Of a stretch of DNA of 64,000 bases, positions 1 to 64,000 are shown in pieces. The notes under the pieces were generated by a model, which was given only the letters and a program-made list of their open reading frames with translations, did not search any database and was not told where the DNA came from. The first letter of the stretch is position 1. Every line of letters starts with the position of its first letter. Source of the DNA: Flavobacteriales bacterium (GTDB lineage Bacteria > Bacteroidota > Bacteroidia > Flavobacteriales_E > Vicingaceae). The stretch is from NCBI GenBank assembly GCA_013359255.1, contig JABWCF010000002.1, positions 186,001-250,000 on the forward strand. The letters run 5' to 3'. The position numbers and the translations under genes are program-made.

Positions 1-2089
1 AGCCTAAAAATCCGTATCCCATTTTAGCACTCAAAACTAATTTTTTTGCAAGGGGTGTGTACCATTGGGTTTGAAACCTCCATTTGTGGTATTCAATTAA
101 ATTAAATCTTTTATTTAGAGGCATAGAGGAATAATCAGCTCCGGTGCGAAATGCAGAATACGGAGGAGTAACCTGAAGAGAAAATGTGCTTTGCGATCCA
201 GTACGAGGAAAAATAGGTTGATCGGAAGAATTACGAGCCAACGAAAAACGATAGCTTAGGTTATTTGCATATCCATTGGTAAAAATAAAAGCTCCAACAT
301 AATTTCTTAAGTCGTAGTATTGGTAAGATACTTCGTGATAAACAGTAAAAAAGTCATCGGGCCATTTTAATCTTTTACCCAGCCCCAAAACAATGCCGGT
401 GGTTTTCATTACTTGCCTGTTTGGGTTGCGTATTTTATCTCCATTTACATCAGTACTGTCTTTTAAAAACCTGCGTTCTCCGTTTGAAAAAACCGAATGA
501 TACACCGAGGTAGTAAGAGAGGTGGGCTTTTTGCCACCCAACCAGGGTTCTGTAAAAGATAAGTTGTACGATTGGTAAAATAAACCTGTGGTTTGCATAC
601 GCACACTTAATCGTTGTCCATCGCCCGATGGGAGAGGACGCCATGCACTACCTTTAAAGAAATTGCGAGTAGAAAAATTAGTGAACACAACTCCTAGTGT
701 ACCTACAATGCGATTTCCTCCCCAGCCACCGGAAAGTTCAATTTGGTCAGACGGTTTTTCCTCTACCGTGTATTCAATATCTACGGTACCGTTTTCGGGG
801 TCTGGTTTTGGATTTACACCTAATGTTTCGGCATTAAAGTACCCTAGTGTTGCTAACTCGCGTTGCGAACGTATAATGTCGGAACGGCTAAATAATTGTC
901 CAGGACGTGTTTTTAGCTCTCGCATTATAACGTGGTCGTTGGTTTTGGTGTTTCCGCTTACATATACTTTATTAATGCTTGCTTGTCTTCCTTCGTAAAT
1001 ACGTATTTCAAAATCGATGGAATCATCTTCTACAGCAACTTCAACGGGGGTTACAGAAAAAAACAGATATCCGTCATCCATATATAAAGAAGTTACATCT
1101 CGCCCATTAGGATTCATGTACAATCGGGTATCCATGTATTTCTGATTAAACTCATCGCCTTTTTTAATGCTCAATATTTTACTTAATTGTTCATCGGTGT
1201 ATTTTGTATTTCCAACCCATTTTATATTTCTGAAATAGTATTTTGGCCCTTCTTTAATGGTTATTTCAATGGCTAATGTTTTTTCGTTATTCTTATAAAC
1301 GGTATCATGAAATATAGCTGCGTCTCTATAACCCTTTTCGTTGTATTTTGAAATTACTTTTTGTTTATCTTCTTCGTAAGTATTTTGTTTAAATTTAGAA
1401 ATAGTAAATAGGCTGTACCAAGTATTTGTTTTAGTTTTTTTCATGGATCTTCGCAATTTCCCATCGCTAATATTTTCGTTGTTTTGAAAAATAATATTTT
1501 TGATTTTTATGCGGTGGTTTCTTTTAATATTTACTATTAAAATAACGCTGTTTTGAAGTGTAGTATCTGGAATCTCTTTAATGGTAACCTCTGCGTTTAG
1601 ATACCCTTTGTCTACAAAAAAGGTTTTTACTTTGTTTTTTGAGGTAGTAATTAAATCTTCGGTAACTACACGACCTCTGGCTAAATCTATTTTTTCTCTC
1701 AAATCGTTGGCAATTCCTTTTCTAACACCTGTGAACATAAATTTTGAAAGGCGTGGACGTTCGATTAATCTTATTTCTAAAAAAATCGTATTATCTGTAA
1801 TTTTAACAACATAAATACCTATATCGGAAAAAAGTTTTTGCTGCCACAAATTATTAATGGCTTTCGAAATTTTATCACCTGGTATAAGTATTTTATCACC
1901 AGGAACAAGCCCTGTAATAATTTTTAGTGCGTTATGGTCTAAGTGGTTTGCTCCGGAAAAGGTAATTCCTCCTAACTCATATTCAATGGGATTAGAATAA
2001 CTTATTTTTTCATCTTCGCCTACTAATATCTGTGAGAAAATGGTTCCTATAACAAAAAATCCGATAAGTAGTAAGAGCGTTTTTTTCAT
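1..2089 (-). CDS. bamA: Outer membrane protein assembly factor BamA (C-terminal part outside window)
   Basis: Central component of the BAM machine, which folds and inserts beta-barrel proteins into the outer membrane. Reading the minus strand from the ATG at 2089 gives a signal peptide (MKKTLLLLIGFFVIGTIFS), then successive POTRA-like repeats, one of them ending in RELKTRPGQLFS, then the start of the barrel with alternating hydrophobic strands such as TGSTFSLQVTPP. The frame stays open to base 1, so the end of the barrel is outside the window. It starts 15 bases beyond the stop of uppS, and uppS-bamA is a usual Bacteroidota order. Identity rests on POTRA plus Omp85 barrel and is strong; a TamA-like paralogue is less likely given the neighbour. 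Confidence 0.93.
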   Translation of the reverse strand, partial: MKKTLLLLIGFFVIGTIFSQILVGEDEKISYSNPIEYELGGITFSGANHLDHNALKIITGLVPGDKILIPGDKISKAINNLWQQKLFSDIGIYVVKITDNTIFLEIRLIERPRLSKFMFTGVRKGIANDLREKIDLARGRVVTEDLITTSKNKVKTFFVDKGYLNAEVTIKEIPDTTLQNSVILIVNIKRNHRIKIKNIIFQNNENISDGKLRRSMKKTKTNTWYSLFTISKFKQNTYEEDKQKVISKYNEKGYRDAAIFHDTVYKNNEKTLAIEITIKEGPKYYFRNIKWVGNTKYTDEQLSKILSIKKGDEFNQKYMDTRLYMNPNGRDVTSLYMDDGYLFFSVTPVEVAVEDDSIDFEIRIYEGRQASINKVYVSGNTKTNDHVIMRELKTRPGQLFSRSDIIRSQRELATLGYFNAETLGVNPKPDPENGTVDIEYTVEEKPSDQIELSGGWGGNRIVGTLGVVFTNFSTRNFFKGSAWRPLPSGDGQRLSVRMQTTGLFYQSYNLSFTEPWLGGKKPTSLTTSVYHSVFSNGERRFLKDSTDVNGDKIRNPNRQVMKTTGIVLGLGKRLKWPDDFFTVYHEVSYQYYDLRNYVGAFIFTNGYANNLSYRFSLARNSSDQPIFPRTGSQSTFSLQVTPPYSAFRTGADYSSMPLNKRFNLIEYHKWRFQTQWYTPLAKKLVLSAKMGYGFLG

Positions 2090-2104
2090 GTTTAAACTTC
2101 TCGA

Positions 2105-2842
2105 TTATAATTGTTCGCTGGTTAAACCAAATCTTCGTTCGCGATGTTGAAAATCTATGATGGCCTCATAAAAATCTTCTTTTCCGAATTCGGGCCACAA
2201 TTTTTTTGTAAAGTAGAATTCTGTATAGGCTATTTGCCAAAGCAAAAAATTGCTAATGCGGTATTCACCGCTAGTGCGTATGAGTAGTTCAGGGTCTGGG
2301 ATAGAGTGGGTGCAGAGATACTGGTCTATAGTTGATTCGTTTACGTCTTCTTTTGATAAACGGTTGTTTAATATATCGTTCACAATTAATTTTATAGCAT
2401 TGGTTATTTCCCATTTTGAACTGTAACTAAGGGCTAAAACTAAACTTAAGCCGGTATTTGCCGAAGTTTCTTGGATGGCTTTTTGCAACTCAGCATGGCA
2501 ATTTCCGGGTAAACTTTTTAAGTTTCCTATTGCTTTTAAACTGATGTTGTTTTTTTGAAGTATACCCACTTCGGCTACAATGGTATTTACTAATAACTCC
2601 ATCAAAGCATCTACTTCTTGCTTAGGTCTATTCCAGTTTTCTGTAGAAAAGGCATAAAGGGTAAGAAATTGAATTTTTGCTTCTGCAGCGGCTTCTACTA
2701 CTTTACGAACCGATTCTACGCCCGCCTGATGTCCCCAAATTCTTTCTTTGCCCTGTTTTTTAGCCCATCGGCCATTGCCATCCATAATAATGGCTATGTG
2801 TTTAGGAATATTATTTTTATCAATTTGATTAAGTAACGACAT
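2105..2842 (-). CDS. uppS: Isoprenyl transferase (undecaprenyl diphosphate synthase)
   Basis: Makes the C55 undecaprenyl carrier lipid from FPP and IPP for peptidoglycan and O-antigen assembly, in the cytoplasm. The cis-prenyltransferase signatures are all visible: IIMDGNGRWAKKQG near the N-terminus (catalytic Asp), GHQAGVESV, LYAFSTENWNRP, and the C-terminal RTSGEYRISNFLLWQ block. I place the start at the ATG at 2842 (MSLLNQIDKNN); an upstream in-frame ATG at 2875 would add a non-conserved extension. With that start the protein is 245 residues, normal for the family. It is followed by bamA, and the pair probably forms an operon. Confidence 0.95.
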   Translation of the reverse strand: MSLLNQIDKNNIPKHIAIIMDGNGRWAKKQGKERIWGHQAGVESVRKVVEAAAEAKIQFLTLYAFSTENWNRPKQEVDALMELLVNTIVAEVGILQKNNISLKAIGNLKSLPGNCHAELQKAIQETSANTGLSLVLALSYSSKWEITNAIKLIVNDILNNRLSKEDVNESTIDQYLCTHSIPDPELLIRTSGEYRISNFLLWQIAYTEFYFTKKLWPEFGKEDFYEAIIDFQHRERRFGLTSEQL

Positions 2843-2901
2843 ATAATTAACGAAACAATGCGTTTTTGGGTGCAAATATGAGATTAATCAATAAATTTAT
2901 T

Positions 2902-3633
2902 TTAAAAAAGATGCGGACAACGATCAAAAGCTTTCCGGAATTTGTAGGTTATAATTATTCCTGAAAAATTATACCAATCGTAATTTTTTGCATTTCCTTT
3001 TTGGTAACCTATAGCATAAACATTTTCAAGTCGGTCTAGTTCATCGGTATAGGTTTTTCGCATACCCCATTCTATCGATGCTCCAAAAGAGCCTCCCAAA
3101 TTAAATTTATATCCTATGCCAAACGGAATAACAACATTGCTCATCCAACTATCGGTAACATTTTCTGAATTGAAAATAGTTTTCTCTTTATTGTTCCCAT
3201 TGTAGTATAAGTCTATTTTAGATAGAAAAGCACTAACCCCAATAAAAACATAGGGAGTGTGATTTTTTTCTTTTATACCTATTTGATATTCTAAAAAGTT
3301 AAACTCCAACTGCCCTGAAGCCTCGTAAATTGGCCCACTCATGGCGTAATTGCGAAATGAATTAAAGGCAATTTGTGTTGAATAATCCGAAGCTTTTAGT
3401 TTTCCGTACAAGAGTGTGGTTTTTAGAGAGTATCTTTTACTTAGATTTTTTCGGTACACAAACCCAGCTGCCGGCAAATAGCATTGGTTAAAATGTTTGG
3501 TGGGATTTAGTTCTCCGATGTAATAGGAGGTGCCTAAAAATAAACCTAATTCGGAGTGTTGGGCAAAAGAATGGCTGGTAAGGAAAAATACAAAACCGGC
3601 ACAAAGTGTCGCTATTTTATTAACAAAAACCAA
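2902..3633 (-). CDS. DUF6089-like outer membrane beta-barrel protein
   Basis: A 243-residue exported protein with an N-terminal signal peptide ending near SHSFAQ. The segment LGLFLGTSYYIGELNPTKHF is the hallmark of the DUF6089 family, which in Bacteroidota commonly sits beside uppS and bamA. Alternating-polarity strands and the late motif VVIPFGIGYKF...MRKTYTDELD suggest a small outer-membrane barrel. The same late motif occurs in the next two genes, so the three look related. It lies upstream of uppS in the same direction and 4 bases downstream of the neighbouring barrel gene. The biochemical role is unknown; an envelope-assembly role is inferred from position only. Confidence 0.8.
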   Translation of the reverse strand: MVFVNKIATLCAGFVFFLTSHSFAQHSELGLFLGTSYYIGELNPTKHFNQCYLPAAGFVYRKNLSKRYSLKTTLLYGKLKASDYSTQIAFNSFRNYAMSGPIYEASGQLEFNFLEYQIGIKEKNHTPYVFIGVSAFLSKIDLYYNGNNKEKTIFNSENVTDSWMSNVVIPFGIGYKFNLGGSFGASIEWGMRKTYTDELDRLENVYAIGYQKGNAKNYDWYNFSGIIITYKFRKAFDRCPHLF

Positions 3634-3637
3634 TGGT

Positions 3638-4516
3638 TTAAAATTTGGGTAAATTTCTTCTTCGATGTAATAACTTGTAATTAACCGAAATTATTGCAGA
3701 GATGTATGCATCTTTATCGCTTGGGTCGCCTCGTTGTTCTCCGGCCTGCGTCCAGGGGTGTTTCCCTTGCCCTCCCGGGTCTGAAAAATAGGCGGCAACA
3801 AGCCCTCTCTCTTGTAAAATAGTGTTGTAGTCTTGGTAATCGGTACTTACGTCATCGATGTAATCGGTAAAGGTTTTTCGCATTATCAGTTCAAAGTTCA
3901 CACTCCACTGTTTATCAATAGTATGCCTTACGCCAAATCCAAAAGGTATAGCTACATTTATTCTAGAATAGCGGACATTTTCTGTTTGTAGTGGTTGAAG
4001 TGCGTACCATTTTCCGTTTAAGGGGCCTTTGGGATTAAACCAAAAAACGCCTAAACCGGCAGTAGCGTATATATTCCATTTAAACCCTTTTCTGCCTTTT
4101 ACTCCTCGTAATTTAAAGAGATGTCCCGATTTTTCTTGCATTAAATAGTACTCTCCCACAGCCGTAAGTTCAATAACAGGAGAACGAAATCTGAGGTTTC
4201 TGAAATTTCGTGCAGGCTCTTTAGTTAAAGCATCATTTCCGTTCAGTCGTATGTAAGTGAATTGACCTTTTACGCGCAAATCTTTTAACAAGTGGTAACG
4301 AACACCTCCCAGAACGGAAGGGCGGGTAAGAGAAATTTCCAAATCACGCAATCCGTTTGTGCCAATTCTGTCGGCACCACCTAAATCCCCTAAAAAGTTT
4401 GAAATTCCTAAGCCTGCAGTGTATTCCAAACGGTTTCTTTTCCATTGTTGTGCAAAGGTGTTATGCGAAAAACTTAAAAACAAAAAAAGAAAAGAAAAGA
4501 ATAATTTGTTCATCAA
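3638..4516 (-). CDS. Outer membrane beta-barrel protein, tandem paralogue A
   Basis: A 292-residue protein with a signal peptide (cleavage near SHNTFAQ). It closely resembles the next gene: shared blocks include FLGDLGGADRIGTNGL, RNFRNLRFRSPVIEL, FWFNPKGPLNGKWYALQ, IPFGFGVRHTI, MRKTFTDYIDDVSTDY and AAYFSDPGGQGK. The IPFG...MRKTFTD part also matches the DUF6089-like gene downstream. The pattern is that of a small outer-membrane barrel. It ends 4 bases before the next start, so it is probably co-transcribed with uppS and bamA. I do not recognise a specific function. Unlike the shorter DUF6089 member it carries the conserved PGG loop near the C-terminus. Confidence 0.72.
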   Translation of the reverse strand: MMNKLFFSFLFLFLSFSHNTFAQQWKRNRLEYTAGLGISNFLGDLGGADRIGTNGLRDLEISLTRPSVLGGVRYHLLKDLRVKGQFTYIRLNGNDALTKEPARNFRNLRFRSPVIELTAVGEYYLMQEKSGHLFKLRGVKGRKGFKWNIYATAGLGVFWFNPKGPLNGKWYALQPLQTENVRYSRINVAIPFGFGVRHTIDKQWSVNFELIMRKTFTDYIDDVSTDYQDYNTILQERGLVAAYFSDPGGQGKHPWTQAGEQRGDPSDKDAYISAIISVNYKLLHRRRNLPKF

Positions 4517-4575
4517 ATTTTTTGGCTACTTTTTTTAAAAACGAACAAATGTAACAAAATTTTTACTACGCCTTT

Positions 4576-5442
4576 CTAGAACTTTGATTGAAAAATCCCC
4601 CTCATTCTGTTGATTTTGTATGAAATACCAAACTGAATGGTCATATAAGCGTCTTTATCTTTAGGGTCTCCTCGTTGAAGGCCTGTGGCAGTCTGATACG
4701 ATTTTCCGTGTCCTCCCGGGTCGGAAAAATAAGCGGCAATGGGCCCTTTTTCTGCAAGCATAGAATTATAATCATAATAAACGGTGCTTACATCGTCTAT
4801 ATAATCGGTAAAGGTTTTTCGCATATTTATTTCAAAATGGAATGCTATTTTACGAGAAATAGTTTTTTTTACCCCCATACCAAATGGAATAGCAATATTT
4901 ATAGAGCTATACCTTACTCCTTCGGTTTGGAATTTCCGCAGTGCATACCAACGGCCGTTTAATGGACCTTTTGGATTATACCAAAACCCGGCAATTCCTC
5001 CAAAAACGTAAATATTCCAACTTTGTGCTTTTTTCCCCTTTGCCTTTTTTAGTTTGTATAGGTGTCCGGAACTCTCGGTTAAAAGATAAAATTCATAGAT
5101 AGCAGAAAGTTCTAATATAGGTGAACGAAATTTTAAGTTTCTGAAATTGCGAAAATATTCTGTTGTTAACTTATCATCACCATTTACTCTTAAATAGGTG
5201 AGTCCTCCTTTTATAATATTTGAATTGCTTAAGAAGTATCTGTATCCACCAGATATTGCCGGACGAGTGAGAACCAATTCTAAATCTTTCAGCCCATTTG
5301 TGCCTATTTGGTTAGCTCCTCCCAAATCGCCTAAAAAATTACTTGCCCCCACACTTAAAAAATAGGTGCCCTTTTCTTTTTTTGTTTGAGAAAAACTAGT
5401 AAAAGCAAGCAATGTTGCAAATATAAACAGGCAAAACTTCAT
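4576..5442 (-). CDS. Outer membrane beta-barrel protein, tandem paralogue B
   Basis: A 288-residue paralogue of the preceding barrel gene, with signal peptide (MKFCLFIFATLLAFTSFSQ) and matching blocks FLGDLGGANQIGTNGLKDL, RNFRNLKFRSPILEL, WYNPKGPLNGRWYALR, MRKTFTDYIDDVST and AAYFSDPGGHGK. Identity between the two is high over the whole length, pointing to a tandem duplication. About 60 bases separate them, so they may be co-transcribed. This is the first gene of the minus-strand run leading to bamA; about 150 bases without a gene separate it from paaZ. Function is not known beyond a likely outer-membrane location. Confidence 0.72.
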   Translation of the reverse strand: MKFCLFIFATLLAFTSFSQTKKEKGTYFLSVGASNFLGDLGGANQIGTNGLKDLELVLTRPAISGGYRYFLSNSNIIKGGLTYLRVNGDDKLTTEYFRNFRNLKFRSPILELSAIYEFYLLTESSGHLYKLKKAKGKKAQSWNIYVFGGIAGFWYNPKGPLNGRWYALRKFQTEGVRYSSINIAIPFGMGVKKTISRKIAFHFEINMRKTFTDYIDDVSTVYYDYNSMLAEKGPIAAYFSDPGGHGKSYQTATGLQRGDPKDKDAYMTIQFGISYKINRMRGIFQSKF

Positions 5443-5593
5443 ACCACAAAGCTAATCAATTATCTGATAAACCGACTTTTAAGTGCAAAAACGATTGCAA
5501 AAACGGATAATCTTATGGTGTTGTAAGTTGCTTATATTTAGTTATATATATTACAAATAAAAACAATAACCGAAAAAAAATATCTGTTATTTA

Positions 5594-7642
5594 TTATTCT
5601 TGTTTTTTCTTTTTTACCATAGTAAGAATGGTAGCAATAGCAACTGTTTCTCCTGTTTCGTCATAAATATCAACGAGCCATTTTACTATTCCTTTGGCAA
5701 TATCATCAGGTGTTTTTTTCTCTTGGTCAATTTTTTCTTTGCAGGTAAACCTAACTCCAACGGTGCTTCCCGGGTAAACGGGTTTGGTAAAACGGCATTC
5801 GTCTATTCCGTAGTTCAGTAAAACCGGCCCTTTGGGTGGATCAACAAATAAGCCTGCAGCTTTAGAGAGAATATAGTATCCGTGAGCAACTCTTCCGGTA
5901 AAGATGGTTTCATCTAAGGAGTTTTCGTCCATATGGGCATAAAATTTATCACCACTCAGTTCGGCAAATGCTTCAATGTTTTCGAGCGTAACAGTGTGCT
6001 TTTGGGTAATAAGAGTTTGTCCAATTTCTAGTTCTTCGAAGTAATAACGGAAAGGGTGTTTTTCTTTCTCAATAAATTTTCCGCCATATTGGTATTGCCC
6101 CATTATTTTGCTTAAGGTGGTGGGCGATCCTTGGATGGCGGTACGTTGAAGATAATGGAAAACTCCGCGTTTTCCACCCATTTCTTCGCCTCCACCTGCA
6201 CGTCCTGGTCCGCCATGGGTAAGTAGGGGCATAGGCGAACCGTGTCCGGTGCTTTCTTTGGCACAGTCGGCATTTAAAATTAAAATACGTCCGTGCATAC
6301 AGGCTGCTTCCACTACAAATTCGCGGGCAAGAGCATCATTAGCAGTAACAATAGAGCACACTAAAGAGCCTTTTCCCATTTTGGCTAGTTCTATGGCTTC
6401 TTCAATGGTTTTATAAGGCATTAAGGTACTTACCGGCCCAAAAGCTTCTATGTTATGGCAATCTTGGTACTTAAAGGGGTTTGTGTTTAAGAATAAAATT
6501 GGCGAAAGAAAGGCTCCGCTATTTTTATTGGCTCCTACCACTTCGAAATTTTCTAGGTCGCCAAATATAATTTCTTGTGTTTGGGCTAACTGCATTATCT
6601 TTTCGGTTACTTCGGCTTGTTGGGCTTTTCCGGCAAGAGCTCCCATACGTACTCCTTCAGTATTCGGGTTACCAATAATGGTAGAGGCTAGTCGTTTTCC
6701 GAGAGCAATTTGTACCTCTTCTATTAAATTATCGGGAACAATTATTCTGCGAATGGCCGTACATTTTTGTCCAGCTTTGGTGGTCATTTCGCGTTGTACT
6801 TCTTTTATGAAAAGGTCAAATTCAGGAGTTCCCGGAATGGCGTCTGCTCCAAGAATACAACAATTAAGCGAGTCGGCTTCCATATTAAAAGGTACCGATT
6901 CTTCTATTAAACGCGGGTGTGCTTTAAGCATTTTTCCGGTACTTGCGGAGCCTGTAAAGGTTACTACGTCTTGGTTTATAACGTGGTCTAAAATTCCGTT
7001 GGCACTTCCACAAATGAGTTGGAGAGAACCTTCGGGTAAAAGGCTTGAAGCAATTATTTCTTTAACCACAGCTTCGGTTAAAAAAGAGGTAACCGTGGCA
7101 GGTTTAACAATAGCGGGTACTCCGGCCAACAGATTAACGGCAATTTTTTCTAACATTCCCCATACCGGAAAATTAAATGCGTTGATGTGAATGGCGACTC
7201 CTTGTTTTGGTACACAAATATGATGTCCTATAAAGGTGCCGTTTTTACTCAGTTTGGCGGCTTCACCATCGTAGCAAAAGGTTTCATCTGGAAATTGTCT
7301 TCGTAAGCTGGCGTAGGCAAAAAGGTTTCCAATACCACCTTCAATATCAACCCAGCTATCGTTACGGGTAGCACCGGTGCCCCAACTTATTTTGTAAAAA
7401 ATTTCTTTTTTATCGAGTAAATGTAAAGCCAAGGCTTTTAGCATACGACCTCTTTCCTGAAAAGTTAGTTTACGTAAGGCTTTTCCTCCTATTGTTCGGG
7501 CGTAGTGCATCATTTCGGCAAAGTCTAGGCCTTTGCTGCCAGCCATTGAAAGGGGTTCTCCGGTAATGGCGTTGTACTGAATTTGTCCTTCATCTTCTCC
7601 GGAAATCCATTTTCCCAAAGCGTAGTTTTCGAGTTTTTTCAT
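5594..7642 (-). CDS. paaZ: Bifunctional ring-opening enzyme PaaZ (oxepin-CoA hydrolase / semialdehyde dehydrogenase)
   Basis: In aerobic phenylacetate degradation PaaZ hydrolyses oxepin-CoA and then oxidises the resulting aldehyde with NADP. The protein is 682 residues, the family's full two-domain length. Residues about 1-520 form an aldehyde dehydrogenase with the glutamate in FNMEADSLN (about E255) and the nucleophile in KAGQKCTAIRR (about C294). Residues about 530-680 are a MaoC hot-dog hydratase with the Asp-x4-His pair in SGDKFYAHMD. Both active sites look intact. No other paa gene is adjacent in this window. The gene is bordered upstream by a divergent small exported-protein gene and looks monocistronic. 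Confidence 0.93.
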   Translation of the reverse strand: MKKLENYALGKWISGEDEGQIQYNAITGEPLSMAGSKGLDFAEMMHYARTIGGKALRKLTFQERGRMLKALALHLLDKKEIFYKISWGTGATRNDSWVDIEGGIGNLFAYASLRRQFPDETFCYDGEAAKLSKNGTFIGHHICVPKQGVAIHINAFNFPVWGMLEKIAVNLLAGVPAIVKPATVTSFLTEAVVKEIIASSLLPEGSLQLICGSANGILDHVINQDVVTFTGSASTGKMLKAHPRLIEESVPFNMEADSLNCCILGADAIPGTPEFDLFIKEVQREMTTKAGQKCTAIRRIIVPDNLIEEVQIALGKRLASTIIGNPNTEGVRMGALAGKAQQAEVTEKIMQLAQTQEIIFGDLENFEVVGANKNSGAFLSPILFLNTNPFKYQDCHNIEAFGPVSTLMPYKTIEEAIELAKMGKGSLVCSIVTANDALAREFVVEAACMHGRILILNADCAKESTGHGSPMPLLTHGGPGRAGGGEEMGGKRGVFHYLQRTAIQGSPTTLSKIMGQYQYGGKFIEKEKHPFRYYFEELEIGQTLITQKHTVTLENIEAFAELSGDKFYAHMDENSLDETIFTGRVAHGYYILSKAAGLFVDPPKGPVLLNYGIDECRFTKPVYPGSTVGVRFTCKEKIDQEKKTPDDIAKGIVKWLVDIYDETGETVAIATILTMVKKKKQE

Positions 7643-7724
7643 GGAAATAAAATTTGTCTAATTTAATCTCGTGTAACAAATAAAATCTAATTTAGGTTTA
7701 CAAATTAGCAAATAAAAGTAAGGT

Positions 7725-8225
7725 ATGCAAAAATGTATATGGTTTGTATTTTTCTTGTTGTTGCAAACTGCAGCATTTGCACAGTGTTGCAAAAAAACAA
7801 CAAATGAAATAGAGTTAAAAGAAAGCTATAAAACTACTTTTCATGGGGGGCATAGGTATTCGGGTTATTCAGTTACATATCATTTATCTTTTCTGGTAAA
7901 TAAAAGCACGGTGTTAACATCTATTGAAGTTGATACGTTTAATTTGGTATTGAATAAGAAGGTAGAAAAAGCAAAGAATCTTTTGCTTGAATTGGTATTG
8001 ACGATAAACCATCAACCACAGAATCCCATTTCTGGATTTGAGGGAGAAACAGAATGTACTTTTCAGCAGCTAGTTAGCGGAGAGCCTCAGGGTCTTCCTT
8101 TTACTTTTTCCAAACGCACCTCTTCGTCCGATTGTGAAGTGGTAATCTATTTTGGAAAAGGCAAAAGAAAAGGCCTTATTAAAATAAATAAAGTGCCTTT
8201 AAAAGAGTCTATACAAGCTCCTTAG
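7725..8225 (+). CDS. Small exported protein of unknown function
   Basis: A 166-residue protein with a clear signal peptide (hydrophobic WFVFFLLLQTAAFA, cleavage before QCCKK) and a mature part that starts with a Cys pair. I recognise no family. The mature domain looks beta-rich (SYKTTFHGGHRYSGYSVTYHLSF) with two further Cys residues (ETECTFQQ and SDCEV), consistent with a disulfide-bonded periplasmic or surface protein. It is divergent from paaZ. A near-consensus promoter box TAGGTTTA lies at 7693-7700. Its stop overlaps the stop of the convergent gene by 4 bases. Confidence 0.65.
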   Translation: MQKCIWFVFFLLLQTAAFAQCCKKTTNEIELKESYKTTFHGGHRYSGYSVTYHLSFLVNKSTVLTSIEVDTFNLVLNKKVEKAKNLLLELVLTINHQPQNPISGFEGETECTFQQLVSGEPQGLPFTFSKRTSSSDCEVVIYFGKGKRKGLIKINKVPLKESIQAP

Positions 8226-8650
8226 CGAGTAAATCCTATTAATACGGAAACACAACCGCTGGGTAAAATATTATTTAAAGGCTTTTTGTAAGGAACGTTA
8301 ATTTGAATGATTAATTGTTGCGTATTTTCGACTTTAAAATCCCAATAATTTTTGTTTTTCCCTTCACTGTTGTAAAGTTCATTTCTTTTTTCATCGAGTA
8401 CTTTAAAAGTAGATTGTCCGATGGTTTCGTGGCTGCATACTAACAGTCGGTATTCTTTTCCCGAAGAAAATGTAATATTCATTTCGGCTACCTCGCCCGG
8501 CATAAGTACTGCACCATTAAACTGCCCGTTGTGAGTGTATGGAGCTAAAGAAGGAAAGCAGTATTTTTTTGTGTAGCTTTTACACTGGGCCGAAACAAAA
8601 GAAACAAAAAATAATAATGTTGCTATTGCAACAAAAAAATGTTTACTCAT
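8222..8650 (-). CDS. Small exported protein of unknown function
   Basis: A 142-residue protein with signal peptide (MSKHFFVAIATLLFFVSFVSA, cleavage before QCKSY). The mature part contains four Cys residues and beta-rich stretches (MNITFSSGKEYRLLVCSHE, QLIIQINVPY), suggesting a compact periplasmic or surface beta-sandwich. The pattern of a polar-ligand accessory domain is only a loose impression; I do not assign a family. It follows the lipoprotein gene on the same strand after about 12 bases, so the two are probably co-transcribed. Its 3' end overlaps the convergent gene by 4 bases. Confidence 0.65.
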   Translation of the reverse strand: MSKHFFVAIATLLFFVSFVSAQCKSYTKKYCFPSLAPYTHNGQFNGAVLMPGEVAEMNITFSSGKEYRLLVCSHETIGQSTFKVLDEKRNELYNSEGKNKNYWDFKVENTQQLIIQINVPYKKPLNNILPSGCVSVLIGFTR

Positions 8651-8662
8651 TTACTGTAAAAT

Positions 8663-9577
8663 TTAAGGTTTAATTAAGGTGTTTCTTATGGCCGATATTT
8701 TGTTTTTTATAGCCATTAAATCTGCATTGGTGTAGTGAAGAGAATTACCTCCTTTTATTGTGGTAACACCTGTTTTTGAATTAGTTTCGGCCGTTGTTTC
8801 TTCTAGTTTGGAAAGGGTAATTTTTTCGAATAAAGGAGCTAGCTCTTTTAGGTAAGGTAATGCTGGTTTTACTAATTCTTCGTCTTTAAAAGAATAAAGC
8901 AGTTCAAGTAAACTTTCGAAAGAGTATTTTTGTTCGGCAATAATTTTTTCCAATTCGGCATTTTGGGTTGATTTTTCTAACATACTACTACCTAAGTAGA
9001 GACCTTCAATCCAACCTCCACAAATTATAAGTGCCGAAATGCTTTGGCGGTTGTTTTCCTTTAGGTACATATCAACAGTCCAGTAGGTTTCGGAAATAAT
9101 TTGAGAAACAGAATCGCGGTTATTAATATTTATTTCCATTCGTTCTAATAACTTTTCGTTGAAAACATCAGAGATTCCAAGTCCATCAGAAAGTTTTTGT
9201 GCACAATTCATGTAAAACATGGATTCTTGGGTTTGGTTAAAAATGCTGGTAAAGGTTAAATCGGCACCATAAATACCCAAGTTTATGGCTTTGGAAAAAT
9301 TGGTGGCGTATTTTGCCGCATTTTCTATGGGGTTTAGCAAATCTTTGTTGTAGTTAAGCCCGGCTTTTTCAAACATTAAAGCGGTTTCGAGAGGAGAGGG
9401 TACAGAGTAAAATATTTTTTGGGTATTTTTTATTCGATTTTCTAAAGTGCGTTTATCTACTTCTGTTAGGGAGTTGTTGGTATTGTCTAGCTTCAGATCG
9501 TCATCATTATTACAAGAAACAATAGCAAGTAAACCAAAGGCTATTGAAAGAATAGTTGTTAGATTTATTTTTTTCAT
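8663..9577 (-). CDS. Lipoprotein of unknown function
   Basis: A 304-residue protein with a lipoprotein signal peptide: hydrophobic core TTILSIAFGLLAIVSC with the lipidated Cys at about residue 22, followed by NNDDD, the acidic tail often seen after the lipobox in Bacteroidota surface lipoproteins. The mature part is largely alpha-helical by eye (AAKYATNFSKAINLGIYGADL, QKYSFESLLELLYSFKDEELV). I recognise no enzymatic motif and no named family with confidence. It is located just downstream of polA on the same strand (about 50 bases) and upstream of the small exported protein gene. A helical envelope lipoprotein is all that can be supported. Confidence 0.65.
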   Translation of the reverse strand: MKKINLTTILSIAFGLLAIVSCNNDDDLKLDNTNNSLTEVDKRTLENRIKNTQKIFYSVPSPLETALMFEKAGLNYNKDLLNPIENAAKYATNFSKAINLGIYGADLTFTSIFNQTQESMFYMNCAQKLSDGLGISDVFNEKLLERMEININNRDSVSQIISETYWTVDMYLKENNRQSISALIICGGWIEGLYLGSSMLEKSTQNAELEKIIAEQKYSFESLLELLYSFKDEELVKPALPYLKELAPLFEKITLSKLEETTAETNSKTGVTTIKGGNSLHYTNADLMAIKNKISAIRNTLIKP

Positions 9578-9626
9578 TTTTAAAAAATTATTAGCGGTAA
9601 AGGTAGGTAAATGATTTATAAAAAAA

Positions 9627-12419
9627 CTAATGTGCTTCGAGCCAGTTTGTTCCCGTATTCATTTCGGTAAGTAAGGGAACTCGGAGTTCTACGGCATTTT
9701 CCATTTTTTGTTTTACCATGTTCATTACGGTTTCTTTTTCGGGAATGTATAAATCGAAAACAAGTTCATCGTGAACCTGTAAAATCATTTTTGTTTTAAG
9801 GTGTTGATTTTGTAAATATTCATCAATTTCAATCATGGCTTTTTTTATAATATCGGCAGCAGAGCCTTGTATAGGGGCATTTATGGCGTTGCGTTCGGCA
9901 AAACCACGTACGGTGGCATTGGGTGAATTTATATCATTTAAATAGCGTTTTCTTTTCATAATGGTTTCTACATATCCGTTTTCTTTTGCCTGTTTTATAT
10001 TGTTTTCCATGTAAGTTTTAATGTCCGGGTATTTTATAAAATAGGCATCTATTATTTCTTTGGCTTCTGTTCTGGAAATGCCTAAATTTTCGGCAAGCCC
10101 GAAGGCAGTTTGACCGTATATAATGCCAAAGTTTACCGCTTTTGCTTTTGCTCGCAAATCTTTTGTTACTTCATGTAGAGGTACATTAAATACGTTGGCA
10201 GCCGTGGCGGCATGAATATCTTTTCCGGCAATAAAATCGGCTATCATATTTTGTTCTTCGCTAAGTGCTGCAATAATGCGAAGTTCTACTTGCGAATAAT
10301 CGGCAGAGAGGAGAAGGTAATCTTCGCTTCGTGGAATAAAGGCTTTGCGAATCATACGTCCTTTTTCGGTACGTATAGGGATGTTTTGCAAGTTGGGGTT
10401 ATTGGAACTTAGTCGGCCTGTGGCGGCAACGGTTTGCATAAAAGAGGTGTGTACTCTTTTTGTTTTTTCGTTTACCATTTCGGGAATACTGTCAACATAG
10501 GTGTTTTTAAGTTTGCGTAGTTCCCTGTAGCTTAAAATGTCATCAATAATAGGATGTTTTTTGGCAAGTTTAGAAAGTATTTCTTCGCCCGTGGCATATT
10601 GTCCCGTTTTTGTTTTTTTTACATTCTCTTCAATTTTTAATTTTTCGAATAATATTTCACCTAATTGTTTGGGAGAATCTATATTAAACTGTGTTCCGGT
10701 TTTTTGATAAATACGTTGTTCTAATTCTAAAATTTCTTTTTGTAATTGAATAGAATAATTTCTCAAAAAATTTACATCTACATTTACTCCTTCGTGTTCC
10801 ATATTTGCTAACACTCTAATAAGGGGGGTTTCTATTTGGTAGAATAATTCTTCTGTGCCGTTTTCTTTTAGTAAATCGGCAAAAACAAATTTTAGTTGTA
10901 GGGTAATATCGGCATCTTCGACAGCATATTCTTTTATGTTTTCTAGGGGTACATTACGCATATTTCCTTGTGTTTTCCCTTTTTTTCCAATAAGTGTTTC
11001 AATAGAAACAGGATGATAGAGGAGGTAAGTTTCTGCCAAGAAATCCATATTGTGTTTTTTGTCTGGGTGCAATAGGTAGTGAGCCAACATGGTATCGAAA
11101 AGTTTCCCTTTTACTTCTATGCCGTAATTTTTAAGAATATGCAAATCGTACTTAATGTTTTGTCCTATTTTTAAAATGTTTTCGTTTTCGAAAAAAGGGC
11201 TTAGTATGGAAAGAATTTTTATGGCTTTTTCTTTTTCAGGAGGAATGGGAATATAAAAGCCTTCAGATTTTTTGAATGAAAAGGCAATGCCCACCAATTC
11301 AGCATCGATTATAGAAAGAGAAGTGGTTTCAGTATCGAAGCATACTTCGGTTTGTTGTAGCAGGATTGATACAAGGTTTAATATATTTTCTTCGTTTTGT
11401 ACAAGTGTGTATGTATGCGGGGTGTTAGTAATGGTTTTCCAATCGGTAGTTTTTACTTCCGGTATCATATTTTGCGTTGGTTCTTGTCCTTGTCCGAAAA
11501 TATCTAATTGTCCCGATGTGGAGGCACTTTGTATTTCTTTGCCTAGTATACGTTTTGCGAGTGTTCGGAATTCCAGTTCTGAAAAAATTTCCAATGCCTT
11601 TTCTTTATCGGGCTCTTCTAGAATCAGTGCGTTTTCATCGAATTCTACCGGAGCATTAAGGAGTATAGTGGCTAGTTTTTTTGAGAGAATGGCTTTTTCT
11701 TTATTTTCTTCTACCTTTTCTTTTAGTTTCCCTTTTAGTGTATGGGTGTTGTTTAGCAAGTTTTCGATACTCCCGAATTCTTTGATAAGTTGTTTGGCCG
11801 TTTTTTCACCAACTCCTGGAATACCTGGAATATTATCGATGGCATCACCCCATAATCCTAAAATATCAATAACTTGTTGGGGATTTTGCACTTCAAATTT
11901 TTCGCATACTTCTTTCACACCTAAAATTTCAGCATCATTTCCAAAGCGCCCGGGTTTGTAAATAAAAATATTTTCGGAAACGAGTTGTCCAAAATCTTTA
12001 TCGGGAGTCATCATATAGGTAATAAAACCTTTTTCTTCGGCTTTTTTAGCAAGGGTTCCTATAATGTCATCGGCTTCGTATCCGTCCGATTCGATAACTG
12101 GTATTTTAAAGGCTTTAATAATTTCTTTTATGTAGGGAATGGCAATCGCAATAGCATTAGGCATTTCTTGGCGATTGGCTTTGTAATCGGTAAAATCTTC
12201 ATGTCGTGCAGTAGGTGCGGCTGTGTCGAAAATTACAGCAATGTGTGTAGGTTTTTGTTTGGTTAGCACTTCTACTAAGGTATTTGTAAAGCCTAATATA
12301 GCCGATGTGTCAAAGCCTTTAGAGTTGATTGGATTAAATTTTGTATTGGCATTTAGGGCAAAATATCCTCTGTATATAAGTGCAAATGCATCGAGTAGAA
12401 AAAGTTTTTTTTCGGCCAT
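9627..12419 (-). CDS. polA: DNA polymerase I
   Basis: Repair and Okazaki-fragment processing polymerase, 930 residues, full length. The N-terminal 5'-nuclease domain is marked by LFLLDAFALIYRGYFA and the helix-hairpin-helix IPGIPGVGEKTAKQLI. The middle 3'-5' exonuclease domain keeps its first acidic motif FDTETTSL and the later Y-x3-D motif (EYAVEDADITLQ), so proofreading should be active. The polymerase domain shows RLSSNNPNLQNIPIR, motif A SADYSQVELRIIAALS, the O-helix KAVNFGIIYGQTAFGL and motif C LQVHDELVFD. Start MAEKKLFLLDAF matches the family. It is apparently transcribed from its own promoter, with a lipoprotein gene following. Confidence 0.98.
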   Translation of the reverse strand: MAEKKLFLLDAFALIYRGYFALNANTKFNPINSKGFDTSAILGFTNTLVEVLTKQKPTHIAVIFDTAAPTARHEDFTDYKANRQEMPNAIAIAIPYIKEIIKAFKIPVIESDGYEADDIIGTLAKKAEEKGFITYMMTPDKDFGQLVSENIFIYKPGRFGNDAEILGVKEVCEKFEVQNPQQVIDILGLWGDAIDNIPGIPGVGEKTAKQLIKEFGSIENLLNNTHTLKGKLKEKVEENKEKAILSKKLATILLNAPVEFDENALILEEPDKEKALEIFSELEFRTLAKRILGKEIQSASTSGQLDIFGQGQEPTQNMIPEVKTTDWKTITNTPHTYTLVQNEENILNLVSILLQQTEVCFDTETTSLSIIDAELVGIAFSFKKSEGFYIPIPPEKEKAIKILSILSPFFENENILKIGQNIKYDLHILKNYGIEVKGKLFDTMLAHYLLHPDKKHNMDFLAETYLLYHPVSIETLIGKKGKTQGNMRNVPLENIKEYAVEDADITLQLKFVFADLLKENGTEELFYQIETPLIRVLANMEHEGVNVDVNFLRNYSIQLQKEILELEQRIYQKTGTQFNIDSPKQLGEILFEKLKIEENVKKTKTGQYATGEEILSKLAKKHPIIDDILSYRELRKLKNTYVDSIPEMVNEKTKRVHTSFMQTVAATGRLSSNNPNLQNIPIRTEKGRMIRKAFIPRSEDYLLLSADYSQVELRIIAALSEEQNMIADFIAGKDIHAATAANVFNVPLHEVTKDLRAKAKAVNFGIIYGQTAFGLAENLGISRTEAKEIIDAYFIKYPDIKTYMENNIKQAKENGYVETIMKRKRYLNDINSPNATVRGFAERNAINAPIQGSAADIIKKAMIEIDEYLQNQHLKTKMILQVHDELVFDLYIPEKETVMNMVKQKMENAVELRVPLLTEMNTGTNWLEAH

Positions 12420-12502
12420 TTTTATTTAATTCGAAGTGCCTAAAGATACATGTTTTTATAAAGAGATAGAGGCTTTTATAAAACAGTTAATATAAAAGGA
12501 TT

Positions 12503-13516
12503 TTACTTTTCTTTTTGAATGATTGCTAAAACCGTTTCGCCCACCGCTTTTAGGGTTTCTTTATCTATAATGTCCATATTGTCAAGATGGGTATGATGAA
12601 AATGCCCGTAGTGTTCAGTAAATGGGTTCATGTGTACAATATTAATACTTGGTATTTTTAAAATACTATTTACATAGAGATGGTCATCGGTAGTCATACC
12701 GGTTTGTTTATTTATAAAATATTTTTGATACCCTAGTGTATGAGCTGTTTTCCAAACTTTTTGTACAATAGCAGAAGCGTAGTGCATAGAAGTGCCTTCC
12801 ATGGGGAAGGTGGCTTCTTTTGCTCCTACCATGTCTAGTAAAATTCCAAATTGGGCGTAGTACCCGGGCGTATGCGGATTTTTAGCCCAATACTGTGAAC
12901 CGAGACACCATGATTCGGGCACATGGTTTGTCATGGAATTTTCGGGTTGGCCGTAGTCTTCGGCATCAAAAAAAATTATATCCAGTCCAATGTTTGGTTT
13001 AGTAATATTGATTTGTCTGGCAATTTCTAATAAAACACCCACGCCACTAGCTCCATCATTGGCTCCGAGTATGGGTTTGTTTTGGTCTTTGGTGTCTTTG
13101 TCGGCAAAGGGGCGTGTATCCCAGTGTGCAAAAAGTAAAATTCGTTTAGTGTGGGTGGGGTTGTAAGATCCGATGATGTTTTTCATATCGAGTACCTTTT
13201 TATTGAAGGTAGTTACTTTCCCTTCTTGAATTTGCACCTCCCATTTAAATCGTTTTAGTTCGGAAACTAAGTAATTAGCACATTTGCTGTGTGCATCGGA
13301 ATTTGGAACGCGAGGACCGAAAGCTACCTGTTTTTCTATAAAAAAATAAGCGGTATCGGCATTGAAATCGGGAGCAACTGGTAAAGGTTCTTTTTTGGAA
13401 TAAATAGAAGTATCAATGAGGGTTTTCTGGTTTTGTTTGGTTTCAGGAGGTTTGTTTTCTCCGCAAGAACCTAAAAGCAGAACAGAAATTGCAAAAAGAT
13501 TAACTTTATTTCTCAT
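12503..13516 (-). CDS. M28-family lipoprotein, glutaminyl-peptide cyclotransferase-like
   Basis: A 337-residue lipoprotein (lipobox LLLGSC, Cys at about residue 18) with an M28 zinc aminopeptidase fold. The metal-site motifs are [32 protein letters not shown] and a late His (NIVHMNPF). The segments [19 protein letters not shown] and [14 protein letters not shown] are typical of the glutaminyl cyclase branch, which converts N-terminal Gln to pyroglutamate; that would suit processing of exported proteins whose mature end starts with Gln, as several here do. Aminopeptidase activity is the alternative. Its start overlaps the end of cysS by 11 bases, so the two are co-transcribed. Confidence 0.85.
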
Positions 13517-14975
13517 ATTCCCATAAGGCTCCTTCCTTAGAGTCTTTAATAATGATGTGTAATTTTTTTAATTCATCGCGTATAAAATCGGAGGTAGAAA
13601 AATCTTTATTCTCTCTGGCTTTTTTTCTGATGTTTAAAATAATATTCATTATGCCATTTGTTTTATCGGAGTTATTATTATCGGTTTCAGTTTGCAAACC
13701 TAGTATATCGAAGAAAAAGTTTTTAAATACAGATTTTAGAGTTTCAATTTGTTCTTTAGTGGCGATTTCTTTTTTATCGTATAGCAGATTTATTGTTTTA
13801 GCTGCATCGAAGAGATGAGCAATTAAAATAGGGGTGTTGAGGTCGTCTTGAATGGCATCATAACATTTTTTTTCGAGTTCATCAGTATTTATGGAACCCG
13901 ATTCGGAAGGCTGAATGGTTTCTAAAAGTGTTATGGCATTTACCAATCTTCTAAATCCTTTTTCCGATGCTTGCAGTGCTTCATTAGAAAAATCGAGTGT
14001 GCTGGAGTAGTGTGATTGCAACATAAAAAAACGCACACTCATGGGTTCGTACGCTTTTTCCAACATAGGGTGTGTTCCATTTATTAGTTGGGTTGCGGTA
14101 AAGGAATTTCCGAGCGATTTGCTCATTTTTTGACCATTTACGGTTAACATGTTTCCATGTATCCAGTATTTGGCGGGCTCTGTATTTTCGGCAGCTACCG
14201 ATTGGGCAATTTCGCATTCATGATGTGGAAACTTGAGATCCATGCCTCCCCCGTGAATATCGAAAGTTTCACCTAAGTATTTTGTACTCATTACCGAGCA
14301 TTCTAAGTGCCATCCAGGAAAACCGATACCCCAAGGGGATTTCCATTTCATGATGTGAGAGGGTTCGGCATTTTTCCACAATGCGAAATCGAGGGGCGAT
14401 TTTTTTTCCTCTTGCCCTTCTAAACTTCTAGTGTTGGCAATGAGTTCTTCGGTTATTCTGCCTGATAGTTTTCCGTAATGGTGCATTTGGCTGTATTTTT
14501 CTACATCAAAATAAACGGAGCCATTTTTGGTGTAGGCATAACCATTTTTTAGAATGGTTTCAATCATTTCTATTTGTTCAATAATATGGCCGGTAGCAGT
14601 TGGTTCTATTGAAGGCGGAAGCGTATTAAAAAGTTGTAATACAAAATGAAAACTGTTTGTATATTGTTGTACCACTTCCATGGGTTCTAAGTTCTCTAAA
14701 CGAGCCTTTTTGGCTATTTTATCTTCACCATGGTCGGCATCGTTTACTAAATGACCTACATCGGTAATGTTTCTAACGTAGCGCACTTTGTAACCTGCAT
14801 GTAGCAGATAGCGGTATAATACATCAAAAGAAATAAATGTTCTTACGTTGCCAATGTGTACATCGTTATAAACTGTGGGGCCGCATACGTACATACCCAC
14901 AAAAGGCGGGTTGATGGGAATAAATTTTTCTTTTTTTCGGGTTAGGGTATTGAAAATAAACAGGGAACCTTTCAT
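13506..14975 (-). CDS. cysS: Cysteinyl-tRNA synthetase
   Basis: Charges tRNA-Cys with cysteine. The class I signatures are present: [19 protein letters not shown] (HIGH variant HIGN), zinc-site segment [10 protein letters not shown] with [18 protein letters not shown], and the KMSKS loop [10 protein letters not shown] start it at the ATG at 14975 ([16 protein letters not shown]), because the 17 residues upstream (from 15026) are a hydrophobic stretch that cytoplasmic CysS proteins do not have. The resulting 489 residues is the usual length. The 3' end overlaps the M28 lipoprotein gene, and the YwqK-like gene precedes it on the same strand. Confidence 0.96.
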
Positions 14976-15026
14976 AGAAAGCAAAGGAAATAAAAAAATA
15001 AGAAAGAGAAGGAAACGAGGGGGCAC

Positions 15027-15929
15027 TTATTTTTCGTCTATAACACCATCTCCAATATACCGCCCATCTTTATAGATTTCGATGCGAATAAGTATTCCAT
15101 TTTCATCGTATTTGAACCACTTGCCGTCCATTAGTTTATAGCTTTTAAATATTCCGTCCTTAGAAACCTGTTTATTGAGATTGAAGAGTTTTGCATACCC
15201 ATCTCCATTAAACTTAGAGGAAACAGAGGGGTTTGGTTTTTCGTTCTTTTCAACGGTTACGTTTGCTATGGGTGTTTTTGGCTCAACTTTTTCTTTTATT
15301 GGTTTTTTCGGTTCGTAGGTTTTTGTTTTTTCAGGATCAAGCACTCCTCCTTCAAAATTTTTCTCGGCTTTGATTTCTCCATTTTCGTAATATTCTTTAA
15401 CAATTCCCGATTCTTTTCCGGCACTCCAGTCGCCTTCAATCATAAGTTGCCCATTATCATAGTAATATTTTTGATTACCATCTCTTTTGCCACTTTCATT
15501 AAAATTAAACTCTTGAGAAACTTGACCATTTTCGTAGAATCGTTTGAAAGTGCCAATGTTCCGGTTGTTTTTCCAAATCCCTTCCTCCTGAACTTGTCCA
15601 TTCTCGAAATACGTTTTATAATATCCGTTGGGCCGATTATTCGAATATTCTATTTCATCTTGAATATTTCCGTTGGGGAAAAATCTCTTCCAAACCCCAA
15701 TCTTACGGCTGTCTTTAAATGCGCCTTCTTCTACAATTTGATCGGGTTCGTAGCCTGGCAAGTTTTTGGTGCGATTGAAAATTTTCCAAAGACCTTGCTT
15801 AAGGTTATTTGCATCGATGCGGTTAATAGTGTCCCCTTGATAAATTTCGTATGACTGACCGTAACCGGCTACAGCTAAACTGATATTCCCTATAAAAAAC
15901 AGAGCAGATATGTAAATATACTTCTTCAT
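15027..15929 (-). CDS. Exported MORN/YwqK-like repeat protein
   Basis: An exported protein with signal peptide (MKKYIYISALFFIGNISLAVAG) followed by about six imperfect repeats of the form GxWKRFYENGQVxxE, for example VWKRFFPNGNIQDEIEY, GYYKTYFENGQVQEEG, TFKRFYENGQVSQEF and GIVKEYYENGEIKAEK. This is the YwqK/MORN-like pattern that databases often label an antitoxin; here the export signal makes an envelope beta-repeat protein more likely. A Lys/Pro-rich linker (about residues 215-240) precedes a last repeat-like C-terminal segment. I start at 15929 instead of 16001 because only this places the signal peptide at the N-terminus. Function unknown. Confidence 0.78.
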   Translation of the reverse strand: MKKYIYISALFFIGNISLAVAGYGQSYEIYQGDTINRIDANNLKQGLWKIFNRTKNLPGYEPDQIVEEGAFKDSRKIGVWKRFFPNGNIQDEIEYSNNRPNGYYKTYFENGQVQEEGIWKNNRNIGTFKRFYENGQVSQEFNFNESGKRDGNQKYYYDNGQLMIEGDWSAGKESGIVKEYYENGEIKAEKNFEGGVLDPEKTKTYEPKKPIKEKVEPKTPIANVTVEKNEKPNPSVSSKFNGDGYAKLFNLNKQVSKDGIFKSYKLMDGKWFKYDENGILIRIEIYKDGRYIGDGVIDEK

Positions 15930-16089
15930 AGGTCTTCTTTTCTCAGCTACTAAAAGTAGGTACTTTGTGTTAATTATTTCTAAATTATTCGATAAAAACA
16001 TTTTTTTTATCGACCGACTTAGAAAAATAGCTTTTCTAAAATTATTTTTAAGTAGCGTTTACGAATAAATTTAAAGGAGGTTTCAGGAA

Positions 16090-17016
16090 TTAGGATAAAT
16101 TTTTTATCATGGTTTGAGTAAGTTTTTCCAAATTATAGTTGGGTTTCCAATTCCAGTCGTTTTTAGCTTCCTTATCATCAATGCTTTGGGGCCAACTATC
16201 GGCAATTTGTTGTCTGTAGTCGGGCTTATAAATAATATTAAAATCGGGTATAAATTTTTTAATTTCTGTGCTAATTTCCTTGGGATTAAAGCTCATACCG
16301 GCCAAATTGTAACTAGATCGAATACTTAAACAAGTTGGATTTGCCTGCATTAATTCTATGGTTGCTCTTATAGCATCTTCCATATACATCATGGGTAGTG
16401 TTGTGTTTTCACTTAGAAAACATTCGTACTGTTTTGTTTTTATCGCTTGATGAAATATATCTACGGCATAATCGGTAGTGCCTCCACCGGGCATCGATTT
16501 CCAGCCAATTAATCCAGGGTAGCGAAGGCTTCGCACATCAACATTATACTTATTGTAATAGTATTCGCACCACCTTTCTCCGGCCAACTTACTTATTCCG
16601 TAAACAGTACTGGGTTCCATGATGGTATATTGCGGAGTGTTAATTTTTGGGGTGGTGGGGCCAAATACCGCAATGGAACTGGGCCAATATACTTTAGTAA
16701 TTTGCTTTTCTTTGGCTAAATCCAAAATGTTAAATAAGCTTTCCATATTTAGTTTCCAACCAAATGCCGGATTCTTTTCGGCAGTGGCAGACAATAAAGC
16801 AGCTAAAAGGTATATTTCGTTTACTGCATGTTTTTTTATAACAGAAAATAAATCTTCTTTATTTAATACATCTAACTTTTCATATATTCCATTGGTGTTA
16901 TTATCTTCTTTAATGTCAGAGGATATTACATTTTCTTGACCATACACTTTTCTTAACTCCTCTACCAATTCTCCTCCTATTTGGCCTTTAGAACCTATTA
17001 CAAGTATTTTTTTCAT
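16090..17016 (-). CDS. NAD-dependent L-threonine 3-dehydrogenase (epimerase-type SDR)
   Basis: Probably oxidises L-threonine to 2-amino-3-ketobutyrate, the first step to glycine. It is a 308-residue extended short-chain dehydrogenase: Rossmann motif GSKGQIGGELV at the N-terminus, catalytic YGISKLAGERW, and the substrate region PGGGTTDYAVDIFHQAI and LPMMYMEDAIRATIELM characteristic of the TDH subgroup rather than sugar epimerases. It is divergent from the tyrosine-degradation genes, with about 100 bases between, so the two transcription units may share the intergenic region. A different SDR activity cannot be excluded but the PGGGTTDYA segment is a good match. Confidence 0.87.
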   Translation of the reverse strand: MKKILVIGSKGQIGGELVEELRKVYGQENVISSDIKEDNNTNGIYEKLDVLNKEDLFSVIKKHAVNEIYLLAALLSATAEKNPAFGWKLNMESLFNILDLAKEKQITKVYWPSSIAVFGPTTPKINTPQYTIMEPSTVYGISKLAGERWCEYYYNKYNVDVRSLRYPGLIGWKSMPGGGTTDYAVDIFHQAIKTKQYECFLSENTTLPMMYMEDAIRATIELMQANPTCLSIRSSYNLAGMSFNPKEISTEIKKFIPDFNIIYKPDYRQQIADSWPQSIDDKEAKNDWNWKPNYNLEKLTQTMIKNLS

Positions 17017-17066
17017 ATTGTTTTTGTTTGGCGTAAAAGTAGATTTTTTTTACAATCTAGATGATT

Positions 17067-17095
17067 TTTGAATTTGGCACAAATGCTTACTTTTG
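17067..17095 (+). promoter_or_regulatory. Bacteroidota-type promoter of the tyrosine-degradation genes
   Basis: A perfect -7 box TACTTTTG (consensus TAnnTTTG) lies at 17088-17095, with TTTG at 17067-17070, 17 bases upstream, as a candidate -33 element. The homogentisate dioxygenase ATG follows at 17119, giving a short 5' leader. Confidence 0.6.
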
Positions 17096-17118
17096 CTACA
17101 AATCATAAAAACTAAATA

Positions 17119-18276
17119 ATGCCTATCTACCATAAACTGGGAAAAATTCCTCCAAAACGACACACTGTTTTTGAAAATCCCAAAGGAGGGATTTACTACG
17201 AACAACTTTTCGGAACCGAAGGGTTTAACTCTCACTCGTCTTTATTGTACGAAATTCATCGTCCAACACAGGTTAAAGAAATACTTGCTTCGCATCATAT
17301 ACAGCCCGAAATAGCTATTAGTAAGAATATAAAATCACTACTTCTCTCTACATTTAGCATAAAGCCGGAAAACGATTTTTTAGAAAGCCGGAAAACACTT
17401 TTTATTAATGCCGACTGCGTGGTTGGTGTGGCTGCTCCAACTAAATCGTTACGAGGTTATTTTTATAAAAATGCCGATGCCGATGAGTTGCTTTTTATTC
17501 ATAAAGGAAAAGGAAAACTAAGAACCTTTATGGGAAATATTCCTTTTGAATATGGCGACTATCTCGTTATTCCGCGTGGCATGATATATCAAATTGATTT
17601 TGAAACCGAAGAAAACAGAATCTTTTATGTAGAATCGTTTGCTCCATACTATACCCCGAAACGATACAAAAGTTCTTCGGGTCAATTATTAGAACATTCT
17701 CCGTTTTGTGAACGAGATTTTAAGTTACCCTTAGAGTTGGAAACGCATGATGAAAAGGGGGACTTTCTTGTAAAAATTAAAAAGGAAGGAATGCTTTATG
17801 AATTTGTATATGCCACACATCCCTTTGGAGTAGTAGGTTGGGATGGATATAATTTTCCATATGGTTTTTCCATACACAATTTCGAGCCTATTACGGGTCG
17901 TGTTCATATGCCACCTCCCATACATCAAACTTTTGAAACTTCGGCAATGGTAATTTGTTCTTTTTGCCCACGCATGTATGATTACCATCCTAAAGCCATT
18001 CCCGCACCATATAATCATAGCAATATTGACAGCGATGAACTACTCTATTATGTAGATGGCGATTTTATGAGTAGAAACAACATAAAGCAAGGAAATATCA
18101 CACTCCATCCCAAAGGCATTCCGCATGGTCCGGCTCCGGGTGCTTACGAACGTAGTATAGGTCAAAAAGAAACCTTAGAATTAGCTGTTATGGTAGATAC
18201 TTTTCGTCCACTGATGGTTACTGCCGAAGCAGTAAAAATTAGCGATGAAAACTACTATAAAAGTTGGGTAGAATAA
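17119..18276 (+). CDS. hmgA: Homogentisate 1,2-dioxygenase
   Basis: Opens the homogentisate ring to maleylacetoacetate in tyrosine and phenylalanine breakdown, using Fe(II) in the cytoplasm. The 385-residue protein is of the shorter bacterial type. The iron-site region is visible as YNHSNIDSDELLYYVDGDF (His and Glu ligands) and HPKGIPHGPAPGAYERS (second His and substrate contacts); the N-terminal half is the cupin-like domain with FIHKGKGKLRTFMGNIPFEYGDYLVIPRG. It is followed after 30 bases by hppD, which makes its substrate, so the pair forms a two-gene pathway unit. No fumarylacetoacetase or maleylacetoacetate isomerase gene is present here. Confidence 0.93.
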   Translation: MPIYHKLGKIPPKRHTVFENPKGGIYYEQLFGTEGFNSHSSLLYEIHRPTQVKEILASHHIQPEIAISKNIKSLLLSTFSIKPENDFLESRKTLFINADCVVGVAAPTKSLRGYFYKNADADELLFIHKGKGKLRTFMGNIPFEYGDYLVIPRGMIYQIDFETEENRIFYVESFAPYYTPKRYKSSSGQLLEHSPFCERDFKLPLELETHDEKGDFLVKIKKEGMLYEFVYATHPFGVVGWDGYNFPYGFSIHNFEPITGRVHMPPPIHQTFETSAMVICSFCPRMYDYHPKAIPAPYNHSNIDSDELLYYVDGDFMSRNNIKQGNITLHPKGIPHGPAPGAYERSIGQKETLELAVMVDTFRPLMVTAEAVKISDENYYKSWVE

Positions 18277-18306
18277 AAAGGTATAACAATAAAATGAAAA
18301 AGCAAT

Positions 18307-19467
18307 ATGGCTAAAGAAGTAAAAAGCGTTGAGTACGGATTAGAAAAAATTTTTGAAGGAGCACAAGATTTTCTTCCATTATTAGGAACAGATTATGTAG
18401 AATTTTACGTGGGAAATGCTAAACAAGCAGCACATTATTATAAAACAGCATTTGGCTTTCAGTCTTGTGCATACTCGGGTTTAGAAACAGGAGTGCGAGA
18501 TAAGGTTTCTTATGTCCTGAAGCAAGATAAAATAAGACTTGTACTTACTACTGCTTTAAACAGCACTTCACCTATTGGAGAACATGTAAAGAAACATGGC
18601 GATGGTGTAAAAGTAATTGCCCTTTGGGTAGATGATGCAAAAAGTGCATGGGAAGAAACCACTAAACGAGGTGCAAAATCTTTTATGGAGCCTACTTTAG
18701 AAAGAGATGAAAACGGAGAAGTAGTACGTGCTGGAATTTACACTTACGGAGAAACCGTGCACATATTCGTGGAAAGAAAAAACTATAAAGGTGTTTTTTT
18801 ACCGGGATTTACAGAATGGATATGCGATTATAATCCAAGCCCCGTTGGACTTAAATATATAGACCACATGGTAGGCAATGTAGGGTGGGGAGAAATGAAT
18901 ACTTGGGTTAAATGGTACGAAAGTGTTATGGGTTTTGTAAACTTTCTTTCGTTCGATGACAAAACTATACATACCGAATATTCCGCTTTAATGAGCAAAG
19001 TAATGAGCAATGGTAACGGACGAATAAAATTCCCGATTAATGAGCCTGCAAAAGGCAAAAAAAAATCGCAAATTGAAGAGTATATCGACTTTTATGAAGG
19101 CGGTGGTTGTCAGCATATTGCGGTTGCTACCGATAATATTATCGAGACAGTAAAACAACTTCGTGCCCGCGGTGTAGAATTTTTATCGGCACCTCCACAT
19201 ACATACTATCAAGAAATTCCTAATCGTTTGGGAGAACACATGAAAATGATGAAAGAAGATATTGCCGAATTAGAAAAATTAGCAATATTAGTAGATGCCG
19301 ATGAAGAGGGGTACTTACTACAAATTTTTACAAAACCCGTTGAAGACAGACCTACTCTTTTTTACGAAATTATACAACGTATGGGAGCAAAAGGTTTTGG
19401 TGCAGGTAATTTTAAAGCATTGTTCGAAAGCATAGAAAGAGAGCAAGAGAAAAGAGGAACATTGTAA
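18307..19467 (+). CDS. hppD: 4-hydroxyphenylpyruvate dioxygenase
   Basis: Converts 4-hydroxyphenylpyruvate to homogentisate with Fe(II) and O2. The 386-residue protein has two vicinal-oxygen-chelate domains. The metal ligands expected for the family are visible: His in KYIDHMVGNV, His in GCQHIAVATDNI, and Glu in the C-terminal block TLFYEIIQRMGAKGFGAGNFKALF, which also forms the lid helix. The start MAKEVKSVEYG fits the family. It lies directly after hmgA and both are read from the promoter at 17067-17095. A hydroxymandelate synthase is unlikely because the C-terminal motif is the canonical HPPD one. Confidence 0.95.
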   Translation: MAKEVKSVEYGLEKIFEGAQDFLPLLGTDYVEFYVGNAKQAAHYYKTAFGFQSCAYSGLETGVRDKVSYVLKQDKIRLVLTTALNSTSPIGEHVKKHGDGVKVIALWVDDAKSAWEETTKRGAKSFMEPTLERDENGEVVRAGIYTYGETVHIFVERKNYKGVFLPGFTEWICDYNPSPVGLKYIDHMVGNVGWGEMNTWVKWYESVMGFVNFLSFDDKTIHTEYSALMSKVMSNGNGRIKFPINEPAKGKKKSQIEEYIDFYEGGGCQHIAVATDNIIETVKQLRARGVEFLSAPPHTYYQEIPNRLGEHMKMMKEDIAELEKLAILVDADEEGYLLQIFTKPVEDRPTLFYEIIQRMGAKGFGAGNFKALFESIEREQEKRGTL

Positions 19468-19536
19468 AACATCTCCTTTTTTCTTCAACGAAACTTTATA
19501 CCTTGAATATGCGTAAGTCATACAAACGCTATAGTT

Positions 19537-20019
19537 ATGAAGAAATTTTTACTTTTTATCGTTACATTGAGCCTTTCGACCACCTTATTTGCTCAGGATT
19601 ATAAAACCGGAGTAGGCTTACGCCTTGGTTGGGAAAGTGGTATTATTGTCAAACATTTTTTGGATACAGATGCTGCTATAGAAGGAATTGTTGGCACTTC
19701 ACCATATTGGGGAGGTTTTTATTTATGCGGTTTATACGAGTTACACGCCAAACCATTTGATGTAGAAGGGTTGAGCTTATTTTACGGGGCTGGAGCACAT
19801 GTTCGCTCTTGGGCTGGTGGAGGGTGGGGAGTGGGAAATCCACGTAATAAATATTACAACAGTTATTTTGGACTGGGTGTAGATGCTATTGTGGGGTTAG
19901 AATATAAAGTACCTGAAGCTCCTATTAGTATTTCTTTAGATGTTAAGCCAGCTATTGATGTGATAGAATCTTTTTGGATATATGGAGGAGGAGCCTTAGG
20001 TATTCGTTATACGTTTTAG
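19537..20019 (+). CDS. Small exported, probably outer-membrane, protein
   Basis: A 160-residue protein with signal peptide (MKKFLLFIVTLSLSTTLFA, cleavage before QDYKTG). The mature part alternates short beta strands and Gly-rich turns (VGLRLGWESGIIVKHFL, GLSLFYGAGAHVRSWAGGG, YFGLGVDAIVGLEYKV) and ends in Phe (GIRYTF), as outer-membrane beta-barrel proteins do. Its size fits an eight-stranded barrel. It follows hppD after about 70 bases in the same direction, so co-transcription is possible, but nothing ties it to aromatic breakdown. Family not recognised. Confidence 0.68.
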   Translation: MKKFLLFIVTLSLSTTLFAQDYKTGVGLRLGWESGIIVKHFLDTDAAIEGIVGTSPYWGGFYLCGLYELHAKPFDVEGLSLFYGAGAHVRSWAGGGWGVGNPRNKYYNSYFGLGVDAIVGLEYKVPEAPISISLDVKPAIDVIESFWIYGGGALGIRYTF

Positions 20020-20121
20020 AAATGAGAGCATACTAAGTGCACCCTTACGTGAAAAATTACCTCAAATAGGGCTGTTTTAAAAAGTAAAAAAACAGATGGT
20101 ATGGCTCCTTCAGTCAATTAT

Positions 20122-21675
20122 TTAATGCTTCGATAATTTAATAATTCTTTCACCTTGGTTATATTTTATTTTAACAAGGTAGTTGCCCGTATTCAATACC
20201 GAAATATCGAGTTCCGATTTTTTATCATTGGGTTTATAAGACAATAAAATTTTTCCGTTTAAATCTGCTATCATTATTTCGTTAGGAATAAATTTTTCCG
20301 ACTCAATTATTAATTTGTTTTTTGCCGGATTAGGATACATTTTTACCCCATTATCACTTAATTGTAAAGTATTAATTCCTGTGCAATCTAACACGTAGAT
20401 GCTATCGGAATCTGTATTTGTGCAACCATTTAAATCAGAAAAGGAATAAGTAATTATATTCCAGCCGATTTGAGCATTTCCGGGATTAAATGTTCCTGAA
20501 GAAACACCGCTGCCTGAGTAGGCTCCACCTCCGGGCACTCCTCCAGACAAGGTGAAAGAAGGAGAAGTATTACATAGCGTATCAGAAGAAACCTGAAAGG
20601 AAACTGTGGGCAGTGTATTTACCTCAACGGTTACATAAGCCGAGTCTATACAGCCATTGTTATGTGTAGCAATTACTTTGTAAGTAGTGGTAGCGTTTGC
20701 TGCAAAAGGTACTCCATTAGTGACTCCGTTATTCCACACATAAGAATTACCTCCATTGCCTGTTAATGTTACCAAGGTGCCCTCACAAACCGTATCGTTT
20801 GGTAATACCGAAACGGTTAAGAAAGAAAAAGAATTTATTTCTGTAATGATTACTTTTCCGTTTCCGCCTTGTACCCCTTTGCTGTTTGATTGATTTGTGC
20901 CTGAGTTATATGAACCTCCACCCCCTCCTCCGGCACGGCAGGAAGAACCTTCGCCTGCTCCTCCTCCAGAGTAACCACCACCCCCTCCACAACCACAAAC
21001 TGCACCACCGCCTCCTCCGTAACCTCCATGCCCATTTGGCCCAAATGTGTTTGAACCATTCCCTCCTGTAAATAAGGGAAAAGTAAGTCCTCCTGTACAA
21101 CCCCCTCCCCACGTGGAATTTTGCCCGTTAGAAAGCCATCCTGCACCACCGGAACCTGTTCCAGAGGGAGCATTTCCAAAACCTCCGTTACCATTTGTTC
21201 CTCCTAATGCTGAACTAATACCGTTACCTTGTGTACCGGAAGTTAAGGTATCTGCGTCTATTCCATTTACGCATGCCCCCGGCCAGTTAGTATTACCCCC
21301 ACCCCCACCCCCGGCAGCTATAAATAATACTTTATTGTTTCCACTTCCTTTCCATACAAATGAGCCCCCACCCCCACCACCTGACGCACCTGCTCCTCCG
21401 CAGCTATTCACATTTCCTTGTTGACCCACTACAATGAATAGGGTATCTCCAAATGTAACACTAAAATTTCCTTTCATTCTTGCCCCTAAGCCCCCATTTG
21501 TGTTTCCTCCCTGAGCTCCAAAAGCTTCTACGCTAACAGAGTTAACACACGGAGGAACTATATATTGTTGTATGCTTCCGTTTTGCACTACACCATTTGC
21601 ATTGTAGGTTATTTGTGCAACAAGTAAGGAAGGCATCAGTAATGAGGTTAAAGGGAACAATAATGTTTTTTTCAT
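20122..21675 (-). CDS. Glycine-rich secreted protein with T9SS type A sorting domain
   Basis: A 517-residue T9SS cargo protein. After the signal peptide (about 1-20) comes a domain of about 240 residues that is extremely rich in Gly (GGAGASGGGGGGSFVW, GGYGGGGGAVCGCGGGGG), resembling the glycine-rich receptor-like fold found in many Bacteroidota exoproteins. Then follow Ig-like or PKD-like repeats (VCEGTLVTLTGNGGNSYVW and a second one with FSDLNGCTN). The last about 75 residues are the sorting domain: VKMYPNPAKNKLII, ISVLNTGNYLVKIKYNQGE. This domain directs secretion across the outer membrane and surface attachment. No enzymatic motif was seen; an adhesive or structural role is inference. Confidence 0.85.
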   Translation of the reverse strand: MKKTLLFPLTSLLMPSLLVAQITYNANGVVQNGSIQQYIVPPCVNSVSVEAFGAQGGNTNGGLGARMKGNFSVTFGDTLFIVVGQQGNVNSCGGAGASGGGGGGSFVWKGSGNNKVLFIAAGGGGGGNTNWPGACVNGIDADTLTSGTQGNGISSALGGTNGNGGFGNAPSGTGSGGAGWLSNGQNSTWGGGCTGGLTFPLFTGGNGSNTFGPNGHGGYGGGGGAVCGCGGGGGYSGGGAGEGSSCRAGGGGGGSYNSGTNQSNSKGVQGGNGKVIITEINSFSFLTVSVLPNDTVCEGTLVTLTGNGGNSYVWNNGVTNGVPFAANATTTYKVIATHNNGCIDSAYVTVEVNTLPTVSFQVSSDTLCNTSPSFTLSGGVPGGGAYSGSGVSSGTFNPGNAQIGWNIITYSFSDLNGCTNTDSDSIYVLDCTGINTLQLSDNGVKMYPNPAKNKLIIESEKFIPNEIMIADLNGKILLSYKPNDKKSELDISVLNTGNYLVKIKYNQGERIIKLSKH

Positions 21676-21748
21676 AGGGAAATTGTATTTGAATTTAAAA
21701 GCAAGTTTAATAAAAAAAAAGGAATTATCACATATTTTAAAAATCCTG

Positions 21749-21756
21749 TATATTTG
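21749..21756 (+). promoter_or_regulatory. -7 promoter box of the his operon
   Basis: TATATTTG matches the Bacteroidota -7 consensus TAnnTTTG exactly. The leader-peptide ATG begins only 4 bases after it, so the transcript probably starts at or next to that ATG. No convincing TTTG -33 element was seen upstream. Confidence 0.6.
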
Positions 21757-21760
21757 TCGT

Positions 21761-21820
21761 ATGAATAAGAAATTTACACAATTACATCTACACCATTTTG
21801 CCTGTTGCCCCCAACGGTGA
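21761..21820 (+). CDS. hisL: Histidine operon leader peptide
   Basis: A 19-codon open frame reads MNKKFTQLHLHHFACCPQR and stops at TGA. Three of four consecutive codons (9, 11, 12; bases 21785-21796) are His, and the frame precedes hisG by 74 bases, across a terminator-like hairpin. This is the arrangement of a ribosome-stalling leader peptide that senses charged tRNA-His. The start is chosen because it is the only ATG that puts the His codons in frame, and it lies just after the -7 box. The peptide itself probably has no function after synthesis. Confidence 0.85.
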   Translation: MNKKFTQLHLHHFACCPQR

Positions 21821-21882
21821 GCGGTGTGTGTATTGTGTAAACAATTTATAACAAGGCTTGCCGCAAATGGTAAGCCTTTTTA
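21802..21882 (+). promoter_or_regulatory. Histidine operon transcription attenuator (1:2, 2:3, 3:4 segments)
   Basis: Four mutually exclusive pairing segments can be drawn. Segment 1 CTGTTG (21802-21807) pairs with CAACGG (21812-21817). Segment 2 CGGTGAGC (21815-21822) pairs with segment 3 GCTTGCCG (21856-21863), forming an antiterminator. Segment 3, as AAGGCTTGCC (21853-21862), pairs with segment 4 GGTAAGCCTT (21869-21878) and is followed by T-rich sequence, forming the terminator. A ribosome stalled at the His codons would cover segment 1 and free 2 to pair with 3, allowing read-through into hisG; one reaching the stop codon would cover 1 and 2, so termination follows. The pairings are read from the sequence; the mechanism is by analogy with the enterobacterial his leader. 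Confidence 0.8.
21853..21882 (+). terminator. Intrinsic terminator of the his attenuator
   Basis: Ten-base-pair stem AAGGCTTGCC / GGTAAGCCTT (one G-U pair), loop GCAAAT, followed by TTTAATTTT. It lies 13 bases before hisG, where a constitutive terminator would make no sense, so it is conditional. Confidence 0.82.
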
Positions 21883-21894
21883 ATTTTAAAAAAG

Positions 21895-22749
21895 ATGAAA
21901 CTGAAAATTGCAATTCAAAAATCAGGGAGGCTACATGAAGATTCCATGCAACTGCTGAAAGAATGTGGAGTGGGAGTTAATAACGGAGCAAATAAATTAA
22001 AAGTTGAAGCAAGTCATTTTCCGTTGGAAGTGTATTTTTTACGAGATGATGATATTCCGCAGTATGTGGCTGACGGTGTAGCTGATATTGGTATTGTAGG
22101 CGAAAATGTACTAAACGAAAAAGGAAGCAAGGTGCACTGTATTGAAAAAACGGGTTTCGGTAAATGCCGTTTATCTATAGCAATCCCCAAAGACAGCAAC
22201 ATAAAAACACTAAAACAATTAAACGGCAAAAAAATAGCAACCAGTTATACCCATATTCTTTCGAACTATTTAAAAAAACAAAAAATAACAGCAGAAATTC
22301 ACGAAATAAGTGGATCGGTTGAAATAGCGCCTAGCATAGGATTATCCGATGCAATCTGTGATTTAGTTAGTTCCGGAAGTACGCTTTTTTCGAATGGACT
22401 TAAAGAATTTGAAACAGTTTTTTATTCCGAAGCCGTGCTCATAGCTAATCCGCACCTTAATGCCACGAGAAACGCTATGCTAAATAAATTGCTTTTTAGA
22501 ATACGTGCTGTAAAAAAGGCAACCAATAACAAATACATTTTACTTAATGCACCCAATCACAAGTTAAAAGAGATCTGTAAATTATTGCCCGGAATGAAAA
22601 GCCCTACCATTTTACCATTAGCCGAAAAAGGGTGGAGTTCGGTGCATTCGGTCTTAGATGAAAATGATTTCTGGAACAATATAGAAAAATTAAAAGCAAG
22701 TGGAGCACAAGGTATTTTAGTGGTTCCAATTGAAAAAATGATTGTGTAA
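21895..22749 (+). CDS. hisG: ATP phosphoribosyltransferase (long form)
   Basis: First committed step of histidine synthesis: joins ATP and PRPP, and is normally feedback-inhibited by histidine. At 284 residues this is the long, hexameric form that needs no HisZ; the extra C-terminal ACT-like regulatory domain covers about residues 210-284 (AEKGWSSVHSVLDENDFW). The catalytic part shows LKIAIQKSGRLHEDS, DDDIPQYVADGVADIGIVGENVL and the PRPP-loop region ICDLVSSGSTL. First gene after the attenuator. Start MKLKIAIQKSGRL matches the family. Confidence 0.96.
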   Translation: MKLKIAIQKSGRLHEDSMQLLKECGVGVNNGANKLKVEASHFPLEVYFLRDDDIPQYVADGVADIGIVGENVLNEKGSKVHCIEKTGFGKCRLSIAIPKDSNIKTLKQLNGKKIATSYTHILSNYLKKQKITAEIHEISGSVEIAPSIGLSDAICDLVSSGSTLFSNGLKEFETVFYSEAVLIANPHLNATRNAMLNKLLFRIRAVKKATNNKYILLNAPNHKLKEICKLLPGMKSPTILPLAEKGWSSVHSVLDENDFWNNIEKLKASGAQGILVVPIEKMIV

Positions 22750-22771
22750 AAGGTATAACGAAAAAATAAAA

Positions 22772-24046
22772 ATGATTTCAATTATTGAATATTCGAAACA
22801 AAATAAATACAGTTCGTTTCTAAAACGAAAAGTTTTTGAAAACGATGTATTGGAAAAGACGGTTTCTGAAACTTTAAAAAATGTAAAACAAGATGGTAAT
22901 AAAGCGGTACAGAAATACACAGCTACATTCGATGGATACAACAGCTCTGCGTTTCTTGTTACAACAGCCGAATTTACAGAAGCAGAAAATCAGATTTCTA
23001 ATACGCTGAAACAAGCCATACAAAATGCATATGACAATATTTATAAATTTCATTTGTCGCAACAGAATAACGAGTTGCCTGTTCTAGTTCAGCCCGGGGT
23101 AAAGTGTTGGAGAAAATCGATACCAATTCAAAAAGTGGGTTTTTACATTCCCGGAGGAACGGCTCCTTTGTTTTCCACTGTTCTTATGTTGGCCATTCCG
23201 GCTGGTATTGCCGGTTGTGTCGAAAAAATAATATGTACTCCCTGTAACAGTGCAGGAAAAATAAATCCGACTATTTTATATACTGCCAAACTATGCGGGA
23301 TAGAGAAAATTTTTAAAGTAGGGGGAGCACAAGCTATTGCCGCTATGGCGTATGGCACAGAAACCATTCCGAGGGTATATAAAATTTTGGGTCCGGGAAA
23401 CCAATATGTTACTTGTGCCAAACAACTTGTGCAAAAAGAAGGGGTAGCTATTGATATTCCTGCGGGTCCGTCGGAAGTGGCTATACTTGCCGACCAATCG
23501 GCAAACCCTGCATTTGTTGCAGCGGATATGCTTTCTCAGGCAGAACACGGTATCGATAGTCAGGCGGTTTTAGTTACCAACAGCAAATCAATGATAGAGA
23601 GCGTGCAACAAGAATTAGAAAAGCAACTTGCACTCTTACCTCGAAAAGATATTGTTTACAAAGCTCTACAAAACAGCTGTATGGTTTTAGTTACAGACCT
23701 TACCGAAGGAATTGAATTATTGAATGAGTATGCTCCCGAGCATTTAATTCTTTCTGTGGTTGATTCTCACCAGTATGCTGATAAAGTAATTAATGCCGGC
23801 TCTGTTTTTTTGGGAAATTATTCGCCAGAAAGTGCGGGCGATTACGCTTCGGGTACCAACCATACCCTGCCCACCAATGCTTTTGCAAAGGCATATAGCG
23901 GAGTATCGCTCGATAGTTTTATAAAAAAAATTACGTTTCAGGAAATTACACCGCAAGGATTGCGGCACTTATCCACAAGCATTACTGAAATGGCCGAAGC
24001 AGAAGGCTTACAAGCCCATGCTAATGCGGTTAAAATAAGATTGTAA
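22772..24046 (+). CDS. hisD: Histidinol dehydrogenase
   Basis: Catalyses the last two oxidations of histidine synthesis, L-histidinol to L-histidine, with Zn2+ and NAD. The protein has FYIPGGTAPLFSTVLM, KVGGAQAIAAMAYGTETIPRV, DIPAGPSEVAILAD and the metal-site region AEHGIDSQAVL, and ends with the conserved YASGTNHTLPT...AKAYSGVS segment. I start at the ATG at 22772 (MISIIEYSKQ) rather than 22742, which would overlap hisG. With that start it is 424 residues, the usual length. hisC begins 2 bases after its stop. Confidence 0.96.
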   Translation: MISIIEYSKQNKYSSFLKRKVFENDVLEKTVSETLKNVKQDGNKAVQKYTATFDGYNSSAFLVTTAEFTEAENQISNTLKQAIQNAYDNIYKFHLSQQNNELPVLVQPGVKCWRKSIPIQKVGFYIPGGTAPLFSTVLMLAIPAGIAGCVEKIICTPCNSAGKINPTILYTAKLCGIEKIFKVGGAQAIAAMAYGTETIPRVYKILGPGNQYVTCAKQLVQKEGVAIDIPAGPSEVAILADQSANPAFVAADMLSQAEHGIDSQAVLVTNSKSMIESVQQELEKQLALLPRKDIVYKALQNSCMVLVTDLTEGIELLNEYAPEHLILSVVDSHQYADKVINAGSVFLGNYSPESAGDYASGTNHTLPTNAFAKAYSGVSLDSFIKKITFQEITPQGLRHLSTSITEMAEAEGLQAHANAVKIRL

Positions 24047-24048
24047 AT

Positions 24049-25080
24049 ATGTTCGACCTAAATAATATTATACGAGAAAACATAAAAAAAATGGTGCCGT
24101 ATTCTACCGCACGTGATGAGTACAAAGGTAGCGAAGGTGTTTTTTTAGACGCCAACGAAAGCCCATTCAATACAGGGTTAAACCGTTATCCCGATCCGCA
24201 CCATACAGAATTGAAAATAATATGTTCTCAACTAAAAAAAGTTCAACCCGAAAATATTTTATTTGGTAATGGCAGCGATGAAATTATTGATTTAATTTAT
24301 CGGGTTTTTTGTGAACCCGGTTTACATAATGCCATTATTTTGCCTCCTGCCTACGGCATGTATAAGGTGGCAGCGCAGTTGAATAATGTTGGAGTAAAAG
24401 AAGTGTGCCTAAACGAAAATTTTCAACCCGATGCAGAAAAAATATTCGCAGAAATAAATGAAAATACACGTATTGTTTTTTTCTGTTCTCCCAATAATCC
24501 CAGCGGAAATATAATCAACAAAGAAGTGATTAAAACAGTATTAAAAAAATTTAACGGAATAGTAGTTGTTGATGAAGCGTATATTGATTTTTGCGAAGAA
24601 CACACTTGGTTAAAGGAGTTAAATAATTACCCTAATTTAATCATAATACAAACCTTTTCTAAGGCTTGGGGAATGGCCGGAATCCGCTTAGGAGCAATGT
24701 TTGCTTCAGCCTCTGTGGTTGAGGTATTGCACAAAATAAAACCTCCTTACAACATTAACATATTAACACAACGAGTGGCCCTACAAGCACTGCAAAATAA
24801 AAATCAAAAAGAGACTTGGGTTAAAGCTATTGTTTCTCAAAAAGTGATAATGCAAAAAGTATTAGAAACATTGCCTTTTACAGAAAAAGTGTATCCTTCT
24901 GATGCAAATTTTTTACTGGTAAAATTTCTCGATTCAGAAAAAATATTTACCTACTTGTTAGAACAAAAAATAATTGTTCGTAATCGCTCAAATGTTCAAC
25001 TTTGTTCGGGATGCTTAAGAATTTCTGTGGGAACTATGGATGAGAATTTAAAACTACTCGAAGCACTTAAAAATTTCTGA
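24049..25080 (+). CDS. hisC: Histidinol-phosphate aminotransferase
   Basis: PLP enzyme that transaminates imidazole-acetol phosphate to histidinol phosphate. The 343-residue protein has the fold I aminotransferase pattern: substrate-binding [19 protein letters not shown] at the N-terminus, [21 protein letters not shown], the VVDEAYIDF motif, and the PLP lysine in [14 protein letters not shown]. The C-terminal arginine motif [11 protein letters not shown] is present. It is packed tightly between hisD (2-base gap) and hisB (1-base gap), indicating translational coupling in one transcript. Confidence 0.96.
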
Positions 25081-25081
25081 T

Positions 25082-26191
25082 ATGCAAAAAATTTTGTTTA
25101 TAGACCGAGATGGAACACTTATTTGGGAGCCACCCGATAATTTTCAGATCGACAGTTTTGAAAAACTAAAATTTATACCCGGTGTAATAACCTGGCTCGG
25201 AAAAATTGCACGCGAAATGAACTACCAGTTGGTAATGGTTACCAACCAAGATGGGTTAGGTACAAAAGCCTTTCCGGAAGAATCTTTTTGGCCGGTTCAT
25301 CGTTTTATGGCAGAAACATTAAAAAATGAGGGAATTATTTTTACAGCAGAATGTATAGACCGAAGTTTTGAACACGAAAATAGATCTACACGAAAACCAA
25401 ATACAGGTATGCTTACTTCGTATCTGCAAGGAAATTACGATTTAAAAAACTCTTTTGTAATTGGTGATAGAATTACCGATGTGAAACTAGCCATCAATTT
25501 GGGAGCAAAGGCGATACTTTTAGAAAATTACGACCCCCCCAAGGGATGGGAAAAAGAAATTAGCTTAGTAGCAAAAAATTGGAAAGAGATTTATTTATTT
25601 CTATCCAAACACGAGCGAAATTCTACACACGTAAGAAAAACAAACGAAACCAAAATAGAAGTAGCTATTCATTTAAACGGATTAGGCAATGCGAACATCG
25701 AAACCGGAATAGGCTTTTTTAACCATATGTTAGAACAAATTGCCAAACATGCCAACATCGATTTACAAATTAATGCAATAGGAGATTTGCATATAGACGA
25801 GCACCATACCATAGAAGATACCGGTATTGCATTAGGCGAAGCATTTGCTATCGCCTTAGGAAAAAAAACAGGAATAGAGCGTTACGGATTTTGTTTACCT
25901 ATGGACGATTGTCTGGCTCAGGTAGCCATTGATTTTGGCGGCAGAGCTTGTTTGGTTTGGAATGCAGAATTTAAACGTGAAAAAATTGGAGAAATGCCAA
26001 CCGAAATGTTTTCTCATTTTTTTAAATCGTTTTGCGATGGAGCTAAATGCAATGTAAATATTAAAGCCGAAGGAGACAACGAGCATCATAAAATTGAAGC
26101 TATTTTTAAGGCTTTTGCAAAAGCTATTAAAATGGCTATTGCAAAAAACGAAAACAATTTTAATTTACCCAGTACCAAAGGAGTTTTATAA
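25082..26191 (+). CDS. hisB: Bifunctional histidinol-phosphatase / imidazoleglycerol-phosphate dehydratase
   Basis: Performs two steps of histidine synthesis. The N-terminal about 165 residues are a HAD-type phosphatase ([43 protein letters not shown]). The C-terminal about 200 residues are IGPD with its two metal-binding blocks, [13 protein letters not shown] / [12 protein letters not shown] and [14 protein letters not shown] / [20 protein letters not shown]. The 369-residue fusion is intact. It is the last his gene here: hisH, hisA, hisF and hisI/E do not follow, although they usually do in Bacteroidota. Confidence 0.96.
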
Positions 26192-26196
26192 CTTCG

Positions 26197-26307
26197 TTAA
26201 TCTAAAAAATTTTTTAGCCACCGAAAAAGCACACGTTGTGAGATGTAAACAAATACTATGGTAAGTAAAACAAAGACGATATTTACAATTAAATCTTTCA
26301 AGGCCAA
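26197..26307 (-). CDS. Possible 36-residue single-TM micro-protein
   Basis: On the minus strand a TTG-initiated frame encodes a 36-residue product with one strongly hydrophobic segment (LIVNIVFVLLTIVFVYI) followed by a basic-amphipathic tail (SQRVLFRWLKNFLD) and TAA. That positive-inside pattern is what real membrane micro-proteins show. There is no ATG start, and the frame begins inside the inverted repeat at 26300-26344, so it may be chance. It is convergent with hisB. No family is recognised. Confidence 0.25.
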   Translation of the reverse strand: MALKDLIVNIVFVLLTIVFVYISQRVLFRWLKNFLD

Positions 26308-26350
26308 AAATAATTATGCAATTTTACATATCCAACATGGCCTTATTTTT
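26300..26350 (+). terminator. Possible his operon terminator
   Basis: AAGGCCA (26300-26306) and TGGCCTT (26338-26344) are perfectly complementary and are followed by ATTTTT. The loop of 31 bases is long for an intrinsic terminator, so the call is tentative. It lies about 110 bases beyond hisB and 80 bases before the next gene. Confidence 0.35.
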
Positions 26351-26430
26351 AAGTAGTTGTTAAACAATTGTTTCAAAAAAAATAAATTTTCATCTCTATA
26401 TACAGAGAAGTAAAATAATGCCCTATAAAA

Positions 26431-27000
26431 ATGAAAATACTCGTTATAGACAACTATGATTCATTTACTTATAATTTGGTGCATTACCTCGAAATGTTTA
26501 CTAATGCCCCAATTAAAGTTTATCGGAATAACCAAATAAGACTAAAAGAAATAAACCAATACGACAAAATAGTCCTTTCGCCAGGACCCGGATTACCCGA
26601 TGAAGCAGGCATTTTAATTCCCCTTATAAAAGAATATGCCCATATCAAAAGCATATTAGGTATTTGTTTGGGGCAACAAGCTATAGCACAAGCTTTTGGT
26701 GGCACTCTGCAAAACCTTCAAAAGGTTTACCATGGAGTTAAAACCCCCTTAACCATTATTCAGCCAAGTGAATCTCTCTTTGAGAATATTCCCAACGTGT
26801 TTATGGCTGGCCGCTACCATTCCTGGGTTGTAAATACGCAAACTTTACCCCAATGCCTGCAAACAACCGTAGTAGATGAAGAGGGACATTGTATGGGCTT
26901 TTCGCATAAAATATATAACGTAAAAGCGGTTCAGTTTCATCCCGAATCTATTCTAACCGAACACGGAAAAAAAGTGATTGAAAATTGGTTGAAACAATAA
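26431..27000 (+). CDS. pabA: Glutamine amidotransferase of anthranilate / aminodeoxychorismate synthase
   Basis: Releases ammonia from glutamine for the partner that aminates chorismate, in folate (PabA) or tryptophan (TrpG) synthesis. It is a class I amidotransferase of 189 residues: DNYDSFTYNLVHYLE, LSPGPGLPDEAGI, nucleophile loop GICLGQQAIAQAFGG, and the His-Glu pair in VQFHPESILTEHG. No trpE or pabB partner is adjacent. Without trp genes alongside, the folate role or a shared subunit is more likely, but sequence alone does not separate the two. The region upstream from hisB holds only a hairpin and a doubtful micro-ORF. Confidence 0.9.
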   Translation: MKILVIDNYDSFTYNLVHYLEMFTNAPIKVYRNNQIRLKEINQYDKIVLSPGPGLPDEAGILIPLIKEYAHIKSILGICLGQQAIAQAFGGTLQNLQKVYHGVKTPLTIIQPSESLFENIPNVFMAGRYHSWVVNTQTLPQCLQTTVVDEEGHCMGFSHKIYNVKAVQFHPESILTEHGKKVIENWLKQ

Positions 27001-27035
27001 AAAATCTAAAATTTGAATTACTTAAAAAAGAAAAT

Positions 27036-27824
27036 ATGAAATCGAACCATGAAATTGATTACCGCATTATAGGCGAAGAAATGCAATGTGTAGAAATAGA
27101 ACTTGACCCACAAGAAACCGTAATAGCCGAACCCGGCAGCTTTATGATGATGAATGATCAAATAAAAATGGAAACTCTTTTTGGTGACGGAAGCCAGTCC
27201 AATACCGGATTTATGGGAAAAATTTTATCTGCAGGAAAACGACTGTTAACAGGCGAAAATCTTTTTATGACTTCTTATACCAACATAGGAAATGGAAAGA
27301 AACAAGCTTGTTTTGCATCGCCCTATCCCGGCAAAATTATTCCCATGGATTTACATCTCTTGGGCGGAAAAGTAATTTGCCAGAAAGATGCATTTCTATG
27401 TGCAGCTAAAGGGGTTTCTGTTGGTATTGAATTGCAACGCAAATTAGGTACAGGCTTGTTTGGAGGTGAAGGTTTTATAATGCAAAAATTAGAAGGAGAC
27501 GGAATGGCTTTTGTGCATGCAGGAGGTACCATCATCGAAAAAATACTTCAGCCCGGAGAAGTGATTAAAATAGACACCGGTTGTATTGTAGCTTTTACCA
27601 ATACGATTCATTACGATATTCAATTTGTAGGCGGAATAAAAAACACACTCTTTGGAGGCGAAGGAGTTTTCTTTGCCACGTTAACAGGGCCGGGAAATGT
27701 GTGGATACAAAGCCTCCCCATTAGTCGGTTGGCTTCGCGTATTTTACAGTACGGAACCACCACCAGAAAAGAAGAAGGTAGCATTCTAGGAGGTTTGGGT
27801 AATTTATTAGATGGAGATAGATAA
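27036..27824 (+). CDS. AIM24 / TIGR00266 family protein
   Basis: A 262-residue protein of the AIM24 family, a widespread beta-rich fold without known enzymatic activity. The family pattern is clear: VEIELDPQETVIAEPGSFMMM, the Gly-rich FASPYPGKIIPMDL, KGVSVGIELQRKLGTGLFGGEGF, VHAGGTIIEKILQPGEVIKIDTG and FGGEGVFFATLTGPGNVWIQSLP. I start at the ATG at 27036; a start at 26985 would overlap pabA and lacks conservation. It follows pabA after 35 bases, so co-transcription is likely. The role in bacteria is not established. Confidence 0.88.
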   Translation: MKSNHEIDYRIIGEEMQCVEIELDPQETVIAEPGSFMMMNDQIKMETLFGDGSQSNTGFMGKILSAGKRLLTGENLFMTSYTNIGNGKKQACFASPYPGKIIPMDLHLLGGKVICQKDAFLCAAKGVSVGIELQRKLGTGLFGGEGFIMQKLEGDGMAFVHAGGTIIEKILQPGEVIKIDTGCIVAFTNTIHYDIQFVGGIKNTLFGGEGVFFATLTGPGNVWIQSLPISRLASRILQYGTTTRKEEGSILGGLGNLLDGDR

Positions 27825-27932
27825 ATCCATTCCCTCAATTATTTATTGCTTATTCTTAATTTAGCTTGTATTTAGCTTTTTGCATACTAAAATTGTGGCA
27901 AATAAGTTAATATTGCACTACATTCAAAATTC

Positions 27933-30563
27933 TTGCTGTTGAACAAGTATTTACTCAATAACATACAGGTAAAATTAAGTCTGCTGATATTAGTTTCCTT
28001 TTGGTTACATGCCTGTTCTACCAAAAAAAACACCTTTACAAGAAGAGCCTACCACAACACCACAGCACATTATAATGGCTATTTTAATGCCCGCGAAATA
28101 ATGCGGGCTGCCGAACAAAATATATATACGAACCACAAAGAAGATTATTCCGAAATAATTCCCTTGTTTTTGTATGGAGATGAGGCCATGTCGAAATCGC
28201 TTTACCCCGATATGGATAATGTGATTAAAAAATGTTCGAAAGTCATTAGCAGACACTCTATGTTTATAAAAGGGGTTGAAATTAATCGTTGGATGGATGA
28301 TGCATACATGCTGGTAGGTAAGGCATACTTCTATAAAAAAGAGTACCCCGAAGCAATGGAAACCTTCGAGTTTATTGCACGAAATTTTAAAAATACTCCC
28401 GCCCGCATTGAAGCCCTATTATGGGGAGTGCGAACTCGCGAACAAACCAACGAAACAAGCAAACTACTTTTATTGCTCGATTTAATTGAAAACGAAAAAA
28501 AATTAGACCCCGTATTTAAAGGGCAACTACATGCCCTCTACGCACAACATCATATAAAGAAGAAAGATTACGACAAAGCCATAGAACGTCTCGAAGCCGC
28601 CATACCACTTTCTAAAAATAAAAAACAACGTATCCGCTACACCTTTGTGTTAGCACAACTTTACCAACAAACAGGAAATTTTAAAAATGCAACAGTTCAA
28701 TACTCCAACGTAATTCGGCTTAAACCTAAATACGAAATGGAGTTTCAGGCTCGCATAAACCGTGCTCGAGCCTTTGATTTGGAAGGAGGGAACATTGCCG
28801 AAGTAAAGAAAGAACTTCAGAAAATGCTACAGGATAAAAAAAATAAAGAATATAGAGATCAGATTTACTTTGCACTTGGCGAGTTGGCTTTTCGCGAAAA
28901 AGAGGAAGCCTTGGGGATAGAATACTTTAACAAGGCTGCGGCAAGTAGCCTAGGAAACAAAAAACTGCTTACTCAAATCTATTTCAAATTAGCCAACTAT
29001 TATTTTGAAAAACCAAAGTATATACCCGCACAAGCCTACTACGATAGCACTTTACAAAATATGGACAAAGAAGATGAAAGATATTTTGAAATAAGTGAAA
29101 AAAATAAAAACCTCTCTACCCTTGTTGAACAAATTAAAATCATAGAAAAAGAAGATAGCTTACAGAAAGTAGCCCAATTAAGCGATAAAGAGAGAGATAA
29201 AATTATAAAAGAACTTATACAAAAGGCAAAAGATGAAGAAGCTAGAAAACAAAAAGAACAAAACAGCAACGATATTGTGAACGATTACAATCAAAACAAG
29301 CAACAAGAAAATAATGCCGGAGGAGGTTCTGTAAAATGGTATTTTTACAACCCCACAACCCGAGGGTTTGGTTTCAGCGATTTTAAAAAACGATGGGGAA
29401 ACAGGCCATTAGAAGATAATTGGAGGCGATCTAATAAAGGCTCGGCTGGCGTTTTTGATGAAAACGGAAATCTTATTGTAAAACAAGATTCAGTTAAAAA
29501 AGAGAGCGATGAAAACATACTTTTTTCTGAAGAGTATTATTTAAAAAACCTCCCATTCAATGATTCTTCTTTGCTTGCATCGCATGGTCGTATTTGCGAA
29601 GCACTATACACACTAGGCGGTATATATAAAGAAAGTTTTAACGATGTGCCTCGTGCCATAGAAACATTCGAGCGCTTGGCAGAAACCTACGATACCAGCC
29701 AGCATATTTCATCAACCTACTACCAACTTTTCAGATTACATCAGGCAAATAAAAATAACCAACGTGCCGAGTACTTTAAAAATCTGATTCTCGAAAAATT
29801 TCCATATTCCGATTATGCTCGTTTGGTAAACGACCCCAATTACCTTAAAAATACCAGAGAAAACCAAAAAAGAGTGGAAAACTACTACGATATTGTGTAC
29901 GACCTTTTTAACAAAGAAGATTACAAAATGGTAATTGTACGCTGCGAAAAATCGAAAGAAATTTTTGGGTCGCATCATATCGAAAACAAATTTGATTTTT
30001 TAAAAACCTTGTCTATAGGATATACCACCCCCGTTGATACGTTTAAGAAAGCACTCGAAATTTTTATTGCCAACTATCCAGCCGCTGAAGAAAAACCCTT
30101 GGCTCAAAAAATATTAGACAACATCAATAAAAAAATAGCAGAAAACAAACCAAATGATGCCAACCCCGATAATAAAATAGATGAAAATATTCCAAACTAT
30201 GTTTTTGATCCCAGCAAAGAACATTACTTCGTTTTACTGGTACCTTCCGACAAAGATTTAAACAAAGCCAAAATAGAATTATCTAATTTTAATTCGGCCT
30301 ATTTTGGACTAAAAAAACTTCTGCTGAACAGTATGCTTCTTAACGATTTTTATCAAATCGTTACAGTAAAAATATTTAAAAATATGGCCGATGCCCAAGA
30401 TTACTATAAAGCCGTAAGCCTGAACGAAAAAGAACTAAAAGAAATAAAATTGAATGCTTACGAGTATTTTATTTTTTCAGCAGAAAATTTTTCGCTTTTT
30501 TATCAAAATAAAAACACCGATTACTACCGCCAATTTTTTATGATAAACTATTCCAGCAAGTAG
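27933..30563 (+). CDS. sprE: SprE/PorW-type T9SS lipoprotein with TPR repeats
   Basis: An 876-residue lipoprotein of the type IX secretion and gliding apparatus. The signal peptide ends at the lipobox WLHAC (Cys about 28), followed by the family's N-terminal block RRAYHNTTAHYNGYFNAREIM. Several TPR units follow (about residues 100-380, e.g. AYFYKKEYPEAMETFEFIAR, KKDYDKAIERLEAAIPL), then a charged coiled segment (about 400-460) and further helical repeats (FERLAETYDTSQHISSTYY). No ATG precedes the signal peptide in frame, so translation must start at TTG 27933 (or TTG 27939). A TAATATTG box just upstream resembles the -7 consensus. Confidence 0.9.
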   Translation: MLLNKYLLNNIQVKLSLLILVSFWLHACSTKKNTFTRRAYHNTTAHYNGYFNAREIMRAAEQNIYTNHKEDYSEIIPLFLYGDEAMSKSLYPDMDNVIKKCSKVISRHSMFIKGVEINRWMDDAYMLVGKAYFYKKEYPEAMETFEFIARNFKNTPARIEALLWGVRTREQTNETSKLLLLLDLIENEKKLDPVFKGQLHALYAQHHIKKKDYDKAIERLEAAIPLSKNKKQRIRYTFVLAQLYQQTGNFKNATVQYSNVIRLKPKYEMEFQARINRARAFDLEGGNIAEVKKELQKMLQDKKNKEYRDQIYFALGELAFREKEEALGIEYFNKAAASSLGNKKLLTQIYFKLANYYFEKPKYIPAQAYYDSTLQNMDKEDERYFEISEKNKNLSTLVEQIKIIEKEDSLQKVAQLSDKERDKIIKELIQKAKDEEARKQKEQNSNDIVNDYNQNKQQENNAGGGSVKWYFYNPTTRGFGFSDFKKRWGNRPLEDNWRRSNKGSAGVFDENGNLIVKQDSVKKESDENILFSEEYYLKNLPFNDSSLLASHGRICEALYTLGGIYKESFNDVPRAIETFERLAETYDTSQHISSTYYQLFRLHQANKNNQRAEYFKNLILEKFPYSDYARLVNDPNYLKNTRENQKRVENYYDIVYDLFNKEDYKMVIVRCEKSKEIFGSHHIENKFDFLKTLSIGYTTPVDTFKKALEIFIANYPAAEEKPLAQKILDNINKKIAENKPNDANPDNKIDENIPNYVFDPSKEHYFVLLVPSDKDLNKAKIELSNFNSAYFGLKKLLLNSMLLNDFYQIVTVKIFKNMADAQDYYKAVSLNEKELKEIKLNAYEYFIFSAENFSLFYQNKNTDYYRQFFMINYSSK

Positions 30564-30606
30564 ATTTTTTTGTTTCTTATCCTAAACAACTAAATAAAAA
30601 ATGGCG

Positions 30607-30614
30607 TAGGTTTG
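30607..30614 (+). promoter_or_regulatory. -7 promoter box upstream of aminopeptidase P
   Basis: TAGGTTTG matches TAnnTTTG exactly and ends 12 bases before the ATG at 30627. No correctly spaced -33 TTTG was found, so the call is tentative. Confidence 0.45.
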
Positions 30615-30626
30615 TAAAAAAAACTC

Positions 30627-31919
30627 ATGCGTTATTTGCCAATATCTGCCGATTTATTTACAGAAAACAGAAAAAATTTTATTCAAAAACTGCTTCCTGC
30701 TTCGTTGACTGTTTTTAACAGCAATGATATAATGCCTACGAATGCCGATGGAACCATGCCTTTTAGGCAAAATAACGATTTGTTTTGGCTGTCGGGTATC
30801 GATCAAGAAGAAACCATTTTATTGCTCTTTCCCGATTGTAAAAACGAACAGCATCGTGAAGTATTGTTTGTACGCGAAACCAACGAAACAATAGCTATTT
30901 GGGAAGGTGAAAAATTAACCAAACAAAAAGCCACCGAAGTTTCCGGAATAAAAACTGTTTATTGGCTTTCGCAATTTCATCAAGTATTTTCGGCATTAAT
31001 GTTTGAATGTAAAAATGTGTATTTGAATACTAACGAACATACGCGGGCTATGGTAGAAGTTGAAACACGCGATGCTCGCTTTATTAAATGGTGCAAGGAA
31101 AAATTCCCTACACACATATACCAACGTAGTGCACCCATTATGCACGAATTAAGAGCCATTAAATCACATACAGAAATTGAACTGATTAAAGCCGCTTGCC
31201 AGATTACTGAAAAAGGGTTTCGCAGAGTATTAAAATTTATTAAACCAGGAGTAACTGAATACGAAATTGAAGCAGAATTAATTCACGAATTTATCCGTAA
31301 CCGTTCACGCGGTTTTGCTTACACCCCTATTATTGCTTCTGGTTTCAACGCCTGTGTGTTGCATTATATAGAAAATAACAGAACCTGCAAAGACGGAGAG
31401 GTAATTTTACTCGATGTGGCTGCAGAATACGCAAACTATGCATCCGATTTAACTCGGTGTTTACCTATAAACGGCACATTTACCAAGCGACAAAAAGAAG
31501 TGTATAATGCGGTACTCCGTGTAATGAAGCAAGCCACACAAATGCTTGTGCCCGGAACTTTTATAGATGAATATCATAAAGAAGTTGGAAAAATAATGGA
31601 AAGCGAATTAATAGGTTTAGGCTTGTTAGATAAACATGAGGTAGCAAAACAAAATCCAGATGCGCCACTATATAAAAAATATTTTATGCACGGTACTTCG
31701 CATTTTATGGGGCTCGATGTACATGATGTAGGTTTCCGAAACGAACCCATTAAAGCGGGGATGGTGTTTACCTGCGAACCCGGAATTTACATAAGGGAAG
31801 AAAACCTGGGCATACGTTTAGAGAACGATATTTTGGTTACCGACTCAAAACCCATAGATCTCATGTGTAGCATACCCATTGAAGCTGATGAAATAGAAAC
31901 CTTAATGCATGAAAACTAA
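30627..31919 (+). CDS. pepP: Xaa-Pro aminopeptidase (aminopeptidase P, M24B)
   Basis: Removes N-terminal residues before proline with a dinuclear metal site. The 430-residue protein has the N-terminal creatinase-like domain (FRQNNDLFWLSGIDQEETILLLFP) and the C-terminal pita-bread domain with the ligands in LLDVAAEYANYASDLTR (two Asp), HGTSHFMGLDVHD (His), EPGIYI (Glu) and RLENDILVT (Glu). No signal peptide, so it is cytoplasmic. It overlaps the next gene by 11 bases, indicating one transcript. Confidence 0.94.
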   Translation: MRYLPISADLFTENRKNFIQKLLPASLTVFNSNDIMPTNADGTMPFRQNNDLFWLSGIDQEETILLLFPDCKNEQHREVLFVRETNETIAIWEGEKLTKQKATEVSGIKTVYWLSQFHQVFSALMFECKNVYLNTNEHTRAMVEVETRDARFIKWCKEKFPTHIYQRSAPIMHELRAIKSHTEIELIKAACQITEKGFRRVLKFIKPGVTEYEIEAELIHEFIRNRSRGFAYTPIIASGFNACVLHYIENNRTCKDGEVILLDVAAEYANYASDLTRCLPINGTFTKRQKEVYNAVLRVMKQATQMLVPGTFIDEYHKEVGKIMESELIGLGLLDKHEVAKQNPDAPLYKKYFMHGTSHFMGLDVHDVGFRNEPIKAGMVFTCEPGIYIREENLGIRLENDILVTDSKPIDLMCSIPIEADEIETLMHEN

Positions 31920-32724
31920 CTTGCCGGAAAGTTTTATACCCGATAAAGCCTTTTTGTTTAAAGGAGTTCCGGTATATTTTACCGATAGAGGGAGTGGACC
32001 GGCAGTCGTATTTTTACATGGATTTTTAGAAAACAAAGAAATTTGGAATGATTTTGCCGAGGCTCTTGCTTCAACCAACAGAGTTCTTTGTATCGATTTA
32101 CCAGGACATGGCAAAACAGGTTGTTTAAGCTATGTACATTCTATGGAATTAATGGCCGAAGCAGTTTATTTAATAGTAAAAAAACTACGTATTAAGCGAT
32201 GCAAATTGGTAGGACATTCCATGGGGGGCTACGTGGCTCTTGCCTTTGCCGAAGCAAATCCAGAAATAGTTACAGGTCTTTGTTTGTTTCATTCTACTGC
32301 GCGTGCCGATACCGAACCTAAAAAAACAGATCGTAACCGAGCTATTCAGGTGGTTAAAAAAAGTCCATCGCTTTTTATAAAAGAAGTGATTCCCAATTTG
32401 TTTTATACCACCAAGCAAAAACCCTTGAAACGACTTATTGCCAAAACCATTGCCATTGCATTAAAAACTCCAAAACAGGGTATTATAGCAGCATTAGAAG
32501 GCATGAAAATACGTTTGGAACGAGAACTGATTATACGTTTTGCCCCTTACCCCGTATTATTTATAATTGGCAAACATGATAAAATTATTCCCTACGAGGG
32601 TTTGTTTGAACAAGCAGCATTGCCGGAAAATAGCAAAACAGTTGTGGCAAATTGCGGACACATGGGCTTTTACGAAGCTCCTGAAAAAACTCTTGCGGCA
32701 GTAAAAGAGTTTGTAAAAGAATAA
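31909..32724 (+). CDS. Alpha/beta hydrolase
   Basis: A 271-residue serine hydrolase fold: oxyanion segment FLHGFLENKEIW, nucleophile elbow LVGHSMGGYVAL (Ser), acid in IIGKHDKIIPYE and the His in NCGHMGFYEAPEKT. The overall pattern matches the large family that includes esterases, haloperoxidases and MenH-like enzymes; the substrate cannot be told. Its start overlaps the end of pepP by 11 bases. It lacks a signal peptide. It ends 17 bases before the stop of the convergent HEAT-like gene. Confidence 0.88.
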   Translation: MKTNLPESFIPDKAFLFKGVPVYFTDRGSGPAVVFLHGFLENKEIWNDFAEALASTNRVLCIDLPGHGKTGCLSYVHSMELMAEAVYLIVKKLRIKRCKLVGHSMGGYVALAFAEANPEIVTGLCLFHSTARADTEPKKTDRNRAIQVVKKSPSLFIKEVIPNLFYTTKQKPLKRLIAKTIAIALKTPKQGIIAALEGMKIRLERELIIRFAPYPVLFIIGKHDKIIPYEGLFEQAALPENSKTVVANCGHMGFYEAPEKTLAAVKEFVKE

Positions 32725-32740
32725 TACAATCGGCACTTGT

Positions 32741-33295
32741 TTATTTTTTAATTTTCAAAAGCATTTTCTTTACCGATTTATATATTCCTGCAGTTAATGT
32801 TTCGGTGTATTGGTTTTGTGTGAGCAAAACTACTTCGGCAGATAATTCGGGATACTTTTGTGCGGTTTTAATTAGAAATTTTAATGCGTAAAACCGAACC
32901 GATGGTTGGTGATTTACTTCGACCCAAATAGTAGTACAATGGTTATACAACAGTCCTTCTAGCTTTTCAGGAATATTCATTTTTTCTAGAATCTTTAATA
33001 CCTCTCTTTTTTGATTGTCTTTAATTTTTGGCAAAACACGAATAAAACTTTTAACATGCTTTTGTATTCGCGGGTCATTTTTTTTCACACAATCCCACAA
33101 AAGCCAAGCGGCTCGCCACGAATAAGGAGGTTTGTGTATAAGAGATAATTTTACGGCTTCCTTAAAACTGTTGGTATGATTATTTACGTACAAAAGCATT
33201 TCTTTTTTATGAGAATGTGTCAGCATTTTTTCAAAAGAGGTTTCCTTTCGTTTTAAAGGAGAGTTTTTATTTTTTTTACTTACTACATTTCTCAT
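32741..33295 (-). CDS. Helical-repeat protein of unknown function
   Basis: A 184-residue, Lys-rich cytoplasmic protein made of paired helices: SFKEAVKLSLIHKPPYSWRAAWLLWDCVKK, HVKSFIRVLPKIKDNQKREVLKILEKM and SVRFYALKFLIKTAQKYPEL. The spacing of about 35-40 residues and the SWRAAWLL motif suggest HEAT-like repeats similar to those of DNA alkylation repair-like proteins, but no catalytic residues are evident. It is the last gene of the minus-strand operon running down from the isomerase and lipB genes. Function unknown. Confidence 0.7.
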   Translation of the reverse strand: MRNVVSKKNKNSPLKRKETSFEKMLTHSHKKEMLLYVNNHTNSFKEAVKLSLIHKPPYSWRAAWLLWDCVKKNDPRIQKHVKSFIRVLPKIKDNQKREVLKILEKMNIPEKLEGLLYNHCTTIWVEVNHQPSVRFYALKFLIKTAQKYPELSAEVVLLTQNQYTETLTAGIYKSVKKMLLKIKK

Positions 33296-33303
33296 TAAAA
33301 AAA

Positions 33304-33708
33304 TTAAATAATCAGCACTCCTCTTTTCTTAATCAACGGAATATCCGTAAAAAAACTTTGACAAATGGATTCGGCTAAGAAAACGTATTTTTTATCATAC
33401 AAAGTATTGTTGTAAAAAAAGCTTACCCAGTATTCGTTATTCAATGCAAAAACTTCTTCAATGATAGGTTCAATTTTTGAATAGCTTTTAGCAGGAAGAG
33501 TTTTTATAAAATGTCTTAATACAGAGGTGTTTCTTTGTTCGTTGTTTATAAATCCATATCCTTTCGAAGAAACAATAATCCCTTCAATGGCTGTTTCGCG
33601 TAAGTTTAATAAATAAACATTCCAAGTTTTTTCATTTTCTTCGTTCTGTTCAGGCACAATGGCTACAGCAATATTTTCTACTATGGGAGGGGTAATTTCC
33701 TTTTTCAT
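33304..33708 (-). CDS. Small conserved-type cytoplasmic protein of unknown function
   Basis: A 134-residue protein without signal peptide or membrane segment. It reads as an alpha/beta domain: a strand pair (ENIAVAIVPEQN, KTWNVYLLNLRETAIEGIIVSSKGYG), a helix (TSVLRHFIKTLPAKSYSKIEPI), then FALNNEYWVSFFYNNTLYDKKYVF. I do not recognise a family with certainty. It overlaps the serine hydrolase gene by 4 bases (ATGA) and precedes the helical-repeat gene by 8 bases, so it belongs to the same operon. That coupling suggests linked expression but does not reveal a role. Confidence 0.68.
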   Translation of the reverse strand: MKKEITPPIVENIAVAIVPEQNEENEKTWNVYLLNLRETAIEGIIVSSKGYGFINNEQRNTSVLRHFIKTLPAKSYSKIEPIIEEVFALNNEYWVSFFYNNTLYDKKYVFLAESICQSFFTDIPLIKKRGVLII

Positions 33709-34862
33709 TTAGCAATAGAAAAAGCCGTATTTAGGTATTTATAAATTTCAGAAGGATGTCCATTTATATACTCATCGCTGCGTTTTTTACCCAAGCGTAC
33801 AACGATTAAATTTTCATTAGGAATAACGAAAATATATTGTCCCTTAATTCCTCGAGCAAAATAAATAGGTCTGTTTTGATAGGTAGTCATCCAAAGTTGA
33901 TATCCGTAAAAATCTACTGTTTGCCCCGATGCATCGGGAGTGTTTACTGGTTGAAAAGCTTGAAGCATAAAATTTTTAGGAATAATTTCTTTTCCATCCC
34001 ACCAGCCAGTATGGAGTATTAATTTGCCGATACGGGCAAAATCGCGGGCATTACTGTAAAAACAGCAATAGGCTTTTATGGTTCCTTGATTGTCCTTACT
34101 CCAAAAGGCAGGTTGTTCGGCCCCTATGGGTTTCCAAATTTTTTCTTCGAAATAGTTGCTAATAGGCATTCCACTTACTCTTTCAATAATGTAGGAGAGC
34201 AGCAGAGTATTTCCTCCCTGATAGTAAAAGGTGCTTCCTGGTTTTAAAACTGATTGGTAAGTAAAGGTTAGATCTTTAATATTTTTACCGTAATAAACTT
34301 TTGCCATAAAGCCAAGGGGATGGTCGTAGCTTTCATCAAAATTAATTCCGGCTGTCATATTTAGTAAGTGGTGCAAGGTAATCTCATTGGCAAAAGAGCC
34401 TTTTAACTCGGGTAAATAACGAATAGCTTTATCGTTTACGCTTTTTATTTTACCTTCTTTAATGGCTACACCAACAGCTAAAGCAGTAAATGTTTTGGCT
34501 ACAGAAAATGAATTGGTGTGCGAATGTTCATTGTATTTTTCCCAATATTTTTCGAAAACAATGGAATCATTTTTAATGACTAAGAAAGCAGCTGTTTGGT
34601 TTTCAGAGAATATGTTTTCTTGTTCTTCTGTAAGTTGGTATGTGTTATATGTTTTAGAAACATTCCATGGTGTTGGGGTGTTGGTTTTAATGGTATCGAA
34701 ATCGAATTTTTGATACTCGTCTATACTTGGCCCGGTTTGTCCTGCTAAGTATGTGCTGACAATAGCTTTGTATAGGTGTGTGTTGCCACTTAGGTACAAT
34801 GTGATGTGTAAGAGGGCTGCAATGATGAGCAGTGCAAGAAATATTTTTTTTAATGTTTTCAC
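33705..34862 (-). CDS. Membrane-anchored serine hydrolase (beta-lactamase / class C fold)
   Basis: A 385-residue protein with an N-terminal membrane anchor or uncleaved signal (IFLALLIIAALLHITLYL) and a beta-lactamase-like domain. The SxxK motif is SFSVAK (Ser about 120, Lys about 123). The second motif lies in FYYQGGNTLLLSYIIERVSG and the domain continues with ARIGKLILHTGWWDGKEIIP. The class C penicillin-binding-like fold covers esterases, peptidases and PBPs; a peptidoglycan or amide substrate outside the inner membrane is plausible but not shown. It overlaps lipB and the downstream small gene by 4 bases each. Confidence 0.85.
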   Translation of the reverse strand: MKTLKKIFLALLIIAALLHITLYLSGNTHLYKAIVSTYLAGQTGPSIDEYQKFDFDTIKTNTPTPWNVSKTYNTYQLTEEQENIFSENQTAAFLVIKNDSIVFEKYWEKYNEHSHTNSFSVAKTFTALAVGVAIKEGKIKSVNDKAIRYLPELKGSFANEITLHHLLNMTAGINFDESYDHPLGFMAKVYYGKNIKDLTFTYQSVLKPGSTFYYQGGNTLLLSYIIERVSGMPISNYFEEKIWKPIGAEQPAFWSKDNQGTIKAYCCFYSNARDFARIGKLILHTGWWDGKEIIPKNFMLQAFQPVNTPDASGQTVDFYGYQLWMTTYQNRPIYFARGIKGQYIFVIPNENLIVVRLGKKRSDEYINGHPSEIYKYLNTAFSIAK

Positions 34863-35563
34863 AACGCTACTTGTGCTTTAAAAAGAGTACAGAAGTGGGT
34901 TTTAATTTTTTCTTTTACTTCGTTTGTATTTATTTCTTTCCCAAGTTCCTGTTGTAAAGAAGTTACTTTTTTATTGTTTATACCACAGGGTACAATGTGT
35001 CCGAAGTATGATAAATCGGTGTTTATGTTAAGGGCAAATCCGTGCATGGTAACCCAACGGCTACAACGTACTCCCATGGCACAAATTTTTCGAGCTTTAA
35101 GAGGTTGATCTGCATCAATCCACACACCGGTGTACCCTTCATATCTTCCTGCAGTAATATTATACTCGGCCAGGGTTAAAATAATCATTTCTTCGAGATA
35201 GCGAAGATAGCGGTGTATATCGGTAAAAAAATGGTCTAAATCTAAAATGGGATAACCTACTATTTGTCCTGGACCGTGGTAGGTAATATCTCCTCCACGA
35301 TTAATGGCGTAATAAGAGGCCTGATGTTTTTTTAACTCATCTTGATTAATAAGCAGGTTTGAAAAATCTCCCGATTTTCCGAGTGTATAAACGTGAGGGT
35401 GTTCGCAAAACAGAAAATAATTTTTGGTGTCAATTAAAGTTTCCGGATGGTTTCTGTTGTGCATTTTTGTATCAAGAGTTTCCTTAAAAAGTGTTTCTTG
35501 ATAGTCCCAAGCTTTTTTATAATCAATAAAACCTAATTCTTTAAAAATAATTTCGGGTTTCAA
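34859..35563 (-). CDS. lipB: Octanoyl-(acyl-carrier-protein) transferase LipB
   Basis: Transfers octanoate from ACP to lipoyl domains, the first step of de novo lipoylation. The 234-residue protein shows RGGDITYHGPGQIVGYPILDL, the catalytic lysine in RKICAMGVRCSRWVTMHGFALNIN, and the catalytic Cys in HIVPCGINNKKVTS. Likely clients in this window are GcvH and OdhB. It is the second gene of a run with 4-base overlaps on both sides (isomerase before, serine hydrolase after), so expression is coupled. Confidence 0.95.
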   Translation of the reverse strand: MKPEIIFKELGFIDYKKAWDYQETLFKETLDTKMHNRNHPETLIDTKNYFLFCEHPHVYTLGKSGDFSNLLINQDELKKHQASYYAINRGGDITYHGPGQIVGYPILDLDHFFTDIHRYLRYLEEMIILTLAEYNITAGRYEGYTGVWIDADQPLKARKICAMGVRCSRWVTMHGFALNINTDLSYFGHIVPCGINNKKVTSLQQELGKEINTNEVKEKIKTHFCTLFKAQVAL

Positions 35564-36552
35564 AATTTAGATAATTCTCCTTTCAAAAAATCTATTACTT
35601 GTATTTCTTCTGCATCAATATTTCGCTTTTCGGCTAATAAAACCGAAATAAAGTCGAGCAAATGAATAGTGTATAAAATGCGTTCTAGAGCAGAATCCCC
35701 TTTCGTCCACACTTCGGTTACCGAAGATGCTTTTGGTAAAATTATTTCTTTACAAATGTCTATGCGTTTGGCAGTACGAGTATAATCATTTTCATTGCGA
35801 ATAAAAAGTACAGCCAGATTTTTATTTTCTTGCTTCCAGCCTACCAGTTCGTTGTGATTCATTTCGGGAAGTACATGGTGCCAAGCCAACATTTTTGCAT
35901 TTTCGTTTAACTGTTGACGAAAACGAATTAATACGGCTTCGAAAGAAGCTTCAGCATACAAAACCGGAATTTTATTTAACAGAATCTCGCTTAATCTCTC
36001 TGCTTCGTTTTGTATTTTTTCCTTTTCGTTTTGCAAAAAAGAGATTGCTTTTTCAATTTCAGAAAGATGTTTGGAAGAGGTAATACGGTAGTGCGATAAA
36101 ATGGTAAAAAGTTGGGGAAAGGAATACCCGAAAGCTGCTCTCGGAGGGATTCCTCCAGGTATTTGAATAAAAGGCAGTTTTTTTTCTATTGCCATCTCAA
36201 TGAGTTTTCCTCCAGAGGATAAGCAAACTACTTCGGCACCTTTTTCTAACGATTGGTCAATGGCAGCAAGTGTTTCTTCTGTATCCCCCGAATAAGAGGA
36301 GGCAATGACTAGCGAGTTATGGTTTACAAAAGCAGGAATAGTATAGTCCTTACACACATAAAAGGGAACAGTAGCTTCGGTATTTGCTAATTGCGATACA
36401 ATACTTCCACCAATACCTGACCCTCCCATACCACAAATAAGTACATTGGAAAACAATTTATTAGAAACGGGAAAGCTAGATTTTTTTCCTATAAGAACAG
36501 CCTCTTTTAGATGCTGTGGAAATGACTCGGTAAGTTCTCTTATGTTGCTCAC
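35560..36552 (-). CDS. Bifunctional phosphoglucose / phosphomannose isomerase
   Basis: Interconverts glucose-6-P or mannose-6-P and fructose-6-P. The 330-residue protein has two SIS domains: LICGMGGSGIGGSIVSQL and SSYSGDTEETLAAIDQ in the first, and the PMI-type block VLPEMNHNELVGW in the second, the feature that separates this family from classical PGI. No signal peptide. First gene of the operon isomerase-lipB-serine hydrolase-unknown-unknown, divergent from dxs with about 160 bases between them. Confidence 0.9.
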   Translation of the reverse strand: MSNIRELTESFPQHLKEAVLIGKKSSFPVSNKLFSNVLICGMGGSGIGGSIVSQLANTEATVPFYVCKDYTIPAFVNHNSLVIASSYSGDTEETLAAIDQSLEKGAEVVCLSSGGKLIEMAIEKKLPFIQIPGGIPPRAAFGYSFPQLFTILSHYRITSSKHLSEIEKAISFLQNEKEKIQNEAERLSEILLNKIPVLYAEASFEAVLIRFRQQLNENAKMLAWHHVLPEMNHNELVGWKQENKNLAVLFIRNENDYTRTAKRIDICKEIILPKASSVTEVWTKGDSALERILYTIHLLDFISVLLAEKRNIDAEEIQVIDFLKGELSKF

Positions 36553-36660
36553 TCTACATGTTTAAAAAGGTTTGTAAAAGTAAGTATTTTATCAGAAAAT
36601 TCTTTTTACTTTCCAATAAAACAAGCGATTCTCTGTTTTACTAGTATTAACTGTCAACAA

Positions 36661-36688
36661 TTTGCAAACAATAATATATGTACCTTTG
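36661..36688 (+). promoter_or_regulatory. Bacteroidota-type promoter of dxs
   Basis: A perfect -7 box TACCTTTG is at 36681-36688 and TTTG at 36661-36664 lies 16 bases upstream, slightly shorter than the usual spacing. The dxs ATG follows at 36716. Confidence 0.55.
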
Positions 36689-36715
36689 CTGCTTTGCTTC
36701 AATAAGCATTCAATT

Positions 36716-38653
36716 ATGAAGGAATATAAAGCCGGAGTTTTACTGGAAAAAATAAACACCCCTTCCGATTTGCGCAAGCTGAGCGAAGAAGAGTTACCTC
36801 AAGTATGTGAAGAACTTAGACAGTTTATTATTGATGTAGTATCGGAAAAAGGAGGGCATTTTGGAGCTAGTTTAGGAGTGGTAGAGCTTACGGTAGCCAT
36901 ACATTACATATTTAATACTCCATACGATCAGTTAGTATGGGATGTGGGGCATCAGGCATACGGGCACAAAATATTAACCGGACGAAGAAAAATTTTTCAT
37001 ACAAACCGCATTTATAAGGGGCTTAGCGGATTTCCAAAACGGAGCGAAAGCGAGTATGATACTTTTGGAGTAGGTCATTCCTCTACCTCTATTTCGGCCG
37101 CTTTGGGAATGGCTTTTGCATCAAAACTAAATAAGCAATCCGAACGTCAACACATTGCTGTAATTGGCGATGGAGCCATGACAGCTGGTCTTGCTTTTGA
37201 AGCCCTAAACCACGGAGGAGCTGCAAATACGAATTTGTTGGTTATCTTAAACGACAATTGCATGTCTATCGACCCTAATGTTGGGGCATTAAAGGAATAT
37301 CTAGCAGATATAACCACATCACATACTTATAACAAGCTAAAAGAAGAAGTATGGCATCTTTTGGGTCGTTTCAGTCATTTTGGCCCCAATATACAGGCAA
37401 TTGTTCAGAAAGTAGAAAACAGCGTTAAATCAGCTGTATTAAAGCAAGGAAATTTGTTTGAGGCTATGAATTTTAGGTACTTCGGCCCTATTGACGGGCA
37501 CGATGTAAACCATATGGTAAAAGTATTGAATGATTTAAAAGATATTCCCGGCCCCAAAATTTTACATTGCATAACCAAAAAAGGAAAAGGCTACCAACCT
37601 GCTGAAGAAGGAGACCCCACTCAGTGGCATGCTCCGGGAGTGTTTAACAAGGATACAGGAGAAATAATAAAGGTTATACCTAAAAGTCCGCAAGCTCCAA
37701 AATACCAAGATGTTTTTGGGCACACCATCGTTGAATTAGCCGAGAAAAATGAAAAAATTTTAGGAATTACACCAGCTATGCCTTCAGGCAGTTCGTTGAA
37801 TATAATGATGCAGGCTATGCCTAATAGAGCCTTTGATGTAGGTATTGCAGAACAACATGCTGTAACTTTTTCGGCAGGACTTGCCACACAAGGATTTGTT
37901 CCTTTTTGTAACATTTATTCTTCTTTTATTCAACGGGCCTACGACCAGATAATACATGATGTGGCTTTGCAAAATTTACATGTCGTTTTTTGTTTAGATA
38001 GAGCTGGTTTAGCCGGTGCCGATGGCCCTACACATCATGGAGCATACGATATTGCCTTTATGCGGTGTATTCCCAATCTAATTGTTTCGGCTCCGCTGAA
38101 TGAAGAAGAGCTGAGAAATTTAATGTATACTGCCCAGTTAGAAAGCACTAAAGCTCCTTTTGTAATTCGTTATCCAAGAGGAGAGGGTGTGATGCCTAAC
38201 TGGAAAACCCCATTTAAAAAAATTACCTTAGGAACAGGCAGAAGAGTGGCTAATGGTAATGATATAGCCATTTTATCTATTGGACATATTGGTAATTATG
38301 TTACAAAAGCTATTGAAAAGTTGAAGCAAGAGGGAATTAGTGCTGCACATTACGATATGCGATTTGTTAAACCTATAGACGAAGTATTGTTGCACGAAGT
38401 ATTTGGTAAATTTAACAAAGTAATAACCCTCGAAGATGGATGTTTAATGGGAGGCATGGGTTCGGCTGTATTAGAATTTATGGCAATAAACGGGTATCAT
38501 GCTCAAGTTAAAATGATGGGTTTACCCGATAAATACATAGAACACGGTTCACAGATTGAATTACATACGGAATGTGGCATTCACCCTGGAGGCATTGTTT
38601 TAACCGCAAAAGAAATGGTAGAAGGGGAAATTAATAAACAAGCTTCTGCATAA
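36716..38653 (+). CDS. dxs: 1-deoxy-D-xylulose-5-phosphate synthase
   Basis: TPP enzyme that condenses pyruvate and glyceraldehyde-3-P, the first step of the MEP isoprenoid pathway that supplies uppS. Visible signatures: DVGHQAYGHKILTGR, the TPP motif AVIGDGAMTAGLAFEALNHGG with NDNCMSI, FGPIDGHD, then the pyrimidine-binding domain (DVGIAEQHAVTFSAGLATQG, DRAGLAGADGPTHHG) and the C-terminal transketolase domain (TLEDGCLMGGMGSAV). I start at the ATG at 36716, after the promoter box; the frame opens earlier at 36662 but that is upstream of the -7 element. The product is 645 residues, normal length. Confidence 0.96.
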   Translation: MKEYKAGVLLEKINTPSDLRKLSEEELPQVCEELRQFIIDVVSEKGGHFGASLGVVELTVAIHYIFNTPYDQLVWDVGHQAYGHKILTGRRKIFHTNRIYKGLSGFPKRSESEYDTFGVGHSSTSISAALGMAFASKLNKQSERQHIAVIGDGAMTAGLAFEALNHGGAANTNLLVILNDNCMSIDPNVGALKEYLADITTSHTYNKLKEEVWHLLGRFSHFGPNIQAIVQKVENSVKSAVLKQGNLFEAMNFRYFGPIDGHDVNHMVKVLNDLKDIPGPKILHCITKKGKGYQPAEEGDPTQWHAPGVFNKDTGEIIKVIPKSPQAPKYQDVFGHTIVELAEKNEKILGITPAMPSGSSLNIMMQAMPNRAFDVGIAEQHAVTFSAGLATQGFVPFCNIYSSFIQRAYDQIIHDVALQNLHVVFCLDRAGLAGADGPTHHGAYDIAFMRCIPNLIVSAPLNEEELRNLMYTAQLESTKAPFVIRYPRGEGVMPNWKTPFKKITLGTGRRVANGNDIAILSIGHIGNYVTKAIEKLKQEGISAAHYDMRFVKPIDEVLLHEVFGKFNKVITLEDGCLMGGMGSAVLEFMAINGYHAQVKMMGLPDKYIEHGSQIELHTECGIHPGGIVLTAKEMVEGEINKQASA

Positions 38654-38660
38654 TATACCA

Positions 38661-38679
38661 ATAGGTCTGCAGAACCTAT
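38661..38679. other. Small inverted repeat between convergent genes
   Basis: ATAGGT and ACCTAT flank CTGCAGA, giving a 6-base-pair stem in the gap between the stops of dxs and the SprB-repeat gene. It lacks a T-tract, so a terminator role for either strand is only a possibility. Confidence 0.3.
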
Positions 38680-38732
38680 CTCAGAAAGAATCCAAAATAC
38701 TTTAAATTAAATTTGTATAAAGTTTTGTTGCA

Positions 38733-41700
38733 CTACCTTAGCAAGGTAACGTGTCCAATGAAGTTGTGATGCAGATTTTTGTCTTTTTCCCAAACACTTG
38801 CTTTCCAAACATAAACGGCACTGTTCGCTACTTTTCCATTTTTAACAATACCATTCCAACCTTGATTCAGGTCAGTAGTTTCCCAAATAAGTTCACCCCA
38901 ACGGTCAAAAATCTGTAAAAGGTATCTTTCAGTATCTATACCAATACCCTTTGCAAAAAATACTTCATTTAAATGATCTTCGTCTATAGTAAATGCACTC
39001 GGAACAAAGTAGGTAAACGAACCATCAACTTTTACAAATTTGGTAATAGTATCGCAGCAACCATAAGTGTTGCATACAGTAAGAAGCACTCCGTATTTAC
39101 CAGGTTCTATGTATGTGTGTACTGCGTTATACTGATTTGATGTATAATTGTCGGCAAAATTCCAAAAGGCGGTGGTGGCACCATCAGAAGTATTTGTGAA
39201 AGTAATTTCGGCAGAATAAATATCGGTTCGGAATGGTGTGGGAAAAAAATCAGCCACCGGAACAGGATAAACCGTTATTAAATTGGTTTTAGTAATGGAA
39301 CTTTTACATCCATTGCTGTCTGTAACTATTAAGGTAACAGAATATGAGCCAGCTTTGGAGTAACAATAACTTGGCATAAACCCTGTTCCGTTTCCACTAT
39401 CTCCAAACGACCATGAGTAGGAATCGCTCGTGGTTGCACTTAAAAAGTTAACACAAACGGGAGCACATCCATTTGTTGTGTCTACTGTAAAGTCTGCAAT
39501 TGGTAATGGATTTACGGTAACAAAGGCTACCGCGTTATCGGTGCATCCGTTGGCATCTGTAACAGTAACTGAGTACTGGCCAGAAGCTGCAGCATTAAAC
39601 TGAATAGTTGCAGTATTTTGTCCACCAGGATTCCAAATGTAGAAGTAATTTCCACTTCCTCCAGATGTTTGTGTAGAAAGAGTCACATTATCTCCCACGC
39701 AAACACTAATGGCATTAGGAATAATAGAAACAGAAAGAACGGGTGGTTCTGTAATAACAATCACAGCAGAATCTACACATCCGGCAGAGTCGGTAACAAC
39801 AATGTTGTATATTCCGGCAGGCAAATTAGTTTCTGTAGGATTTGTTCCTCCCGAGCTCCAATTGTAAGTAAAAGGAGAGGTTCCTCCGTTTAAAGTAACT
39901 CCGGCCGAACCGTTACTACCTCCAAAGCAAGAAACATGATTTATTACGTACGAATTTATGCTAAATGAATTTGAAAAAGGAACAAAAACGGTTGCTGTTT
40001 CTACACATCCGTTGGAATCAGTAACTGTAACGATGTATGAGCCCGTTGCCAATCCTGTTGCAGTAGGAGTAGTTTGAATAGGATTTGAATTCCACGAATA
40101 AGTGTAGGAACCTGTTCCTCCGGTAGCGTTTACCGTGGCTGTGCCAATTTGCTGTCCGCAGATAGCAGGTGTTACACTTGTGTTTAGTACAATGGCAGAA
40201 GGTTCGGTGATGGTAACAGTAGCAGTAGTGGTACACCCGTTAGCATCAGTAACTGTAACGGTGTAATTGCCGGGAGGTAAACCTGTGGCGGTTTGTGTGG
40301 TTTGCACCGGTACACTATTCCAAGAATAAGTATAATTTGGAGTACCTCCTCCTGTAGTAACAGTGGCCGTGCCGTTATTAAAACCAAAACAAGTAACATT
40401 GTTATAAGAATTAATGTTGGCTGTTAAAACGGGAGGTTCAGAAATACTTACAGAAGCGGTAACCGAACACCCATTGGCGTCAGTAACTGTAACGGTGTAA
40501 TTGCCGGGAGGTAAACCTGTGGCGGTTTGTGTGGTTTGCACCGGTACACTATTCCAGGAATAAGTATAATTTGGAGTACCTCCTCCTGGGGTAACAGTGG
40601 CTGCACCGTTGTTTAACCCAAAACAAGTAACATTCGTAAATTGGTTAACAGAAGCGGTTAATAAAGGAGGTTCTGTTATTGTAACATTTGCTGAAACGAA
40701 ACACCCGTTGGCATCTGTAACGATAACCGTATAATTGCCGGCAGGTAAGCCTGTGGCAGTTTGAGTAGTTTGTATAGGATTAGAGTTCCAAAGATATGTA
40801 AAAGGAGCGGTGCCACTAGGATTTGCTGTGGCAGTACCATCTGTTCCTCCAAAGCAACTTACATTTGTTACACTAGTTGTTGTGGTAGGCAATGGGTTAA
40901 CAACTACAGTAGCATAGGCGGTGTCTTTATTTCCCACACTATCAGTGGCAATTACCTGATAAGTGGTGGTATTCGGTGGGCAAACCACATGAGGTCCAGG
41001 ACCAACGCCAATATTGGGTGTCCAAGCATAGGTAACCGGTCCTGAATTTCCAGTTGTAGTAGCGGTAATGCTACCGCAAGAACCTGCACAAATGGTATCG
41101 TTGTTTACACTCGTTGTAATACCGCAAGGGATAATATTAACGAGTATTGTGTCGGAATCGGAATAACATTGGTAATTCACAATTAATGTAACAATAAAAC
41201 TTCCCGCACCTGTAAAGATATGGGAGGGATTATTAAGATTTGAAAAATTATTTACCCCACTTCCTGGGTCTCCAAAATTCCAAGAAACCGATTGAGGAGT
41301 TCCGGAACCTGTACAACTAGGGGGAGGAGTAACAAAGCTAAAAGTGGCTTCATAGCAATTATTCATGTTAATGGTTGCCGAAACAGTGGGTGGGAAAATA
41401 CTAAAATAGCTAGCTGGAAAATTTGGTAAGCCTCCTAAACATTGGGTTCCTCCAGGAAGCATGATGGTATTATCTACGTAACCACAGCCTACACCTAATG
41501 TATTTGGGTTATTTATTCGGGCAATGCTATTGGCAAAAATTCGAGCATGATATATTTTATTATCAGGGCCTAATTGAAGTGCTCCAGCCCAACCATTTGG
41601 CGAAGTGCCAATTTGTGTTTTTGAAGCCACAATAGCACCCGGAGAACCAGCACACATATTAAATTGGTAAATAATACAAGGTTGAGATTGATTTGTATAA

Positions 41701-42521
41701 AGTCTGGAGCCATCGGGTGAAAATTCTACCCCATACGCATAAGGATGAATTCCCATGTTTAATGGGTTTGATACTACTCCTGTGGTATTATTAAAATCAA
41801 ATAATTCTACAAAACCTTGGGCAGGGCTTCCTCCTTGAGAATAGCGTGTGGCCATGGCTAATTTATTACCATCGTGTGATGCTTTTAAATAACCGATTGC
41901 ATTGGCAGTGTTACCTGAGCTTACAGAACCAACAGCACTAACTATTGGTATGGGATTTACTCCGGCTGCTGTTAGCAAATACACTCTAAATTCATTTGAA
42001 CCCCAATGATGTGTAATAATCCAGTAATCTATATTGTTGCAGTGCTTTACTGCTGTAATTCTTTCGGTACAAGGAGCATACATTAATACATTTTTTGTGC
42101 CGGTAACTCCTCCCAAACCTCCGTTCAAACTCATGTCTATAATTGAATATCGGTAGCTTCCACCTGGAGGTAACCCTGCTGTAAATACAAAATATTCTGC
42201 GGCACTTCCGGGTCGTTTTACTACAATGGCAGACTGTGTAGAAGAGGGGTCGCCCATTAAGCCATTTCCATTAGCCATAACAGCATGGGTAGCATTTCTA
42301 ACGGTTAATCCATCGGTATAAAACATCAAATTGCCTGCTCCGTTAGACGCTGTGGCAACACCTTCCATCGTATTGAGCATACCTCCTAAAACGGCAACAG
42401 GTGGGCCAAACGGAAAATTTAATCCGGCATTTTGACCGAAATACCACCAGTTGGCTTCTCCTTGACTAAAGGCATTTCCTATAGTAAGAAGGAATAGTAA
42501 AGCGAATAAACTTTTTTTCAT
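38733..42521 (-). CDS. Giant secreted SprB-repeat / PKD protein with T9SS type B sorting domain
   Basis: A 1262-residue surface protein. After the signal peptide (about 1-19) residues about 20-390 look like a WD40-like propeller domain (ANWWYFGQNAGLNF, PYAYGVEFSPDGSRLYTNQS). A PKD domain follows (SWNFGDPGSG). Next come five SprB-type repeats of about 75-80 residues, each beginning near CFGxxxGTATV and ending GLPPGNYTVTVTDANGC. Another Ig-like unit and two PKD domains (YSWSFGDSGNGTG, TAFWNFADNYTSNQY) precede the about 80-residue CHU_C / type B sorting domain (FDRWGELIWET, GWNGIVKNGKVANSAVYVW). By analogy with SprB it may be an adhesin; that is inference. Confidence 0.9.
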   Translation of the reverse strand: MKKSLFALLFLLTIGNAFSQGEANWWYFGQNAGLNFPFGPPVAVLGGMLNTMEGVATASNGAGNLMFYTDGLTVRNATHAVMANGNGLMGDPSSTQSAIVVKRPGSAAEYFVFTAGLPPGGSYRYSIIDMSLNGGLGGVTGTKNVLMYAPCTERITAVKHCNNIDYWIITHHWGSNEFRVYLLTAAGVNPIPIVSAVGSVSSGNTANAIGYLKASHDGNKLAMATRYSQGGSPAQGFVELFDFNNTTGVVSNPLNMGIHPYAYGVEFSPDGSRLYTNQSQPCIIYQFNMCAGSPGAIVASKTQIGTSPNGWAGALQLGPDNKIYHARIFANSIARINNPNTLGVGCGYVDNTIMLPGGTQCLGGLPNFPASYFSIFPPTVSATINMNNCYEATFSFVTPPPSCTGSGTPQSVSWNFGDPGSGVNNFSNLNNPSHIFTGAGSFIVTLIVNYQCYSDSDTILVNIIPCGITTSVNNDTICAGSCGSITATTTGNSGPVTYAWTPNIGVGPGPHVVCPPNTTTYQVIATDSVGNKDTAYATVVVNPLPTTTTSVTNVSCFGGTDGTATANPSGTAPFTYLWNSNPIQTTQTATGLPAGNYTVIVTDANGCFVSANVTITEPPLLTASVNQFTNVTCFGLNNGAATVTPGGGTPNYTYSWNSVPVQTTQTATGLPPGNYTVTVTDANGCSVTASVSISEPPVLTANINSYNNVTCFGFNNGTATVTTGGGTPNYTYSWNSVPVQTTQTATGLPPGNYTVTVTDANGCTTTATVTITEPSAIVLNTSVTPAICGQQIGTATVNATGGTGSYTYSWNSNPIQTTPTATGLATGSYIVTVTDSNGCVETATVFVPFSNSFSINSYVINHVSCFGGSNGSAGVTLNGGTSPFTYNWSSGGTNPTETNLPAGIYNIVVTDSAGCVDSAVIVITEPPVLSVSIIPNAISVCVGDNVTLSTQTSGGSGNYFYIWNPGGQNTATIQFNAAASGQYSVTVTDANGCTDNAVAFVTVNPLPIADFTVDTTNGCAPVCVNFLSATTSDSYSWSFGDSGNGTGFMPSYCYSKAGSYSVTLIVTDSNGCKSSITKTNLITVYPVPVADFFPTPFRTDIYSAEITFTNTSDGATTAFWNFADNYTSNQYNAVHTYIEPGKYGVLLTVCNTYGCCDTITKFVKVDGSFTYFVPSAFTIDEDHLNEVFFAKGIGIDTERYLLQIFDRWGELIWETTDLNQGWNGIVKNGKVANSAVYVWKASVWEKDKNLHHNFIGHVTLLR
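40246..40354 (-). repeat. Near-identical DNA repeat, copy 1 (SprB repeat)
   Basis: This 109-base segment recurs at 40480-40588 with only one difference noticed (CAAGAA versus CAGGAA). The 234-base offset equals 78 codons, one protein repeat. Identity at silent positions indicates recent duplication or gene conversion. Confidence 0.85.
40480..40588 (-). repeat. Near-identical DNA repeat, copy 2 (SprB repeat)
   Basis: Second copy of the 109-base segment described for 40246-40354, in the same orientation and same reading frame. A third, more diverged relative lies around 40715-40800. Confidence 0.85.
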
Positions 42522-42580
42522 TAGGTAATTTTTACGAGTATAAGACGAGTATTCGCTTATTGGTTGCTATAAAAATAAAT

Positions 42581-42617
42581 AAAAAAAGCCCATCTTGAAA
42601 AAGATGGGCTTTTTTTA
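42581..42617 (-). terminator. Intrinsic terminator downstream of tonB
   Basis: A perfect stem AAAAAAAGCCCATCTT / AAGATGGGCTTTTTTT with a GAAA loop (TTTC on the minus strand), followed by T-rich sequence on both strands. It lies 13 bases after the tonB stop and about 60 bases before the start of the SprB-repeat gene, so it separates these two minus-strand units. Confidence 0.92.
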
Positions 42618-42629
42618 TTAAAATGTGTT

Positions 42630-43343
42630 TTATTTCAGACTGAATTTAATAGGAATAGAATAGCGTACCTGAACGCTTTTTCCGCGTTGTTTACCAGGAG
42701 TAAAATCAGGTAATGTTTTAACCATACGAACAGCTTCGTCATCTAAGGCTTTACCTCCTGCTACTCCCCGTAACACTTCTACATTAGAAACTTTGCCGTT
42801 TTTATCTACTACAAAAGAAACGAATACCTGCCCTTGTATTCCGGCTTCTTTAGCCATTTGAGGATACTTCATAACTTTTCCAAGGTGTTCGAAAATTTTT
42901 CTTTGTGTACAATTCGATTTAGCTTGCTCATCTTTTTCTTTTTCGCAACCTCCAAGTGTGGGCATGTTTTCTACGATGGTAAAAATTTCTTCTTCAACAA
43001 TTTCTTCGGCCTGTTGCTCTATTACTTGTACCTCTGTTTTTTGGTCGGCTTCAGAATCTTGAATTTGTTTTTCTTCTTTTAACTCTTTATCGTCTTCTAC
43101 AATTTGAATGATTTCTTGTACTTGCGGAGGAGGAGGAGGTGGTGGTGGTGTGTTTTGTTCTGTTATTGGGATTAATTCATCTTCTAATTCAACTTGTACC
43201 ATTCCTAAATCAGTTACTCCTCCTTCTGAAGTTTTCCAATTAATCATAATGTAAATAATGAGCAATGATGCGGCAAGACCTGCTAACATGAAGGTGCTTT
43301 TGCTTCTTTCTAAATCAACCGTAGGATTTTTTTTCAGTTCCAT
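42630..43343 (-). CDS. TonB-family energy transducer
   Basis: Couples the inner-membrane ExbB/ExbD motor to outer-membrane TonB-dependent transporters. The 237-residue protein has one N-terminal TM helix (TFMLAGLAASLLIIYIMIN), a Pro-rich stretch (TPPPPPPPPQ) and a Glu/Gln-rich linker that spans the periplasm, and a C-terminal TonB domain (KVMKYPQMAKEAGIQGQVFVSFVVDKNGKV, DDEAVRMVKTLPDFTPGKQRGKSVQVRYSIPIKF). Two Cys flank the linker end (LGGCEKEKDEQAKSNCTQ). No exbB or exbD gene is adjacent. It ends just before a strong terminator. Confidence 0.93.
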   Translation of the reverse strand: MELKKNPTVDLERSKSTFMLAGLAASLLIIYIMINWKTSEGGVTDLGMVQVELEDELIPITEQNTPPPPPPPPQVQEIIQIVEDDKELKEEKQIQDSEADQKTEVQVIEQQAEEIVEEEIFTIVENMPTLGGCEKEKDEQAKSNCTQRKIFEHLGKVMKYPQMAKEAGIQGQVFVSFVVDKNGKVSNVEVLRGVAGGKALDDEAVRMVKTLPDFTPGKQRGKSVQVRYSIPIKFSLK

Positions 43344-43430
43344 AAAATTCTTTTTTGGAGGTTATAAAATTAGTATTTTTTTAGGAAGATGCGAACTTTT
43401 TACAAATTCCATACGCACAAAATAAAAAAT

Positions 43431-43826
43431 TTAACCATAAAATAATTTAGTTGCCGAAAGCCCAAGTAAAACACCTATGGTATTAGCCAGAATGTCTTTA
43501 ACTTCTCCGGTACGGCTTGTAATAAAAAATTCTTGTATTAATTCTATTGCTACTCCATAAATGGACGTTATCCCAAATGAAACGATTAAGAGAGTAATAT
43601 ATGCAGCAAAGGGGTAGAAAACAAAAACAAACCTCCCTCCCAAAAACGACAATACGAGATAAAACATTGCATGCACAAATAAATCGAATCCGGAAAAAGG
43701 AACTTCCGGCAACTTATTTCCAGGCAAAAAACTTAATACAAGTATAACAACCGCCCAAAGTAGAGGTGGGCAATAGTACCTGCAGGAAAATGGGTTACTT
43801 GCCAATAAGTGCTTTATAGTCGGCAA
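43431..43826 (-). CDS. VanZ-like membrane protein
   Basis: A 131-residue inner-membrane protein with about four hydrophobic segments ([78 protein letters not shown]). The FLPGNKLP motif, an early acidic or His residue ([10 protein letters not shown]) and the E-IQEFF...R.....D...N.IG pattern are those of the VanZ-like family. The start at 43826 overlaps the 3' end of gcvH by 32 bases; there is no later Met before the first TM helix. The gcvH-vanZ-tonB order recurs in this phylum. Exact function unknown. Confidence 0.82.
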
Positions 43827-44175
43827 CAGATAAGAGTGAATTTGCCTGGCTACTATCGGAAACTTTTATTTTAACCATCCAGCCTTTTCCGTAAGGATCT
43901 TGGTTTACCAATTCTGGATTTGCATCTAATTGGTCATTTTTTTCAAGCACTTCTCCGCTTATAGGAAGAAATAAATCTGAAACGGTTTTAACAGCTTCCA
44001 CCGTGCCAAATACAGCATCTTTTTCAATGGAATCACCAACAGTTGTAATATCTACATAAACAATATCGCCCAATTCACCTTGAGCAAAATCTGTAATTCC
44101 TATATAAGCGGTTTCGCCTTCTATTCTAATCCACTCATGGTCTTTGGTGTACTTTAAGTTTTCTGGAAAATTCAT
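43795..44175 (-). CDS. gcvH: Glycine cleavage system H protein
   Basis: Lipoyl carrier of the glycine cleavage complex, moving the aminomethyl group between the P and T proteins. The 126-residue protein has [34 protein letters not shown] and the lipoylated Lys in [23 protein letters not shown], with the conserved C-terminal [13 protein letters not shown]. Full length. It probably receives lipoate through LipB, whose gene is in this window. No gcvP or gcvT is adjacent, which is common in Bacteroidota. Confidence 0.96.
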
Positions 44176-44200
44176 GTTTTTTTATTTAGTTTTTGGTGGT

Positions 44201-44208
44201 CAAATATA
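44201..44208 (-). promoter_or_regulatory. -7 promoter box of gcvH
   Basis: On the minus strand this reads TATATTTG, an exact TAnnTTTG match, 25 bases before the gcvH ATG. No clear -33 element was seen. Confidence 0.5.
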
Positions 44209-44275
44209 CGAATATAGAGCAGAGAAAAAAGTGTTTTTTTATTATTAGACATATTCTTTATTTATTCGAAAAAAC

Positions 44276-46486
44276 TTATTCTTTCATGAGTTTTCTAACA
44301 TATTGTGTATCTCCAATTTGCAATTTTACGAAATACATTCCCGGTACAACTTCAGACAGATTTAATTCCAAAATTTCTTGATTTTGAGAATAGTTAAAAT
44401 TTCTTTTTAAAACCTGTTTTCCTGTCAAACTAATTAGTTGAAGTTGAATGGGAGTGTTTGTGATAAAAGGGATTTCAATAAAAACACTTTGGTTTGCTGG
44501 GTTTGGGAAAAGAATAAAGTTTTCGATTTCTGTTTTTTGAATAGAGGGAACCGAAGTAATCCAGTAGCAGGTTCCGGGCAAATTGGCATCTATCCAATTG
44601 GCTCTGGTAATAAGCCAGTTTTTAAGATATAGAATTTCTGCTGCGTAACTGTTTCCAATATAATTGTTAGGCCATACCCACGTGCTTAGCACAGGCCAGC
44701 GCTGAAAGTTTCGTTGCTGAGCTTGACTAAGGTATGTGGCCATAGAATCTATAAAGGCGGCAATGCTGTCGTTATGCCAAATACCTTGTCTGCGGTAATT
44801 CCAGTGGCACCGGGTTTCGTTTACAAAAGCGGTATCTGTAATTAGTTTGTTCCACCAAAATGGAATTAAATAAGAATCTCCGTTGCAAACGGAATTAAAA
44901 TTATATGCCCATCCGGTGGTGGTACCTCCTGCACAGTAATTGGCATTGCCAAGAGCAATATTATAATCCCAAACAGGGCCAATAAAAATTCTGCCGTTCC
45001 CGTATTTGTTTATTTTGTTTTTGTGTAAAAAGGTGCTGAGGCGGTAACCATCTACATTTTTTGTAAGTTCGTTTACTAGAAAGTAATTGATAAATGAACC
45101 CCATTCGGCATATTTTTTCCATCCGGTATTGGGGTTATCGAAGTTGGGCGAGTTGAGTGCTTTTTCGAAGCTATCTACATACATTTTAATGTATGTTTTT
45201 TGCACAGGGAGTAGTTCTATTTCTTTTGGGTCATGGAACTGGAAATTAATTTTTTGATTAGAAGATGCGTTGGGAGGGCTAAAGGGCGATTGCCATCCGG
45301 GGCTGCTATTCCCTGTGTATTTATCTATTTTAAAGAGGTATCCTCCTGTAAGTTGCTTCCCGGTAGTGTCATCGGGATTAAGTTTTGAAATATTTACTCT
45401 GTTCTCATCTCGTTTCATTTTTTCGGTAAGAACATACACTCCTTTATAATCGCCATTAATTACTACTTCGCAAAAGCGAACACGAGGGGCGTAGTTTCCA
45501 AGTATGGCCGCCCATGAGTAGGTAAGATAGTTTCTCATAAGCGATTTATCAGAATAAGGGCCGTGCAACACCCAATCGTTTTCGGTCGGCATACCAAGCA
45601 GTGGTGTGTTTAGAGTATTGCCTAATAGATTGATGGTTTCCACACTATACCCTTTTTTAGGAAAGGATTGTGAAGAGGAACCTCTTACCTGAATATTTAT
45701 TTTTCCATTGTAATTATTGTAGGGGCCATTTACATTATTTAATTGCCCAATTCCATTATCAACAATTCCCATATCGGCCATTATATCAAACTGGTCTATT
45801 ATGGTTTGCCCGTTGGTTTCTATAACAATAATGGGCAGATTAGAAGTAATGAAATTGAGAGGAGGAGTAAACCAATTGGGTGTAGGTCCGTAATTGCTGC
45901 TGTTATCGGTAATTCCAAGGTGTAAAAAAGGAATAGAGGACAAGTCGGAAGAACCAATATTGTCGTTGTGCGTTTGAACAGCAAGAACATTGGCGCCTGG
46001 AAGAAGTAAACCCGCCAAAATATTTTTATTAATAATAAAATCATCGGGTTTGCCACCTTGGTACATCTGTGCTTCATGTAATCCTGTTGATGTTTGATTG
46101 TAGGGCGGAGGAGTGCCGGGTGTTCCAATGTTAGCACGGGCTATTTCAACTCCATTGAGGTAGGCTACAAAAGCGTCATCATAATCCATAGATAAAACAG
46201 CTTGAGCAATTTTGGAGGTGTCTGAAATATTAAATTCTATACGCATATAAAGACTAACGGTGTTGGAAATAACGGTAGAATCATCGTTATCGCCATAGCC
46301 AATACCCGCTTTTCCTACGTTCCATCCAGAGGTGTTAAATCCTAAATTTTTCCAATTAACGGAAGGCTCAGTATTTGGCAGCAAATACGTCCATATTTGA
46401 GGGGCGTAAACTGCCGTTTCCCAGTGATTGATATTTTGAGAAAAACCTAAAAAAGGAATAAAAAAAAGGAATACTATTTTTTTCAT
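44276..46486 (-). CDS. Secreted CotH-type kinase-fold protein with T9SS type A sorting domain
   Basis: A 736-residue exported protein (signal peptide MKKIVFLFFIPFLGFSQ). Residues about 20-190 look like a carbohydrate- or peptide-binding beta domain (YMRIEFNISDTSKIAQAVLSMDYDDAFVAYLNG). Residues about 210-560 match the CotH atypical kinase family: INIQVRGSSSQSFPKKGYSVE, VLHGPYSDKSLMRNYLTYSWA, YKGVYVLTEKMKRDENRVNI, GGYLFKIDKY and GPVWDYNIALGN. The last about 80 residues are the sorting domain (FILFPNPANQSVFIEIP, LSEVVPGMYFVKLQIGD). CotH of Bacillus phosphorylates spore-coat proteins; a similar extracellular role here is inference. Confidence 0.88.
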   Translation of the reverse strand: MKKIVFLFFIPFLGFSQNINHWETAVYAPQIWTYLLPNTEPSVNWKNLGFNTSGWNVGKAGIGYGDNDDSTVISNTVSLYMRIEFNISDTSKIAQAVLSMDYDDAFVAYLNGVEIARANIGTPGTPPPYNQTSTGLHEAQMYQGGKPDDFIINKNILAGLLLPGANVLAVQTHNDNIGSSDLSSIPFLHLGITDNSSNYGPTPNWFTPPLNFITSNLPIIVIETNGQTIIDQFDIMADMGIVDNGIGQLNNVNGPYNNYNGKINIQVRGSSSQSFPKKGYSVETINLLGNTLNTPLLGMPTENDWVLHGPYSDKSLMRNYLTYSWAAILGNYAPRVRFCEVVINGDYKGVYVLTEKMKRDENRVNISKLNPDDTTGKQLTGGYLFKIDKYTGNSSPGWQSPFSPPNASSNQKINFQFHDPKEIELLPVQKTYIKMYVDSFEKALNSPNFDNPNTGWKKYAEWGSFINYFLVNELTKNVDGYRLSTFLHKNKINKYGNGRIFIGPVWDYNIALGNANYCAGGTTTGWAYNFNSVCNGDSYLIPFWWNKLITDTAFVNETRCHWNYRRQGIWHNDSIAAFIDSMATYLSQAQQRNFQRWPVLSTWVWPNNYIGNSYAAEILYLKNWLITRANWIDANLPGTCYWITSVPSIQKTEIENFILFPNPANQSVFIEIPFITNTPIQLQLISLTGKQVLKRNFNYSQNQEILELNLSEVVPGMYFVKLQIGDTQYVRKLMKE

Positions 46487-46636
46487 TTGAATGTAAATTT
46501 TGAATCGACAATATTAAATTGATGCTAAATGTATTAAAAAAGTGTTACCAAAATAAAATTGCAATAAATATTTTGCAGAGTAAATAAATGCTGTTTTTTG
46601 TAAAAGGAAACACGAATAAGCTATAGCTGACAGAAA

Positions 46637-47833
46637 ATGAAGGGTAACTATTTATTACAACTCATTGCTTTAATAGTATTTGTACAAATAGGCTTTGCAC
46701 AACAGCAGGATAGTGTTGTAAACGATGCTATTGTATTAGAGTTAGAAGCGGTGGGAGGGTATGTAGTGCCGAATTATCCCAATTATCCTACCCATAACCC
46801 AATATTAGGTATATGGGGCAGTATTGGGAAAGTTCATTATCAATCTTTGTTTTCGGTTCATTACAATTATCCTCAAACGGGTATTAGTGTAGGGTATATT
46901 CATTTAGGGAATACTGAAATTTTTGGGCAACAGTTTTTCTTGATGCCCTATTTGTCTTTAAATACTTCGCAAAAAAAGTTACACTCTTGGTGGTTTCGTT
47001 TTGGTTTAGGAGCAGCTTATTTTAGTACTTTCTACGATTCTATTTCTAATCCGGATAATGTGGCCATCGGCTCTTCCTTTACTTGGGCATTTCAGGCGGC
47101 ACTGCATAAAAAGTGGTATTTAAGTAAAACCAGTAATTTAAAAATAGGGGGACATTATTTGCACGCTTCTAACGGGCATACACAACTTCCAAATTTTGGG
47201 CTAAACTCTGCGGCTGTTTCAGTGGCGATGGAGTTTTTTTTAAATAAAAATAATTATTCAGAAAATCCGATTAAAAAAGAAAAGAAACAACACAAAAAAC
47301 AATGGTTTGTACAAGCAACGCAAGGTGTAGGATTTCATGAACTGGGGGCTACGGCACATCCAATAGGGGGGGCTAAAAAAGAGGTTTTTTCAACCGCTTT
47401 TTCAGCAGGGCTTATTTTTTCAAATCATATAAAAATACGCAGTGGATTTACGTACCGTTTCTACAAGCAGTATTACGATGATATACGTAAAAATAATTTG
47501 CAACCATACATAGAGAATCCCAATGCCTCTGCATCGAATCTGTATTATTTTATTGGCAGCGAGTTTTTGTTTGGACATATAAGTATAGATGTAGAGGGAG
47601 GATTAAATTTACATAAACCGTATTTTAATTATTTCTATCCCTATTATGAAAACAGTAGCAACTTTGATTTTTGGCTTAAAAAATTATTTTGTACACAATT
47701 AGGCTTAAATGGCTATGTGTTAAACACCCAAAAGTTTCAGCGTTTCAATGTTTTTGCCGGAATACATTTATATGCCAATTTTGGGCAAGCCGATTTTACC
47801 GGAGCAATAGTGGGCACAGTAATAAAACTATAG
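46637..47833 (+). CDS. Acyloxyacyl hydrolase (PagL-like lipid A deacylase)
   Basis: A 398-residue outer-membrane barrel with signal peptide (LLQLIALIVFVQIGFA, cleavage before QQQD). The N-terminal half carries the PagL-type signature near GGHYLHASNGHTQLPNFGLN (His and Ser candidates), preceded by YLSLNTSQKKLHSWWFRFGLGAAYFS. The family removes a 3-O-linked acyl chain from lipid A. The C-terminal half (about 220-398) adds a further barrel-like region (SGFTYRFYKQYYDD...LYYFIGSEFLFGHISIDVEGGLNLHKPYF), giving about twice the length of Pseudomonas PagL, as seen in Bacteroidota relatives. Activity is not proven. Confidence 0.8.
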   Translation: MKGNYLLQLIALIVFVQIGFAQQQDSVVNDAIVLELEAVGGYVVPNYPNYPTHNPILGIWGSIGKVHYQSLFSVHYNYPQTGISVGYIHLGNTEIFGQQFFLMPYLSLNTSQKKLHSWWFRFGLGAAYFSTFYDSISNPDNVAIGSSFTWAFQAALHKKWYLSKTSNLKIGGHYLHASNGHTQLPNFGLNSAAVSVAMEFFLNKNNYSENPIKKEKKQHKKQWFVQATQGVGFHELGATAHPIGGAKKEVFSTAFSAGLIFSNHIKIRSGFTYRFYKQYYDDIRKNNLQPYIENPNASASNLYYFIGSEFLFGHISIDVEGGLNLHKPYFNYFYPYYENSSNFDFWLKKLFCTQLGLNGYVLNTQKFQRFNVFAGIHLYANFGQADFTGAIVGTVIKL

Positions 47834-47893
47834 ATTGTATACTTTCATTTTTTACAAACACAACTCATTCTAAAAGAAACGGGCATTATTCCA

Positions 47894-47901
47894 TATCTTT
47901 G
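47894..47901 (+). promoter_or_regulatory. -7 promoter box of rbfA
   Basis: TATCTTTG is an exact match to TAnnTTTG and ends 8 bases before the rbfA ATG at 47910, implying a leader of only a few bases. It also argues against the GTG at 47901 as the start. Confidence 0.55.
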
Positions 47902-47909
47902 TGGCTATT

Positions 47910-48248
47910 ATGAGCAGTATTCGACAACAAAAAGTAGCACGGCTTTTACAACGCGACTTATCTGAAATTTTTTTAAAACTCCGAAGTACGCACTTAGAAG
48001 GATGCATGGTTTCGGTAACGATGGTTCGTATAAGCCCCGATTTATCATATGCAAAAATTTACTGCAGTTTGTTTGGGTCTGCTCTGCCTCAGCATTATTT
48101 AGAATGCATACAAGCTAACAAAAACATTATACGCAAAGAATTGGGCATACGGGTAAAAAAACAATTGAGAATTGTGCCCGAACTCGATTTTTACATTGAC
48201 GACTCTATTGAGTATGCTTCAAAAATTGATGAACTTCTCAAAAAATAA
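47910..48248 (+). CDS. rbfA: 30S ribosome-binding factor A
   Basis: Assists maturation of the 30S subunit and 16S rRNA 5' end. The 112-residue protein has the RbfA KH-like pattern: RQQKVARLLQRDLSEIFLKL, VSVTMVRISPDLSYAKIYCSLFG and the C-terminal LGIRVKKQLRIVPELDFYIDDSIEYASKIDELL. Start at ATG 47910 (MSSIRQQKV) because the in-frame GTG at 47901 lies inside the -7 promoter box. The LolC/E-type permease gene follows after 15 bases, probably in the same transcript; this pairing is common in Bacteroidota. Confidence 0.94.
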   Translation: MSSIRQQKVARLLQRDLSEIFLKLRSTHLEGCMVSVTMVRISPDLSYAKIYCSLFGSALPQHYLECIQANKNIIRKELGIRVKKQLRIVPELDFYIDDSIEYASKIDELLKK

Positions 48249-48263
48249 AATTCTTTTAGCTGT

Positions 48264-49484
48264 TTGAAACTTGCATTTTACATAGCAAAGCGTTACTTGT
48301 TTGCCAAGAAATCGCAAAATGTGATTACGGTTATTTCCAGAATTTCGGTGGTAGGCGTAGCGATAGGTTCTTTGGCCTTAGTGGTAGTCCTTTCAGCATT
48401 TAACGGATTACAAAATTTAGTTGAGTCCTTGTACGCATCTTTTGATCCCGATATTCGAATAACGGCAACTCTCGGGAAATCCTTTTCGTATGATTCTTTC
48501 CCATCCGAAAAAATAAAAAAAATAAAAGGAGTAAAATACATTACTAAAACCATTGAAGAAACGGCCTTGCTCAAATTTGAAGATAAACAAACCCTAGCTA
48601 CTATTAAGGGCGTAGAAAATGAGTTTACAAAAATGAGCGGATTGGATTCAATGATGGTGGAAGGAAATCTTGTTTTAAAAGACGCAGATAATGAATTTTG
48701 CGTGTTAGGATATGGTATTGCCAATGCCCTACAGATGAAGTTTAACGGCTTTTCTAAGCCTATTTGGATTTATGTGCCTAAACGAAGCAAAAGCGTTTCC
48801 TTTAATCCCGACCAAGCTTTTCATAAACGGAATATTTTAACAGCCGGTATTTTTTCGGTTAACCCCGATTTTGATAATAAATACATATTGGTTCCATTTG
48901 AGTTTGCTGCACAATTATTGCAATTGGAAAATAAAGCTACTGCCGTAGAAATTGGATCCGAAAAAAATGTCGATTTAGAGAGCCTTAAAAACGAAATACA
49001 ATCAATTGTAGGAGCGAATTATACCGTCCAAACACGGTATCAAATAAACGAACTGATTTACAAAACAAACAAAACCGAAAAATGGGTTACTTTTTTAATT
49101 CTAACATTTATTTTGATTATTGCCGCTTTTAATATCATTAGCTCGCTTACCATGCTTATTATAGATAAAACCAAAGACATATGGATTTTAAAATGTTTAG
49201 GAGCAAGCAAAAATTTAATAAGGCTCATTTTTTTTACAGAAGGCATATTTATAAATTTATTGGGTGCATTAACTGGAATAGTAATAGGCACAGTTATATG
49301 TCTTCTTCAGCAACATGTGGGTTTGTTGCGACTAGAAGGAAGCATTGTAGAATACTATCCGGTACATATAGTACCTATAGATTTTCTATACATTTTTATA
49401 ACCGTATTTTCCATTGGTCTTTTTGCATCGTGGTATCCTGTGCGGGTGCTTACCAAAAAATACCATATAATTGGTAAAAACTAA
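48264..49484 (+). CDS. Lipoprotein-releasing ABC transporter permease (LolC/LolE-like)
   Basis: Inner-membrane permease of the MacB/FtsX class that extracts lipoproteins from the inner membrane. The 406-residue protein has one N-terminal TM (about 22-45, VVGVAIGSLALVVVLSAFNGLQNLVESLY), a large periplasmic domain (about 50-265), then three TM helices near residues 270-300, 325-350 and 370-395. The N-terminal AFYIAKRYLFAKKSQNVITVISRISVVG and MLIIDKTKDIWILKCLGASKNLIRLIFFTEG are LolC/E hallmarks. The start codon is TTG at 48264. The ATPase partner LolD is not adjacent. Confidence 0.9.
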   Translation: MKLAFYIAKRYLFAKKSQNVITVISRISVVGVAIGSLALVVVLSAFNGLQNLVESLYASFDPDIRITATLGKSFSYDSFPSEKIKKIKGVKYITKTIEETALLKFEDKQTLATIKGVENEFTKMSGLDSMMVEGNLVLKDADNEFCVLGYGIANALQMKFNGFSKPIWIYVPKRSKSVSFNPDQAFHKRNILTAGIFSVNPDFDNKYILVPFEFAAQLLQLENKATAVEIGSEKNVDLESLKNEIQSIVGANYTVQTRYQINELIYKTNKTEKWVTFLILTFILIIAAFNIISSLTMLIIDKTKDIWILKCLGASKNLIRLIFFTEGIFINLLGALTGIVIGTVICLLQQHVGLLRLEGSIVEYYPVHIVPIDFLYIFITVFSIGLFASWYPVRVLTKKYHIIGKN

Positions 49485-49526
49485 TCTTGTATAAATAGGG
49501 TATAATTTTTTTTATACCTTTATCTC

Positions 49527-50929
49527 ATGAATTTAAACAACATAATAGAGAAAGCTATTTTTGAAGGTGATAAACAAACTCCCGATGAATACAGAAAGGG
49601 AAAGTTTTTTATTCTTTCAATGGGTATTTTGTTTATTTTATCTGTTGTTTCTACACCCTATTATTTCGACTCAGGATTTAATTTCGATCCGATTTTAAAA
49701 AAGCTTTACTTGTTAACCATGTTGCTTTTTTGAGCCATTTTTTTTATTTATCCAAAATACGGGCATAGAATCATACTGGCCAATATTTATTTTGTATTGG
49801 CTTTTTTGATAAATACATACGGTACGTACCATAATGGAGGCATTTATTCTCCCGATAATTTTTTTGGAATTGTAATTATTATATTTATTTTTTAGTAACG
49901 AATAAAGCCTCAGGATATGCATGGGCTTTCATTCATTTACTTCTATTTTGCTTTTACTACTATGCCGAAGTGAATCACTGGGCTGATTTTAAAACCCTAA
50001 CAGAAGTTATTCCAAACCATTATTATTTTGCTTCTCTTGTATTCGGATTAGTGTTGGGAACTATTGTTATTCATCTGCACGAAAGTAGTAAAGAATCCTA
50101 TCTGAATGAACTGGCTCAATCCAAATCCGATGTAGAAGAGCAAAAGAAGATTTTGGAACAGCAGAAAGAAGAGATTATTTCTTCAATACAATATGCTCGT
50201 AGAATGCAAAATGCCATTTTACCACAAGAAGATGTCATATACCGAAATATTCCACTTTCATTTATTTTGTACAAACCGCGCGATATTGTGAGTGGAGATT
50301 TTTTTTGGTTTCATGAAATAAATGCCGACAATTATATAATTGTATGTGCCGATTGCACAGGGCATGGAGTGCCCGGAGCTTTGATGACGGTTATTGGAAG
50401 TAATCTGTTAACACAAATTATTACAGAAAACAGGTTATACCAACCCGCTAAAATATTGCAAGAATTAGATGAGCGAATTTCAGCAACTCTAAAATAGCAT
50501 AAAATAAAAGAAGAGTACGTGCACGATGGAATGGATTTGGCCTTGCTAAACGTAGATAAACAAAAAAAAGAATTTATATACACTAGTGCCAAGCGCCCAG
50601 CTATATTTATCAGAGAAAAACAATTACAAGAATTTAAAGGCAGTAAATTTTCCTTAGGGGGATTAAGACAAGAAGAAAAGGAATTCCATGAAATAAAAAT
50701 AAACTATCTAGAAGATGATGTAATTTATCTTTTTACCGATGGATATACTGACCAGTTTGGAGGGGAAAACAATAAAAAATTTATGATTAAACGATTTAGA
50801 GAACTGTTGTTGAAAATGCACACTAAACAAATGCATACACAAAAACAAATAGCTGAACATACTATTACCGAATGGATTGGAAATAACGAACAAACCGATG
50901 ATATTGCATTAATCGGAATTCGGTTTTAA
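49527..50929 (+). pseudogene. Broken SpoIIE-type (PP2C) phosphatase with membrane N-terminus
   Basis: Three open pieces form one former gene of about 467 codons. Piece 1 (49527-49733) encodes a charged start and TM segments and ends at TGA 49731. Reading on in that frame gives further plausible TM sequence to TAG-TAA at 49893. The protein then continues in another frame (from about 49892: VTNKASGYAWAFIHLLLF) through a TM helix, coiled coil, and the phosphatase blocks YARRMQNAILPQ, RDIVSGDFFWFHE and CADCTGHGVPGALMTVIGSN. An in-frame TAG at 50495 interrupts, and the rest (HDGMDLALLN, YLFTDGYTDQFGG, TDDIALIGIRF) completes the domain. The lesions are thus two stops and one frameshift at a T-run. 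The reading frame remains well conserved, so decay is recent or there are sequence errors. Confidence 0.85.
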
Positions 50930-50937
50930 AACTGTTT

Positions 50938-51810
50938 TTAATTTAATGCTTCAGCTCCAGCAACAATTTCCAAAATTTCACCCGTAATTGCCGCTTGACG
51001 AGCCTTATTGTAGTGCAGTTTCAGTTCGTTTATTAAATCTGAAGCATTATCTGTTGCCTTGTGCATAGCCGTCATTCGTGCACCATGTTCGGCTGCATTT
51101 GAGTCTAAAATAGCTTTATAAAATTGTGTTTTTAAAGATTTTGGAATTAAATCCTGAACAATTTCTTTTTTATCTGGCTCAAAAATATAATCATTGTTTG
51201 ATTTAGACTTTGTATTCGGAGGTAATACAGGTAAAAATTGTTCGGTAGTAAGCACTTGCGTTGCTGCATTTTTAAATTGATTATAAACAAGCACAACTTT
51301 ATCGAACTGCTTATTTACAAAGGCTTCCATAATAGCTTGTGCTACCGGTGCCACTTCTTGAAAAGTTAAATTATCGTAAAGTTTTCCAAGCTGCTTTGGT
51401 AAGGTGGTGCCTTTGATATGATAATCCGTTTTTCTGTAAAAATCTTCAGCCTTTTTGCCAACGGAAAGTATAGTTATGGTTTTCCCTTTATACTCCTCGC
51501 GTATTAGTTTATTTACTTGTTTTAATACATTGGCATTAAACCCTCCGCATAATCCCCTGTTAGAAGTAATAGCCACAATCAACACACTTTTTATTTCCCG
51601 TTGTTGGGCATAAATACCTTCATTACTTTCCAAACTAGCACTTAAATTTTCTAAAATCTCTTTTAGTTTTGAAGCGTACGGACGCATGCGTATAATGGCA
51701 TCTTGTGCTTTTTTAAGTTTGGCAGCAGAAACCATTTTCATGGCAGACGTAATTTGCCTAGTAGATTGTACCGAGGTTATTCTGTTGCGTATTTCTTTTA
51801 AATTGGCCAT
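50938..51810 (-). CDS. atpG: ATP synthase gamma subunit
   Basis: Central rotor shaft of F1. The 290-residue protein has the N-terminal helix MANLKEIRNRITSVQSTRQITSAMKMVSAAKLKKAQ, the ITSNRGLCGGFNANV segment and the C-terminal helix MTAMHKATDNASDLINELKLHYNKARQAAITGEILEIVAGAEAL, all conserved. It starts 3 bases after atpA and ends the F1 operon; no atpD or atpC follows. It is convergent with the phosphatase pseudogene. Confidence 0.97.
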   Translation of the reverse strand: MANLKEIRNRITSVQSTRQITSAMKMVSAAKLKKAQDAIIRMRPYASKLKEILENLSASLESNEGIYAQQREIKSVLIVAITSNRGLCGGFNANVLKQVNKLIREEYKGKTITILSVGKKAEDFYRKTDYHIKGTTLPKQLGKLYDNLTFQEVAPVAQAIMEAFVNKQFDKVVLVYNQFKNAATQVLTTEQFLPVLPPNTKSKSNNDYIFEPDKKEIVQDLIPKSLKTQFYKAILDSNAAEHGARMTAMHKATDNASDLINELKLHYNKARQAAITGEILEIVAGAEALN

Positions 51811-51813
51811 TAT

Positions 51814-53394
51814 TTATTGCTTGTATTTTAACGACACTTCTGAGCCCACCTTTTCTAGTACAGAAGTAATAGAATCGTCAATTTTTCCGGCTTTAATTTG
51901 ATTCAATGTTTCTTTGTGGCTAACCTCAAGAAGAGATAGATAATCTTTCTCAAATTCACGAACCTTATTTATTGGAACATTTCTTAAAAGTCCCCTTGTT
52001 CCTAAATAGATAATTGCTACTTGTTTTTCAACGGTTAGAGGCGAGAATTGCCCTTGTTTTAATACCTCTACGTTGCGTGCTCCTTTTTCTAATACGGCCT
52101 TTGTAGCGGCATCTAAATCGGAACCAAATTTCGAAAAAGCTTCTAGTTCACGGTATTGTGCTTGGTCTAGTTTCAAGGTGCCGGCTACTTTTTTCATAGA
52201 TTTTATTTGTGCATTACCTCCTACGCGAGATACAGAAATACCCACGTTAATAGCAGGACGAACACCAGCATTAAATAAATTTGATTCTAAAAATATTTGC
52301 CCGTCAGTAATAGAAATTACGTTAGTAGGAATATATGCCGACACGTCTCCTGCTTGTGTTTCAATAATGGGTAGTGCGGTTAGCGAACCTCCTCCTTTCA
52401 CAATGGGTTTAAGAGAATCAGGGAGGTCGTTCATTTGTGCAGCAATTTTATCGTCATTAATAACTTTTGCAGCTCTTTCAAGCAAACGAGAGTGGAGGTA
52501 AAAAACATCTCCGGGGTAAGCCTCACGGCCTGGAGGCCTGCGAAGCAACAAAGATACCTCGCGGTATGCTACAGCCTGTTTAGAAAGGTCATCGTATACA
52601 ATGAGTGCAGGGCGACCAGTATCTCTAAAATATTCGCCAATGGCAGCACCGGCAAAAGGAGCATAGAACTGCATAGGAGCGGGTTCTGATGCAGAAGCTG
52701 CTACTACTACAGTGTAGGCCATGGCTCCGTTATCTTCGAGTGTTTTTACAATTTGTGCAACGGTAGAGCCTTTTTGGCCAATGGCAACATAAATACAGAA
52801 TACAGGTTTTCCGGCATCGTAAAATTCTTTTTGATTGATGATGGTATCTATTGCTACGGCTGTTTTTCCTGTTTGGCGGTCACCAATGATTAACTCTCGT
52901 TGTCCGCGTCCAATGGGTATCATGGCATCAATGGCCTTTATACCTGTTTGCAGAGGTTCGTTTACCGGTTGACGAAAAATTACACCGGGAGCTTTTCTTT
53001 CTAAGGGCATTTCGTATGTTTCACCTGTAATAGGTCCTTTTCCGTCAATAGGGTTTCCTAAGGTATCAATTACTCTTCCAACAACTCCTTCTCCAACGCG
53101 AATAGATGCAATTCTTCCGGTACGTTTTACGGTGGCACCTTCTTTTATTCCGTTAGAGGAGCCTAAAAGTACAGCACCAACATTGTCTTCCTCCAGATTT
53201 AATACGATTGCGTTTAATCCGTTTTCGAATTCAATTAATTCTCCGGATTGTACATTGTTTAATCCGTATATGCGTGCAATACCATCACCAACTTGTAATA
53301 CACTACCTACTTCTTCTAGTTCTGATTCGGATTTAAAACCGGCTAATTGTTGACGTAAAATTGCGGATACTTCTGCGGGTTTAACTTCTGCCAT
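51814..53394 (-). CDS. atpA: ATP synthase alpha subunit
   Basis: Non-catalytic nucleotide-binding subunit of F1, 526 residues. Visible: Walker [16 protein letters not shown], the DELSEED-equivalent region, [48 protein letters not shown], and the signature [18 protein letters not shown]-terminal [22 protein letters not shown] matches the family start. Positioned between atpH (20-base gap) and atpG (3-base gap). Confidence 0.98.
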
Positions 53395-53414
53395 TTCTTT
53401 TTCTTTTTAAATTT

Positions 53415-53975
53415 TTAATATTCTTTAATGTAAGGATTTTTACTGAATTCTTTTTGTAGGTCGTTTATTTTTCTGCGAATGCTTTCGTCTATTTGTTTAT
53501 CTCCAACACGTAAAATCATTCCGCCAATAATGGTTGAATCTACCTTTTCTATTAGTTCTAAATTATGGTTGTTTATGGTTTTTTTAATGGAGGCCAAAAT
53601 AGTTTTTCTCAGATTTTCATCTATTGGAACTGCGGTAGTAATATAGGCTGTATCTATGTGTTTTAATGTTTTATATTGAGTATTAAAACTGCTTGCAATA
53701 TTTTGTAAAATTACCTCGCGTTTTTTACGTGCAATGATTTTAATAAAGGAAAAAGAAACTGCAGAAATATTTTTTTCGAAAATTTCTGAAAGGATGGAAA
53801 TTTTTTTATCGGTTTTAATAATGGGGCTTTTCAGCAACAAAAGAAGCGGTTTGTTTTCATAAATCACTTTCTCTATAAAGTGCATATCTTTTGCTACTTG
53901 TTCAAGGCAATTTTGCTCTACTGCAAGAGAAAGCAGCGATTTAGCATAGCGAGATGAAACGCGAATATCGGCCAT
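53415..53975 (-). CDS. atpH: ATP synthase delta subunit
   Basis: Peripheral stalk subunit that ties F1 to subunit b. The 186-residue protein has the family's N-terminal RYAKSLLSLAVEQNCLEQVAKDM and the C-terminal VDSTIIGGMILRVGDKQIDESIRRKINDLQKE, the most conserved block. It begins 6 bases after atpF and precedes atpA by 20 bases. Sequence divergence in the middle is normal for this subunit. Confidence 0.95.
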   Translation of the reverse strand: MADIRVSSRYAKSLLSLAVEQNCLEQVAKDMHFIEKVIYENKPLLLLLKSPIIKTDKKISILSEIFEKNISAVSFSFIKIIARKKREVILQNIASSFNTQYKTLKHIDTAYITTAVPIDENLRKTILASIKKTINNHNLELIEKVDSTIIGGMILRVGDKQIDESIRRKINDLQKEFSKNPYIKEY

Positions 53976-53981
53976 TGTTTA

Positions 53982-54470
53982 TTAATTCAGGTTTACGTCT
54001 TTCACTAAGTTGTCAATTATTTTTTTCTGTTTGTCTTCGTCAGAAAGCTGTTGCTTCAGAATTTTTTCAGCAATTTCAATAGACAACACGGCCACTTGAT
54101 TTTTTAATTCTGTAACGGCTGCCATTTTTTCGTTGTGAATACTTTCTCTGGCCATTGCAATTATTTTTTCGGCCTCTTCAGAAGCTTTTCCTTTTGCAGT
54201 AGAAATAACTAATTCTTTTGCTTCTCGAGCTTCTTTTAAAATTTTATCGCGTTCTATACGTGCCTCATTTAAAAGTTTTTCGTTAGAGCTTTGTAAATTT
54301 TCCATCTCTTTTTTTGCATTTTCTGCGGCACGCAATGCAAGTTCAATAGATTCTTCTCTTTCTTGTATGGCTTTTAAAATAGGTTTCCATGCAAATTTGC
54401 CAAGAATGAAAAGTACTGTTAGGAAAGCGATGCTTGTCCAAATAATAGTTCCGATACTTACTGATAACAT
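53982..54470 (-). CDS. atpF: ATP synthase subunit b
   Basis: Peripheral stalk of Fo: one N-terminal TM helix (IGTIIWTSIAFLTVLFILGKFAWKPILKAIQEREESI) followed by a long Glu/Lys/Ala-rich coiled coil (LRAAENAKKEMENLQSSNEKLL) and a C-terminal delta-binding end. The 162-residue length is typical. The FAWKPI motif after the TM helix is diagnostic. Only one b gene is present, so a b2 homodimer is expected. It lies between atpE (74-base gap) and atpH. Confidence 0.96.
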   Translation of the reverse strand: MLSVSIGTIIWTSIAFLTVLFILGKFAWKPILKAIQEREESIELALRAAENAKKEMENLQSSNEKLLNEARIERDKILKEAREAKELVISTAKGKASEEAEKIIAMARESIHNEKMAAVTELKNQVAVLSIEIAEKILKQQLSDEDKQKKIIDNLVKDVNLN

Positions 54471-54544
54471 ATCTGTTAATTTTGTTTAGTAATGAAATAA
54501 ACCGAAAACTTTAACCAACCGTTAAAGTTTTCGGAAAAGTGTTT

Positions 54545-54802
<258 letters not shown>

Positions 54803-54823
54803 TTAGGGTTAATAAAAACATAA

Positions 54824-55924
54824 TTAATGGTGAGCTTCCTCCACTGCTGAGCCGAAATAAATGGCAGCTAACAGGGTAAAAACATAGGCCTGTAAAAAAG
54901 CGACCAACAATTCAATAAAGTTCATAAAAATCATAAAAAACAGGGAGCCCACTCCCACTCCGTAACCGGCTGTGGCACTTTGCTCACCAAATATAAAGAT
55001 TAAGCATACAAACGCGAGAATAATAATATGCCCTGCGGTAATGTTGGCTGTTAAACGCACCATTAAGACCAATGGTTTTATAAAAATGCCTGCAATTTCT
55101 ATGGGCACAAGAATAAATTTAATAGGCAGCGGAATTCCGGGAGGCCATAATAAATGTCCCCAATAGTGTTTGTTGCCATTTATTGAGGTAATCACGAAAA
55201 CTACAGTGGCTAATACGGCAGTAACACTGAGAGTACCTGTAATATTTAAACCGCCCAAAAAGGGAATTAATCCTAAAATATTACAAGTCCATATAAAAAA
55301 GAAGATGGTTAACAAGAAGGGCATAAAAAGATGATATTTATGTCCTATTGAAGGTTTTGCCACTTCATCGCGAATAAAGAGTATAAGAGGCTCCATGAAA
55401 GATTGAAGACCTTTTGGTGCGCTATTTACATTTTTTTTGTAGGCTTTAGCTACCGATAAAAATACAAGGGTAACAATGAGTAGGGCAAATAGTAGGCCGG
55501 CAGTACTTTTTGTTATAGATAAATCAAGAGTTACAGCTTGATTGGTGGGGTGTCCGTGTTCATCAAAATCTAACTCACCCTGTTCGTTGGCGTAATATAT
55601 TTTTTCATGAAATAAGGCGAATCCGTTATGTTCAAAGTATTCGATGTTTTTTATTTGGTTTTCATGAACGGATATTTCGGCTGTTTTTTTATTGTGGTAA
55701 AAATGTGATGAGCAAAAAACTTCAAACCCTTTATCGGATTTAAGTATTACGGGTAAATAAATGGCGAAATCTCCAATAATGTGGATTTCGTGTGCATCTT
55801 GAATATGGTGCATAATCATTTCTCCGGCATTAAATTTACCTTCCGAATTTCCGGAAGCAAAACCAGAAAAAGAAGAAAACAGTAGTATAAAAAGTGCACT
55901 TAAACCTGCGAAAAACTTTGTCAT
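54824..55924 (-). CDS. atpB: ATP synthase subunit a (long Bacteroidota form)
   Basis: Stator channel subunit of Fo. At 366 residues it is about 95 longer than the E. coli protein, owing to an N-terminal signal-like segment (FFAGLSALFILLFSSFSGFA) and a His-rich extracytoplasmic domain of about 110 residues (MIMHHIQDAHEIHIIGDFAIY). The channel domain follows with the essential Arg in LVLMVRLTANITAGHIIILAF and the C-terminal FIELLVAFLQAYVFTLLAAIYFGSAVEE. A promoter box lies about 52 bases upstream. First gene of the atpBEFHAG cluster. Confidence 0.96.
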   Translation of the reverse strand: MTKFFAGLSALFILLFSSFSGFASGNSEGKFNAGEMIMHHIQDAHEIHIIGDFAIYLPVILKSDKGFEVFCSSHFYHNKKTAEISVHENQIKNIEYFEHNGFALFHEKIYYANEQGELDFDEHGHPTNQAVTLDLSITKSTAGLLFALLIVTLVFLSVAKAYKKNVNSAPKGLQSFMEPLILFIRDEVAKPSIGHKYHLFMPFLLTIFFFIWTCNILGLIPFLGGLNITGTLSVTAVLATVVFVITSINGNKHYWGHLLWPPGIPLPIKFILVPIEIAGIFIKPLVLMVRLTANITAGHIIILAFVCLIFIFGEQSATAGYGVGVGSLFFMIFMNFIELLVAFLQAYVFTLLAAIYFGSAVEEAHH

Positions 55925-55975
55925 TCCTTTAGTTGCGTTAAATATTGTACTAAATATGGTTTAAAAAAACCGTGG

Positions 55976-56008
55976 CAAAAGTATATAATTAACACTTACT
56001 TAAGCAAG
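55976..56008 (-). promoter_or_regulatory. Promoter for the atpBEFHAG operon
   Basis: On the minus strand a perfect -7 box TACTTTTG occupies 55976-55983, with CTTG at 56005-56008 as a possible -33 element 21 bases upstream. It lies in the 132-base gap between the small membrane protein gene and atpB, suggesting the ATP synthase genes have their own promoter. Confidence 0.55.
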
Positions 56009-56056
56009 ATTTTTTTACTGATTTTTAACAGGTATGTTTCTACTCGCTGAATGACT

Positions 56057-56446
56057 TTATGCAGCCGATGAATCTTGGTTTTTTATCGCTTTAATGCTGG
56101 CCCACACCTGCAACACAAAATATGATATGTATCCAAAAAGAAAAACAATGGCGATGGGTTTTAATAAATCTTTATGAGTGAGAATAAGTGCCACTAAAAA
56201 GAGAAGAGCCGAAAACATTTTAATTCCAAATACAGCCATAAATACAGTAATAAAAGTTGTTGGCTTTTTAGCTGCGGCTTTTGCCAGAACAAAGTAGGTA
56301 ACAAGATTTAAACCTAAAAGAAATAAATAAATGGAAATAAACACGAAGCTGAAAGAGATGTTTAAATACGAAAACACAAATAAATTAATAGATAAAAGAA
56401 TGGCAGTTATAGTGCTTATACCGATAAGATATGTAGACAATTTCAT
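56057..56446 (-). CDS. Small membrane protein next to ATP synthase genes (AtpI-like position)
   Basis: A 129-residue protein with four hydrophobic segments (LIGISTITAILLSINLFVFSYL, FVFISIYLFLLGLNLVTYFVLA, FITVFMAVFGIKMFSALLFLVALIL, IAIVFLFGYISYFVLQVW) and a short polar tail. The four-TM layout and location between the AtpZ-like gene and atpB are those of AtpI-type assembly factors, but the sequence match is not strong enough for a firm name. It is 6 bases from the AtpZ-like gene, so they are co-transcribed. Confidence 0.68.
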   Translation of the reverse strand: MKLSTYLIGISTITAILLSINLFVFSYLNISFSFVFISIYLFLLGLNLVTYFVLAKAAAKKPTTFITVFMAVFGIKMFSALLFLVALILTHKDLLKPIAIVFLFGYISYFVLQVWASIKAIKNQDSSAA

Positions 56447-56452
56447 GTGTAT

Positions 56453-56659
56453 TTATTTTGTACGCGATGTGTCTTTTATTACAATATAAATAGCCAACGA
56501 TACCGAAATAATGGAAAGGATAAGCGTAAATACCGGAAAGGATAAATTTAATTTTTCGTCTATTTTTTTACCCCCATATACCCCGGCTAAAATGACTAGA
56601 GCCATTTTACTGGCCATAGAGGTGTATTTATAAAAATCGTTAGGCTGATTTTTCTTCAA
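56453..56659 (-). CDS. AtpZ/AtpI-family two-TM protein
   Basis: A 68-residue protein with two hydrophobic helices (MASKMALVILAGVYGGKKIDEKL and FPVFTLILSIISVSLAIYIVI). The pattern A-x-x-G-VY-GGKKIDEKL-x-x-x-x-P is that of AtpZ-like proteins, proposed to help assemble the Fo ring or act with AtpI in Mg2+/Ca2+ handling. The first gene of the ATP synthase-associated run; its start overlaps the end of the bactofilin gene by 20 bases. Confidence 0.82.
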   Translation of the reverse strand: MKKNQPNDFYKYTSMASKMALVILAGVYGGKKIDEKLNLSFPVFTLILSIISVSLAIYIVIKDTSRTK

Positions 56660-57062
56660 GTAACGCAGACTTATTGGAGTTTTCTGTAATGGCAGATTTT
56701 TCCATTCCTTTTACTACTGCTCCCATGCGGCAGTTTCCTGTAAAGTTGGCCCCGGGTTCAATGGCTATTTTAGAAGTAAAAATATCACCATTGATGTTGG
56801 CTGTGCTGCGTAATTGCAATAATTCCTTTACCGAAATTTTTGCTTTAAGATTGCCCGAAATGTCGGCACTTTTGCAAAGTATTTCGCCTTCTATGATTCC
56901 GCTTTCTCCCACTACTAATTTCCCCTCGCAGGTAAGACTTCCTTTTAAAATGCCATCGATACGAATATCTCCATTTGTACGAATGTTTCCTTCTATATGT
57001 GTGCCGTTTCTAAGAATGTTAATAGAAACCAAATCGTTTTCTTTACGTGCCATAATGTTCAT
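56640..57062 (-). CDS. Bactofilin (polymer-forming cytoskeletal protein)
   Basis: A 140-residue protein with the right-handed beta-helix of bactofilins, which polymerise without nucleotide at the inner membrane. Repeats of about 6 residues with alternating hydrophobics cover most of it: GTHIEGNIRTNGDIRIDGILKG, KLVVGESGIIEGEILC, ADISGNLKAKISVKEL and ANINGDIFTSKIAIEPGANFTGNCRMG. The N- and C-terminal tails are short and disordered-looking. It lies between rseP and the AtpZ-like gene, with a 20-base overlap to the latter. Exact cellular role not shown. Confidence 0.9.
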   Translation of the reverse strand: MNIMARKENDLVSINILRNGTHIEGNIRTNGDIRIDGILKGSLTCEGKLVVGESGIIEGEILCKSADISGNLKAKISVKELLQLRSTANINGDIFTSKIAIEPGANFTGNCRMGAVVKGMEKSAITENSNKSALLEEKSA

Positions 57063-57128
57063 AATTTTTAAAAAACGGTTTAGAATAAAGGATTACAAAG
57101 ATAGAATAATTAAGGATTTTATCAAATT

Positions 57129-58430
57129 CTACCTGAACAGTTTTAGAATATCGTTTCCGTTTGCGTATAACAACAGTCCTAACAATAAGATCATTCCTGC
57201 CATTTGGGCATATTCCATAAATTTTTCGTTGGGCTTTCGACCGGTTATAATTTCATAGGTAAGAAACATTACGTGTCCACCATCTAAGGCGGGTATAGGC
57301 AATAAATTCATTATGGCCAGTACGATGGAAAGAAAAGCCGTAAAAAGCCAAAAGCGTTGCCAGTCCCACTCGCTGCCGAATTGTTTTCCGATAGAAATAA
57401 ATCCACCCACCGATTCGGGCGATTTGGAGATGAGTTTCATTTGCTTAATGTAGCTATCAAATGTTTCGTAGCCTTTTTTGGCACCTGCCGGAAAGGATTC
57501 CATTAGTCCATATTTTTCTGTTTTTACATCTAGCTGTAAACTGATGTCTTGCACCGCAAAACCTAAAGTGCCTTTATCTGATACGGTTACTTTAGGTAAC
57601 AAAAGAGTATCATTATTTCGTAATACGGAAATAGTAACTTCACTGTTTTTATGGGCTTGAAGATAAGTTACTACGCTATGAAAAAAAGGAGTAGGTTCAT
57701 TGTTTAGTGCAAGAATTCTGTCGTTAGGCTCCATGCCGGCTTTAGATGCGGGAGTTCCCGCTATTACCTCTTGTACTATAGGTAAAAAGGCAGGTTCAAT
57801 TAATGTTTTTTGGTGTTTAATAAGTTTTCCTATCAATTCTTCGGGAATAGCAATATTTAGTGTTTCTCCATTACGTTCTACCTGGATGCTTCTGGCATTA
57901 TTTAAAATAATTTCCAAAGGAATGTAGTTGAACTTATCTACTACTTTGTTTTCTACCGAAATAATTTTATCTCCATCTCGCAGTCCAATTTCCATTGCTA
58001 AAGAATCGGCATGGATGCCGTATTTAACTCCGCTAGTGGGAATATATTCTTGCCCCCAAACAAATAAAACCATAGCATAAATAAAAATTCCTAAAATGGC
58101 ATTTACAGTAACTCCTCCCAACATGATGATAAGACGTTGCCAAGCCGGTTTAGAACGAAACTCCCAAGGTTGGGGTTCTTTTTTCAATTGTTCTTTATCC
58201 ATGCTTTCGTCTATCATTCCGGCTATTTTTACATAGCCGCCTAAGGGCAGCCAGCCAATGCCATATTCGGTATCGCCTTTTTTAAATTTAAAAAGAGAAA
58301 ACCAGGGGTCGAAGAAAAGATAAAATTTTTCTACACGAGTTTTAAATAAACGAGCAGGAATAAAATGCCCTAATTCATGTAAAACAACCAAAATGGATAA
58401 ACTTAGAATTAATTGTGCGGTTTGTATCAA
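57129..58430 (-). CDS. rseP: RIP metalloprotease RseP (site-2 protease)
   Basis: Intramembrane zinc protease that cleaves single-pass membrane proteins such as anti-sigma factors or signal peptides. The 433-residue protein has the active-site helix LVVLHELGHFIPARLF (HExxH), the YGIGWLPLGGYVKIAG sequence, two PDZ-like regions (about 190-240 and 235-300; EVIAGTPASKAGMEPNDRILALN in the second), and the third zinc-ligand helix LLPIPALDGGHVMFL. The MNLLPIPALDGGH block is intact. It precedes the bactofilin gene. No rseA or sigE gene is adjacent. Confidence 0.95.
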   Translation of the reverse strand: MIQTAQLILSLSILVVLHELGHFIPARLFKTRVEKFYLFFDPWFSLFKFKKGDTEYGIGWLPLGGYVKIAGMIDESMDKEQLKKEPQPWEFRSKPAWQRLIIMLGGVTVNAILGIFIYAMVLFVWGQEYIPTSGVKYGIHADSLAMEIGLRDGDKIISVENKVVDKFNYIPLEIILNNARSIQVERNGETLNIAIPEELIGKLIKHQKTLIEPAFLPIVQEVIAGTPASKAGMEPNDRILALNNEPTPFFHSVVTYLQAHKNSEVTISVLRNNDTLLLPKVTVSDKGTLGFAVQDISLQLDVKTEKYGLMESFPAGAKKGYETFDSYIKQMKLISKSPESVGGFISIGKQFGSEWDWQRFWLFTAFLSIVLAIMNLLPIPALDGGHVMFLTYEIITGRKPNEKFMEYAQMAGMILLLGLLLYANGNDILKLFR

Positions 58431-58642
58431 TTTAATAGGTTTTAATAAGGCTGCGAAGTTACGGATTTTATTATGGTAAAGAAAAAATCGCTTATTACAA
58501 AAACTCTGTACTTAACAGAATTTAACGAATAGGGGTTAGAGAATGTAAAGAAATTCGTTTGATTAAAAATTTGAATTTTCAATGTTATTACAGTGCTAGA
58601 AGTAAATTATCTCAGTACATTCTACACGATGTTGAAGTGTTT

Positions 58643-59014
58643 TTATTTCTTATTTTTCAAATCTAGAATTAAAACCTCAATATGTTTTATTAATGAAGTT
58701 AACTGCTCTAAGGTTGTATTTACACGCTTTTTTGCATCTTCATTCTCATTATTAAAAATGGAATTATTATTTATTCCTATATTACCATAGTTGCAATTAT
58801 TAAAGACCAATGTTTCATCAAATTTTAGCAAATCAATTGGGTCGATATTCAGTATTTTGGAAATATTCCCTAATCTGTCCAATGTTAACTTTGTTCGACC
58901 TGTTTCTATGTTAGAATAATTATTTTGAGATAACCCTAACAACTCGGCAACATATTCCTGAGAATATCCTTTTAGTTCGCGTACTTTTCGTATTTTACTA
59001 CCTATTTTGTCCAT
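58643..59014 (-). CDS. XRE-family transcriptional regulator
   Basis: A 123-residue DNA-binding protein. The N-terminal HTH (about residues 5-62) reads KIRKVRELKGYSQEYVAELLGLSQNNYSNIETGRTKLTLDRLGNIS, the classical Cro/CI helix-turn-helix. An Asn-rich linker (CNYGNIGINNNSIFNNEN) follows and a C-terminal coiled coil (VNTTLEQLTSLIKHIEVLILDL) probably dimerises it. This layout is common among Bacteroidota XRE regulators. It is divergent from the exported-protein pair and an inverted repeat lies 12 bases upstream of its start, so autoregulation is likely. Confidence 0.88.
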   Translation of the reverse strand: MDKIGSKIRKVRELKGYSQEYVAELLGLSQNNYSNIETGRTKLTLDRLGNISKILNIDPIDLLKFDETLVFNNCNYGNIGINNNSIFNNENEDAKKRVNTTLEQLTSLIKHIEVLILDLKNKK

Positions 59015-59025
59015 AAAGTATTTTT

Positions 59026-59036
59026 TATCAGTGATA
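59026..59036. promoter_or_regulatory. Candidate operator: TATCA-G-TGATA inverted repeat
   Basis: A perfect 5-base inverted repeat about a central G, between the XRE gene and the divergent exported-protein genes. A related pair TTATC...GATAA (59046-59064) lies just beside it, so the region carries at least four TATC/GATA half-sites. The resemblance to phage-repressor half-sites suggests it binds the adjacent regulator; this is inference. Confidence 0.45.
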
Positions 59037-59151
59037 CAAATAATTTATCAAAAATACGGATAAGAATTTATAGTTATAAAAATGAAATTTGAACAAACTT
59101 AAAAAATAAATAATTATGAAATAGATTTTATTCATTTCGGCAACAACAATA

Positions 59152-60054
59152 ATGATTATATTAATTTCGATTTTTGCTTGTAAAAAGGATGTAAACAAAA
59201 GCAAAGGTAATTATTCAAATAATATTTACAATTACAATTTACGCCAAACAGCCTATGAAGATAGCGTTATCATTGCAACATTGGAAGCAAATGATGAATA
59301 CTTAAAAAGCAACTTAGATTTGTTGGCAAGAGGGATTGTATATCTTGTAAATGATACAGAAGTTGTTAGTATTGTAGCTAATTATATGAAACAAGAAAGA
59401 AAATATCGTATAACACTAAGTAGTTTAATTTCACTTTGTGACAATAATAATATCGATTTAGTTACTCTTATGCTTAATTCACTAGATAGTACCGGTGCAA
59501 CACAAAGTGAGATAAATAGATTAGATTCAATAATTGAATCGTTTGATATAGATAATGGAATAAGTTTTAAACCTGAAATAGTCTTTCCAGCACTTGATAC
59601 AATAGTTGCATTTGATGCTTCATTTTCCAGTTGGGATGTGCAGACACCTTGTATGGTTGCTACATCATTATTTTATATGAATGAAACAAATATTCCCATA
59701 TACCGTATTTACAGCGGTTATAGTAAAGGTAGCATGGCAAAAGAGGAATTATTAAGTAAACCTGCATGGCATATTAGTTTAGCACCAAATTTCGAAAGGA
59801 GTTTGGGTAGGGATGGCATAATCGAAGCGGATGCAAACGGTAATTTTATTGGTTTCAGGCCAATTTTAGTTAGTAAAATGAATCAAATAGAAACATGTAA
59901 TTGTATTGCAAATGCAGTAGGCTCCGAAGAAGGAGAAGTTATTATTATTTGTGAATCTAATCAAGCGTCAGGTTGCTCGCCTGGACCTGAAGGTTGTGCT
60001 GGTTTATGTCTTCCTGCAATAATAAAAATTGAAGTAGAAGAATGTGTAGAATAA
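59152..60054 (+). CDS. Exported (probable lipo)protein of unknown function, 5' end possibly broken
   Basis: A 300-residue protein whose visible N-terminus (MIILISIFACKKDVNK) is a hydrophobic stretch ending in a lipobox-like FAC, but without the usual positively charged start. In the same frame an ATG at 59116 (ATG AAA TAG) would give a better signal peptide (MK*ILFISATTIMIILISIFAC), yet a TAG lies at codon 3. The mature part is alpha/beta and ends in a Cys-rich tail (CNCIANAVG, GCSPGPEGCAGLCLP). No family recognised. It overlaps the SPOR-like gene by 13 bases, so they are co-transcribed. Either the 59152 start is used or the gene is damaged. Confidence 0.6.
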   Translation: MIILISIFACKKDVNKSKGNYSNNIYNYNLRQTAYEDSVIIATLEANDEYLKSNLDLLARGIVYLVNDTEVVSIVANYMKQERKYRITLSSLISLCDNNNIDLVTLMLNSLDSTGATQSEINRLDSIIESFDIDNGISFKPEIVFPALDTIVAFDASFSSWDVQTPCMVATSLFYMNETNIPIYRIYSGYSKGSMAKEELLSKPAWHISLAPNFERSLGRDGIIEADANGNFIGFRPILVSKMNQIETCNCIANAVGSEEGEVIIICESNQASGCSPGPEGCAGLCLPAIIKIEVEECVE

Positions 60055-60797
60055 TACTTATACTAATTATATTTTTAAGCGAACCTTTTTCGGTTTTAGC
60101 ACAAAAAGCAGAAAAAATAACCTATGCTGTTAGTATAGGTTATTTTTCAGAAGATTCTTTGAAAAATCTTTTCCCTTATATAAACGAATATACAAGGTCA
60201 GACCTAGGGAGAATACATATTTTAAAAACAAAAAATAGGCAGTACAGGGTACTTGCAGGCTATAGAATATGTTATAGTGAGGCATTGAAATTATTTGAAA
60301 AAATGAAACAAAGTCCTTTGTATAATGAAAATGCCAAAATAATTGCGTTTAACTGCCTAGATGAGATTGCTTTGGAAGAAGCCGAAAAGTTATGTAATTA
60401 TAGATGTATAGAAAACGCAGCCTCCGTTTTTCAAAATAAAATAGATTCTGCTGTGCCTTTTGATTATTTTTATTACAAAGTTTTAGCATTTTCAAATATC
60501 GACTCTGTTCAAAGAAGTAAACTTTCTTACTTAAATAAACTTTTTCCGGACGATACTATTTCAATAGATGTTCTAAAATCTTGTGATGGGAAAAACACTA
60601 TTTTATACAAGGTTTTTATTGGAAATTATGAATGTGAGAATAAAGCAAAAGAAGCTAGAGAAAAGCTACTGCTTACAGATGGATTTTTATTCTCTATGGT
60701 AAACGGAGAGAAAACCCCCGTCTATATTTATAATTGTACTAAAGAAAAAGGGAGAAAAGGACATATTCTTTTCGAAAAAAACAATAATTGCAAATGA
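60042..60797 (+). CDS. Exported protein with two SPOR-like repeats
   Basis: A 251-residue protein with signal peptide (IILILIIFLSEPFSVLA, cleavage before QKAEK). Two segments follow a SPOR-like pattern: about residues 28-105 (ITYAVSIGYFSEDSLKNLF, YRVLAGYRICYSEALKLFEKM, NAKIIAF) and about 145-240 (FYYKVLAFSN, LYKVFIGNYECENKAKEAREKLL). SPOR domains bind denuded peptidoglycan glycans at division sites, so a cell-wall-associated role is possible, but the second repeat is diverged and the call is by eye. It overlaps the preceding gene by 13 bases and forms one transcript with it, opposite the XRE regulator. Confidence 0.6.
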   Translation: MCRIILILIIFLSEPFSVLAQKAEKITYAVSIGYFSEDSLKNLFPYINEYTRSDLGRIHILKTKNRQYRVLAGYRICYSEALKLFEKMKQSPLYNENAKIIAFNCLDEIALEEAEKLCNYRCIENAASVFQNKIDSAVPFDYFYYKVLAFSNIDSVQRSKLSYLNKLFPDDTISIDVLKSCDGKNTILYKVFIGNYECENKAKEAREKLLLTDGFLFSMVNGEKTPVYIYNCTKEKGRKGHILFEKNNNCK

Positions 60798-60871
60798 AGT
60801 AAATTAAAAACAAGTTGAGATTTGTTTCAAACACAAAGTAAACATGTTTTGTTTAAACAGAAAAAATCACA

Positions 60872-61444
60872 CTACCCTAGCCTTTTTACAAAAACTTTAG
60901 CATTGCAAATACAAGGAATTTTTTTGCAAGCGGCACAGTAATATTTTTTTTGCAAGCTATCTTCCTTCCAGTATTTTTTTATTTCGGTATGCAAATAAAA
61001 TCCGTATTTAACCAATACATTCTCCATGCTGCATTGCTTGTTTTTTACCCATGCTACAGAAAGTGCTGTATCGGCAAGTGATTCGTATTTCTCTTGTGTA
61101 AATTTTACTAAAAGATTTGCAATGCCTCTTTTTTGAAATTCTTTTGAAACAACTGTATGTGCACGATATAAAATAGTATTACTGTTTTTTAATAAATCTT
61201 CAAATATATTTTTATGAGTAACTGCGTACTGCATTATAAAGTCCTTTTTGGGTAAAACCCGAACCATTGAAAAACCTACTGTTTCTTTGTTTAATACAAC
61301 TTGTATACAATAGGTATTGTCTAGTTGTAAATAGTTTTTCAGAGTTTCTTCGCATAGGTAATGGGTTCCCAGTTCATGGTTGGCTAGGGCTACTATAGCC
61401 GAAATATTTTCTTCTTTCAGGGGTTGAAATATAATTTCTTTCAT
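60872..61444 (-). CDS. GNAT-family acetyltransferase with C-terminal Cys cluster
   Basis: A 190-residue protein with the GNAT fold; the acetyl-CoA site is indicated by AHTVVSKEFQKRGIANLLVKFTQEKYESL and the N-terminal strands FQPLKEENISAIVALANHELGTHY. I start at ATG 61444; a TTG two codons upstream gives no benefit. The last about 20 residues contain four Cys (YYCAACKKIPCICNAK, C-x2-C-x4-C-x-C), a possible metal site unusual for the family. The substrate is unknown. It lies downstream of odhB with about 125 bases of non-coding sequence between. Confidence 0.82.
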   Translation of the reverse strand: MKEIIFQPLKEENISAIVALANHELGTHYLCEETLKNYLQLDNTYCIQVVLNKETVGFSMVRVLPKKDFIMQYAVTHKNIFEDLLKNSNTILYRAHTVVSKEFQKRGIANLLVKFTQEKYESLADTALSVAWVKNKQCSMENVLVKYGFYLHTEIKKYWKEDSLQKKYYCAACKKIPCICNAKVFVKRLG

Positions 61445-61569
61445 AACCAAAACTCTGAATAATCAATGGATATTCACTAGAATAAAAAGCGATAATCTTT
61501 TTGCAAATTTTTAAAAAATCTTTCGATAATCTACTGTAAAAAGAAAGGAACCAATGATTTTTGATAGAA

Positions 61570-62808
61570 TTATAGATTTAATAAAACTTCATCAGGAGTT
61601 TTTCCGCCAAAGATAATACGAGCCGGATTTTCTATCATTTCTTTAACCTTGTACAAAAAGCCAACGGATTCTTTACCATCTATAATACGATGGTCGTACG
61701 AAAGAGCAAGGTACATAATAGGGCGTATTTCTACTTTTCCGTTGAGGGCTACCGGTCTATCTACAATATTATGTAAACCCAATATGGCACTTTGTGGAGG
61801 ATTAATAATAGGAGTAGATAACATAGAGCCAAACACCCCTCCGTTGGTAATAGTAAACGTGCCTCCACTCATTTCCTCTAAGTTCAGTTTTCCATCGCGG
61901 GCTTTTCCTGCTAAATTTTTTATTCCGGTTTCTATTTGTGCTAAAGTCATTTGTTCGGCATTTCGTAATACCGGAACCATTAAACCTTTGGGTGCTGAAA
62001 CCGCAATGCCCACATCAGCATAATCATGAAATACCATTTCCTCTCCATCTATGTACGCGTTTACAGCCGGAAAAAGATGCAATGCTTCGCAAACAGCTTT
62101 GGTAAAAAACGACATAAACCCAAGACTTACCCCGTGTTTTTCTTTAAAAGTGTCTTTGTATTTATTTCTAAGTTGTATTACATGGTACATATCTACTTCG
62201 TTGAAAGTAGTAAGCATAGCGGTTTCGTTTTTAACGGCCACTAAACGTTGCGAAATTTTTTTTCGCAGCATGCTCATTTTTTCGCGTTTTTCATTTCGAG
62301 AGCCACCCCAAGTGCTTGCAGCTGATTTATCGGTGCCCGCTGCCATGTATAAAATAACATCTTGCTTGGTTATGCGGCCACCAGGGCCTGTTGCATTCAG
62401 GTTCGATGAAGAGATTTTTTTTTCTTCTATCATTTTTTTTGCGGCAGGTGATGCATGTCCTTGTGTGTAGCTGTTTGCAGAGGCAGTAGTATTTATAGTT
62501 TCTTGCTTACTCTCAGCTTTTGTTTCTTGTACTGTTTTTAAGGCAGGTTCTTTTTTCTTTTCAGGAGCTTTTGCTTCAGTATCTATGGTACAAACGGCAC
62601 TTCCTACGCTTACAGTTTCTCCTGACTGCACCAGTATATTTATTGCTCCGGAGTCTTCGGCAGTGAGTTCTAAGGTGGCTTTGTCGGAATCTATTTCGGC
62701 AATTACTTGATCTTTTTCTACATAATCGCCATTCGCAACCAACCAGTTTGCTATTTGAACTTCCGAAATCGATTCACCCGGACTAGGTACTTTTATCTCT
62801 TTAACCAT
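61570..62808 (-). CDS. odhB: Dihydrolipoyllysine succinyltransferase (2-oxoglutarate dehydrogenase E2)
   Basis: E2 core of the 2-oxoglutarate dehydrogenase complex, TCA cycle. The 412-residue protein has an N-terminal lipoyl domain with the lipoylated Lys in [17 protein letters not shown], a linker rich in Lys/Ala/Glu, a peripheral-subunit-binding domain ([34 protein letters not shown]), and the catalytic acyltransferase domain ending in [15 protein letters not shown] (His and Asp). It starts 9 bases after sucA, so the two are co-transcribed. An E2 of another complex is unlikely given the E1 neighbour. Confidence 0.96.
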
Positions 62809-62817
62809 ACTGCTTTT

Positions 62818-64000
62818 TTAAGTGGTTTTTATTTTTTTATTTACAGAAAATGCATAGTCAAAAACCGTAGTTAGCAATTTATTTTGCCTTGTGGCATGTG
62901 CCTTATACGAACCTGTGGCTGGGCTTCCGCTGGCTGGTAAAGTTACAGGAATTAAATTTTTTTTCGGAAACATTCTGTTTATATGTAACCACGCCCCCAT
63001 ATTTTCGGGTTCTTCTTGTACCCACAAAAATTTAGTTGAAGAAGAGTACTTTTTTAATATGAGTTCCACTTGTTTTTGCGGAAAAGGGTAAAGTTGTTCT
63101 ATTCGAATAAGGGCTAAATTTTTGATAGAAAGCGATTCTCTTTTTTCTGCTAATTCGTAGTAAATTTTTCCTGTACAGAAGGCTATTACATCTGTGTTTT
63201 TAGGGTTTACAAACTCATCGTCTATTACTTCTTTAAACCCTCCTTTGGTAAAATCAGAAATAGGCGAGAGGCATTTTGGGTGTCGGAGTAAACTTTTTGG
63301 AGTAAAAACAATGAGAGGTTTTCTGAAATCTTGAATTAATTGTCTTCTTAGTAAATGAAAAAAATTAGCAGGGCTGGTACAATTTGCTATCAGCATATTA
63401 TTTTCGGCACAGTTAATTAAAAAGCGTTCTATTCTTGCACTGGAGTGTTCGGCTCCCTGCCCTTCGTATCCGTGCGGAAGCAACATCACTAGTCCGTTAA
63501 AGGTATTCCATTTCTCTTCGGCACTGGAAATAAATTGGTCTATAATAATTTGTGCTCCGTTAAAAAAATCGCCAAACTGTGCTTCCCAAACGGTAAGGGT
63601 TTTGGGCGAAACCATTGCGTAGCCATACTCATAGCCCAATACACCATACTCAGAAAGCAATGAGTTGTAAATGTAAAATGGAGCCTGTGCAGGGGCAATG
63701 TTTGCCAAAGGAATATATTCTTCTTCCGAATCCTCTACTTTAACAACAGCATGTCTGTGCGAAAAAGTGCCTCTCTCCACATCTTGTCCCGAAATGCGTA
63801 CGGCAAATCCCTGATGAAGCAAACTGGCATAAGCCATTAGCTCGCCCATGGCCCAGTCTAGCAGGTTGGTTTCGTTAAGCATTTTAAAGCGATCTTCGAA
63901 GAGGCGTATGGATTTATTGAAGAATTTTTTATTGGCAGGAAGAGTAGTAAGAATAAGCCCCAGCATTTTAAATTCTTTTTCGGAAATAGCGGTTTCGACC
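62818..64000 (-). CDS. sucA: 2-oxoglutarate dehydrogenase E1 component (N-terminal part outside window)
   Basis: C-terminal part of the TPP-dependent E1 subunit. The frame is open to the window edge; the codons before 63966 (VETAISEKEFK) show it continues upstream, so the Met there is internal. Visible features: LLDWAMGELMAYASLLHQGFAVRISGQDVERGTFSHRHAVV, YGVLGYEYGYAM, LTVWEAQFGDFFNGAQIIIDQFISSAEEKW, LMLLPHGYEGQGAEHSSARIERFL and the C-terminal LRHPKCLS, LWVQEEPENMGAW. All are standard OdhA/SucA blocks. About 394 of roughly 900 residues lie here. Followed by odhB after 9 bases. Confidence 0.96.
   Translation of the reverse strand, partial: VETAISEKEFKMLGLILTTLPANKKFFNKSIRLFEDRFKMLNETNLLDWAMGELMAYASLLHQGFAVRISGQDVERGTFSHRHAVVKVEDSEEEYIPLANIAPAQAPFYIYNSLLSEYGVLGYEYGYAMVSPKTLTVWEAQFGDFFNGAQIIIDQFISSAEEKWNTFNGLVMLLPHGYEGQGAEHSSARIERFLINCAENNMLIANCTSPANFFHLLRRQLIQDFRKPLIVFTPKSLLRHPKCLSPISDFTKGGFKEVIDDEFVNPKNTDVIAFCTGKIYYELAEKRESLSIKNLALIRIEQLYPFPQKQVELILKKYSSSTKFLWVQEEPENMGAWLHINRMFPKKNLIPVTLPASGSPATGSYKAHATRQNKLLTTVFDYAFSVNKKIKTT

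Follow-up and report, generated by a model that had tools for sequence, protein, structure and literature searches.

A probable ribosome-mediated histidine attenuator upstream of hisGDCB in a Flavobacteriales genome, with counterparts in other Bacteroidota

Classical transcription attenuation is textbook knowledge in enterobacteria. To our knowledge it has barely been documented in Bacteroidota, a phylum whose promoter code differs and which makes little use of Shine-Dalgarno initiation, and a comparative study by Vitreschak et al. in 2004 reportedly mentioned attenuators in Bacteroidetes/Chlorobi. The enterobacterial his leader (RF00514) combines a His-codon leader peptide with mutually exclusive hairpins and a terminator before hisG (PMC9413887 and general knowledge). 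For his attenuators of the Bacillus cereus group, Eubacteriales and Erysipelotrichales, leader peptides containing tracts of His codons have also been described, together with a terminator and an antiterminator (PMC9413887); these are Firmicutes systems, likened to the present locus by description, and the term Bacteroid is absent from that source. Within Bacteroidota, a conserved, structured 5' element without an Rfam match has been reported at hisG of Flavobacterium psychrophilum and is conserved in Flavobacteriaceae, and the same study found strong indications of attenuation by leader peptides ahead of amino-acid operons in that species; for the hisG element, the text considered here describes neither a peptide nor a segment scheme nor covariation (PMC9723704). 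Another candidate cis-regulatory RNA of Bacteroidetes, the Bacteroid-trp RNA motif (RF01692), is named for trp genes (PMC2864571).

The window analyzed here, a stretch of 64,000 nucleotides from a Flavobacteriales contig, carries a locus of this kind ahead of an operon with the order hisG-hisD-hisC-hisB (+ strand, 21895 to 26191; Table 1). We interpret it as a ribosome-mediated (classical) histidine transcription attenuator of hisGDCB, with a probability of about 0.92. It has the same general parts as the enterobacterial his leader, but sequence or structure homology to RF00514 is not detectable, and the window has a stop codon within the antiterminator strand and a predicted leaderless start. 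With the F. psychrophilum element it shares the phylum, the gene, the proposed leader-peptide attenuation and the absence of an Rfam match, so the locus is a well-supported addition to a known kind; its predicted leaderless start and the placement of the stop codon within the antiterminator are the features that merit experiment. An Rfam scan of the locus, both at the gathering threshold and relaxed to E 5, returned no relevant family. Neither His_leader (RF00514) nor Bacteroid-trp (RF01692) reached its gathering threshold at the locus, and the latter concerns another amino acid and another family. Phe_leader (25 bits) and Thr_leader (21 bits) fell far under the cut-off of 55 and were rejected, their scores probably reflecting a generic leader shape.

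Table 1. Features of the hisG leader and the hisGDCB operon (coordinates within the window).
Feature	Coordinates	Strand	Evidence
Predicted -7 promoter box, TATATTTG	21749-21756	+	Sequence; consensus from PMC9723704
Leader peptide frame, MNKKFTQLHLHHFACCPQR, 19 codons plus stop TGA	21761-21820	+	Sequence; His-rich frame in relatives
Long protector hairpin, 5' arm (segment 1)	21773-21807	+	Fold
His-sensing codons CAT CTA CAC CAT (H L H H)	21785-21796	+	Sequence; mask folding
Long protector hairpin, 3' arm, takes in segment 2	21812-21841	+	Fold
Segment 2, antiterminator 5' strand, CGGTGAGC	21815-21822	+	Pairing; covariation; folding
Intrinsic terminator, stem 21853-21862 with 21869-21878, T-run 21877-21881	21853-21881	+	Fold; covariation
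Segment 3, antiterminator 3' strand, GCTTGCCG, overlaps terminator 5' arm	21856-21863	+	Pairing; covariation; folding
hisG, ATP phosphoribosyltransferase, long form with C-terminal regulatory domain	21895-22749	+	Pfam HisG, HisG_C
hisD, histidinol dehydrogenase	22772-24046	+	Pfam Histidinol_dh
hisC, histidinol-phosphate aminotransferase	24049-25080	+	Pfam Aminotran_1_2; operon position
hisB, bifunctional phosphatase / imidazoleglycerol-phosphate dehydratase	25082-26191	+	Pfam IGPD, HAD-like

The intergenic gap of 219 bases between a divergent, secretion-tagged gene (20122-21675, - strand) and hisG contains one TAnnTTTG promoter-like box, one 19-codon frame and one intrinsic terminator. A preliminary description of this DNA, made from its letters, had pointed to the frame with its three His codons (beginning at 21785, 21791 and 21794) and to the terminator ahead of hisG, and both are present. 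That the leader stop codon (TGA, 21818-21820) lies inside segment 2 is a detail absent from that description. The terminator hairpin reads AAGGCTTGCC-GCAAAT-GGTAAGCCTT (21853-21878), and it is the sole terminator detected in 500 bases, with 0.3 expected. Downstream, the hisD ORF opens at 22742 (TTG), with an in-frame ATG at 22772.

Predicted folding of the 147-nt leader gives -42.9 kcal/mol, compared with -26.7 +/- 3.6 kcal/mol in shuffles (z -4.55). The proposed pairing of segment 2 with segment 3, the latter overlapping the 5' arm of the terminator, exists at 8/8 positions (-10.6 kcal/mol); when an inner helix is included, the antiterminator has -19.1 kcal/mol and the terminator -15.2 kcal/mol. 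The 1:2 pairing put forward earlier (21802-21807 with 21812-21817) also exists, but only as the tip of the long protector hairpin (-26.2 kcal/mol), the lower part of which includes the His codons. The upper portion of the segment 1 arm, TTTGCC (21797-21802), mimics segment 3.

The effect of a translating ribosome was modeled by blocking positions -18 to +12 around the A-site, with the transcript end set just past segment 3; the segments had been picked for complementarity before this mask folding. At the window locus, the probability of the 2:3 helix was 0 without a ribosome and 0.68, 0.93 and 0.99 with a ribosome at the three His codons, in line with the earlier proposal that stalling there favors the antiterminator. 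It was at most 0.01 from the second Cys codon through the CGG that precedes the stop, and 0 at the stop codon, a zero that is mostly due to geometry, since the ribosome then sits on segment 2. Across 80 loci the median probability rose from 0.10 in the absence of a ribosome to 0.99 with one at the best His codon, and fell to 0.00 with one at the stop; in 77/80 relatives the value exceeded 0.5 at the best His codon, the same number giving less than 0.1 at the stop. The protector hairpin was predicted to keep the 2:3 probability below 0.5 without a ribosome in just 53/80 relatives, so in these models stop-codon occlusion looks like a more general part of the attenuator design than the 1:2 hairpin. 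Among the hallmarks of an amino-acid attenuator, the locus has a His-rich leader ORF, a terminator before hisG and an exclusive antiterminator that shares the terminator 5' arm, while release of the antiterminator by a stalled ribosome, and its blocking by one at the stop, were seen in mask folding only.

In the proposed mechanism, transcription would begin at the leader ATG or about one base from it. An undelayed ribosome would proceed to the TGA within segment 2 and cover that segment, whereupon segment 3 would pair with segment 4 and the terminator would stop transcription before hisG. With uncharged His-tRNA, a ribosome waiting in vivo at the His codons would open the lower part of the hairpin (21773-21841), and the segment 2 freed in this way would pair with segment 3 (about -19 kcal/mol, compared with about -15 kcal/mol for the terminator), allowing hisGDCB to be transcribed. 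Without any translation, the long hairpin would sequester segment 2 and the terminator would form.

Conservation was assessed among hisG relatives consisting of the window's own kin and 80 named loci (99 usable loci together), and in a further set of 80 hisG stretches spread over the phylum. The preliminary description had named loss of the His-codon frame in relatives as a finding that would speak against an attenuator. A frame that opens with ATG, contains 3 or more His within 8 residues and lies no more than 300 bases from hisG is retained in 91/99 relatives; the corresponding rates are 2.7% for dinucleotide shuffles and 2.2% for other parts of the 99 loci. When at least 4 His are required, the count is 85/99 against 0.2%. 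In the phylum-wide set, 62/80 stretches have a His leader by a simple criterion, and chance occurrence in G+C-rich DNA probably accounts for some of these. A detectable leader is missing in about 8% of close relatives and in more of the distant ones; as judged from these sequences, the His-leader arrangement occurs across most of Bacteroidota.

Three main segment 2:3 types are found across the hisG leaders. The type GGTARGC:GCTTACC occurs in Chitinophagales and others, in most cases with an in-frame stop within segment 2, the Flavobacteria type has CTCAGGCG or CTCAAGCG paired with CGTCTGAG or CGTTTGAG, and a third type, GCCGG:CCGGC, belongs to other, deeper families. Compared with the window pair (CGGTGAGC:GCTTGCCG), leaders with the Flavobacteria-type pair (CTCAGGCG:CGTCTGAG) also have their ATG further from the -7 box. 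Compensatory changes in segments 2 and 3, which had been anticipated, were found both within types and between clades. Among 24 Flavobacteria-type loci, pairing in the 2:3 helix reaches 95.2% and there are 8 double-change cells (0/500 shuffles); among 63 Chitinophagales-type loci the values are 94.8% and 4 such cells (2/500 shuffles), and for the terminator of these 63 loci 97.8% and 52 such cells (0/500 shuffles). Within types, the terminator covaries strongly and the antiterminator varies less, but consistently; segments 2 and 3 co-change modestly inside clades and completely between them. The complementarity of segments 2 and 3 from the same locus scored 2440 versus 1976 +/- 34 for permuted pairings (0/10,000 permutations), and segment 2 of the window scored highest with an arm of its own type and lower with arms of the others. 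Since segments 2 and 3 vary little in the closest clade, conservation there could partly be of sequence rather than of pairing. The long 1:2 hairpin was 71% paired in relatives, without clear covariation, and is therefore not put forward as conserved in its details.

RNAalifold, applied to the whole alignment, returned the terminator alone, as expected for mutually exclusive folds. In a covariance search, the check suggested in the preliminary description, a model built from 62 relatives with the window left out recovered the window at 66.6 bits (E 2e-14). It was the only strong match in the 2.9-Mb genome, the next scoring 34.7 bits, and the weaker matches elsewhere look like generic terminators.

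The hairpin might instead simply end transcription of an upstream gene, or act as a partial terminator free of regulation, with the His-rich frame present by chance, and GGCTT...AAGCC-like stems with T-runs are indeed found after genes elsewhere in this genome. However, the adjacent upstream gene is on the other strand, so that no + strand gene ends here and the terminator can act solely on the hisG leader transcript, and the frame, segment 2 and the terminator are conserved jointly across the phylum; we consider this explanation extremely improbable. A leader responding to a signal other than His, for example Cys (FACC) or general slow translation, has a marginally better, though still very small, chance of being correct. 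The mask model does give antiterminator probabilities of 0.87-0.99 with the ribosome at the Phe, Ala or first Cys codon of the window leader, but most relatives retain three to six His codons and have FLP, TYP or similar in place of the Cys codons, and the product of the operon is histidine. Just as slight is the chance that the element controls translation of hisG, or works through Rho, as the His leaders of some distant relatives (Pontibacter and similar) that have no clear intrinsic terminator might suggest; the window and most relatives possess an intrinsic terminator with a T-run, and this terminator covaries.

The sigma-A -7 box of F. psychrophilum, TAnnTTTG, spans -12 to -5 (PMC9723704). 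The corresponding box of the window ends 4 nt upstream of the leader ATG, a spacing retained in a genus-mate (L002), and this distance would place +1 on the A of the ATG. The leader transcript is predicted to be leaderless, starting at the ATG or no more than about one base away. A TAnnTTYG box occurs 3-12 nt before the ATG in 51/79 Chitinophagales-type leaders (shuffles: mean 1.2, maximum 5), the leader-peptide transcripts of which are likewise predicted to be leaderless or nearly so, whereas 14/24 Flavobacteria-type leaders have the box 13-24 nt before the ATG. Only 2/52 long ORFs of the window have a -7 box that near their start. Leaderless mRNAs make up 5.5% in F. psychrophilum (PMC9723704), and 5' UTRs shorter than 10 nt are found for about 3.7% in Bacteroides thetaiotaomicron (PMC7366714); such mRNAs are rare in Bacteroidota. 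If the prediction is true, a transcript beginning at the leader ATG would offer a convenient model for leaderless initiation.

A broader proposal, on which our judgment is evenly divided, is that these loci form a Bacteroidota-wide class of histidine attenuators absent from Rfam. It would have a leaderless or nearly leaderless Chitinophagales-type branch and a stop codon built into the antiterminator strand, making the terminating ribosome the off-switch, and it would have spread horizontally with the his operon. A phylum-wide attenuator would imply that, in Bacteroidota, RNA polymerase and the first ribosome behind it remain near enough to communicate, and the alignment of relatives could seed an Rfam family.

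HisG of the window's genus groups with Chitinophagales-type sequences, apart from its own family, seven members of which carry a Flavobacteria-type HisG and leader. Constraining the HisG proteins of the family to one clade was rejected (lnL difference 125.6, p ~1e-40). The leader type tracks the HisG tree and not the family of the organism, and hisG is missing from most sampled genomes of this family. The simplest reading of these sequence relationships is that the his operon moved between lineages together with its leader.

The remaining his genes are dispersed. About 70 kb from hisGDCB are hisA, hisF and hisI/E, beside an nspC-like gene (G000:C16:136767-138830), and inspection by eye revealed no second His leader before hisAFI. 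The only hisH above the cut-off is on another contig (G000:C1:85371-86757), beside a second hisF-like gene and a flippase-like gene. Searches of the whole genome did not find prephenate dehydratase (pheA, PF00800) or dihydroxy-acid dehydratase (ilvD, PF00920), and found one chorismate-binding enzyme; the organism is probably auxotrophic for several amino acids yet retains histidine synthesis.

Several variant leaders were seen among the relatives. In Pontibacter and some related hisG loci (L083, L095, L099, L100, L101, L118, L119 and L146), longer leaders terminate in HHSS, carry a small hairpin that spans the stop codon and lack a clear intrinsic terminator; they may represent a different variant that is translational or Rho-dependent. 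Many Flavobacteria-type leaders (L010, L012, L015-L019, L124, L125, L138 and L149) have a second complement of the terminator 5' arm, for example TTTACTCAGAC, between the terminator and hisG. Bacteroidota-like hisG genes preceded by His-rich leaders, of which two end in HRVN, are also present in Acidobacteriota (Pyrinomonadaceae and others; L076, L082 and L088), apparently the result of another transfer.
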